This document shows, piece after piece, positions 1 to 42,190 of a DNA stretch of 42,190 nucleotides. Origin of the DNA: Rugosibacter sp. (lineage in GTDB: Bacteria > Pseudomonadota > Gammaproteobacteria > Burkholderiales > Rhodocyclaceae); the NCBI GenBank assembly GCA_004322535.1, contig SCUZ01000088.1:1-42190 (forward strand). The letters are read 5' to 3'. Made by a program: the position numbers and the translations under genes. A model generated the notes under the pieces. That model did no database searches, was not told where the DNA came from, and saw only the letters and a program-made list of their open reading frames with translations. The first letter of the stretch is position 1. Each line of letters opens with the position of its first letter.

Positions 1-1761
1 AAAGCTGACTTGCTGTTGTTTGGCAACGCCGAACGCGCGCTGATTGAACTCGCGCATCGGCTGGCGAGCGGCGAAAAAATCAGCACCATCCGCGATCTGC
101 GCGGCACCGCCTTCATGGCACCGCACGGCTGGAAACCCTCGCCGGAGTGGGAGGAAGTGGAATCCTTGAGCGTTGATACGCCCGGCGCGATTACGCCGCA
201 TCCTGACCCTTACGCGATGACGCCAGAGACCGGCGTCAAGGCGACTACGGATAAAGTTCCCGCAGGGACGCAAAGCGCTGGCGCTGGCGAGACGGCGACA
301 ATGCATCCCATCCGCTTGGTCGGCCGCGCCGAACGCCTTGCCCAGCGCCGTGAAGCGCGCGCCCAAACCACCGTACGCCTGCCCAGCTACGAACAGGTTA
401 AAGACGACCCGGTGCTTTACGCCCACGCCTCGCGCACTTTTCATCTCGAATCCAACCCCGGCAACGCGCGTGCGCTGGTGCAAGCCCACGGTGACCGCGC
501 GAGTTTGCGCGACCTGTGGCTCAACCCACCCCCTTTGCCACTCACTACTGCCGAGATGGATCACGTCTTCGGCCTGCCCTACGCCCGTGCGCCGCATCCC
601 GCGTATGGCGAAGCGCGCATTCCGGCCTGGGAGATGATTCGTTTTTCAGTGAACATCATGCGCGGCTGCTTTGGCGGCTGCACGTTTTGCTCCATCACCG
701 AACACGAAGGCCGCATCATCCAGAGCCGCTCGGAAGAATCCATCCTGCATGAAGTCGAGCAAATCCGCGACAAGACGTCCGGCTTTACCGGCGTCGTCTC
801 CGACCTTGGCGGGCCAACCGCCAACATGTATCGCATGGCCTGCAAAACACCCGAGATTGAATCCTCCTGTCGCCGGCTGTCTTGCGTGTATCCGGGCATT
901 TGCGAGAACCTCAACACCGATCACGCACCGCTGATTTCGCTCTACAAAAAAGCCCGCGCGCTGCCCGGCATCAAGAAAATTCTCATCAGCTCCGGCCTGC
1001 GTTACGACCTCGCCGTGCGCTCGCCGGAATATGTGAAGGAACTCGTCACGCATCACGTGGGCGGCTATCTCAAGATCGCGCCCGAGCACATCGAGGAAGG
1101 CCCGCTCTCCAAAATGATGAAGCCGGGCATCGGCAGCTATGACCGCTTCAAGCAGATGTTCGAAAAATTTTCCAAAGAAGCCGGCAAGGAGCAATACCTG
1201 ATTCCCTACTTCATCGCCGCGCATCCCGGTACGACGGACGAGGACATGCTGAACCTCGCGCTGTGGCTGAAGAAAAACGGCTTCCGCCTGGATCAGGTGC
1301 AAACTTTTTTACCCACGCCACTGGCCATTGCCACGGCCATGTGGCATACCGAAAAAAATCCGCTGCGCAAAGTCACCGACACCTCCGAAGAGGTGACTAT
1401 TGTGCGCTCAGGGCGGCAACGCAAACTGCACAAGGCTTTTTTGCGCTACCACGATCCAGCCAACTGGCCGATGTTGCGCGAGGCACTGCGCGCCATGGGC
1501 CGCAGCGATCTGATCGGCCCCGGCAAACGCCATCTGGTGCCACTCACCCAACCGGGTGGCACGCTTGCGCCGGGTGAAGCGCCACAATGGAAAAAGTTCC
1601 CGCAGGGACGCAACGCGCTGACGGTGATGACACGGCGCGAAGCAAGTACCCTTGGGGTGCGGCGAGGCTCCCCTGCCGGATCCAAATCCAGCCCGACCAA
1701 CAAGGCACGCCGTCCGGCAGGTGCGCCACGGCATCCGCTGTCTCAGCGCAAGGGCGGCTAG
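1..1761 (+). CDS. ygiQ: YgiQ-family radical SAM protein (5' end outside window)
   Basis: This is the C-terminal ~586 residues of a YgiQ/UPF0313 radical SAM protein; the reading frame is open to base 1, so the true start lies upstream. The radical SAM cysteines are visible as C-x3-C-x2-C (motif CFGGCTFC, bases 667-690), followed by the conserved SITEHEGR stretch. The region before it ([13 protein letters not shown], then [12 protein letters not shown]) is typical of the family. Two copies of a dispersed repeat are built into the gene: one inside the linker between PHPDPYAM and [12 protein letters not shown] (251-303), and one supplying a low-complexity Arg/Pro/Ser-rich C-terminal tail (1588-1665). 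The exact reaction is not established for the family; it binds a 4Fe-4S cluster and should use S-adenosylmethionine. Family assignment is firm, function is not. Confidence 0.9.
251..303 (+). repeat. Dispersed coding-compatible repeat, copy inside ygiQ
   Basis: It begins AAAGTTCCCGCAGGGACGCA and continues into GCTGGCGAGACGGCGACAAT. The first 21 bases are identical to the start of the copy at 1588, and the second half matches the reverse complement of 37951-37976. In frame it encodes [16 protein letters not shown] in a linker where YgiQ proteins vary. The sequence GTTCCCGCAGGGAC is a short near-palindrome. Confidence 0.7.
1588..1665 (+). repeat. Dispersed coding-compatible repeat, long copy at the ygiQ 3' end
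   Basis: This is the longest copy on this strand. It starts with the same 21 bases as the copy at 251, then runs through GTGATGACACGGCGCGAAGC and CTTGGGGTGCGGCG. The last part matches the reverse complement of 21761-21815 in murE. It is translated as the C-terminal tail of YgiQ ([12 protein letters not shown]), nearly the same peptide as the MurE tail (R-R-Q-E-S-A-L-G-V-R-R-D). Confidence 0.7.
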
Positions 1762-1818
1762 CGTCTGACATTACCGACACAAATAGCTTTATCTCTTGCA
1801 TTCCTGTTACTAAATGCG

Positions 1819-2391
1819 TTAGGTCGGATATGAAAAACGTGACCCCTCGGGTTTTTCAAGGAAGTTCCCCCACAACATCCACTCCGATCGATCTAAGGAA
1901 ATTGAGCCGAAGACCCATAAAGCGGCTATGTGTAATGGTGGAACAACAACAGTTTGTGGATCAAAATGCTCCTGTCTATTCAATCGAATAGCCACCGTCA
2001 GATCCTTCGAGTCACCATACTTCTTGAGGGAATCAATTATTTCCTTCAATGACGTAGTGCCGTTGAGGTCCGAGGGAACAACTTCCTTCAGTTGAACAGG
2101 GACAAAGTACTGAACATCTCCCACCACCCAAGCAGCAATGAAGTCGTAGTCTTGCGATTCGCCACGCGCAAGAAAAACCGTTTGCCCAATGCGTTGTCCC
2201 ATACCGTAACAAAAAAGAGCAGCATCTCTTGCCTCTCGCCATTCCTTCAGCTTGTTAGTACGAAGCCCCTTAATCTTTGGATCGAGTACTGATGCAGCTA
2301 GCCGACATTCCAATTCCCCTAACTCAACAAGAAACTGCCTCGGGTCTCGAAACTCGAGGCTTTGGATTGCTCTAAGGCGACTACGATCCAT
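1819..2391 (-). CDS. Hypothetical protein, 190 aa
   Basis: I do not recognise this protein. It is a soluble-looking 190-residue protein with no signal peptide or membrane segment and an ATG start at 2391. One feature is suggestive: residues 78-102 read E-S-Q-D-Y-D-F-I-A-A-W, then a hydrophobic strand ending in V-Q-L-K. The spacing of D83 and Q100-x-K102 resembles the D...(E/Q)xK core of PD-(D/E)XK nuclease folds. That is a weak pattern match, not a functional assignment. It stands alone between convergent ygiQ and the downstream aldolase gene, separated from the aldolase by 83 bases, and codon use looks less GC-biased than its neighbours (many AAA, TTT and ATT codons). This fits an accessory, possibly horizontally acquired gene. 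Confidence 0.6.
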   Translation of the reverse strand: MDRSRLRAIQSLEFRDPRQFLVELGELECRLAASVLDPKIKGLRTNKLKEWREARDAALFCYGMGQRIGQTVFLARGESQDYDFIAAWVVGDVQYFVPVQLKEVVPSDLNGTTSLKEIIDSLKKYGDSKDLTVAIRLNRQEHFDPQTVVVPPLHIAALWVFGSISLDRSEWMLWGNFLEKPEGSRFSYPT

Positions 2392-2474
2392 GATAGAGAC
2401 TCAACGTAACTTATAAAGATTGAAACTTCTTGTCATCTACAGCCTGACACAAGAAATGTTTGACTGAGACAAAC

Positions 2475-3179
2475 TCAAGAACCCGCGTAGCGACCTCTAT
2501 CCTGCTGTCCATATCCAGCAAACTTCACAATCACCTCATCCATCTGTGCCGCTGTCAGCAACTTGGGCGCGCCGAGTTGCAGCACGCGCCAATACTGCTC
2601 GCACAGGGTTTCCAGTTCCACAGCCAGGGCCAGCGCATGGGTGAGGTTCCGGCCGTACACCACCATGCCATGATGCGCCATCAGGCAGGCCGAGCGGTCT
2701 TTTAGCGCAGTGAGCATCGCGTCTGACAAGGCTTGCGTGCCAAAGGTGGCGTAAGCAGCACAACGCACATCCCTGCCGCCAAAACGAGCGATCATGTAAT
2801 GGAATGGCGGGATGTTCTGCTGTTGGCAGGCCAGCGCGGTGGCGAAGGGCGAATGCGCGTGGATGATTGCACCGGCTGCCGGAAATGCCACATAAATATC
2901 GCGATGGAAGCGCCATTCGGATGACGGTTTGCGACGGTTGAGCGGCGAGTTTGGCACACCCGCCGTACCGTCAGCACCGATTTTTATCCCGAGTTTCACC
3001 ATATCGTCCGGCGTGCAGTCTTTATGTTCAATGCCCGTCGGCGTGATGATGAATCCGTCCGCCATGCGCACCGAGACATTCCCCGCACTGCCACGATTCA
3101 GGTCACGAGAAATCAACTCGCCTGCAGTGGCCCGTACGCTGGCGGCAAGCCGTTGCAATTCCTGGCTCAGGTTTTCCAT
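2475..3179 (-). CDS. Class II aldolase, FucA/Ald2-like (methylthioribulose-phosphate aldolase candidate)
   Basis: A 234-residue class II aldolase/adducin family protein. The N-terminal block GSAGNVSVR and ITPTGI, the metal/catalytic motif PSSEWRFH (E88), HAHSP (H107, H109) and AHHGM (H170) line up with E. coli FucA residues E73, H92, H94 and H155 at a constant offset of 15. This is closer to fuculose-1-phosphate aldolase than to the MtnB dehydratase, as I recall those motifs. The gene starts 13 bases inside the 3' end of mtnA, so the two are translationally coupled, and its substrate should be methylthioribulose-1-phosphate. Two activities are possible: MtnB-type dehydration (methionine salvage), or Ald2-type retro-aldol cleavage giving DHAP and a methylthio-aldehyde (DHAP shunt). 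The motifs favour the aldolase; this is inference. Confidence 0.8.
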   Translation of the reverse strand: MENLSQELQRLAASVRATAGELISRDLNRGSAGNVSVRMADGFIITPTGIEHKDCTPDDMVKLGIKIGADGTAGVPNSPLNRRKPSSEWRFHRDIYVAFPAAGAIIHAHSPFATALACQQQNIPPFHYMIARFGGRDVRCAAYATFGTQALSDAMLTALKDRSACLMAHHGMVVYGRNLTHALALAVELETLCEQYWRVLQLGAPKLLTAAQMDEVIVKFAGYGQQDRGRYAGS

Positions 3180-4192
3180 TGGGCTAATTCCTCTGCGGTG
3201 GTTACGCCACGTTCAGAAATGATGCCAGTAATCAGATGCGCCGGCGTGATGTCGAAGGCAGGATTCAGCACCGGCACATTGCCCACGCCCAATTCTGCGG
3301 CGGCGCGTTCTTCAATGGGAATGGCGAAGCCTGCGAGGCAGGAAAAATCAATTGTGGACAACGGCGCGGCGACATAAAACGGCACGCCATGCGCCCGTGC
3401 GGCAAGCGCTTTGAGATAGGTGCCGATCTTGTTGGCCGTGTCGCCATTGGCAGCAATGCGGTCAGCGCCGACAATGAGCAGATCCACCTTGCCCTGCATG
3501 ATCAGCAAACCAGCGGCATTGTCAGCGATCAGCGTGTGCGGCACGCCCGCTTCCGCCAGCTCCCACGCGGTAAGCAACCCCTGATTACGCGGACGGGTTT
3601 CGGAAACCCAGACATGTACGGGAATACCTGCGGCATGTGCAGCATAAATCGGCGCAAGCGCCGTGCCGTGGGCAACCGTCGCCAAACGTCCGGCGTTGCA
3701 GTGGGTCATGATGTGCAGCGCCGCATCGTTTCGCGGGTGCATCGTCAGCATATGCAACCCATGCTCACCGATACTGACGTTGGTGAGCACGTCCTCAGCC
3801 GAAATTGCACGCGCCTCGTGCCAGGCTGTTTCGCGCCGTGTCACCAGCGCCGACTTTTGCAGCACGCGCTGCATGCGGGCCAGCGCCCAATGCAGATTAA
3901 CCGCCGTCGGGCGAGTTGCGGCCAGCAGAGCGATCACCTGCGCCAGCTGGCTGTCCGATGCATCGTGGTTAAGCCCCAGCGCCACACCATAAGCAGCAGT
4001 AACCCCGATCAACGGCGCGCCACGCACCTGCATGCTGCGCAGGGCATGCGCCACATCATCGACGGTGTTCAGGCGCACCTGCACGGCAATCTGCGGCAGG
4101 CGTGTCTGATCCAGAATGAGAACACTGTTACCCGTATTACTCGCGTTGCTCGCGTAATCCTCGACTATCGTCGGATGCAACTGGGTATGCAC
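3167..4192 (-). CDS. mtnA: S-methyl-5-thioribose-1-phosphate isomerase
   Basis: MtnA converts methylthioribose-1-phosphate to methylthioribulose-1-phosphate in salvage of the methylthioadenosine left by polyamine synthesis. The 341-residue protein shows MQVRGAPLIG (residues 54-63), the catalytic cysteine in THCNAG (C165) and the catalytic aspartate in VGADRIAANGD (D244) followed by NKIGTY, all typical of the family. ATG start at 4192; the 3' end overlaps the aldolase gene. Residues about 113-123 (K-S-A-L-V-T-R-R-E-T-A) are encoded by a copy of the dispersed repeat (3826-3858, reverse strand), in a loop between the Arg/Gly-rich block and the H-x-x-D segment. No other mtn genes (phosphorylase, kinase, dioxygenase) are in the window. 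Confidence 0.92.
   Translation of the reverse strand: MHTQLHPTIVEDYASNASNTGNSVLILDQTRLPQIAVQVRLNTVDDVAHALRSMQVRGAPLIGVTAAYGVALGLNHDASDSQLAQVIALLAATRPTAVNLHWALARMQRVLQKSALVTRRETAWHEARAISAEDVLTNVSIGEHGLHMLTMHPRNDAALHIMTHCNAGRLATVAHGTALAPIYAAHAAGIPVHVWVSETRPRNQGLLTAWELAEAGVPHTLIADNAAGLLIMQGKVDLLIVGADRIAANGDTANKIGTYLKALAARAHGVPFYVAAPLSTIDFSCLAGFAIPIEERAAAELGVGNVPVLNPAFDITPAHLITGIISERGVTTAEELAQWKT
3826..3858 (-). repeat. Dispersed repeat, copy inside mtnA
   Basis: On the minus strand it reads AAAAGTCGGCGCTGGTGACA then CGGCGCGAAACAG. The first 16 bases are identical to the copy at 35923, and GTGACACGGCGCGAA resembles the ygiQ tail copy. It is translated as S-A-L-V-T-R-R-E-T-A, the same frame as the MurE tail copy. 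Confidence 0.65.
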
Positions 4193-4211
4193 TGACGTGT
4201 ACGCGGTGGCT

Positions 4212-4233
4212 TAGTTCAACCTAAGTTCAACCT
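4212..4233. repeat. Tandem 11-bp direct repeat between mtnA and secA
   Basis: TAGTTCAACCT is followed directly by AAGTTCAACCT in the 51-base gap between the secA stop and the mtnA start. It would lie in the mtnA upstream region. No function can be assigned; it could be an operator or a slippage product. Confidence 0.5.
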
Positions 4234-4243
4234 TGGCTAAAAC

Positions 4244-6961
4244 TTAGCTCAGCTTGCCGTGGCAATGCTTGTATTTCTTGCCGCTACCGCAAGGGCAAGC
4301 ATCATTACGGCCCACTTTGGGCACGGCATGCACAGGTCGGGGTTTATCAACGACAGCCGCCAGCGCTTCGTCAAGCTCGGAATGATGGTATTCCACATGA
4401 TCAAAATGGGGTGGTTCCTCAATCGCCTCGAGTTGCGCTTCGTCTCGAACTTCAGCCGTCATTAACAGCTTGATGACATCCGCACGCACGGCTTGCAGCA
4501 AACCTTCGAACAGATCAAACGCTTCGCGTTTGTATTCCTGCTTCGGGTTTTTCTGCGCATAACCGCGCAAATGAATGCCCTGGCGCAAATGATCCAGCGC
4601 TGAAAGATGCTCGCGCCAGTGGTTATCAAGGCTTTGCAGCATGACATTGCGCTCGAATCCCGCCCACGCGGCGGCATCCACTGCCACGGTCTTGGCAGCA
4701 TAGGCAGCGTCGGCTGCATCGAGCAAGCGCACAAGTAGCTCATGGTCGGTGAGCAGTGGCTCGGCTTTTAGCCATTCGCCAATGGGCAGTTTCAGCTGCA
4801 GTTCGCCAGCCAGCATATTTTCAAGACCGGCAATATCCCATTGTTCTTCCACACTGCCTTCCGGGATGTAGATACGGAACGTATCGTGAATGGAACCCTG
4901 GCGCATGCCGGTGATTGTTTCGCTGATGTCGCTGCTATCGAGCAATTCATTACGTTGCTGATAGATGACTTTGCGCTGATCGTTGGCAACATCGTCGTAC
5001 TCCAGCAACTGCTTGCGAATATCAAAGTTGCGCTGCTCTACTTTGCGCTGCGCGGATTCCAGCGAACGCGACACCAGCGGATGCTCAATGGCTTCGCCCT
5101 CGGGCATTTTGAGCCGCACCATGATGCTGTTGAGCCGGTCGCCCGCAAAAATCTTCAGCAAGGAATCGTCCAGGGCTAGATAAAAGCGCGATGAACCTGC
5201 ATCGCCCTGCCGCCCGGATCGCCCACGCAGCTGGTTATCAATACGCCGTGATTCATGCCGCTCAGAGCCAATGATATGTAAACCACCCGAAGCCAGCACC
5301 TGATCATGCATGGTTTGCCATTCGGCTTTCATGGTGGCGATGCGCTGCTCTTTTTCTTCAACAGATAAGGCCGCATCTTCCTTGACCGCGTCCAGCATTT
5401 TTTCGATATTGCCGCCCAGCACAATATCGGTACCCCGACCCGCCATGTTGGTCGCAATGGTAATCACGCCCGGGCGACCGGCCTGGGCAATGATTTCCGC
5501 TTCGCGCGCATGCTGCTTGGCATTGAGTACCTGGTGCGGTAGCTTTTCCTTGTCTAGCAGGCTGGAGAGCAATTCGGAATTTTCAATCGACGTGGTGCCA
5601 ACCAGCACCGGCTGCCCCCGCTCTTTACAGCTACGAATGTCAGCAATGATCGCGGTATACTTTTCTTGTGCCGTGCGGTAAATCTGATCATGTTCGTCGC
5701 GCCGGACCATCGGCCGGTTAGTTGGAATGACAACGGTTTCAAGCCCGTATATCTGCTGAAACTCATAGGCTTCCGTATCGGCTGTACCTGTCATGCCGGC
5801 CAACTTGCCGTACATGCGGAAATAATTCTGGAATGTGATTGAAGCGAGCGTTTGGTTTTCGGCCTGGATAGCCACCCCCTCTTTGGCCTCGACTGCCTGA
5901 TGCAGGCCTTCAGACCAGCGCCGCCCGGTCATCAGGCGTCCGGTAAATTCATCAACGATGGTGACTTCACCCTCTTGCACAACATACTGCTGGTCGCGGT
6001 GATACAGATTGTGCGCACGCAATGCAGCATACAAGTGGTGCATGAGCAGAATGTTGGCCGGCTCATACAGGCTGCTACCTTCAGGCAAAAGTCCTAGATG
6101 AGCAAGAATGTTCTCGGCTTTTTCATGTCCCTCATCCGTCAACAATACCTGGTGCGCCTTCAGGTCAACCGTGTAGTCGCCACTGTCTTTTTCAGTATCA
6201 TTTTTGGCCGCTTCACCCAGCGTCAACAGGGGCGGCACGGCGTTCATGGCGACATATAACTCGGTGTGGTCTTCGGCCTGACCGGAAATAATCAATGGCG
6301 TACGCGCCTCATCAATAAGGATCGAATCCACTTCATCGACAATCGCGAAATTCAATCCGCGTTGTACCCGCTCCGCCGGGGAGTACACCATGTTGTCGCG
6401 CAGATAATCAAAGCCGAATTCGTTGTTCGTGCCGTAAGTGATATCCGCTGCATAGGCAGCTTGTTTCGCTTCATGCGGCATTTGCGAAAGATTGATGCCA
6501 ATTGTCAGGCCCAGAAAGCGGTACAGACGGCCCATCCATTCCGCATCACGGCTAGCTAAGTAATCATTCACTGTCACCAGATGAACGCCTTTGCCAGACA
6601 AGGCGTTGAGATAAACAGCCAATGTCGCCGTAAGCGTTTTGCCTTCCCCCGTACGCATTTCGGCAATCTTGCCGTAATGCAACACCATGCCACCTACCAA
6701 TTGCATATCAAAGTGGCGCATTCCCAAGACGCGACGCCCCCCCTCACGCACAACAGCAAATGCTTCAGGCAACAAGGCGTCCAATGACTCGCCCTCGGCA
6801 TGGCGACGACGAAACTCATCCGTTTTCGCTTGTAGTGCAGCATCATCCAGTGCCTGCAATCCACTTTCGAGCGCATTGATTTGTGTAACGCTTTGGCGAT
6901 ATTGCTTGATCAGCCGATCATTGCGGCTGCCAAAAATCTTTCTGAGAAATCCGGAGATCAT
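4244..6961 (-). CDS. secA: Preprotein translocase ATPase SecA
   Basis: SecA is the ATPase motor that drives unfolded preproteins through SecYEG. The 905-residue product has family length and all landmarks: Walker A GEGKT at residues 105-109, the [16 protein letters not shown] Walker B block, the [10 protein letters not shown] helicase motif, and the C-terminal zinc-binding motif C-x-C-x8-C-H ([13 protein letters not shown]) that contacts SecB and phospholipids. ATG start at 6961. It is transcribed away from the dciA-like gene, which suggests promoters for both genes between 6962 and 7174. It ends 51 bases before the mtnA start codon, so mtnA may be partly co-transcribed. Confidence 0.98.
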
Positions 6962-7174
6962 GTAGGTTACGCAGCCCGCTTTGTTAAGCCAAAGGCCGAC
7001 AAATACAAAAGGATAATTTTAGCATGGGGTCACGCTTCTTCTATCCCTCTGACGTCGCCGTTAATTTACTGCCCAGCTATGGCACCATTCAAGTTAATTC
7101 TTCTGGTTGTTGCCAATCGATCCGGGACAAGAATAATATGCATGCTTCCCCCCTTTCTGGAATTATTTAAACTG

Positions 7175-7609
7175 ATGGCAAAGAGTCTCCAGGAACATCT
7201 GGTCTCAACGGAAGGTTTGGCACGGCTGGCTGCCCACGCGCAGCGCCTCCTGGAGTTTCAACGCACCCTAGAAACCGTGCTTCCCGAGCCGCTGCGCCCC
7301 CATGCCCGGGTAGCGAACTTTCGGCTGGGGAAGATTTTTATTCATACAAGCAACAGTGCAGTCGCCGCAAAAGTGAGGCAATTAGGCCCACGCATTGCCT
7401 CCGCATTAACGTCTTCAGCAGCAAAAGTTACCGAAATTGGCGTCAGCGTGCAGGCCAGTCCCTCGACTCGACCCAAAGAGACTTATCAAAGACCGGTCTT
7501 GCCTGGCAATCGACAAAAGCAGGGACTCACTTTGCTGGCGCGGAATTTGCCATCAGAGTCTGCGCTCAAGCGTGCAATTGACCGATTGATAAAGGTGGTT
7601 ACAGAATAA
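7175..7609 (+). CDS. dciA: DciA-like (DUF721) protein, putative replicative helicase loader
   Basis: A 144-residue protein of the DUF721/DciA type, recognised from the LxxH...LPEPLRPH...V-A-N-F-R-L-G-K-I-F-I-H segment and by position: in betaproteobacteria a DUF721 gene usually sits between lpxC and secA. DciA proteins help load the DnaB helicase in bacteria lacking DnaC-type loaders. I chose the ATG at 7175 because similarity begins there (MAKSLQEHL); in-frame starts at 7142 and further upstream would add a hydrophobic stretch not expected in the family. No strong Shine-Dalgarno is visible. The 3' end overlaps the convergent small membrane gene by 11 bases. The C-terminal half is basic and may bind DNA. 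Confidence 0.75.
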   Translation: MAKSLQEHLVSTEGLARLAAHAQRLLEFQRTLETVLPEPLRPHARVANFRLGKIFIHTSNSAVAAKVRQLGPRIASALTSSAAKVTEIGVSVQASPSTRPKETYQRPVLPGNRQKQGLTLLARNLPSESALKRAIDRLIKVVTE

Positions 7610-7781
7610 TCAGTCGCTCAGCTGCCATCAATACCAGGATGGTCAGCGCTACGATCAGAGCGCCCTTGGTCACGCGACCAGCCAGGTGCAAGTAGCGGCG
7701 ATCACGCGTAAATAACCAGGCCAGAACACTACTGCCTATGGTTATCGCGGTAAGTATGCCAATCACTCGGAGGAACAGCAT
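7599..7781 (-). CDS. Small two-helix membrane protein, 60 aa
   Basis: A 60-residue hydrophobic protein with two predicted membrane helices (about residues 5-25 and 40-58) joined by a basic loop (T-R-D-R-R-Y) containing the only clear polar segment. It lies 30 bases downstream of lpxC on the same strand, so it may be the last gene of that transcript, and it overlaps the convergent dciA-like gene by 11 bases. The charge pattern fits a helical hairpin inner-membrane protein. I do not recognise a characterised family. Confidence 0.6.
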   Translation of the reverse strand: MLFLRVIGILTAITIGSSVLAWLFTRDRRYLHLAGRVTKGALIVALTILVLMAAERLIIL

Positions 7782-7811
7782 GGCTGGGAAATCCTGGCTG
7801 ACTATGCTTGA

Positions 7812-8726
7812 TCAAGCCAGTTGCGGATAAAGCGCCACCACTTTGGCCGGTGCATCTTCTACATGCAGGAAACTCACTATCTCCCAAGCGGATGCATCAC
7901 TTAGCAGGGCGCGTAACAGGGCATTATTCAACGCATGGCCAGATTTATGGGCAGAAAACGCAGCAAGTAGCGGGTGGCCTGCTAAATAAAGATCACCGAC
8001 GGCATCGAGTATTTTGTGTTTGACGAATTCATCCGCATAGCGCAGCCCATCATTGTTCAAAACCCGATATTCATCCATCACGATGGCATTTTCAAGGCTG
8101 CCACCCAAGGCTAACCCCTGCTCACGCAGTACCTCAACATCCTGCATGAAGCCGAATGTTCGCGCACGGGCGACTTCGCGGATATAAGATTGATCGGCAA
8201 AATCAATATGCGCACTAGAACCTGACTGGGCAACCGCCGGATGGGCAAAAACTATTGAGAAATCGAGACTGAAACCATCGAAGGGTGACAGCCGAGCCCA
8301 TTTATCACCCTCTTTGACTTCAACCACTTTCTTGACGCGAATGAATTTCTTCGCAGCCGACTGCTCCTCAATGCCTACAGACTGCAACAGAAAAACAAAA
8401 GGCGCGGCCGAGCCATCCATGATCGGTAACTCAGCCGCATCAACATCGATATAAATATTATCAATGCCTAAACCAGCCAAAGCGGACATGAGGTGTTCTA
8501 CGGTAGAGATTTTCGCTCCGTTTTGTTCCAGACAAGAAGCCATGCGGGTATCGCCAACGCCAAAAGGGTCGGCTTTCAGATCGACTGGGGGCGTTAAATC
8601 CACTCGGCGAAAAACAACGCCTGTATCAACGGGCGCTGGACGCAACACTAGCGAAACCTTTGCCCCGGAGTGAAGCCCCACCCCAGTAGTTTTAACCAAT
8701 GACTTTAGTGTTCGCTGACGCAGCAT
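7812..8726 (-). CDS. lpxC: UDP-3-O-acyl-N-acetylglucosamine deacetylase LpxC
   Basis: LpxC removes the N-acetyl group from UDP-3-O-acyl-GlcNAc, the committed step of lipid A synthesis. The 304-residue protein has full family length and the zinc ligands in STVEHLM (H78) and [11 protein letters not shown] (H237, D241), plus the catalytic histidine in HKSGH (H264). The N-terminal RTLKS...TGVGLHSG block is characteristic. ATG start at 8726. It follows ftsZ with a 173-base gap holding a hairpin and a plausible promoter, so it can be expressed apart from the dcw operon. Its presence also shows the cell makes lipopolysaccharide. Confidence 0.97.
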
Positions 8727-8747
8727 AGTGAATTTGAACGGGGCTGT

Positions 8748-8776
8748 AAATTAGACGCAGGGAAAACCAACATCAA
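8748..8776 (-). promoter_or_regulatory. Candidate sigma-70 promoter for lpxC
   Basis: Reading the minus strand, TTGATG (8776-8771) and TAATTT (8753-8748) are separated by exactly 17 bases. They lie about 22 bases before the lpxC start codon and downstream of the ftsZ hairpin. Match to consensus is moderate; predicted by eye only. Confidence 0.4.
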
Positions 8777-8847
8777 AAAAACAATGCCTTAATCACGGCA
8801 CTGGCTTGATTTTATCATGTGGATTAACCCCGCCAGGCAAAGCGAAA

Positions 8848-8876
8848 CGCCACAAGGCGGAGACGTCCTTGTGGCG
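8848..8876 (-). terminator. Hairpin downstream of ftsZ, likely terminator
   Basis: A perfect 10-bp stem (CGCCACAAGG / CCTTGTGGCG) with a 9-base loop begins 24 bases past the ftsZ stop. On the minus strand it is followed by TTTCGCTTTGCC, only moderately T-rich, so it may be a partial or attenuating terminator between ftsZ and lpxC. Confidence 0.55.
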
Positions 8877-8899
8877 CATGCTTCCCGAACTAGCGTAGC

Positions 8900-10075
8900 T
8901 CAATCTTGTTGGCGACGCAAAAAAGCAGGAATGTCATATTTATCAACACCAGAAGCAGCCATTGCTTCGGCTTGGCTGTTACGCGGCATGCGCAAACTTG
9001 ATGCGACGCTCGACAAATCAACCTGCCCCATCGTGTTGTCAAATACATGGAAACCATCGGTGCCAGTGCGCCCGATCGTCTCAACAACTTTCATTTCCGG
9101 CTTGCGTGCCTTGCCCGGGATCGCGCCCAAGCCGGTTGCAACCACCGTCACCCGCAATTGATCTTCCATTGACGCATCAAACACGGCACCACAAATCACA
9201 GTCGCCTCGGCAGCAGTGTATTGACGAATGGTATTCATCACATCCTTGTACTCTTTCAAGCCCAGCGTGTTGCTCGCCGTGATATTAACCAACACGCCAC
9301 GAGCGCCGGACAACTCGATGCCTTCCAGCAACGGACTAGCCACCGCTTCTTCAGCAGCAATACGCGCGCGATCAACACCAGAAGCGACCGCGGAACCCAT
9401 CATGGCCTTGCCCATCTCGCCCATGACCGTACGCACATCTTCAAAATCGACGTTAACCAAACCTGGCACATTGATGATCTCGGCAATGCCGCCGACGGCA
9501 TTACGCAACACATTGTCTGCCGCTTTAAATGCATCCAGCATGCTGACATCATCACCCAGAACCTCTTCGAGTTTTTCGTTAAGAATCACGATTAGCGAAT
9601 CAACATGCTTTTCAAACTCAGTCACACCCTCTTCGGCCAGCCGCTTGCGCCGACCCTCGTATTCAAACGGCTTGGTCACCACGGCAACTGTCAGTATGCC
9701 CAATTCACGCGCGACTTCAGCGATCACAGGTCCGGCACCGGTGCCGGTGCCCCCGCCCATACCGGCGGTAATGAATACCATGTGCGCACCTTCCAGTGCT
9801 TCAGCAATGCGCACTCGATCGGCCTGTGCAAGCGCTTTGGCTTTTTCGGGTTTGCCGCCTGCACCCAAGCCTGGCCCGAGTTGCAGCTTGACATGCGCAC
9901 TGCTTTTATCCAGCGCTTGTGAATCGGTATTGCAGCAAATGAACTCCACACCGCCGACACCTTCACGAATCATGTGCTCAACCGCATTACCACCCGCACC
10001 GCCGACACCTATCACTTTAATAACCGTGGTACCGGATGCAGTTTCCTGCGATGCAACTTCTTCTAATTCAAACAT
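8900..10075 (-). CDS. ftsZ: Cell division protein FtsZ
   Basis: FtsZ is the tubulin-like GTPase that polymerises into the division ring. The 391-residue product shows VIGVGGAGGNAV near the N terminus, the GTP-binding signature GGGTGTG at residues 107-113, and the conserved C-terminal tail DIPAFLRRQ that binds FtsA and ZipA. The start is ATG at 10075, not the upstream in-frame ATG at 10114, because AAAGGAGA lies 8 bases before it and FtsZ similarity begins with MFELEE. It follows ftsA after 76 bases and ends the dcw operon before a hairpin. Confidence 0.98.
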   Translation of the reverse strand: MFELEEVASQETASGTTVIKVIGVGGAGGNAVEHMIREGVGGVEFICCNTDSQALDKSSAHVKLQLGPGLGAGGKPEKAKALAQADRVRIAEALEGAHMVFITAGMGGGTGTGAGPVIAEVARELGILTVAVVTKPFEYEGRRKRLAEEGVTEFEKHVDSLIVILNEKLEEVLGDDVSMLDAFKAADNVLRNAVGGIAEIINVPGLVNVDFEDVRTVMGEMGKAMMGSAVASGVDRARIAAEEAVASPLLEGIELSGARGVLVNITASNTLGLKEYKDVMNTIRQYTAAEATVICGAVFDASMEDQLRVTVVATGLGAIPGKARKPEMKVVETIGRTGTDGFHVFDNTMGQVDLSSVASSLRMPRNSQAEAMAASGVDKYDIPAFLRRQQD

Positions 10076-10151
10076 TGTTGTCTCCTTTAAAAATAACTGC
10101 ATAATCAAAACCAATCAAAAAACCGATAAGCCACCAACGATCACTGACTAC

Positions 10152-11384
10152 CTAAAAATTTTTACCGAACCATGCCCGCATACGTCCCAAAACCTGCGCA
10201 AATGTCTTGGGGTGCTGTACTTTCATTCCTCGCTGGCGTTGCGCCACGCCCTCCAACAGCAAACCCATCGCAGTGGAATACCGCGGGTTGCGCACAAAAT
10301 CACGCAAATTTCCTTCATAAATCGGCGTGACCAATTTCACCGAATTATGAAAAATCTCCTCGCCTAACTCAGTCATACCCGGCATTTGCGCAGCGCCTCC
10401 GGTCAGCACAATGCCCGCACGCAAAAGGCGCTCATAGCCACTACGATGCAGCTCTTCTTGCACCTGCTGAAAAATCTCTTCGATTCGTGGCTGAATAAAC
10501 CCCGCCAAGGTTTGCCGTGAAAGCTGGGATCCCGGTCGGTCGCCAACACCCGGAACCTCGATCATTTCTTCTGCATTGGCCAACTGCTGAAGTGCGACAC
10601 CAAAGCGCATTTTGATTTCTTCCGCGTCCTGTGTTGATGTGCGCAACGCAATCGCGATATCGTTGGTTACCTGATCGCCTGCAATCGGAATCACTGCCGT
10701 GTGCCGAATAGCTCCATGCACAAACACAGCAATATCCGTCGTGCCACCGCCAATATCAACCAGGCAAACGCCCACATCCTTTTCGTCGTCCGTGAGCACG
10801 GCATAACCTGAGGCCAGTGGTTGCAATACCAGATCAACTACCTCCAACCCGCAACGGTGTACGCATTTAACGATGTTCTGCACGGCGGTCACCGCACCCG
10901 TGACGAGATGCACTCTCACTTCCAACCGTCGTGCATCCATGCCGATGGGTTCTTTGACGCCATCCTGGCCATCCACGATGAACTCTTGCACCAACGTGTG
11001 CAAAATCTGGTCATCGGCCGAAATCGGCGTGGCATTGGCCGCTTCAATGGCACGTTCCACATCGAATGATGTGACTTCTTTATCCCGCACTACTGCCATG
11101 CCGTCTGAATCCTTGCTCTTTATATGGCTGCCGGCAATTCCCGTGTATACCTCGCGCACCTTGCAACCAACCATCATCTCAACTTCCGCAATGGCTTTGG
11201 AGATTGAATTCACCGTCGCTTCAATGTTGATTACCATGCCACGCTTGATGCCGATGGATTCCTGCATACCCATTCCGAGTACAGAAAGGCGTCCTTCAAC
11301 ATCAACCTCGCCGACGATGGCGACGATTTTTGACGTACCGATATCGAGACCAACAATCAGATCACGTTTTATATCTTTACTCAT
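10152..11384 (-). CDS. ftsA: Cell division protein FtsA
   Basis: FtsA is an actin-like ATPase that tethers FtsZ filaments to the inner membrane and recruits later divisome proteins. The 410 residues contain the actin-family phosphate motifs VGLDIGTSKI near the N terminus and DIGGGTTDIAVF in the middle, the adenosine motif LTGGAAQMPG, and a short amphipathic C-terminal end (GRMRAWFGKNF) suited to membrane binding. ATG start at 11384. Just upstream the sequence ATGAGTAAAGA occurs twice 15 bases apart, and the first copy opens a 7-codon reading frame that stops inside the ftsA start region. This could couple ftsA translation to ftsQ. Confidence 0.97.
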   Translation of the reverse strand: MSKDIKRDLIVGLDIGTSKIVAIVGEVDVEGRLSVLGMGMQESIGIKRGMVINIEATVNSISKAIAEVEMMVGCKVREVYTGIAGSHIKSKDSDGMAVVRDKEVTSFDVERAIEAANATPISADDQILHTLVQEFIVDGQDGVKEPIGMDARRLEVRVHLVTGAVTAVQNIVKCVHRCGLEVVDLVLQPLASGYAVLTDDEKDVGVCLVDIGGGTTDIAVFVHGAIRHTAVIPIAGDQVTNDIAIALRTSTQDAEEIKMRFGVALQQLANAEEMIEVPGVGDRPGSQLSRQTLAGFIQPRIEEIFQQVQEELHRSGYERLLRAGIVLTGGAAQMPGMTELGEEIFHNSVKLVTPIYEGNLRDFVRNPRYSTAMGLLLEGVAQRQRGMKVQHPKTFAQVLGRMRAWFGKNF

Positions 11385-11399
11385 AGGTGTCTTTACTCA

Positions 11400-12242
11400 T
11401 TAACTTTTTCTCGCCTTCAGGGCAAATCCATTGGGATACCGCATATCCACCACGCTCAATGCGTGCAGACGATCCTTCACATGGGCATAGTGGGTGGTAA
11501 ATCGTGTCAGACGTTCAGCCAACGGCGTTTTAGGCTGATCGCGCCCCAGTTCGAGCACTACACCGTCATCCAGCTTGAGCTGCCATGCTTCACGCGGGGA
11601 AAGTCGCAGCGCCACCAGATCACGTTGCACCGTCGCCAATTGCACCGAAAATTCACCATAGCGTGTGAGCATTTGGGCTGCTGAGCCTTCCGGCCCTGAA
11701 AAAACCGGTAGCGACATTCCTGTTGGTGCTGCAGCAACAAACACCTCACCAAGATCATTGACTAACCGCGCTTCACCATCCAGTGACGACCACTGCGCCA
11801 CGGGACGCTGCCCCTCAAAAGACAACACCAGGCTATCCGGCCACTGACGCCGCAAGCTGGCGCGCCGCACCCAGGGCAACTGTTCAAAAGAACGCTGCGC
11901 TGCGGCCAGATTAACAGTGAGAAAATTTCCGCTAATCACCGTTCGCGCTACCTGCTCAATCTGCGTAGCAGAGACTTGCTGAACGGCGTCAGTCACAATG
12001 ATCGTTTTTAGCGGGAAGATGGGCAAACGCTGCAAGACCATGACCCCGGCCCAAGCCAGAAGAACGCCACCCAGAATAAAAACGACATCGGCCACTGAGT
12101 TAATCAACCGGGGAGAATTCCAAAACAGGTTACCGTTGCCATTTGCCTGCACACGCGCATTACCAACCTTGCTGACAGCGTCCTTGTTTCGACCGCTACG
12201 GCCATTGCGATCATTGCCGTGCACGCGAGCTCTAATCACCAC
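11400..12242 (-). CDS. ftsQ: Cell division protein FtsQ
   Basis: FtsQ is a bitopic inner-membrane protein whose periplasmic POTRA and beta domains link cytoplasmic FtsA/FtsZ to FtsL/FtsB and the septal synthase. The 280-residue product has a basic cytoplasmic N terminus, one membrane helix (about residues 51-71), then the POTRA segment with the expected [17 protein letters not shown] block. Translation probably starts at one of two adjacent GTG codons (12242 or 12239), inside the last codons of ddl, giving an 11-base overlap. The cytoplasmic leader is long and Gly/Asn/Arg-rich, so a start somewhat downstream cannot be excluded. Confidence 0.9.
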
Positions 12243-13143
12243 AGCGCGCCTCCCCCAGCAACTTGACCACCAGATCGCCGAACGAAATTCCCGCCGCCTT
12301 TGCCGCCATGGGCACCAGCGAGTGATCCGTCATGCCCGGCGAGGTGTTGGCCTCCAGACACCAGGCGCGGCCTTCCGCGTCCAGCATCACGTCAATGCGC
12401 CCCCAACCGCGACCACCCAGTACCCGAAACGCACGCAGCGCCATGATGCGAATTTCTGCCTCGCGCGCTTCGCCTAAGCCACTCGGAATCAGGTATTGAG
12501 TGTCATCGCGTGAATACTTGGCGGCAAAATCATAAAATTCGGTTTGCGGAACAATACGGATCACTGGCAACGCCTGATCACCAATAATCCCCACGGTAAA
12601 CTCGCCGCCGGCCAGGAACCGTTCTGCAATGACGCAGGCATCATATTGCGCGGCCAGCGCAAACGCTGCACGCAGGCCGCCGGATTCTTTTACCTTGCTA
12701 ATACCAATGCTGGAGCCTTCATTGGCCGGCTTCACAAACAGCGGCAAATTCAACCGCGCTTCAATTTCAGCAAAATTACTGGTCGGTGTCACAATCTCGT
12801 AGTCAGGCACGGGCAGGCCCGCTGCAGCCCAGACCAATTTGCACCGCCACTTATCCATCGCCAGAGCTGAAGCCAGCACGCCACTGCCGGTATAAGGAAT
12901 ATTCAGCAGATTCAGTGCGCCTTGCAGGCTGCCATCCTCGCCACCTCGCCCGTGCAGCGCGATAAACACACGATTGAAATTTTCGCCATGCAGGGCTTCA
13001 AGGGGCTTGTCCTGCGGGTCAAACGGAGCGGCATCAATTCCCGCAGAGCACAGTGCCGACAGAACCGCCGCTCCGCTTTTTAATGAAACTTCACGCTCCG
13101 CCGACTTGCCGCCCATCATGACGGCTACTTTGCCAAAATTCAC
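12232..13143 (-). CDS. ddl: D-alanine--D-alanine ligase
   Basis: Ddl joins two D-alanines with ATP, supplying the dipeptide MurF adds to the peptidoglycan precursor. The 303-residue ATP-grasp protein shows [14 protein letters not shown] at the N terminus, [10 protein letters not shown], the ATP-grasp lysine loop [13 protein letters not shown] and the YDFAAKY segment. A Y near KY is as expected for an enzyme making D-Ala-D-Ala rather than D-Ala-D-lactate, though I did not model specificity. ATG start at 13143 overlaps murB by 4 bases, and the 3' end overlaps ftsQ. The placement between murB and ftsQ is the usual dcw order. Confidence 0.96.
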
Positions 13144-14063
13144 AGATTTTCCTCAACCGCATTTATTCCAAAAATTCGCACCTCGGGCACGAGATCTACA
13201 GCAAACTTTTCATGCACTTTCAATCGAATTTGGTCGATGAGCATTTCTATCTCATTTGCTGTCGCCTTGCCGGCAGGATTAACGATGAAATTCGCATGCT
13301 TTTCAGAAACCTGTGCACCACCCAACCAAATGCCCTTAAGCCCTGCCGCCTCAATCAAGCGTGCCGCGTGATCTCCCGGCGGGTTTCTGAAAACCGACCC
13401 CGCATTGGGCAAACCGAGTGGCTGAGTAGCAATGCGTCGCGCCAGCAATTCGCGAATACGCGCTCGCGCTGCGGCAGATTGTCCGCGCGGAAAGCGAAAC
13501 CACGCTGCGGCAAAAATTTCATCCGCACCAAACCGAGGTCGCACATGACGGTAGCCAATCTCAAACTCATCCACGCTCCGCAGCACACACTCGCCTTGCC
13601 GATTCATCATCAGCACGCGCGTCAAGTAACGCCAGGTTTCCCCGCCGTGGCACCCGGCATTCATGGCCAGCGCGCCGCCGACGGTGCCCGGAATGCCGGC
13701 GAAAAATTCCGCTTCGGAAAAACCATGATTCGCCGCAAAGCGTGCAAGCTTGGGTGTCGCCACGCCCGCCTCGGCGTACACCGTGCCGTCGTCTTCCAGC
13801 GCCAGTCGAGACAACCCGGCCAAAGCGCCGTGCGTAAAAATAACCGTCCCGGCAAATCCGCCATCGCGCACCAGCAGATTGCTGCCAAGACCCACCATCA
13901 ATACCGCCTCATCGTGCGGCAAGGTGTGCATGAAGCTTGCCAAATCCTCCCTATCCACCGGAAAAAATGCGCGTCGCGCCACGCCGCCCGCGCGCCAGGA
14001 AACGTGCCGTGCCATAGGCTCGTTCTCGCACAAGTGGCCACGAGGCAGTTCAGCCATGCGCAT
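13140..14063 (-). CDS. murB: UDP-N-acetylenolpyruvoylglucosamine reductase MurB
   Basis: MurB is the FAD enzyme that reduces UDP-GlcNAc-enolpyruvate to UDP-MurNAc. Recognisable parts are VSWRAGG (FAD domain entry), [33 protein letters not shown], and the later [17 protein letters not shown] with the catalytic serine. The frame is open upstream to 14114, but the murC stop is at 14050-14052; I take the start as ATG 14063 (or 14057, an 8-base ATGGCTGA overlap). Either gives about 305-307 residues, normal for the short type II form. Overlap with both neighbours indicates coupled translation. Confidence 0.93.
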
Positions 14064-15456
14064 GGGCAATCTCTGTTGCCAACTGTATCGGCACCGTGCC
14101 GATGGATCCGGCACCCATGGTGATCACCACGTCACCGTCTTGCGCCGTGTCGCGAATGGTTTGCGCCATAGCCGTAATTTCTTCAACAAAGACAGGCTCT
14201 ACCTTGCCCGCAACGCGCACTGCACGGACTAGCGTGCGCCCGTCTGCGGCCACAATCGGGGCTTCGCCTGCGGCATAAACTTCCGCCAGCAATAACACAT
14301 CAATGCTGGACAACACCTTGACAAAATCTTCAAAGCAATCGCGCGTGCGGGTATACCGGTGCGGTTGAAACGCCAGCACCAAACGCCGCCCCGGAAAAGC
14401 CGCGCGGGCAGCGCTGATGGTAGCCGCCATCTCCACGGGATGATGGCCGTAATCATCAATCAAGGTGAAGTGGCCTCCACTGGCTGTCGCCATTTCGCCA
14501 TAGCGCTGAAAGCGCCGTCCCACGCCCTTGAATTCGGCTAATGCGCGAATAATCGCCGTGTCGCCAACGCCGACTTCTGTAGCTACCGCAATGGCAGCCA
14601 GGGCATTCAATACATTGTGCAGACCGGGCAAATTCAGCACGATGGGCAAGCGCGACACGCCACCATTTTTTCGCACGCAATCAAAGCGCATCACGCCGCC
14701 ATCGGCCTGGATATTTTGGGCACGAAAATTAGCCTCGCTATCGATGCCATACGTCACCACTTGCTTGGCCACACGCGGCAATATCTCACGCACATTGGCA
14801 TCATCCCCGCACACCACGGCCACGCCATAAAACGGCAGACGATGCAAAAAATCCACGAAGGCTTGCTTGAGCCGTGAAAAATCATGCCCGTAAGTTTCCA
14901 TGTGATCGGCATCAATATTTGTTACCACCGAAATCACCGGCGAAAGAAATAAGAACGACGCATCCGATTCATCTGCCTCTGCCACCAGAAATTCACCCGT
15001 ACCCAGCTTTGCGTTGGCGCCAGCTGAAACCAAGCGGCCACCAATCACGAATGTCGGGTCTAACCCGCTCTCGGCCAGGCAACTTGCCACCAGGCTGGTT
15101 GTCGTGGTTTTGCCGTGCGTGCCCGCAATGGCAATGCCCTGTTTGATGCGCATCAGTTCGGCCAGCATTTGTGCCCGTGGCACCACCGGCACTTGGCGCG
15201 AGCGCGCCATGACCACTTCGGGATTGCTCTCTGCAACCGCGGTCGACACCACCACGGCATCGGCCTGCGCCGCATTGTCTGCCGTGTGTCCGATCGCAAT
15301 GCGTACCCCCAGCGCAGCCAGTCTACGCGTGGTGGCACTCGCGGCCAGATCCGAGCCACTGACTTCAAAACCCTGATTCGCCAGCACCTCAGCGATGCCG
15401 GACATGCCCGCACCGCCAATACCGACGAAGTGAATGCGTTTGACTTTATGCCGCAT
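14050..15456 (-). CDS. murC: UDP-N-acetylmuramate--L-alanine ligase MurC
   Basis: MurC adds the first residue (L-Ala) of the stem peptide to UDP-MurNAc using ATP. The 468-residue protein carries the N-terminal [17 protein letters not shown] nucleotide-sugar motif, the P-loop GTHGKTTTT at residues 112-120, EADESDASF, and the C-terminal DDYGHHPVE motif, all canonical. ATG start at 15456 with AAAGGAG 6 bases upstream. It starts 24 bases after murG, one of the few non-overlapping junctions in the cluster, and the good ribosome site fits independent initiation. Confidence 0.97.
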
Positions 15457-15480
15457 TGTTCACTCCTTTTTCATTCTTGC

Positions 15481-16572
15481 TCATTTCGCCAGGTCCGCAC
15501 ATTGCTGCGCCACATCCGACGTGGCCTGCGGCCGCGCCAGCGCATGCGCCTTCTCGGCCATTTGCGCCCACTGGCTGCGTGGCACATTGCAAATCATTGT
15601 TAAACGCTCAGCCGTCAATTCGCTCTGCGGCAACAAAACAGCGGCACCGGCCTGCGCTAAAAATTGCGCATTGCCTGTTTGATGGTCATCCACTGCATGC
15701 GGGTACGGCACCAGCACACTCGCCACACCGGCTGCCGCGAGCTCGGCCACCGTGAGCGCACCGGCACGGCAAATCACCAGATCAGCCCAGGCATAGGCCC
15801 CGGCCATATCCGCAATGAATGCCACGCAATTGGCATTGACGCCCAGCTCGGCATACAGTGCTTGCAGCTCAGGCAGATGTTTTTCGCCCGCCTGATGCAC
15901 TATGTTTGGCACTACATCCGGCACCACGTTGGGCAACCCGTTTGGCCGCTGGCTTTCTGCCATCAGCGCCCAGGCTTTGGGCACCGCCTCATTCAATACT
16001 TGCGCACCCAGACTGCCGCCCATGACCAGCACATTTAAAGGGCCTGTGCGCTCGGCGTAGCGAAAAGTCGGCGCTGGCAATACGGCGATATCAGACCGTA
16101 CCGGGTTCCCTGTCCAGACGCCGTGCGGCAAGACATCAGGAAAACCACAGAGGATGCGTGTCGCTACTTTTGCAAGCACCCGATTAGTCAACCCCGCGAC
16201 GGAATTCTGCTCATGCAGGACCAGTGGAATCCCGCGCACTGCCGCCACCAGCCCGCCGGGAAAGGTGACATATCCGCCCATGCCCAGCACTACGTCAGGC
16301 TGGATGCGTGACAATGCACGCCAGGCCCCCGCACAGCCACGAAGTAAATTCAAGGGCAAAGCCAACTTGCGCATCAGCCCCTTGCCACGCAAGGCCGAAA
16401 AATTCAGCCAGGCCATTTGATAGCCGCGTCCAGCCACCAGCTTCGCTTCCATGCCCGCCGGGTTACCCAGCCACGCAATCTTCCAGCCTTGTGCGCGCAA
16501 ATGCTCCGCTACTGCCAGCCCGGGCATGATGTGTCCGCCGGTACCGCCCGCCATGATCAAAATCTTCCTCAT
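15481..16572 (-). CDS. murG: UDP-N-acetylglucosamine--lipid I GlcNAc transferase MurG
   Basis: MurG transfers GlcNAc to lipid I at the inner face of the membrane, giving lipid II. The 363-residue protein shows GGTGGH at residues 9-14, [25 protein letters not shown] and the C-terminal [15 protein letters not shown] and [14 protein letters not shown] motifs. The ATG at 16572 overlaps the ftsW stop (ATGA). A small local expansion is visible: bases about 15900-15935 encode [12 protein letters not shown] from three near-identical 12-base units, in a surface loop before HQAGEKHL. A repeat-like stretch (16063-16090) lies over the LPAPTFR segment. Confidence 0.96.
16063..16090 (+). repeat. Dispersed repeat-like segment inside murG
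   Basis: AAAAGTCGGCGCTGGCAATA then CGGCGATA. The first 15 bases are identical to 35923 and to the mtnA copy. On the coding strand it encodes L-P-A-P-T-F-R, where MurG proteins normally have a similar Leu-Pro-Ala-Pro, so it may be native sequence or a replacement rather than an insertion. Confidence 0.4.
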
Positions 16573-17729
16573 ACGGACTGCCCCTTCATCAACTGACGAT
16601 TCTCCCAGTCAACGCGAAACAGTATGGCCAAGGTGATGCAATTGGCCACGATGCCCGAGCCGCCAAAGCTCATCAGCGGCAGGGTCAGCCCCTTGGTTGG
16701 CAACAGCCCCATATTCACGCCCATGTTGATGAAGCCCTGCACGCCCAGCCAGATGCCGATGCCTTGCGCCACCAGGCCGCTATATACCCGATCAAGCGTC
16801 AGCGCCTGGCGGCCAACGGCGAACGCGCGCTCAACCAGCAAGGCGAACAAGGCAATCACCGCGCAGACACCAAACAAACCGAGCTCTTCGGCAATCACGG
16901 CCAATAAAAAATCAGTATGCGCTTCAGGCAAATAAAACAGTTTTTCCACGCTGGCACCCAGCCCCACGCCAAACCATTCGCCACGGCCAAAAGCAATTAA
17001 CGCATGGGAAAGCTGGTAGCCCTTGCCATACGCATCTTGCCAAGGATCCATGAAGCCAAAAATGCGTTCGCGCCGATAAGGCGAGGACCAAATCAAAATG
17101 ACAAAGGCCACGGCCATCACCACCAGTAACGCACTAAAGAGCCGCGCATTGATGCCACCCAGAAACAAAATGCCGACTGCAATACTGACGATCACTACAA
17201 ACGCACCAAAATCCGGTTCGCGCAGCAAAAGAGCACCTACTAACACCATCACGCCAGCCATAGGCACGAAGCCACGACTAAAACTCGCCATATCGCTTAA
17301 CTTGCGGGTGGTGTAATCCGCCGCATACAGCACGGCAAACAACTTCATGAATTCAGAGGGCTGTAAATTGACTGGACCAAAACCTATCCACCGCTGAGCC
17401 CCATTGACCGAGCGGCCAAGATGCGGAATCAGCACCACGATCAACAACACAAACCCGGCCACAAATAGCCAGCAAGACACCTGTTGCCACAAGCGCATAG
17501 GCACCTGAAACGCCGCAGCTGCAGCAGCCAAGCCAATCACCAGGTATATGCCATGACGCATCAAAAAATAGGCCGACTGGTTACCCGTAAAGCGGCTGCC
17601 TTCGGCCATGGCAATTGATGCGGAATACACCATGACCAAGCCGCAGAACAGCAACCCCATCGCTGGCCACAACAGCAAAGGATCTATCTCGGAATTAGCT
17701 GGCCGTGCCACGGCGTTCCAGTTATTCAT
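16569..17729 (-). CDS. ftsW: Septal peptidoglycan polymerase FtsW
   Basis: FtsW is the SEDS-family glycosyltransferase that polymerises lipid II at the septum together with FtsI. The 386 residues form about ten membrane helices. Family landmarks are visible: [21 protein letters not shown], the [20 protein letters not shown] loop, [20 protein letters not shown] and [11 protein letters not shown] near the C terminus. The ATG at 17729 overlaps the murD stop by 4 bases and the gene ends overlapping murG by 4 bases, so murD-ftsW-murG form a tightly coupled block. Confidence 0.97.
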
Positions 17730-19135
17730 GCTGGGGCTTTCACCAAACGATTCACCGCTGCAATAAAGACTTCTGCCCGGTGCCGATAATCGCGGAACAT
17801 GTCAAAACTGGCGCAGGCGGGAGACAGCAATACCGCGTCGTTCTTTTGCGCCAGAGCATTTGCCTGCTGCACGGCATCGCTCATGTCACTGGCAAAAACC
17901 AGCGGCACACCAGCCTCTTTGAGTGCGCTGCCAATCAGTGGCCCATCGCGACCTATCAAAACTACGGCACGAGCGGATTGCGCAACGGCAGATGCCAAGG
18001 GTGAAAAATCCTGCCCCTTGCCATCGCCTCCAGCAATTAACACAATTTTGCGATCCTGGATTCCGCCTATGCCGGTTAACGCCGCCGCTGTTGCGCCAAC
18101 GTTAGTGCCTTTTGAATCGTCATACCAGGTCACGCCATTTATCTCGATCACTTTTTCAACCCGGTGCGGCAAGCCTTGAAAATCGAGTACAGCAGGCAAT
18201 AATTCTTGTGCGTCATAACCCAGGCTCACGCACAGTGCTAACGCTGCCATGACATTGGCCACATTATGCAAACCCTGCATTGGCAGCCTGGATACAGGCA
18301 ACAAGCATTGCTCGCCTTGCGCCAGCCATAGCTCACCCGCCTGTTGCCGCAATCCAAAATCTGTCGCCGTTTGCGGCGCATCGAGACCGAAGCTGATCGT
18401 GCGGCGGCCCGCCAAGGGCATAGCGCGCACATAGGCATCCTGCCGGTTCACAATCTGCACACCCGCGCCCTGAAGGATGCGCGCTTTGACTGCCGCATAG
18501 GCCGCCAGATCATCGTATCGATCCAGATGATCATCGGAAATATTCAGCACAGCCGCCGCCGCCGGCTGCAACGATGTCGTGGTTTCAAGCTGGAAGCTGG
18601 ATAACTCGAGCACCCAAACCCGGGGCAAATCATTTTGCGCCACATGGTTTGCCAGCGCGGTCAGTGCCGCAGGAGATATATTGCCCGCCACGCCCACGCT
18701 TTGCCCCATGCTGCGCAACACATGCCCCGTGAGCGCGGTGGTGGTGGTCTTGCCATTGGTACCGGTAATCGCCAGCACGGAGGGGGGAGTCCGTGCCATT
18801 AAATTCAATTCACGCAAAGCGCGTGCAAAAAGTTCAATTTCCCCAATCACCGGCAAACCCTGCGCCATCGCTTGGCGCACGATGGGCAGATCACCTGGCA
18901 AACCGGGCGACAACACAACCAGGTCAATGTCATCCAGCAAATGCAATTCAAACGCACCGGCCAAAAAGTCGGCACTGGTGGTACGGCGCTGCAGCTCGGC
19001 AAGATACGGTGGATTCGCTCGCGTATCCGCCACACGCACCCGCGCACCCGCCTGCGCGCACCAGCACGCAGAAGCCAGGCCTGATTCACCCAGCCCGAGT
19101 ATGAGTATGTGTTTGTCTTGCCATTCACTCATCAT
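17726..19135 (-). CDS. murD: UDP-N-acetylmuramoyl-L-alanine--D-glutamate ligase MurD
   Basis: MurD adds D-glutamate to UDP-MurNAc-L-Ala. The 469-residue protein has the N-terminal [12 protein letters not shown] motif, P-loop GTNGKTTTT (residues 125-132), [13 protein letters not shown] and the C-terminal DDSKGTN and [12 protein letters not shown] signatures. ATG start at 19135 (a second ATG follows immediately at 19132). It begins 7 bases after mraY. Residues about 48-59 ([10 protein letters not shown]) coincide with a partial match to the dispersed repeat. Confidence 0.96.
18963..18987 (+). repeat. Weak dispersed-repeat match inside murD
   Basis: AAAAAGTCGGCACTGGTGGT followed by ACGGCG resembles the repeat start (AAAAGTCGGCGCTGGTGATACGGCG) with a few mismatches. 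It encodes R-R-T-T-S-A-D-F on the opposite strand. It may be a degraded copy or chance. Confidence 0.35.
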
Positions 19136-19142
19136 CTGTAGC

Positions 19143-20312
19143 TCATCGAATTTTCAAGGTGGATAACCCCACCAGCACCAGCAAAATCGTGATGATCCAG
19201 AAACGCACAACCACTTGCGTCTCCTTCCAACCCGTTTGTTCAAAGTGATGATGCAGCGGCGCCATGCGCAAAATTCGCCGCCCTTCGCCATATTTCTTTT
19301 TGGTGTACTTGAAATAGCTCACCTGCAGCATCACCGACAGCGTCTCCGCGACAAAAACACCGCCCATGATGAAGAGCACAATTTCCTGGCGTGCGATCAC
19401 GGCCACGGCCCCCAGCGCTGAGCCCAGCGCCAGCGCGCCCACATCCCCCATGAAAACTTCTGCCGGATACGCGTTAAACCACAAAAACCCCAGCCCGGCT
19501 CCCGCGGTAGCAGCGCAAAAAACCGTGAGCTCACCCGCACCAGGAATATGTGGCAAGAGCAGATATTTCGAGAACACCGCATTGCCTGCGACGTACGTAA
19601 ACAAACCCAGCGCCGCACCAACGAGCACCGTCGGCATGATGGCCAGGCCATCCAGTCCATCGGTCAGGTTAACGGCATTACTCGTGCCGACAATCACCAA
19701 ATAAGTGAGCGTAATGAACCCCAGCATGCCTAGCGGATAACTCACGCTTTTGAAAAAGGGCACGATGAGAGCAGTCTGCATCGGCAGTTCGAGTACGAAG
19801 CCACTGCTCACCCAATGCATGAAAAGTTTTATCACCTGTTCATTATTGGGCGCTGAAATTGAAAACGAAATGTACACCGCAGCAATCAGACCCACCACGG
19901 TTTGCCAGAAAAATTTGGCGCGGGCGGATAAACCTTTGGGATTGCGATACACCACCTTGCGCCAGTCATCCACCCAGCCCACCGCACCAAAACCAAAGGT
20001 AACCAACAGCACAACCCAGATAAACCGATTGGATAAATCGGCCCACAAAAGAGTGGAAACCCCTAGCGAGAGAAGAATCAAGGCACCGCCCATGGTGGGT
20101 GTGCCGGCTTTGATCAGATGGGTCTGCGGCCCATCGCTGCGTACCGACTGACCAATTTTTTTCGCCGTCAGCCAACGAATCAGCATCGGGCCGAAAATGA
20201 ATGAAATCGCAAGCGCCGTCATCGTCGCCAGCACCGCACGCAACGTGATGTAGTTGAACACACCGAAACCACGATAGTCGCGGGCTAACCAATGGGCGAG
20301 TTCAAGCAGCAT
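19143..20312 (-). CDS. mraY: Phospho-N-acetylmuramoyl-pentapeptide transferase MraY
   Basis: MraY transfers phospho-MurNAc-pentapeptide from UMP to undecaprenyl phosphate, making lipid I in the inner membrane. The product (389 residues) is a ten-helix membrane protein with [20 protein letters not shown] near the N terminus, the catalytic aspartates in [28 protein letters not shown], and the [14 protein letters not shown] motif. I chose the ATG at 20312 because AGGAGA lies 6 bases upstream and family similarity starts at MLLELAHWL; an in-frame start at 20372 would lie inside murF. It overlaps murF by 11 bases. Confidence 0.97.
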
Positions 20313-21705
20313 GGGTGTCTCCTGTGGTTGAAGGATGAGGCTCAACGCCTTGTTCAATGCCTTGTTCAACAATGGCGTTCACGACACGTTCCATGTGCAT
20401 GAAGCGCGAACCTTTGACAAGCACCGTGGTATGTTCATCCAGCTCGGTGCGCAGGGTTTTTATGAGCGCCTCAATGTGAGCAAAGTGCTCACCACCCTCG
20501 CCAAAATTATGCGCAGCCGCATCAGATAGTTCGCCCAGGCACAGCAACCGATCAATGCCGTGACTCTTGGCATAGCCCCCCACTTCATCATGAAACTGCG
20601 CAGCCGCTTTACCCGCTTCACCCATATCGCCCATGACAAAAATACGCCGCCCCGGAATGCCTGCCAGCACATCGATTGCCGCGCGCATGGAATCAGGGTT
20701 TGCGTTATAGGTGTCATCCATAATGAGTGCGCCGCGCTGCCCGGCACGGCGCTGCAACCGCCCTTTGACGCCTCGAAAATCAGCCAGGCCCTGCGTCACC
20801 ATCTCCAGCGTTGCGCCGGTTGCCAGCGTCGCCGCTGCGGCTGCGCAGGCATTCATTGCGTTATGCTGACCGGGCACGCCCAGCGGAATATCCGTCACCC
20901 CCCACGGCGTACTCATGTGCAGCGTGCCACCAAAACCATACGGCGTGAATTCACCGCGCACATCGGCTGCCTCGCGCATGCCAAATGTCAGTTGCAAGTT
21001 ATTTTGTGCCAGCGTGTGCCATAGCTCAGTCTGGGCATCATCTGCATTAAAAACCGCAATGCCTTCTGCATCCAGCCCGGAAAAAATTTCACCCTTGGCC
21101 AACCCGACATCCTGCACCGTACCAAGACCTTCCAGATGAGCACGCTGGGCATTGATCACCATGGCTACCGTGGGCTTGGCCAGGCACGTGAGATAGTTGA
21201 TTTCACCAGCATGGTTCATACCCATTTCTATGACTGCCGCTGTATGTGTATCACGCAATTTCAGCAAGGTCAGCGGCAAGCCGATGTCATTATTCAAATT
21301 GCCTGTCGTCGCCAGCACTTCTCCACCCTGCGTGCGCAAAATTGCTGCGCACATTTCCTTTACCGTAGTTTTGCCATTACTTCCGGTGACACCGATTAAT
21401 GGCAAAGTGAATCGTGCGCGCCAGGCTGCTGACAGCGCACCCAGTGCCAGCCGCGTATCCGCCACAGCAATCAGGGGCAGGCCCGGGTGGGTGGCCGCAA
21501 ACTCCCGGCTAACCAATGCCCCTGCGGCGCCTTGTTTAATCGCGTCAGCGACAAAGGCATGTCCATCAAAATGCTCGCCCTTGATCGCGACAAAAAGATC
21601 GCCCGCAAGGATGGCACGCGAATCGCTCGTCACCGCAGTAAATGTGTTGTCCGGGCCCTGCATTTGGGCACCAATCGCCAGCGCTGCGGATAACAAGGTC
21701 ATCAT
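20302..21705 (-). CDS. murF: UDP-MurNAc-tripeptide--D-alanyl-D-alanine ligase MurF
   Basis: MurF adds D-Ala-D-Ala to complete the pentapeptide precursor. The 467-residue product shows [20 protein letters not shown]-type N-terminal motifs, P-loop [10 protein letters not shown] (about residues 105-114), the substrate/Mg motif [12 protein letters not shown] and [12 protein letters not shown], all diagnostic of MurF. ATG start at 21705 overlaps the murE stop by 4 bases. The extreme C terminus is extended by a Gln/Gly/Glu segment encoded by a 12-base tandem repeat, beyond the usual end [12 protein letters not shown]. Confidence 0.96.
20347..20370. repeat. Tandem 12-bp repeat at the murF 3' end
   Basis: GCCTTGTTCAAT is followed by GCCTTGTTCAAC (11 of 12 identical). 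On the coding strand it gives repeated E-Q-G units in the MurF tail. A recent slippage duplication is the simplest explanation. Confidence 0.6.
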
Positions 21706-23297
21706 GTCACTGCTCCGTTGGCAGAATTTGAATTCGTTGAAATAGCTGAAAAGTCACCATCGCGCCGCACCCCAAGAGCACTTTCCTGGCGGCGTATCAC
21801 CAGGGCCGACTTTGCCGCGGTCACATCATCGAAGGCATGACGTACACCGGCAATTTCCTGATAGGGCTCATGCCCCTTGCCCGCCAGCAAAATCACATCG
21901 CTTGCATGGGCTTCCTTGATTGCCGAGGTGATCGCCAGGCCGCGCTGCACTTCGACGACCACCTCCAGCGGCGGCTGTTTCATGCCGCGCAAAATGTCAT
22001 TGATAATTGCCTCGGCACTTTCATGACGCGGGTTATCGCTGGTCAGCACCACCTTGTCGGCCAGACGCTCGGCTACCGCCCCCATGTCAGGCCGCTTGCC
22101 TGCATCACGCTCGCCACCGCACCCAAATACACAGGTAAGCTTGCCACCGCGCGTGGTAGCCAACTCGCGCAACACGGTCAGCACTTTTTCCAATGCATCC
22201 GGCGTGTGGGCGTAGTCCACAATCACCAGCGGCTCACCTTCTCCGCCCACGGGCTGCATGCGACCTGCCGGAGATTGCAAGTGCCGCAACGCTTGTGCAA
22301 TATCTGCCAATCGCTCACCGCGTGCAACCAAGACTGCAATCACCGCCATGAGGTTCGACGCATTGAACCGCCCGACAACCGGCGCCACAAATGCTTGCCC
22401 CTGCAAATTAAAACGCAGGTCCGTGGCGGTCATGTGCAACTGTTCCGCTCTCAACACCTCATTCACTTTTTCTGCGCCCGCGGGAGATGACTCCACGGTG
22501 TAGCCTATCTTGCGCACTCCAGCATTCACCCTGTCAGCCAGTAGTAGCGCAAAAGGGTCATCCAGATTCAACACGGCGGCTTTGAGTCCCGGCATTGCAA
22601 ACAGTCGGGCTTTAGCCTCTCCATAAGCCGCCATGGTGCGGTGATAATCCAGATGATCGCGCGTGAGATTGGTAAAAATCGCCACATCAAATCGCACGCC
22701 TTCTACTCGATTTTCGGCTAGGCCAATGGAAGACACCTCCATCGAACACGCCGTGGCACCGTCGCGAACAAAATCGCTGAGTGCTGCGTGCACTGCCAAC
22801 GCATCCGGCGTGGTAAAGCCTGTTTCGCGCAACGCGCCAGGAAATCCATTGCCCAGCGTGCCAATCACCGCACAACGCTGACCCAGTTGAGTCAATGCCT
22901 GCAGCAGCCACTGCGACACGGAAGTCTTGCCATTGGTACCGGTCACACCAGCCAGCCATAGTTCTTCTGAAGGGCGGCCATACACCCAATGGGCAAATTC
23001 ACCGACCTGCGCTGCCAAATCCCGCACCTCAATACAGGGCACGCCCCAGAATTTTTCTGCCTGCGCCGTCTCACCATCGCCGACTTTTTCGCTGCGCTCA
23101 CAAATCAACGCCGCCGCTCCGCGCGCTACGGCATCATGCATAAACGCGCGGCCATCCACATGGTGTCCGGGATAAGCGAGAAACACATCGCCCGGCTGCA
23201 CGATACGCGAATCATTCGCCAAGCGCCGGGCAGTCACGCCTTGCGCTGCCAGGCGACGCAGAATTTCCATGGCATTACTATGGGTGCTGTCGCTCAC
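21702..23297 (-). CDS. murE: UDP-MurNAc-L-Ala-D-Glu--meso-diaminopimelate ligase MurE
   Basis: MurE adds the third stem residue. The 531-residue protein has P-loop GVTGTNGKTS (about residues 117-126), DYAHTPDALEKVL, and the substrate motif SDNPRHE; DNPR is the signature of enzymes using meso-diaminopimelate, as expected for Gram-negatives. Start ATG 23297 overlaps the ftsI stop by 4 bases. Two dispersed-repeat copies are incorporated: residues about 70-79 (K-V-G-D-G-E-T-A-Q-A), and the C-terminal extension from about residue 496 (S-A-L-V-I-R-R-Q-E-S-A-L-G-V-R-R-D), beyond the normal family end. The two copies are read in different frames of the repeat. Confidence 0.96.
   Translation of the reverse strand: MSDSTHSNAMEILRRLAAQGVTARRLANDSRIVQPGDVFLAYPGHHVDGRAFMHDAVARGAAALICERSEKVGDGETAQAEKFWGVPCIEVRDLAAQVGEFAHWVYGRPSEELWLAGVTGTNGKTSVSQWLLQALTQLGQRCAVIGTLGNGFPGALRETGFTTPDALAVHAALSDFVRDGATACSMEVSSIGLAENRVEGVRFDVAIFTNLTRDHLDYHRTMAAYGEAKARLFAMPGLKAAVLNLDDPFALLLADRVNAGVRKIGYTVESSPAGAEKVNEVLRAEQLHMTATDLRFNLQGQAFVAPVVGRFNASNLMAVIAVLVARGERLADIAQALRHLQSPAGRMQPVGGEGEPLVIVDYAHTPDALEKVLTVLRELATTRGGKLTCVFGCGGERDAGKRPDMGAVAERLADKVVLTSDNPRHESAEAIINDILRGMKQPPLEVVVEVQRGLAITSAIKEAHASDVILLAGKGHEPYQEIAGVRHAFDDVTAAKSALVIRRQESALGVRRDGDFSAISTNSNSANGAVT
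21761..21815 (-). repeat. Dispersed repeat, long copy at the murE 3' end
   Basis: On the minus strand it runs AAAGTCGGCCCTGGTGATAC, then GCCGCCAGGAAAGTGCTCTT, then GGGGTGCGGCG. This combines the short AAAGTCGGC form with the CTTGGGGTGCGGCG end also seen at 1588-1665, so it links the two halves of the element. It encodes the MurE tail. Confidence 0.7.
23064..23089 (-). repeat. Dispersed repeat, copy near the murE 5' end
   Basis: On the minus strand it reads AAAAAGTCGGCGATGGTGAG then ACGGCG. In frame it encodes K-V-G-D-G-E-T-A, the same frame as the ygiQ copy at 251 (A-G-A-G-E-T-A). Confidence 0.55.
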
Positions 23298-25033
23298 ATT
23301 TCCTCCCGCACGGATTCGCTGTCCGTTGGCAAGGGCGCAAGCGGCGTCAAGGGCGCATCGGATGCCACGCCCAGCGTGCGCAAACTGCCTGCCATCACTT
23401 GTGCAAACACGGGTGCAGCCACTTCGCCGCCGTAATACTTGCCATTCGAGGGCTCATCCACCATCACAGCTATCACCAAACGCGGCTTGGACACCGGCGC
23501 AAAACCCACAAACGATGCCACATATTTATTGGCATACCGTCCGTTTTCAACCTTGTGCGCCGTGCCGGTTTTACCCGCCACGCGATAGCCGGGAATATGC
23601 GCCAAAGGGGCTGTGCCGCCCGGCTGCACGACAGTCTCCAGCATGGCGCGTACGACTTGCGCTGTTTTTTCCGAGAACAGGCGGCTGCCGGACGCCAGGG
23701 GCGTTTCCTGCTTCATGAGCGATAGCGCAGGCAAATCGCCATCGCGCGCAAAGGCCAGATACGATCTAGCCAGTTGAATCAGGGTGACTGAAATGCCATG
23801 CCCATAAGACATCGTGGCCTGCTCGATCGGCCGCCAGGTTTTCGCCGGCCGCAAATGCCCGCCCACCTCACCCGGAAAGCCCAGCTTTAACGGCGCGCCA
23901 AACCCTGCCGCCTCGAACATGGCGTGCATATCGTCGGGCGTCATGGAGAGCGCAATTTTGGCAGCGCCCACATTGGATGATTTTTGTATCACTTGCGCCA
24001 CGGTGAGAATGCCATGCGCATGAGAATCCGAAATTGTCGCCGGGCCGATATGAAATTTTCCGGGTGCAGTTTGAATCGGCGTATCAGCATTCACTTTGCC
24101 CTCTTCCAGTGCCAGGCCTATCGTAAAAGGCTTCAAGGTCGAGCCAGGCTCAAAACTGTCCGTCAACGCACGGTTACGCAGTTGCTCACCGATCAGACGC
24201 ACACGGTTGTTCGGGTTGTACGTCGGCAGATTAACCAGCGCGAGAACCTCTCCGCTCTGCGTATCCAGCACCACAACACCGCCGGCTTTGGCGCGATGTA
24301 TCTCCAGCGCCTGCTTCAAATGCGTGTAAGCAAGATATTGAATCTTCGCATCCAGCGCCAGGGCGACATCCTGACCTTCTGTCGGCGGATGAATGCTGCC
24401 GACATCTTCGACCACATTTCCGCGCCTGTCCTTGATCACGCGACGGCTGCCTGATTTACCTGTCAGCTTGTCATTAAAGGCCAGCTCAACTCCTTCTTGC
24501 CCTGACTCATCCACGCCGGTAAACCCAACCATGTGCGCCATCACTTCTCCCGAGGGGTAATAGCGGCGATATTCCGTTTTTTGATGGATGCCCGGCAAAT
24601 TAAGCGCCATCACCTTGTCGGTCACATCCGGCGACAATTGACGTTTGAGATAGATGAAATCATGGTCAGACGAGAGCTTGCGATTCAACTCGCGAACGTC
24701 AATGCCCAGCAACGCAGCCAAACTGCGTGCTTCTCGCGGCTTGAGTTCTGCATCTTCAGGAATCGCCCACACCGAACGCACCGGGGTTGACACTGCCAGC
24801 AAATCGCCATGTCGATCGGTAATGCGACCACGCGTAGCTGAAATATCCAGCACCCGTTCAAAGCGCTCCTTGCCTTTATCCCCAAGAAATTCATTGTTGA
24901 TGCCTTGCAAATAAAACGCGCGCCCTATCAATACCAAAAACCCGCCAAGAATGAAAAATAGCACCACGCGCCGCCGCCACACAGGCAAGGGCTGCGAGAG
25001 CAATGGGCTGCGTGAGAAACGGATTGACTTCAT
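23294..25033 (-). CDS. ftsI: Septal peptidoglycan transpeptidase FtsI (PBP3)
   Basis: FtsI cross-links septal peptidoglycan and is the target of some beta-lactams. The 579-residue protein has a short cytoplasmic N terminus, one membrane anchor (about residues 22-41), the dimerisation-domain block RGRITDRHGDLLAVS, and the transpeptidase active-site motifs S298-x-x-K (STLK), S352-S-N and K488-T-G-T. ATG start at 25033 overlaps the ftsL stop by 4 bases. The C-terminal 30 residues after GSLRTLGV are acidic/proline-rich and variable. Immediately upstream of murE, as is standard. Confidence 0.97.
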   Translation of the reverse strand: MKSIRFSRSPLLSQPLPVWRRRVVLFFILGGFLVLIGRAFYLQGINNEFLGDKGKERFERVLDISATRGRITDRHGDLLAVSTPVRSVWAIPEDAELKPREARSLAALLGIDVRELNRKLSSDHDFIYLKRQLSPDVTDKVMALNLPGIHQKTEYRRYYPSGEVMAHMVGFTGVDESGQEGVELAFNDKLTGKSGSRRVIKDRRGNVVEDVGSIHPPTEGQDVALALDAKIQYLAYTHLKQALEIHRAKAGGVVVLDTQSGEVLALVNLPTYNPNNRVRLIGEQLRNRALTDSFEPGSTLKPFTIGLALEEGKVNADTPIQTAPGKFHIGPATISDSHAHGILTVAQVIQKSSNVGAAKIALSMTPDDMHAMFEAAGFGAPLKLGFPGEVGGHLRPAKTWRPIEQATMSYGHGISVTLIQLARSYLAFARDGDLPALSLMKQETPLASGSRLFSEKTAQVVRAMLETVVQPGGTAPLAHIPGYRVAGKTGTAHKVENGRYANKYVASFVGFAPVSKPRLVIAVMVDEPSNGKYYGGEVAAPVFAQVMAGSLRTLGVASDAPLTPLAPLPTDSESVREEM

Positions 25034-25362
25034 CGCGCGGGGGTCGCCATCAACGGTTTCGCCTTTGCTTGATCAATGGCAGTTGAATCATTTTTCACCG
25101 CATCAATGCTCATCATCTCACCTGGCGGTGGCCGCTTCATGCCCAGCTTTTCGCGCGCCAGAGTTTCCACACGGACATTGGCTGCCCACGTGCTTTGCTC
25201 TAGCTGCAATTGCCCCCATTCAATGCCCAGGTCGCGCAGATGCTTTTGCTCCGCCCCCAGCGCAATAAAAAGCTTGCGCGCCTGATGATTGGCTTTCACC
25301 ACAGAAAGCGCGCAAATCACTGCGACAAGCAGCAGTATCAAATTAAGGTTAAGGCGCGCCAT
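25030..25362 (-). CDS. ftsL: Cell division protein FtsL
   Basis: FtsL is a small bitopic protein that with FtsB and FtsQ activates septal synthesis by FtsW/FtsI. The 110-residue product has an N-terminal membrane helix (about residues 4-23), then a coiled-coil-like segment with heptad leucines and the EWGQLQLEQSTWA and V-E-T-LAREKLGMKRP motifs typical of proteobacterial FtsL. The ATG at 25362 directly abuts the rsmH stop codon. It lies between rsmH and ftsI, the invariant position for ftsL. Confidence 0.93.
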   Translation of the reverse strand: MARLNLNLILLLVAVICALSVVKANHQARKLFIALGAEQKHLRDLGIEWGQLQLEQSTWAANVRVETLAREKLGMKRPPPGEMMSIDAVKNDSTAIDQAKAKPLMATPAR

Positions 25363-26325
25363 CTAGTCACCCCCTTTCATGGAAAAGAGGTCGGGTGGAA
25401 TGCCCATAACCTCCGCCACCCGCAGCACCGCACTGCGCGAACGCGGATTGGCAGTCACTTCAGCATCGCCGGGGAACACCGGCTTGCCGATCAAGCGTAA
25501 AGTCGGCGCTGGCAGATCGGCGGCGCGAATCGGCACGCCTTTGGGCGGCTGTGCCGAGGTGGCTCCAGCGCGCATAAACCGCTTGACGATGCGGTCCTCC
25601 AGCGAATGAAAACTGATCACCGCCAACCGCCCCCCAGGCACCAGGCGCCGCGTGCAGCCTGGCAACGCTAGCGCAAGCTCTTCGAGCTCGTGGTTGACAT
25701 AAATCCGTAGCGCCTGGAAAGTGCGCGTCGCCGGATGCTGGCCCGGTTCGCGCGTGCGCACGACCCCCGCAACGAGGGAGGCAAGCTGCTTTGTGTTTGT
25801 AATATGGCCTTCGCCCCGAGTAGCCACAATCGCCTTTGCAATCGCATGAGCAAACCGTTCTTCGCCATAATTTTTTATCACCTCCCCTATCTCAGATTGC
25901 GATGCCCGCGCCAGAAAATCAGCCACGGTCTCCCCTTGCGTCGTGTCCATGCGCATATCCAGCGGCGCATCAAAACGAAAACTCATGCCCCGCTCGGGCG
26001 TATCCAGTTGTGGCGACGACACGCCTAAATCGAGCAGGACACCATCCGCCTTTGCCACACCAAGATCATCCAGCACGGATTCGATTTGACTAAAATGCGC
26101 ATGCACCAGCGTAAAGCGCGGGTCGTCAATCGCCTGCCCGGCCTCGATCGCGGCCAGATCTCGGTCCAGCGCAATCAATCGACCTGCAGGATCTAGAAAC
26201 TCAAGAATCCTTCTGCTGTGCCCGCCGCGCCCAAAAGTCGCATCAACATAAATGCCCGCGGGACGAATCGATAATGCATCAACTCCTTCGTTGAGCAATA
26301 CCGTAATGTGCTCGCGTGCACTCAC
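25363..26325 (-). CDS. rsmH: 16S rRNA (cytosine(1402)-N4)-methyltransferase RsmH
   Basis: RsmH (MraW) methylates N4 of C1402 in the 16S rRNA decoding centre. The 320-residue product starts [14 protein letters not shown] and has the SAM-binding [11 protein letters not shown] motif, [19 protein letters not shown], the [10 protein letters not shown] segment and the C-terminal [13 protein letters not shown] block. ATG start at 26325 overlaps the mraZ stop by 4 bases. A repeat-like stretch (25499-25528) coincides with the LPAPTLR segment near the C terminus, a place where the family commonly has Leu-Pro residues. Confidence 0.97.
25499..25528 (+). repeat. Dispersed repeat-like segment inside rsmH
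   Basis: AAAGTCGGCGCTGGCAGATC then GGCGGCGCG; the first 14 bases are shared exactly with 35924 and 16064. It encodes A-D-L-P-A-P-T-L on the opposite strand, which fits family sequence, so native origin is possible. Confidence 0.35.
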
Positions 26326-26768
26326 AGCGCAAGATGTTCAAGACCGGCTGGGAGCAACTTATCCCCCAGCGCGAAAATCGCTTCTTGCTGAGCACGCCAG
26401 CCAGCATCTGACCACACCTCAAAATGGCTGCCCTGCCCCACCAGCCAGACTTCCTTTTCCAACCCCGCGTATTGGCGCAGTGAGGGCGAGATCAGCAAAC
26501 GCCCGGCATTATCTAACGCCACCTCTTCAGCAAAACCCACCAAAAGACGACGCACCATGGCGGATTCAACTTGCAAGCTGGGCGCGGCCAGAATCTGCGC
26601 ACGAATCGGCTCCCACGCAGGTTGCGAATACAGCAGCAAACAGCGGTGCGGATGCGCGGTGAGCACCAGCTTGCCCGCGCCCGCTTCAATCAGCGCGTCC
26701 CGATGCTTCGCTGGCGTTGCCATGCGACCTTTCGCATCAAGATTAAGCGGCGCTGCCCCCTGAAACAT
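26322..26768 (-). CDS. mraZ: Transcriptional regulator MraZ
   Basis: MraZ is the AbrB-fold DNA-binding protein that heads and represses the dcw operon. The 148-residue product contains two SpoVT/AbrB-like repeats: the first has [19 protein letters not shown] and the second [21 protein letters not shown], each with the D-x-x-GR signature. ATG start at 26768, with GGAGGT 7 bases upstream. Four 10-bp direct repeats upstream (26800-26839) match the form of MraZ operators, which argues for autoregulation. Confidence 0.96.
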
Positions 26769-26789
26769 TTGAACCTCCGTTGAGAGGAA

Positions 26790-26839
26790 ATTATAATAAA
26801 TTTCCCACTATTCACCACTAATTCCCACTTTAGGCCACT
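26790..26839 (-). promoter_or_regulatory. mraZ promoter with four MraZ-type operator boxes
   Basis: On the minus strand four consecutive 10-base units occur without a gap: AGTGGCCTAA, AGTGGGAATT, AGTGGTGAAT, AGTGGGAAAT (26839-26800). MraZ is known to bind arrays of (A)GTGGG direct repeats with this helical-turn spacing. A consensus TATAAT lies directly after them at 26795-26790, so the boxes cover the -35 region. The arrangement is seen in the sequence; regulation is inferred. Confidence 0.75.
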
Positions 26840-27040
26840 TCTTTTTGCCGGTCAAGAGGAAAAATGATTTTTTTCAGTGACAACAAAGGCTTAGGTCATA
26901 TTCTTAAGATACTTTAATACTATAAATACAATAAAAACAAGACAGATGGAGAGGAAATCGAAAGTGCTTTATGAAGAAAAAAATCTTGCTCTAGCGCGCT
27001 TTTTTGATGAGTTTCGTCTGGATCGAAACGACGGTAGTAC

Positions 27041-27232
27041 GACGCGCCATTCATCGACGGCAACAAATGTACTGCCTCTGTCTGCACGAAACTGTTTCTT
27101 GCCTTGGGCGGATACAGCCTGACCGCAGACAACCTGTCAGGCGTCACAATGATGATGCTCACCCTCGCCGCCGGCGAAATCGACAAAGCCGCTTTTGCCG
27201 CCTGGTTGCGGGCGAATGTCGCAGCACGCTGA
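27041..27232 (+). pseudogene. Doc/Fic-type toxin remnant (C-terminal part)
   Basis: The frame starting at 27041 encodes A-P-F-I-D-G-N-K-C-T-A followed by FLALGGYSLTADNLSG and M-L-T-L-A-A-G-E-I-D-K, ending at a TGA. This is the C-terminal half of a death-on-curing (Doc) toxin, whose motif is H-P-F-x-x-G-N-K-R. Here the histidine is missing (Ala), the arginine is Cys, and a TAG lies in frame just upstream (27035-27037), so the N-terminal half is lost and the product is inactive. No Phd-type antitoxin was seen beside it. Confidence 0.7.
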
Positions 27233-27255
27233 ACCCACCTCATCCACGCCGGCCT

Positions 27256-27506
27256 TTACGGCCGCGCTCGCCAGTAACCCGGTTGGCGGCGCATGTGCAT
27301 CACGGCAAGCATATAAATTGAGCGGCCATCAAGTGCGTAGAGCGCTTCATAGGGGAAGCGATTGGTCAGCGGCATAGTGACGGCGCGCTGGATTGTCGCG
27401 TGGATTTCTGTGGCAAAGTCGGCATCCAAACGGTAGAGCGTTCATCATGCCCGTCGATGGCGGCAAGAAATTCGGTTTCAACCTCTGGATGAAACCGAAC
27501 CGCCAT
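27256..27506 (-). pseudogene. RelE/ParE-family toxin, frameshifted
   Basis: From ATG 27506 the frame encodes MAVRFHPEVETEFLAAIDGH, typical of a RelE/ParE toxin N terminus. The rest of the toxin (ADFATEIHATIQRA, then F-P-Y-E-A-L-Y-A-L, M-H-M-R-R-Q-P-G-Y-W) continues in another frame to a TAA at 27256-27258. The start-to-stop distance of 251 bases is not a multiple of three, confirming a frameshift, located around 27425-27450. Convergent with the Doc remnant. Confidence 0.75.
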
Positions 27507-27508
27507 GG

Positions 27509-27640
27509 TTCAAGACGACGTCGGGCAACAGCCACCCATGCCGCCGTGGTCGAGTCATCGGCGGGACTCAAGGTTTGTAGCAACGAGTCCACCAGCCGGG
27601 TGCGTTCTTCCCGCGGCAAGGATGCGGCTTCGGTATCAGG
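27509..27640 (-). pseudogene. Addiction-module antitoxin remnant
   Basis: Minus-strand frame encodes LPREERTRLVDSLLQTL and later AAWVAVARRRLE, the core of the short 'addiction module component' antitoxins (TIGR02574-like) that pair with RelE/ParE toxins. The N terminus is cut by an in-frame stop with no start codon upstream. The usual tail after RRRLE is missing: the toxin ATG follows two bases later in another frame. A deletion fused the two genes. Confidence 0.65.
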
Positions 27641-27987
27641 TCGGCAGTTTTATGGGGCAGACTCCAGAAAAGACAAGCATAACCTTACCCCATCACTGTC
27701 CACCCTCCACCTGATGGGCGCGGGCGCGCAGCAGCGCATCGTCGAAGGTTTGCGCGCCGCCGTCTTGACTATCTGGCATCACGTCGAGCAGATCCGCAGT
27801 CTGGCTTCCGCGCCGATAAGTGAGTTGATCACCGACCAGACCGCTGAGCTGGTGGACGTTTGGCGATGCACGAGAGTTGTTAATTACGTTTGCTTACACC
27901 TCTTTACTTCATCAACACACTTTTCTTGACGTGTGCGTTTATCTTGCACTCACAGTTTAATTTAACTGAGCTTAACGGAGGCACATC
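27641..27987. other. Unassigned stretch before the glycine-zipper gene
   Basis: No convincing gene. A minus-strand open stretch of about 65 codons ending near 27705 (peptide containing V-G-D-Q-L-T-Y-R-R-G-S-Q-T-A-D) lacks a clear start and I do not recognise it; it may be a further decayed fragment. The last ~90 bases are AT-richer and should hold the promoter of the downstream gene, with CGGAGG as its ribosome site, but no clear -35/-10 pair was found. Confidence 0.4.
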
Positions 27988-28482
27988 ATGAAAACGAAAA
28001 ATGGTATTGCATTGATTCTTTGTTCATCGCTGCTTATTGCAGCCGGCGGAGCCCAAGCGCGTGACCGCTCTGGCGACGCGCTGCTCGGCGGCTTGATTGG
28101 CGGCGGCGCGGGTGCTGTCATCGGCCAGCACGTGGGCGGCAGGGATGGCGCGATTATCGGCGGCGCATTAGGCGCAGCAACCGGCGTTGCCATCACCACG
28201 GATCGTGGGCGGCGTGAGCGCTATGTTGCAGAACCCGCTTATGGGCCGGTTCGCGAACGTTATGTTGCAGCGCCGGTATATGTCGAGCCCCGCCCGGTGG
28301 TGTATTACGGCCCAGAAGTGAGATATGTCGAACGACGCGGTCATGGTTACTACGGGCACCCTGGATTCCATCGTGGATTCCGTCATGACCGCCACGACTC
28401 GGATGACCGCGGTGGATGGCGCGGCGAGCGTCATGACAATGATCATGACGGCGGCCGTCGCAATTATCGCGGCTGGGATTAA
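27988..28482 (+). CDS. Secreted glycine-zipper protein with His/Arg/Asp-rich tail
   Basis: A 164-residue protein with a signal peptide (about residues 1-24, cleavage after AQA), then a glycine-zipper hairpin (GGLIGGGAGAVIGQHVGG and the following A-I-I-G-G-A-L-G-A segment) that should insert in or associate with the outer membrane. After that come a tyrosine/proline-rich linker containing two R-E-R-Y-V-A units, and a C-terminal tail very rich in His, Arg, Asp and Gly. CGGAGG precedes the ATG. Glycine-zipper 2TM proteins are common in proteobacteria, but their roles are mostly unknown; the tail could bind metal, which is speculation. It is a single-gene transcript ending at a strong terminator. 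Confidence 0.8.
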   Translation: MKTKNGIALILCSSLLIAAGGAQARDRSGDALLGGLIGGGAGAVIGQHVGGRDGAIIGGALGAATGVAITTDRGRRERYVAEPAYGPVRERYVAAPVYVEPRPVVYYGPEVRYVERRGHGYYGHPGFHRGFRHDRHDSDDRGGWRGERHDNDHDGGRRNYRGWD

Positions 28483-28508
28483 CTGATTAATTAAACACGA
28501 AACCTTGT

Positions 28509-28539
28509 GCGTAGCGGTACATTTATCTGGCCGCTACGC
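28509..28539 (+). other. Inverted repeat downstream of the glycine-zipper gene
   Basis: GCGTAGCGG and CCGCTACGC form a perfect 9-bp stem with a 13-base loop, 27 bases after the stop codon. There is no T-run, so it is not a terminator by itself; it precedes one at 28563 and may stabilise the mRNA end. Confidence 0.5.
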
Positions 28540-28562
28540 CGTTTGGAAACGGGAAATGCACT

Positions 28563-28601
28563 GGCCTCGAAGAGAAAAAATCTCCTTGTCGAGGCCTTTT
28601 T
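28563..28601 (+). terminator. Rho-independent terminator
   Basis: GGCCTCGA and TCGAGGCC form an 8-bp stem around an 18-base loop that itself contains AGAGA/TCTCC pairing, followed directly by TTTTT. It would end the glycine-zipper transcript. Confidence 0.8.
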
Positions 28602-28793
28602 GCATTCTGTACGCACATACAAGCCATCACTCCAAAAACACCTTGGCTCCAAAATACATGCATTTGAAAACCCTCCTTGAGACGCCGAAAACCTGACAGC
28701 ATCGATCAGGACAATATGTGCGACAGCGTACAGATGCTGTCTGGCAGCTGGCATTAAGCTGAAAGCAGTTCGTCAAGCAGAAATACACCCATC

Positions 28794-29864
28794 ATGACCG
28801 CACCGCGCAAAGGCCAGGCATCCGCGAAAATAGGAAGAAATGAATTTCATGTGCGTTTTTCGCGCTCATTCATGGATCCCGCATTCAGTCTTGTCAAAGA
28901 TGCACTTGCCTCGGTAGAAGACGTTGCCTTGAGTAACTACATCAACAGCCACAAGGCAGCGGTTACTGAAAAGGCAGGCAGCGAATTTGCCGATCCCGAA
29001 TACAAATTATCAGTCGAATGGAAGGCAAATCGTGACCATCTGCTGGCAGCCGAAGCGAGACAAAAAGATCCCGTCACAGCATCCCGCATCCTGTTGATCA
29101 ACGGCTCGGCACGCAACGATGGAAGTTGTGCAGGTGAAATATCCAAGACTTTTCGTATGCTGAAATTAGCAAAAGCAGTATTGGAAGCAGAGCAGATAGA
29201 GGTGGATACGCTGGATCTGAGCCGGCTGACCTCTGATTATGATCGGCATATCCATCCTTGCAAGGGTTGTGTATCCACTGCCATGCCGCTGTGTCACTGG
29301 CCGTGCAGTTGCTACCCCAACCATGCACAACACCAGACCAATGACTGGATGGCGGAAATTTATGGGCAATGGACGGCCGCTCATGCCGTTATTATCTTCA
29401 CACCAGTGTACTGGTATCAGACACCCAGTGTCTTGAAGCTGATGATTGACCGTCTGGTATGTGCCGACGGCGGCAATCCCGATCCCACCACGACTCACGG
29501 CAAGAATGCACAAGAAGCCAAGGATCTGGAATTACAAGGTTGGCCATACCCCAAACATCTGGCGGGGCGTGCCTATGGACTGGTCGTTCACGGCGACGTG
29601 GCGGGGATAGAAGGTGTGCGTCGCGGTCTCTCTGATTGGCTGGAGTGGATGGGCTTGATTGATGCGGGTGCTTTGTCGCGGTTGGATCGATTTGTTGGCT
29701 ATTACAAATCGTATGCGGAGAGTCATGTGATATATGACCTTGATCTTGCCTTCCAGCAGGAGGTCGTCAATGTCGCCAAGGCGGTTGCTGCTGCCGTCGC
29801 TCAACTACGGCAAGGTCACTTGAGCATGCCCGACGCCGGCTTGCAGAAACCGCGGCCTAAATAG
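28794..29864 (+). CDS. Flavodoxin-fold NAD(P)H-dependent oxidoreductase
   Basis: A 356-residue protein. The first ~95 residues are not recognised. From there it has a flavodoxin/FMN-reductase fold: RILLINGSARNDGSCAGEIS is the FMN phosphate-binding loop, AHAVIIFTPVYWYQTPSVLK the family's second FMN loop, and G-L-V-V-H-G-D-V-A-G the third strand region. A cysteine-rich insertion, H-P-C-K-G-C followed by C-H-W-P-C-S-C, resembles a metal or iron-sulfur site found in some iron-sulfur flavoproteins. The expected role is a two-electron reduction of a quinone or similar acceptor; the substrate is unknown. No clear Shine-Dalgarno was seen before the ATG at 28794. It precedes the OsmC-like gene by 53 bases and is probably co-transcribed. 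Confidence 0.8.
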   Translation: MTAPRKGQASAKIGRNEFHVRFSRSFMDPAFSLVKDALASVEDVALSNYINSHKAAVTEKAGSEFADPEYKLSVEWKANRDHLLAAEARQKDPVTASRILLINGSARNDGSCAGEISKTFRMLKLAKAVLEAEQIEVDTLDLSRLTSDYDRHIHPCKGCVSTAMPLCHWPCSCYPNHAQHQTNDWMAEIYGQWTAAHAVIIFTPVYWYQTPSVLKLMIDRLVCADGGNPDPTTTHGKNAQEAKDLELQGWPYPKHLAGRAYGLVVHGDVAGIEGVRRGLSDWLEWMGLIDAGALSRLDRFVGYYKSYAESHVIYDLDLAFQQEVVNVAKAVAAAVAQLRQGHLSMPDAGLQKPRPK

Positions 29865-29917
29865 GTTGTCGATACAGATACAGAGTAGTTCATGCATTTC
29901 ATTCAAGGAGATCTCAC

Positions 29918-30343
29918 ATGAAACGTTCAGCTTCCGCCGCATGGCAAGGCAGCATCAAAGAGGGCAAAGGAATTATTTCCACCCAGAGCGGCGTCCTTGA
30001 GGAGGCACAATATGGCTTCAACACACGTTTTGAGAATGGGCCGGGTACCAATCCCGAAGAGTTGATTGGCGCAGCCCACGCCGGTTGTTTCACCATGGCG
30101 ATGGCGGCGCAACTGGGTCAGGCTGGCATGACGGCAGATAGCTTGAAGACCACGGCAACCGTCACACTGGAAAAGGTCGGAAGTGACTTTACTATCACCG
30201 CCGTTCATCTGGATTTGCTGGCAAAAATTCCCGGCGCCAGCCAACAGGCATTCGAAGCGGTGGCGAATCATGCCAAACTGAACTGCCCGGTATCGAAGCT
30301 GCTCAATGCCAAGATCACGCTAGACGCCCGGCTGGAAAACTGA
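29918..30343 (+). CDS. osmC: OsmC-family organic hydroperoxide reductase
   Basis: OsmC proteins reduce organic hydroperoxides with a pair of cysteines. The 141-residue product has family length (E. coli OsmC is about 143). The peroxidatic cysteine is in A-A-H-A-G-C-F (C57), the resolving cysteine in N-C-P-V-S-K (C123), and the N-terminal W-x-G and [13 protein letters not shown] motifs are typical of OsmC rather than Ohr. AAGGAGA precedes the ATG by 6 bases. It sits between a flavin reductase and a periplasmic dehydrogenase-like lipoprotein, a set that looks like oxidative or envelope stress functions. Confidence 0.93.
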
Positions 30344-30374
30344 ACAAAAAATCGTTAAATTATTCAATAACCCG

Positions 30375-31727
30375 ATGATGCAACCACTACCTCCCATCCG
30401 CCGACCTTTATGCGCAGTGTTGTTGTTGCTATCAGTGTCGATTCTCTCCGTATCCATCTCCGCGTGCGCCGGTGTCACACCCCTGCCTGATGCGGGCATA
30501 GGCAGCAATCCGATTCTGCCAATGCCAACATCAAAGTTCCTTCCTACCGTCAACATTGCTGTTGCCAAAGGTTGGCCAAAAAATGGACAACCCATCGTTG
30601 CGGAGGGGCTTGCAGTCAATGCCTTTTTCAGGGGATTGCATCATCCACGCTGGTTGTATGTCTTGCCTAATGGCGATGTGCTCGTGGCCGAAACCAATGC
30701 GCCGCCCAAGCCCGATGATAATACAGGCATCAGAGGTTTCGTCATGGGGATAATCATGAAGAAAGCCGGTGCCGATGTTGCCAGCGCAAATCGCATCAGC
30801 CTGCTGCGTGACACCAATGGCGATGGCATCGCCGACAGCAGAACGCTATTTCTACAAGGCATGAACTCCCCTTTCGGCATGGTGCTGGTCGGTAATTATT
30901 TGTATGTTGCCAATACAGATGCGGTGATGCGGTTTCCCTACAAGGAAGGTCAAACGCTTATCAGCGACCCCGGAGTCAAGATTGCCGATTTGCCTGCTGG
31001 CCGGATCAATCACCACTGGACCAAGAACATTGTTGCCAGTCACGATGGCAGGTATCTATATGTGAGTGTCGGGTCGAACAGCAATAGTGCAGAAAATGGC
31101 ATGGATAATGAGTTGGATCGTGCCGGCATTCTGGAGATTGAGGTCGCCAGCGGACGCCGCCGCGTATTTGCTTCCGGATTGCGCAATCCGGTTGGTATGG
31201 CGTGGCAACCGCAAAGCGGGGAACTGTGGGTCTCAGTCAATGAGCGCGATGAACTGGGTGATGATCTGGTACCGGACTATATGACATCGGTGAAGGCTGG
31301 CGGATTCTACGGCTGGCCCTACAGTTATTTTGGCCAGCATGTTGATGCGCGTGTCAAACCTCAGCGCCCCGACCTGGTTTCCATTGCCATTAAGCCCGAC
31401 TATGCCCTGGGGTCGCACACAGCCTCTCTGGGCCTGGCTTTTTATGATGCCAATCTATTGCCTGCACGCTATAAATATGGCGCGCTGATCGGTCAGCATG
31501 GCTCATGGAACCGCGCAGTGCCATCCGGTTACAAAGTCATTTTCATACCCTTTGAGAAAGGACGGCCTGTTGGTCTGCCAGAAGATATCCTGACCGGATT
31601 CCTCAGTGGGAAAGGCGAAGCCTATGGCCGTCCGGTCGGCGTTGCCGTGGATCGTAAAGGAGCCATTCTTGTGGCTGATGATGTGGGAAATACTATTTGG
31701 AGAGTAAGTCCGGCTGCCAAGAAATAA
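30375..31727 (+). CDS. Sorbosone-dehydrogenase-like (PQQ-type beta-propeller) lipoprotein
   Basis: A 450-residue exported protein. The N terminus is a lipoprotein signal (hydrophobic segment followed by I-S-A-C, cysteine at about residue 31). The body is a six-bladed propeller of the soluble glucose/sorbosone dehydrogenase family: HHPRWLYVLPNGDVLVAET, D-T-N-G-D-G-I-A-D-S calcium-like loop, FGMVLVGNYLYVANTDAV, RNPVGMAWQPQSGELWVSVN and HGSWNRA are family landmarks. It should oxidise a sugar or aldose using PQQ if PQQ is made or imported; substrate not known. It follows the OsmC-like gene by 31 bases and so is probably in the same operon. Confidence 0.85.
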   Translation: MMQPLPPIRRPLCAVLLLLSVSILSVSISACAGVTPLPDAGIGSNPILPMPTSKFLPTVNIAVAKGWPKNGQPIVAEGLAVNAFFRGLHHPRWLYVLPNGDVLVAETNAPPKPDDNTGIRGFVMGIIMKKAGADVASANRISLLRDTNGDGIADSRTLFLQGMNSPFGMVLVGNYLYVANTDAVMRFPYKEGQTLISDPGVKIADLPAGRINHHWTKNIVASHDGRYLYVSVGSNSNSAENGMDNELDRAGILEIEVASGRRRVFASGLRNPVGMAWQPQSGELWVSVNERDELGDDLVPDYMTSVKAGGFYGWPYSYFGQHVDARVKPQRPDLVSIAIKPDYALGSHTASLGLAFYDANLLPARYKYGALIGQHGSWNRAVPSGYKVIFIPFEKGRPVGLPEDILTGFLSGKGEAYGRPVGVAVDRKGAILVADDVGNTIWRVSPAAKK

Positions 31728-31796
31728 GTTCGGCTTCCGCTACTCACTTTAATCATTGTGCCTTAAGCAGCGGCTCAAATAGGTCGCTGTGCCGTA

Positions 31797-33209
31797 TCAC
31801 GAACGCCGTCCGAATGGATGCCGCTGCGCATGACTTTTCAGCAGGTACGACAACACCGGCGGTGTGATCAGCGTAGTAAGAATAACCATGATGACGATGA
31901 CGGAAAACATCGCCTCACTCATCACGCCCAGCTGACGGCCAGTCATGGCGAAGATAAGGCCGACTTCACCGCGCGGCACCATGCCCCAACCCACCAGCCA
32001 GCCACCCGCTTCACGTCCGGCGGCCAATCCCGCCATGAGTTTGCCAATGACTGCGGCGGCAGTCACGCCCAGGCCTACAATGAGCACGGCAGGGTTGGCC
32101 AGCGTTTGCAAATCAACCTGCATGCCGGTGAGCACAAAAAATACCGGCACGAAAAAATAGCCAATGGGTTCGATCAAGTTTTCATGTTGATGACCAGTGT
32201 GCTTGACTAAAACAGCCTTGATCCGAGTAACCAGGTCTGTCTCATTTGCAGATGAATTCGCAGATAAATCGGCTGATGACTGAGCAGGTAAAACCGCTTC
32301 AATATCGCGCACGATGGTCGGGTGCTCGAATTTTTGCAAGAACACGGGCTCGAACAACAAGCCCGCAGCAAACGCACCAATGATCGGCGCCAAACCCATG
32401 ACATGCGCCAGCCACGACAAGGCAAGCGCGGTGGATAGCACCTGGGCAAACAACATCGACGGCCCGGCATCCAGACGCGCCAAGGAATGACTCATCCACG
32501 GCGCAATCAAGCGGCCGATGCCAATGCTGCCGCCAAGAAACAGCAAGGCCTTGGCCAGAATAAGCCCCACCGCACTCGTGCTCACCGTGCCAATAGTCAC
32601 CAGACTGGACACCACGGCAAGAATCACCAGACCCAGCACATCGTCAATCACTGCGGCGCCCAGCACAATGCGCGCGGCGGGTAAATCCAGCTTGCCCATA
32701 TCGCGAAAGACGCGGCCCGTGATACCCACTGAGGTGGCAGACAACGTAGCGCCGAGAAATAGATAGGCATTGACATCTTTTCCCGGCAACAGCCACGGCC
32801 CCACGATCCAGGCGCCCAGCATAAAAGGCATGACGATGCCGATGACACCCACCGCCAAGGCACGCGGGCCAACGGCAACCAAATCTTTTAACTGCGTCTC
32901 CAGCCCGATTTGCAGCAGCAGGATCAGCACGCCCATCTCGGCAATAAAGGCGATGATAGGATCCTGCGTGACACCGCTGAAAAACGAAATGCCGAGCAAG
33001 GATAAATTACCCAGCACCACGCCCAACAGCAGCTCGCCGAGCACGGCCGGAAAGCCAACGCGCTGGGCCAGCGGCGCAAACAGCCGCGCACTCATCAGAA
33101 TCAGCGCCAGCCACAACAAGTTTTCACCCGCGGGAGAACTGGCAGCACCAGCGGCGAAAGCACTGGCGGGGAACAGCAGGGTCAAGCATGGCAATGCGGT
33201 CAGCTTCAA
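31797..33209 (-). CDS. CPA2-family cation:proton antiporter (KefB/GerN-like)
   Basis: A 470-residue protein with about twelve membrane helices, matching monovalent cation:proton antiporter-2 transporters. Visible family signatures are FPAVLGELLLGVVLGNL, GATLSATSVGITGRVFRD (the unwound helix with T-x-x-V-G-I-T), VIDDVLGLVILAVV with the ion-binding Asp pair, and A-P-I-I-G-A-F-A-A-G-L. No TrkA-N domain is present at the C terminus, so it is the short form. A signal-like hydrophobic N terminus precedes helix 1. A 7-bp hairpin lies just before its start. About 21 bases from its 5' end recur in the pseudogene upstream (see findings). It is convergent with the sorbosone-dehydrogenase-like gene. Confidence 0.9.
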   Translation of the reverse strand: MKLTALPCLTLLFPASAFAAGAASSPAGENLLWLALILMSARLFAPLAQRVGFPAVLGELLLGVVLGNLSLLGISFFSGVTQDPIIAFIAEMGVLILLLQIGLETQLKDLVAVGPRALAVGVIGIVMPFMLGAWIVGPWLLPGKDVNAYLFLGATLSATSVGITGRVFRDMGKLDLPAARIVLGAAVIDDVLGLVILAVVSSLVTIGTVSTSAVGLILAKALLFLGGSIGIGRLIAPWMSHSLARLDAGPSMLFAQVLSTALALSWLAHVMGLAPIIGAFAAGLLFEPVFLQKFEHPTIVRDIEAVLPAQSSADLSANSSANETDLVTRIKAVLVKHTGHQHENLIEPIGYFFVPVFFVLTGMQVDLQTLANPAVLIVGLGVTAAAVIGKLMAGLAAGREAGGWLVGWGMVPRGEVGLIFAMTGRQLGVMSEAMFSVIVIMVILTTLITPPVLSYLLKSHAQRHPFGRRS

Positions 33210-33219
33210 GTTTTCTCCT

Positions 33220-33239
33220 CGACATGAACTGGCATGTCG
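33220..33239 (-). other. Inverted repeat upstream of the antiporter start
   Basis: CGACATG and CATGTCG form a 7-bp stem with a 6-base loop, 10 bases before the antiporter start codon. It could cover the ribosome site or act as an operator; the sequence alone does not say which. Confidence 0.4.
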
Positions 33240-33316
33240 TCATCCTGCAGGTGAATCAAGGGGTGCATCAATCGGGCTGAATCATAGCCGAAGCACGTCG
33301 TGCGACATGCAGCACC

Positions 33317-33737
33317 TTATCGCATTGCCATCATGCCCCATTCTGGCTGGCATACAACCAGCCGCGCGCCCATCAGAATCAGCGCCAGCCATTTCTCGAT
33401 TTCCACACCAACAAACACGACCGAAGACAAGGCCAGGCACAGGGCCAACCCATCCATGCCGAGTGGTTCGGTCTTGAAAATCGGGTTCAACCAAGGCACA
33501 TAGAGCAGCGCCAGTCGCAGGTAGAAGGTAAGCAGCACGGCATACAGCAGCATGCTGTTGGACAACGCACTCTGAGCGGGCAGCGACTCGCGCTCGGAAC
33601 GAATGGCCCAGGCCTGCGTCAGCGCCCATCGGCAGCCCCATCCAGTCACGGCTGAGGCCACTTTTTTCAGCGATGATGTCACCATAGCGCGAAAGCTTGA
33701 TGCCGGCCACGACGATGATCGCAAGCAATGCAGCCAA
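33317..33737 (-). pseudogene. Mosaic transporter pseudogene (three gene fragments)
   Basis: Three pieces follow one another on the minus strand. (a) 33737 to ~33640 encodes I-V-V-A-G-I-K-L-S-R-Y-G-D-I-I-A-E-K then a G-L-x-x-x-W-M-G-L segment, as in the N terminus of sodium:calcium-type antiporters. (b) From ~33640 to ~33395, in another frame, comes A-I-R-S-E-R-E then L-R-L-A-L-L-Y-V-P-W-L-N and V-E-I-E-K-W, as in the C-terminal membrane end of cation P-type ATPases. (c) From ~33391 the frame continues as W-L-A-L-I-L-M-G-A-R-L, copied from the start of the adjacent CPA2 antiporter, ending at TAA 33317-33319. Family names for (a) and (b) are from memory of conserved motifs; that the locus is broken is clear from the frame change. 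Confidence 0.6.
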
Positions 33738-33865
33738 TACACACCCTCATGTAGAAAGTCGGCTTTCGCAAGACGCCGCGCAGCCAGTCCCGTTGGGGAC
33801 GGCGGCAGCAGGGCATTGTGGTGTATCGCACTTAACCGTCACGCCCCATCCGTTACAATCGGCTG

Positions 33866-35887
33866 ATGCTGAAAACCGATATGATTACCGTTCTCGAACG
33901 CCCTTACGCTAACACGCCTGAGGGTGCTTTGCGATTTTTCATTTCCCTGGTTGATGCCATTCGCCCCAGTGATCCCCATAGCACCGAGGCTGCAACGGCG
34001 GTATTTACAACCTTGCGCGACATCGCAGCGGGCAATGAAAAACATCGTACCACGCTGCGGTGCCAGGTGCAGCAGCTCTTTCGTGGAACCCAGCAGGTCA
34101 GCCTTTACACCGATGCGGGCATCCTGCCGAACTCCGGATTTTTCAGTGAGCTGTGGCGCCGCGCCATGGGCCGGATACTGCCCCCGGTACCCGATGCCGC
34201 ACGGCTCAAGGACTGTTTCGATGCGGTGTTCCATGACCGCGATGACCATGTCTGGCTGGCAGCAGGGCCGCTCGAGGACAAGCTGGCTTTGTGGGATGCT
34301 GTGTTCAGCATGGCTGCGGACTCTGAAATCGACGCAAGCAATGAAGAACGATGGCAATTGCACACCGAAGCGCAACTGCTCGAGGCCATGCAGGTACTGG
34401 CCACGCGCATCGGCGCGATGGGGCTGGAACCCGAACTGACGCGCGTGCAGCCGCGCATCATCGAATTCGAATCGCCGTTCGTGCATCTGAATGCGGAGGT
34501 GTTGCGCTTTACCGAAGCCTGGCGGGCGCACCATGCCGATCCCTCGACCGAACACGAGGATGAACTGCACATGATGGTGCTGGTCGATCAGTGCCGCGAG
34601 GTGATAGCCCGTGCGCGGCGCAACGCCGCCAGCGAGGGCACCAGCCTCAGCCTCACCTATCTGCTGGTACGCACGGAACAATGCCTGCAAAGGCTGGTGC
34701 AGCTTACCGGCGTACTGTGCGCACGTTTCCAGCCTGATATGCGCAGAGCTATGGTCGACCGCTGGGTACGCCTGACGCATGATCTGGTGCAGGGAGAAAA
34801 TCGCCGCCACAGCGTGCGTGAGCCCTTCAGCCGCCTCACCGGCCTGCTCGCGCTGCGCGTGACTGAAAATTCTCACCGAACCGGCGAACACTATATAACG
34901 ACCACTCCTGCCGAGTATGCTGCCATGTGGCGGTCGGCCGCTGGGGGTGGTTTCGTCGTCGGCTTCATGGCACTCATCAAGCTGTTGCTGGGCAAGTTCA
35001 TTTTTGCGCCGTTCGTCTATGTGTTTATGCATAGCATGAACTATTCGCTTGGCTTCGTGCTGATGCATATACTGAACTTTACCCTGGCCACCAAGCAGCC
35101 AGCCATGACTGCTGCCACCATCGCCAAGAGTATTGATCAATCGGAGGGAAAAACGCGGGACTTGCACCGTCTCGCCGACCTGGTAGTCGCCATGATGCGT
35201 AGCCAGTTCGCGGCCATTGCGGGCAACGTGGCGGTGACCATCCCGACCGCTATTGCCATCGCATTTGTCTACCACTGGATCATCGGCCATCCCGCCATGG
35301 ATCTGGCCAAAGCGCAACACACGCTGCATGATCTCTCACCCATCGCGAGCCTCGCCATCCCGCATGCGGCGCTGACCGGCATCCTGCTTTTTCTTGCCGG
35401 GCTGCTGTCCGGTTTTTTCGACAACAAAGCGGCTTATGACCGCATCCCGGAACGCATCGCCCATCTTGGCTGGCTGCGCCGCCTGATCGGCCCGCAGCGC
35501 GCCGACCGTTTTGCCGATTACATCGGACGCAATCTGGGCAGCCTCGCCGGCAACTTTTTGCTGGGGATCATGCTGGCAAGCCTGGCGCCTCTTGGAGACT
35601 TTCTCGGCTTGCCGCTGGATGTGCGCCACGTGACCCTGTCCTCGGCCAATTTCGCCCTCGCCTTGACCTCACTAAATTTTCACATCGATCCATTCACCCT
35701 CGTCGAAACGCTGGCGGGCATCGCGCTGGTAGGCTTTACCAATCTCTCTGTCAGCTTTGCCCTCGCCTTATGGGTGGCGCTCAAGGCGCGAGGAGCGGAC
35801 ATCACCGCCAGCCAGGGGCTTATCGCGCTTTTGCTGGAACGCGTTCGCAAAGAACCCGCACGTTTTTTTGTGCCGCCGCCCTCTTAA
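33866..35887 (+). CDS. Gcr-type membrane protein annotated as 'site-specific recombinase'
   Basis: A 673-residue protein of the family usually labelled 'site-specific recombinase, Gcr' in betaproteobacteria (SpecificRecomb). The N-terminal ~340 residues are soluble and helical. The C-terminal half carries several membrane helices, starting with the segment W-R-S-A-A-G-G-G-F-V-V-G-F-M-A-L (about residue 354 onward) and including L-I-K-L-L-L-G-K-F-I-F-A-P-F, the N-F-T-L-A-T-K-Q-P-A-M-T block, F-L-A-G-L-L-S-G-F-F-D-N-K-A-A-Y and a final pair around L-A-G-I-A-L-V-G-F-T-N-L. The membrane topology makes a recombinase activity doubtful; the family name is historical. ATG 33866 is chosen; the ATG at 33881 is an alternative. 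It precedes uvrD by 115 bases. Confidence 0.75.
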   Translation: MLKTDMITVLERPYANTPEGALRFFISLVDAIRPSDPHSTEAATAVFTTLRDIAAGNEKHRTTLRCQVQQLFRGTQQVSLYTDAGILPNSGFFSELWRRAMGRILPPVPDAARLKDCFDAVFHDRDDHVWLAAGPLEDKLALWDAVFSMAADSEIDASNEERWQLHTEAQLLEAMQVLATRIGAMGLEPELTRVQPRIIEFESPFVHLNAEVLRFTEAWRAHHADPSTEHEDELHMMVLVDQCREVIARARRNAASEGTSLSLTYLLVRTEQCLQRLVQLTGVLCARFQPDMRRAMVDRWVRLTHDLVQGENRRHSVREPFSRLTGLLALRVTENSHRTGEHYITTTPAEYAAMWRSAAGGGFVVGFMALIKLLLGKFIFAPFVYVFMHSMNYSLGFVLMHILNFTLATKQPAMTAATIAKSIDQSEGKTRDLHRLADLVVAMMRSQFAAIAGNVAVTIPTAIAIAFVYHWIIGHPAMDLAKAQHTLHDLSPIASLAIPHAALTGILLFLAGLLSGFFDNKAAYDRIPERIAHLGWLRRLIGPQRADRFADYIGRNLGSLAGNFLLGIMLASLAPLGDFLGLPLDVRHVTLSSANFALALTSLNFHIDPFTLVETLAGIALVGFTNLSVSFALALWVALKARGADITASQGLIALLLERVRKEPARFFVPPPS

Positions 35888-35922
35888 AAAACCCACGCCA
35901 GCGTGACTAGATTCATCGCGTT

Positions 35923-35953
35923 AAAAGTCGGCGCTGGTGATACGGCGGCAAAT
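35923..35953 (+). repeat. Dispersed repeat, intergenic copy before uvrD
   Basis: AAAAGTCGGCGCTGGTGATA then CGGCGGCAAAT. This is the cleanest short-form copy: it lies outside any required reading frame and serves as the reference here. It contains an in-frame GTG (35937) that could extend the uvrD reading frame by 22 codons. Confidence 0.7.
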
Positions 35954-36002
35954 CGAGGAAAATCAGTCCTCTCTCGAAATTTTTTGCCACGCGCACGCCT
36001 TC

Positions 36003-38198
36003 ATGACTTCTCTGCTCGACAATCTCAATGAACCACAACTTGCCGCCGTCACGCTACCTGCCGAGCACGCTCTGATTCTGGCGGGCGCCGGTTCCGGCAA
36101 AACGCGCGTGCTGACCACGCGCATTGCCTGGTTGATCTCGACAAGCCAGGTCTCGCCGCAAGGTATTCTGGCGGTGACTTTCACCAACAAGGCAGCGAAG
36201 GAAATGCAAACGCGTCTGGCTGCCATGCTGCCGATCAATGTCAAAAGCCTCTGGATCGGCACGTTTCATGGCTTGTGCAATCGTCTGCTGCGCGCGCATT
36301 ACCGCGATGCGGGTTTGCCGCAACTGTTTCAGATACTCGATTCGGCCGACCAGCTCTCATCGGTCAAGCGCCTGATGAAGGCGCTGAACGTGGATGACGA
36401 AAAATTTCCGCCACGCGAGATATGCCAGTTCATCAACGCGCAAAAAGAACAGGGCCTGCGTGCTTCGACTGTAGAAGCGTGGGATAGCCGGGCAAAACAG
36501 AAGGTGGAAATCTATGCGGCTTACGAGACACAATGTCAGCGTGAAGGTGTGGTCGATTTTGCCGAACTGCTGTTGCGCTCGTATGAATTATTGACCCGCA
36601 ACGAGCCCTTGCTGCGCCATTATCAAGAACGCTTTCGGCATATTCTGGTGGATGAATTTCAGGATACCAACAAGCTGCAATACCGCTGGCTGAAGCTGCT
36701 CGCCGGGCAGCACGCGGCGCTGTTCTGCGTGGGCGATGATGATCAGAGCATCTATGCGTTTCGCGGGGCGGACGTGGGCAACATGCGCGATTTTGAGCGC
36801 GAGTTCAACGTCAAGCACATGATCCGGCTAGAGCAGAACTATCGCTCGCACGGCAACATTCTGGACGCGGCGAACGCCATCATTCGCAACAATCCGCACC
36901 GCCTGGGTAAAAACCTATGGACGCACGCTGGCAGCGGCGAACCGATCCGCGTGTATGAAGCGTATGCCGACAGCGATGAAGCGCGCTGGATCGTTGAAGA
37001 AGTGAAATCGCTCGTGCGCGACGGCCATACGCGTGCCGAAATTGCGCTGCTCTATCGCAGCAACGCCCAGTCGCGCGCGTTGGAACATGCCTTGTTCAAT
37101 GCCGGGATTCCTTATCGCGTCTATGGCGGGCTGCGCTTTTTTGAACGCGCCGAGATCAAGCATGCGCTGGCTTATCTGCGCCTGATCGCCAATCCCAACG
37201 ACGACACGGCATTTGCGCGCGTGGTGAATTTCCCCGTGCGCGGCATCGGCGCGCGCAGCCTGGAGGCACTACAGGATGCAGCCAAGGCAACCAACAGCAG
37301 CCTGCATGCGGCCATTACGCAGGTGAGTGGCAAGGGCGGCGCATCACTCGCCGCGTTTGCGCAACTCATCCATCAACTGAGTGAAGCGGCACATCTGCCG
37401 TTACCCGAGCTGATTGATCATGTGCTTGATTTGTCCGGCCTGCACACGCATTACCAGAACGAAAAAGAGGGCCAAGAGCGGCTCGCCAATCTGGACGAGC
37501 TGATCAATGCCGCCGCCAGTTTTATCGCAGAAGAAGGCACGGCCAGCGAGGAAGGGGAGTTATCGGCTGATCTGGCCGCGTTTCTCTCTCACGCGTCGCT
37601 CGAAGCCGGCGAACATCAGGCGGGTGAAGGCGATGATGCGTTGCAATTGATGACGGTGCATTCGGCCAAAGGGCTGGAGTTCAACATGGTGTTTATCAGC
37701 GGACTGGAAGAAGGCTTGTTCCCGCATGAAAACGCGGTGAATGACATCAAAAACGGCAGTGACGGGTTGGAGGAAGAGCGCCGCCTGATGTATGTCGCCG
37801 TCACTCGTGCGCGGCAGCGGCTATATCTCAGTATCGCGCAAAGCCGCATGCTGCATGGCCAGACACGCTACAACCCGCCCTCGCGTTTTCTCGATGAAAT
37901 TCCCAGGGAACTACTCAAGTGGCTAACGCCCAGAGTGGAGAAGCAACATTTCGCCGTCTCGCCGGCACCGACTTTTCATGGCAAGTCGCACGTCACCGCG
38001 CAACGTACGGGTCACATTGGCAACCCGTCAAAGGACAGTGGTTTTTCTATCGGCATGAACGTGCACCACACCAAGTTCGGCCCGGGCGTCATCGTGAATG
38101 CCGAAGGCAGCGGCACGGATGCCCGTGTGCAGGTCAACTTCAAGGCGGCAGGCGTCAAGTGGCTGGCACTGGCAATCGCGAAGCTGGAAGCTGCTTGA
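36003..38198 (+). CDS. uvrD: DNA helicase II UvrD
   Basis: UvrD is the 3'-5' superfamily 1 helicase that removes the excised oligonucleotide in nucleotide-excision repair and unwinds the nicked strand in mismatch repair. The 731-residue product has all SF1A motifs: Walker A AGAGSGKT (residues 27-34), VDEFQDTN (motif II), VGDDDQSIYAFRGA (III), LEQNYRSHGNIL (IV), TVHSAKGLEF (V) and VAVTRARQRLYLS (VI). It ends with the Tudor-like C-terminal domain (TKFGPGVIVNAEGSG...VNFKAAGVKWL). I chose the ATG at 36003 because UvrD proteins begin just there (M-T-S-L-L-D-N-L-N); a GTG at 35937 is inside a repeat. The last 44 bases overlap the convergent phytochelatin synthase gene. A repeat copy lies in the linker before the C-terminal domain. 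Confidence 0.96.
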   Translation: MTSLLDNLNEPQLAAVTLPAEHALILAGAGSGKTRVLTTRIAWLISTSQVSPQGILAVTFTNKAAKEMQTRLAAMLPINVKSLWIGTFHGLCNRLLRAHYRDAGLPQLFQILDSADQLSSVKRLMKALNVDDEKFPPREICQFINAQKEQGLRASTVEAWDSRAKQKVEIYAAYETQCQREGVVDFAELLLRSYELLTRNEPLLRHYQERFRHILVDEFQDTNKLQYRWLKLLAGQHAALFCVGDDDQSIYAFRGADVGNMRDFEREFNVKHMIRLEQNYRSHGNILDAANAIIRNNPHRLGKNLWTHAGSGEPIRVYEAYADSDEARWIVEEVKSLVRDGHTRAEIALLYRSNAQSRALEHALFNAGIPYRVYGGLRFFERAEIKHALAYLRLIANPNDDTAFARVVNFPVRGIGARSLEALQDAAKATNSSLHAAITQVSGKGGASLAAFAQLIHQLSEAAHLPLPELIDHVLDLSGLHTHYQNEKEGQERLANLDELINAAASFIAEEGTASEEGELSADLAAFLSHASLEAGEHQAGEGDDALQLMTVHSAKGLEFNMVFISGLEEGLFPHENAVNDIKNGSDGLEEERRLMYVAVTRARQRLYLSIAQSRMLHGQTRYNPPSRFLDEIPRELLKWLTPRVEKQHFAVSPAPTFHGKSHVTAQRTGHIGNPSKDSGFSIGMNVHHTKFGPGVIVNAEGSGTDARVQVNFKAAGVKWLALAIAKLEAA
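37951..37976 (-). repeat. Dispersed repeat, copy in the uvrD linker
   Basis: On the minus strand AAAAGTCGGTGCCGGCGAGA then CGGCGA, closely matching the second half of the ygiQ copy (GCTGGCGAGACGGCGA). It encodes A-V-S-P-A-P-T-F-H in the flexible linker before the Tudor-like domain of UvrD, a place tolerant of insertion. Confidence 0.5.
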
Positions 38199-38907
38199 CC
38201 ACCACAAACCCGCGCGTGTGCCCTGCGGATTTATCAACGGTATTCATCGCCGCCCACAGCGCCTGAGCAGATACCCAAACCGGTGGATATTTGTAGGCCG
38301 CCACATCCAGAATGAGGAACCGGTCGCTGGCTGCACTGTAGGCAGCCAAGGGCGAGATATGGCCGGATTCCTTCTGGCCCAGCGCGCCGCGCTGATAATT
38401 CACCAGAATAAAATCGCCCGGGGTTTTGAGATTCTCTCGCGCTTGTTGGCGAAAGGCATCGAGTGTCGTATCCGAGGCATAGGTCAGCGTGACATCCACG
38501 CCATGCGCCTTGAGCAGATCCCGCAATTGCGCCAGACTCATGCCACCAAAAGTGACAGCAAACTCACCACGCACCTGGCGCGCCGCCACATCGAAAAAAG
38601 TGGATTGGGTGACAGGATTTTCTGTGGTTTTTAATGCATTCAGCAACACCACGGAACTTGCCACGCCGCAAAAAGCCGGGCGCGCCTGCGCCACAAAATG
38701 TGCCAAGAGTGCGTCGTAATCTGCGGTGTATTGGCTACTGACAAACAATTGCTGTCCCGCGGAAGAATCCGCTGCAATCAATGCCGGCGGCAAAGGCAGG
38801 CGATTGAAGGAGGGTGCACGCAAGGCAGTATTCCAAACCGACCACCCCGACCAGCTTAGCAATACCACGCTGAGTATCAGCGCCCCGCGAATCATCGTTT
38901 TTTTCAT
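38155..38907 (-). CDS. Bacterial phytochelatin synthase-like cysteine peptidase
   Basis: A 250-residue protein of the phytochelatin synthase family (papain-like fold). The catalytic triad is visible as C80 in R-P-A-F-C-G-V-A-S, H183 in S-G-H-I-S-P-L and D201 in L-I-L-D-V-A. Q74 and the Y-K-Y-P-P-V-W-V block near the end are also typical. Bacterial members mainly hydrolyse glutathione to gamma-Glu-Cys plus glycine and make little phytochelatin; a metal or glutathione role is inferred. An N-terminal hydrophobic segment (about residues 5-22) suggests a membrane-anchored periplasmic enzyme. It starts in a 4-base overlap with the methyltransferase gene and overlaps uvrD by 44 bases. Confidence 0.85.
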   Translation of the reverse strand: MKKTMIRGALILSVVLLSWSGWSVWNTALRAPSFNRLPLPPALIAADSSAGQQLFVSSQYTADYDALLAHFVAQARPAFCGVASSVVLLNALKTTENPVTQSTFFDVAARQVRGEFAVTFGGMSLAQLRDLLKAHGVDVTLTYASDTTLDAFRQQARENLKTPGDFILVNYQRGALGQKESGHISPLAAYSAASDRFLILDVAAYKYPPVWVSAQALWAAMNTVDKSAGHTRGFVVVKQLPASRLPVPAT

Positions 38908-39581
38908 GTGTTGCCTCCTAAATGAACTGGCCTGCCAGGATTGTTTTTGTTACTTGCCGCCGCACGCCACACCGTTGCCAACCACGGCTGTTGATCACGC
39001 GGCAAACCTTCGGGGCGATAGTAGTGTTCGAGTTCCGTAAAACCGGCTTGAGTCATTTGCCGGCACCAGGCTTCCAGATCGTGATAAGCACCATAACGAT
39101 CGCCCTGCCAGCCTTCCTGATTATCACCGCGCGGGTTGGAGCTAAACAATACGCCGCCGGGTTTCAAGGTCGCATGCAACTGCTGCAACACCTGTGGCAA
39201 CGTCAGGCTTGGCACATGAAACAGCGATGCGTTGGCGAATACCCCATCAAAATAGGCCGTGGGCAGATCAAGCGCGAGAAAATTCTGCTGCCAAACTTCG
39301 CACCCTGTGTCTGCCTTGGCCATGGCAACAAACGCCGCCGAGCCATCCAGCCCAATCGTCCGATGGCCGAGCGCAGCAAATGTCTTGAGATCGCGCCCCG
39401 GGCCACACCCCACATCCAGCACGGTAAACGGCGGCGTAACGTGAATATGGCGCAGCAACGCGGCGATATTCTGGCTTACATCGTGATCTTGCGTGCCAGC
39501 GCGAAAAGAATCCGCCACCGCATCATAGTGTGCCAGGGTGGTAGCTGTCACCCCGAATAAATCAATCGACGATTCAGACAT
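38904..39581 (-). CDS. Class I SAM-dependent methyltransferase
   Basis: A 225-residue Rossmann-fold methyltransferase. The SAM-binding motif I is VLDVGCGPGRDLKTF (about residues 54-68), followed by the acidic end of strand 2 in T-I-G-L-D-G-S, and motif IV-like D-G-V-F-A-N-A-S-L-F-H-V. Motifs point to a small-molecule enzyme, but the substrate cannot be read from sequence. ATG start at 39581, 15 bases after the parA stop, and a 4-base overlap with the phytochelatin synthase gene; the three are probably one transcript. Confidence 0.85.
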   Translation of the reverse strand: MSESSIDLFGVTATTLAHYDAVADSFRAGTQDHDVSQNIAALLRHIHVTPPFTVLDVGCGPGRDLKTFAALGHRTIGLDGSAAFVAMAKADTGCEVWQQNFLALDLPTAYFDGVFANASLFHVPSLTLPQVLQQLHATLKPGGVLFSSNPRGDNQEGWQGDRYGAYHDLEAWCRQMTQAGFTELEHYYRPEGLPRDQQPWLATVWRAAASNKNNPGRPVHLGGNT

Positions 39582-39596
39582 TGCGCTTCATCAGCA

Positions 39597-40403
39597 TCAC
39601 TTGCGTTGTTTTTCTGCCGCTTTGGCGCGGATTTTACGCGCTGTTTCAAGGGCATCAAACAGCTGCACATATTCGTTGGTCAGCTTGTGCTGACGGTCGA
39701 GATGAATCATCGGCAACGCACGCTGATGGGACTCCTTGATTTTGACTGAGGATGACAGCATGGCATCGAGCACGGGCAGCCCCTCGCTGCGTAATTCATC
39801 CACAATGGCTTGCGGAAAGATCGCCCGCGCCTGGAACTGATTGACGATAATGCCTTCAACCAGCAGATCCGCATTGTGGTCAGCCCGAATCTCCTGCACA
39901 TTGTCGAGCAGGCTATACAGCGCACGACGAGCAAATTCATCGCAATCGAAAGGGATCAAACAAGCATCCGCTGCAATCAAGGCCGAGCGGGTGTAAAAAT
40001 GCAGCGCGGGTGGGGTGTCAATCCAGATTTCGTCAAAGTCATCCAAGCCATCCAGCGCTTCGCGCAGCTTGTATATTTTGTAGCGCGATTCAAGCTTGGC
40101 CTGTAATTCTTCCAGCGCCGCATCCGCTGGCAGCAAGAACAGGTTCTCGAACGACGTGGCGGCAATAAAGTCTTCCGTCAGCAGGGGCCTCAACTTGAAA
40201 TTCAGCATCTGGTCAAAAAAACCTGTGGCCGTATTGTTCAAATTTTCTGCCGCAGCGCCCAATAAATAATGTGTCGAATTCGCCTGTGGATCAAGATCAA
40301 TCACCAAGGTGCGCACCCCGCGCGCCGCGCTGATGGCGGCAAGATTACAGGTGATGGTGCTTTTGCCAACACCGCCCTTTTGATTAAACACGACGCGTCG
40401 CAT
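39597..40403 (-). CDS. ParA/Soj-family ATPase
   Basis: A 268-residue ParA-type ATPase with the deviant Walker A KGGVGKST (residues 9-16), switch I region V-I-D-L-D-P-Q-A-N-S-T and the Walker B-like W-I-D-T-P-P-A. The reading frame is open upstream to 40463, but I start at ATG 40403 because the signature begins there (M-R-R-V-V-F-N-Q-K-G) and GGGGGT precedes it. No parB or parS-like site is next to it, so this is an orphan; roles could be positioning of a cargo or regulation rather than chromosome partition. It is first in the operon with the methyltransferase and phytochelatin synthase genes. Confidence 0.85.
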   Translation of the reverse strand: MRRVVFNQKGGVGKSTITCNLAAISAARGVRTLVIDLDPQANSTHYLLGAAAENLNNTATGFFDQMLNFKLRPLLTEDFIAATSFENLFLLPADAALEELQAKLESRYKIYKLREALDGLDDFDEIWIDTPPALHFYTRSALIAADACLIPFDCDEFARRALYSLLDNVQEIRADHNADLLVEGIIVNQFQARAIFPQAIVDELRSEGLPVLDAMLSSSVKIKESHQRALPMIHLDRQHKLTNEYVQLFDALETARKIRAKAAEKQRK

Positions 40404-40519
40404 GCCATACCCCCGTTGAATGTTTTGATTTTGCCATACTTGGCACGCTAACCGACCGATCAATCGGCACCGTACGGGTTTATGATTGAAAAACTTCCTG
40501 CCACTGTTTAAAAGTCAAT

Positions 40520-42190
40520 ATGTCTCCTGAACAAGAAAATCTCGCAGCCGCTGCCCTTGAGTACCATGCTTTTCCCACCGCTGGCAAGATTGCCGTGGTA
40601 CCAACGAAGGGGCTTACCAACCAGCGCGATCTGGGTTTGGCATATTCCCCTGGCGTTGCGGCGGCCTGCAACGCGATTGTGGCTGACCCAAGTCAGGTGA
40701 GCCGCCTGACCGCGCGCGCCAACCTGGTGGGGGTCGTGACTAATGGCACAGCCGTTCTCGGCTTGGGCAATATCGGGGCGCTGGCTGCCAAACCGGTGAT
40801 GGAAGGCAAGGCCGTGCTGTTCAAAAAGTTTGCGGGTATTGATGTCTTCGATATCGAGCTCGACCAGCCGGATGCCGACAAACTGGTCGAGGCCATTGCT
40901 GCCATGGAGCCCACTTTCGGTGGCATCAATCTGGAAGACATCAAGGCACCGGAATGTTTTTATATCGAAGAAAAACTTCGGCAGCGAATGAAAATTCCGG
41001 TATTTCACGACGATCAACATGGCACAGCCATCGTCGTGAGTGCCGCGATTCTCAATGGGCTCAAGCTGCTCGGCAAGCGGCCAGAAGACATCAAGCTGGT
41101 GACCTCCGGAGCCGGCGCGGCGGCTTTGTCGTGCCTTGAGTTGCTGGTCTCGTTAGGCATCCGGACAGAAAACATCTGGGTAACCGACCTCGAGGGTCTG
41201 GTCTATGAAGGTCGCGTCAAGCTGATGGATCCGATCAAGGCACGCTATGCCAAAAACACCGCAGCCCGCACGCTCAGCGAAGTGATTGACGGCGCGGATG
41301 TGTTTCTTGGCTTGTCTGCTGGCGGCGTATTAAAGCCGGACATGGTGGCAAAGATGGCAAAAAATCCGCTGATCATGGCCTTGGCTAATCCAATACCAGA
41401 AATCACCCCGGATGAGGTGCGCAGCGTACGCTCCGATGCGATTATTTCCACCGGCCGCTCGGACTATCCAAACCAGGTAAACAACGTGCTGTGCTTTCCG
41501 TTTATTTTCCGCGGTGCGCTGGATGTTGGCGCGACCACTATCAATGAAGTCATGCAGTTGGCCGCCGTCCATGCGCTAGCCGAACTGGCGCAAGCCGAGG
41601 CTTCCGATGTCGTGGCGATGGCGTATGGTGGTGAAAATCTTTCTTTTGGCCGCGAGTATCTGATTCCCCGCCCGTTCGATCCGCGGCTGATTGTCAAGAT
41701 TGCACCGGCAGTGGCTAAGGCAGCAATGGATTCTGGCGTTGCCACGCGGCCGATTGGCGACCTTGAAGCCTACCGCGAGCGACTGGATAATTTCGTTTAT
41801 CAATCGGGCTTCATCATGAAGCCGGTATTCGATGCGGCAAAAAAAGCACCACGTCGCGTTCTTTACTGCGAAGGTGAAGACGAGCGCATATTGCGCGCTG
41901 TGCAGGCCGTGATTGACGAGCGCCTGGCGCAACCAGTCGTCATCGGCCGTCCCAGTGTCATCGCCACACGTATCGAGAAAGCCGGGCTGCGCATTGTGGC
42001 GGGACGCGATTTCGAAGTTATCAACCCTGAATCGGACTCGCGATATAAAACATTGTGGCAGGCCTATCACCAGCGGCTAGGCCGCCACGGGGTGACGCCG
42101 GAAGTCGCGAAACAGGCAATGCGCTCGAATACCACGCTGATCGGCGCCATGCTGCTGGCCGAAGGCGATGTGGATGCGATGCTGTGCGGC
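40520..42190 (+). CDS. maeB: NADP-dependent malic enzyme, MaeB type (3' end outside window)
   Basis: The first 557 residues of a MaeB-type malic enzyme, which oxidatively decarboxylates malate to pyruvate; the open frame continues to the window edge. The malic domain shows [17 protein letters not shown], the catalytic-lysine region [36 protein letters not shown] and the NAD(P)-binding S-G-A-G-A-A-A. After about residue 430 begins the C-terminal phosphotransacetylase-like domain ([12 protein letters not shown]), which is incomplete here and acts as a regulatory acetyl-CoA sensing module in this class. ATG at 40520 is the first in-frame start; no strong ribosome site was found. Confidence 0.95.

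Follow-up and report, generated by a model that had tools for sequence, protein, structure and literature searches.

A probable relic of an antiporter and P-type ATPase operon with a short patch matching the neighbouring Kef-type gene in Rugosibacter sp.

In the stretch of Rugosibacter sp. DNA analysed here (42,190 nucleotides of contig SCUZ01000088.1, referred to as the window), pieces resembling several ion-transport genes lie between two intact genes, which raises the question of which genes these pieces derive from and how they came to be joined. The sequence at 33345-33745 is very probably what is left of an antiporter-ATPase operon after a decay dominated by deletions between short repeats, with a patch of about 20 bases copied into it from the neighbouring Kef-type gene.

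On the minus strand, the interval is bordered by an intact gene encoding a Kef/CPA2-type monovalent cation:proton antiporter of 470 aa (31797-33209; PF00999, E 1.1e-53), the putative donor of the patch, which also matched the CPA2 model TIGR00932 with an E of 3.7e-40, yet below the model cut-off. The 3' end of this gene (31797-31842) overlaps a short stretch that is repeated elsewhere in the same genome and in relatives. On the other side lies the intact PF10136 (SpecificRecomb) gene (33866-35887, plus strand; E 1.6e-219), the syntenic anchor with loci L024 and L025 of two relatives, and next to it a conserved leader between two divergent genes (33740-33860; 86% identity over 123 nt to L024 2204-2326). 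About 50 nt of the leader (33755-33807) also occur at C29:36216-36267 in the same genome with 80-83% identity, and likewise at 80-83% in G005, G006 and G007; the palindromic core of this stretch has no further copy in the window's own genome at up to 3 mismatches.

The interval itself carries, on the minus strand, the 5' remnant of a sodium/calcium-type antiporter gene (33633-33745; 80% identity over 113 nt to L024 2405-2517), of which about 35 codons remain compared with L024, and the 3' end of a P-type ATPase gene (33385-33608; 83% over 224 nt to L024 5776-5999), corresponding to about 75 codons before the patch. The antiporter protein of the relative G005 matched the minus strand at 33624-33755 with 68% identity (E 3.2e-13) and one internal stop, and the Pfam domain Cation_ATPase_C was detected in residues 41-119 of a 141-aa open reading frame (33317-33742; E 1.3e-15), covering profile positions 97-175 of 175. 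Both the sodium:calcium-antiporter-like start and the P-type-ATPase end recognised by an earlier, sequence-only reading are therefore confirmed.

The corresponding intact genes were found in relatives, as that reading had anticipated. When locus pieces were searched at the DNA level in 61 genomes, the ATPase and antiporter pieces were matched in the same-genus genomes G005 and G006, and a further six genomes, not of this genus (G012, G018, G036, G041, G047 and G052), matched the ATPase piece only and less strongly. The order in G005 (locus L024) is intact, with the SpecificRecomb gene, some of which is masked as N, divergent to the antiporter gene (2383-3399), which overlaps the ATPase gene (3389-6034). 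The antiporter of 338 aa belongs to the sodium/calcium exchanger family PF01699 (E 2.4e-27), and the P-type ATPase of 881 aa matched PF00122, PF00689, PF00690 and two more Pfam families. The best NCBIfam models of this ATPase are the calcium ATPases TIGR01522 and TIGR01116, both below their curated cut-offs; with the NCBIfam cut-offs for calcium pumps and calcium/sodium antiporters not reached by the L024 proteins, these are assigned to Pfam families and not to a particular ion. The L024 genes are thus intact members of the PF01699 exchangers and the P-type cation ATPases (PF00689, PF00122), unlike the window, which has relics only. In G006 (L025), the same gene pair lies on the same side of the SpecificRecomb gene, with a sulfate-permease remnant in between (L025 6530-7126). 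As the sulfate permease next to the SpecificRecomb gene of G007 is full-length (L123 853-2571), this is a parallel instance of a transporter decaying at this position.

A scan of a genome collection with the ATPase protein gave 595 loci, of which the best 80 were kept, a selection that may lack the window's own species; at 12 of these 80 the antiporter-ATPase pair was also present (tblastn, E 1e-15 or better) in the same order and strand. Since the pair is intact in G005 and G006 and stands together at these 12 loci, it is most simply taken as the ancestral state and the window as derived from it. Elsewhere in the window's own genome no intact pair was found, the other ATPases (E 1e-60 or better) being only 36-37% identical, and the antiporter search at E 1e-5 or better returned a single match, the relic. 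The proposal that the region was built from three transporters does not hold, because two of the pieces are the ends of one operon that is intact in G005 and G006, and the third is an internal patch.

Within the genus, the SpecificRecomb gene was present in seven of nine genomes, the Kef-type gene in six and the intact antiporter of the pair in two (own genome included; the relic and a 30% identical match in G002 left out of the antiporter count), counts that are limited by a draft completeness of 60-100%. The relic was absent from all eight other genus genomes searched. In G007 and G001, the SpecificRecomb and Kef-type genes likewise point away from each other, separated by about 6.2 and 5.5 kb that hold other genes, and the Kef-type gene of G006 is located on a different contig behind a different gene. 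In the sister genome G004 (91% complete), the antiporter-ATPase operon was not found; no antiporter of the pair was detected, and the best match to the ATPase of the pair was 37% identical. A different P-type ATPase (L026 3236-3730) ends directly upstream of the SpecificRecomb gene in G004, in the place that the pair occupies in G005 and G006. The patchy spread of the pair across the genus genomes suggests that it was lost or degraded more than once, or gained unevenly.

Piecewise alignment of the window with L024 revealed four deletions, of 84 nt, about 3.1 kb (3145 nt), 11 nt and 78 nt. The 84-nt deletion (junction at 33740-33745, minus strand; TGGTGTGCC occurs twice in L024, 84 nt apart) removed the antiporter start codon. 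The 3145-nt deletion (33633-33644, minus strand; TGGGTGGGGCTG occurs in both L024 genes, 3145 nt apart) fuses the antiporter gene to the ATPase gene, and this fusion is in frame because WVGL is coded on both sides in each gene's own reading frame. Just past the fusion, within about 20 nt, the 11-nt deletion in the ATPase piece (somewhere in 33611-33630, minus strand) alters the frame, and the 78-nt deletion (33600-33608, minus strand; GGCCATCCG occurs twice in L024, 78 nt apart) is in frame. The antiporter start had been described as joined to the ATPase out of frame; the loss of frame is real and comes from the separate 11-nt deletion, and the join itself preserves the frame. Given these inactivating lesions, the intact syntenic pair in relatives and the lack of an intact copy elsewhere in its own genome, the region is best classed, on comparative sequence grounds, as a pseudogene of a sodium/calcium-type antiporter and P-type ATPase operon, as had been proposed, and is presumably without function. 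No single known family was found to cover all three segments without a frame change.

Direct repeats of 9, 12 and 9 nt are present in L024 at the sites of the 84-nt, 3145-nt and 78-nt deletions, with one copy kept in the window, and the repeat check against L024 found no direct repeat at the ends of the 11-nt deletion. Of 20,000 random site pairs scored by the same measure (the longest shared run within 20 nt in any register), 251 shared a run of at least 9 nt and one a run of at least 12 nt. Under a control stricter than the observed measure, in which runs had to cross the exact breakpoint, the junction lengths of the 84-nt, 3145-nt and 78-nt deletions were reached in 26, 0 and 28 of 200,000 draws, respectively. 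With the fairer of the two controls, the first, a lone 9-nt junction is moderately unusual, and this, together with the 11-nt deletion that lacks a repeat, slightly weakens the repeat model, which does not cover every deletion. The three repeat-flanked deletions resemble slipped misalignment; the locus differs from it in the fourth deletion and in that the ancestor is a proxy, namely G005, which is about 80-86% identical in pieces, so that breakpoints and microhomology lengths are estimates.

The third piece lies within the ATPase tail. The DNA said to be shared between 33361-33391 and 33083-33113 is real and extends further: in a self-comparison of the window, 33077-33113 and 33355-33391 were alike at 34 of 37 bases (92%), in the same orientation and 278 nt apart. 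The first of these copies contains the donor segment of the Kef-type gene (33081-33113, minus strand), identified from the repeat match and an antiporter comparison and coding for WLALILMSARL, and the second is the copied patch in the ATPase tail (33355-33391, minus strand). Their contiguous exact core of 21 nt, TGGCTGGCGCTGATTCTGATG on the minus strand, lies at 33371-33391 in the patch and is the sole exact direct repeat of at least 16 nt within 500 nt in the whole window. No exact direct 21-mer at this spacing appeared in any of 300 third-order Markov windows of equal length. When distance is disregarded, only two other exact direct repeats of at least 20 nt are present in the window, 253-273/1593-1613, which contains the small palindrome TCCCGCAGGGA, and 18747-18766/22924-22943.

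A search of the window's own genome (2.57 Mb) with 33205-33865 as the query returned three places, namely the query itself, the Kef-type match (E 6.7e-8) and a leader-only match (E 1.8e-5). The 21-mer at up to 3 mismatches occurred at four sites in this genome, two exact (patch and donor) and two with 3 mismatches, and a control with the 21-mer read backwards gave 0 sites. With no third exact copy in the 2.57 Mb, the neighbouring antiporter gene is the only exact donor in the genome, which supports the earlier view that a short piece was copied from it. The three differences in 37 between the patch and the present donor are taken as later point mutations or recipient bases. Counting the four deletions and one templated patch, the locus exceeds the minimum of two illegitimate joining events that had been suggested.

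The direction of copying was examined in related proteins. A donor-like segment was present in all 11 antiporter sequences compared, including that of the window, and was exactly WLALILMSARL in six. LALILM occurred in the final 40 residues of none of 84 ATPase rows, which include repeats of one gene (L024/L031 and L025/L032/L039) and in which tails were ended at the first stop after the match start, at least one of them (L059) not being a C-terminus. Among the 45 rows listed in full, the closest ATPases (L024, L025, L043, L044 and L045) have a tail of EK, two residues and VRRGWLY. The window instead reads EKWL, then ALILMGARL, followed by DNA that again resembles the L024 tail (GGCTGGTTGTATGC in both). 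In the alignment with L024, the right-hand microhomology GCGCGGCTG is followed by the ATPase tail as GGTTGTATGC (33349-33367, minus strand), and GGTTGTATGC followed by CAGAA matches the L024 tail, a resumed match that is short, about 10 nt beyond the part common with the donor. Because the ATPase tail resumes after it, the third piece is a patch inside this tail and not a segment joined at its end. The net gain at the patch is about 13 nt, and the frame is therefore shifted here too.

This resumption also bears on the idea that the ATPase gene was formerly followed at once by a further Kef-type gene, such as a tandem duplicate, of which fusion and deletion spared a short N-terminal piece. The piece does adjoin the intact Kef-type gene in the same orientation, but the ATPase's own tail continues past it, and a Kef-type flank match (tblastn, E 1e-15 or better) was found at 0 of the best 80 of 595 ATPase loci, some of whose flanks stop at contig ends; we consider this origin improbable.

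In both the window and the donor, the patch is bounded by TGGCTGG on the left and GCGCGGCTG on the right. The recipient ends before the event are known from the relatives L024 and L045 alone: on the left, TGGCTGG occurs in L045 only and TGGATGG, with one mismatch, in L024; on the right, both have GCGTGGCTG, which in L024 differs from GCGCGGCTG by one mismatch. Because the patch starts and ends at the shared TGGCTGG and GCGCGGCTG, its likely origin is a template switch in two steps or short-patch double illegitimate recombination. RecA is generally held to need longer homology than about 7 and 5-9 nt. The flanking homology before the event would have been just that, about 7 and 5-9 nt, which makes ectopic gene conversion through RecA, with the antiporter gene as donor and in place of microhomology template switching, a similarly poor candidate, even though copying appears one-way and the donor segment is conserved across antiporters.

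The genome assembly is in draft form, with 115 contigs, and an assembly artefact or chance similarity was also considered. The two copies differ (34/37) and each lies within its own alignable context, the leader and the SpecificRecomb gene are colinear with G005, and the own-genome search, the 21-mer counts and the Markov windows make chance very unlikely, so this explanation has very little probability. No more credible is a functional small membrane protein derived from the relic and encoded by the 141-aa frame, which is uninterrupted and spans part of the Cation_ATPase_C profile, but whose first ~40 residues are translated from antiporter DNA in another frame, whose antiporter start codon is deleted and whose source, the relic, is absent from the eight other genus genomes.

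Two further repeat features were set aside as causes of the rearrangement. Dispersed palindromic repeats were rejected, as neither motif amounts to a large family when up to 3 mismatches are allowed: the motif at 33783-33803 has a single copy in the window's own genome at this threshold, and that at 31801-31824 has two copies there and one in G004, with pattern copies in G000 and G004 only. The inverted repeat 33188-33203/33316-33331 around the start of the Kef-type gene (imperfect, 16 nt, 88%) is a weak candidate for a second templated event and was set aside because exact inverted 11-mers 21-150 nt apart number four in the window, itself included.

The most probable history is that of a single operon. 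An ancestral antiporter-ATPase operon, lying on the minus strand and transcribed away from the SpecificRecomb gene, decayed chiefly via deletions between short direct repeats, of the kind that slippage during replication or another misalignment without RecA would produce. At some point in relation to this decay, be it earlier, later or in its course, about 20 bases from the Kef-type gene 278 bases away probably took the place of a few bases in the ATPase tail, the copying entering at the common TGGCTGG and leaving at the common GCGCGGCTG. It is doubtful, though somewhat less so than the alternatives above, that ion-transport genes turn over fast in the interval between the SpecificRecomb and Kef-type genes in the genus and that patch and deletions arose in one complex template-switching event during fork repair, not as separate accidents.

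In short-patch double illegitimate recombination (SPDIR), a short segment is replaced by a template from the same genome, with microhomologies on both sides and clustered changes. The process was reportedly described by Harms et al. in PNAS in 2016. The patch in the window is likewise short, apparently templated from the same genome and probably bounded by microhomology; it differs in being deduced from a comparison of species, not from a laboratory lineage, and in having its donor just 278 nt away. The Harms et al. paper is cited in PMC8116780, and the titles of PMC4627823 and PMC11276467 concern rearrangement between repeats in Deinococcus radiodurans. Among the matches listed for literature on template switching, repeats, short patches, SPDIR and microhomologies, no title concerned short templated patches in bacteria.

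The locus is a well-resolved, base-level case of gene decay by known processes and changes no open question. As a clean record from nature and not from laboratory strains, it combines deletions mediated by repeats with a short patch taken from a neighbouring gene and apparently flanked by microhomology, and could provide one data point on the decay of bacterial genes.
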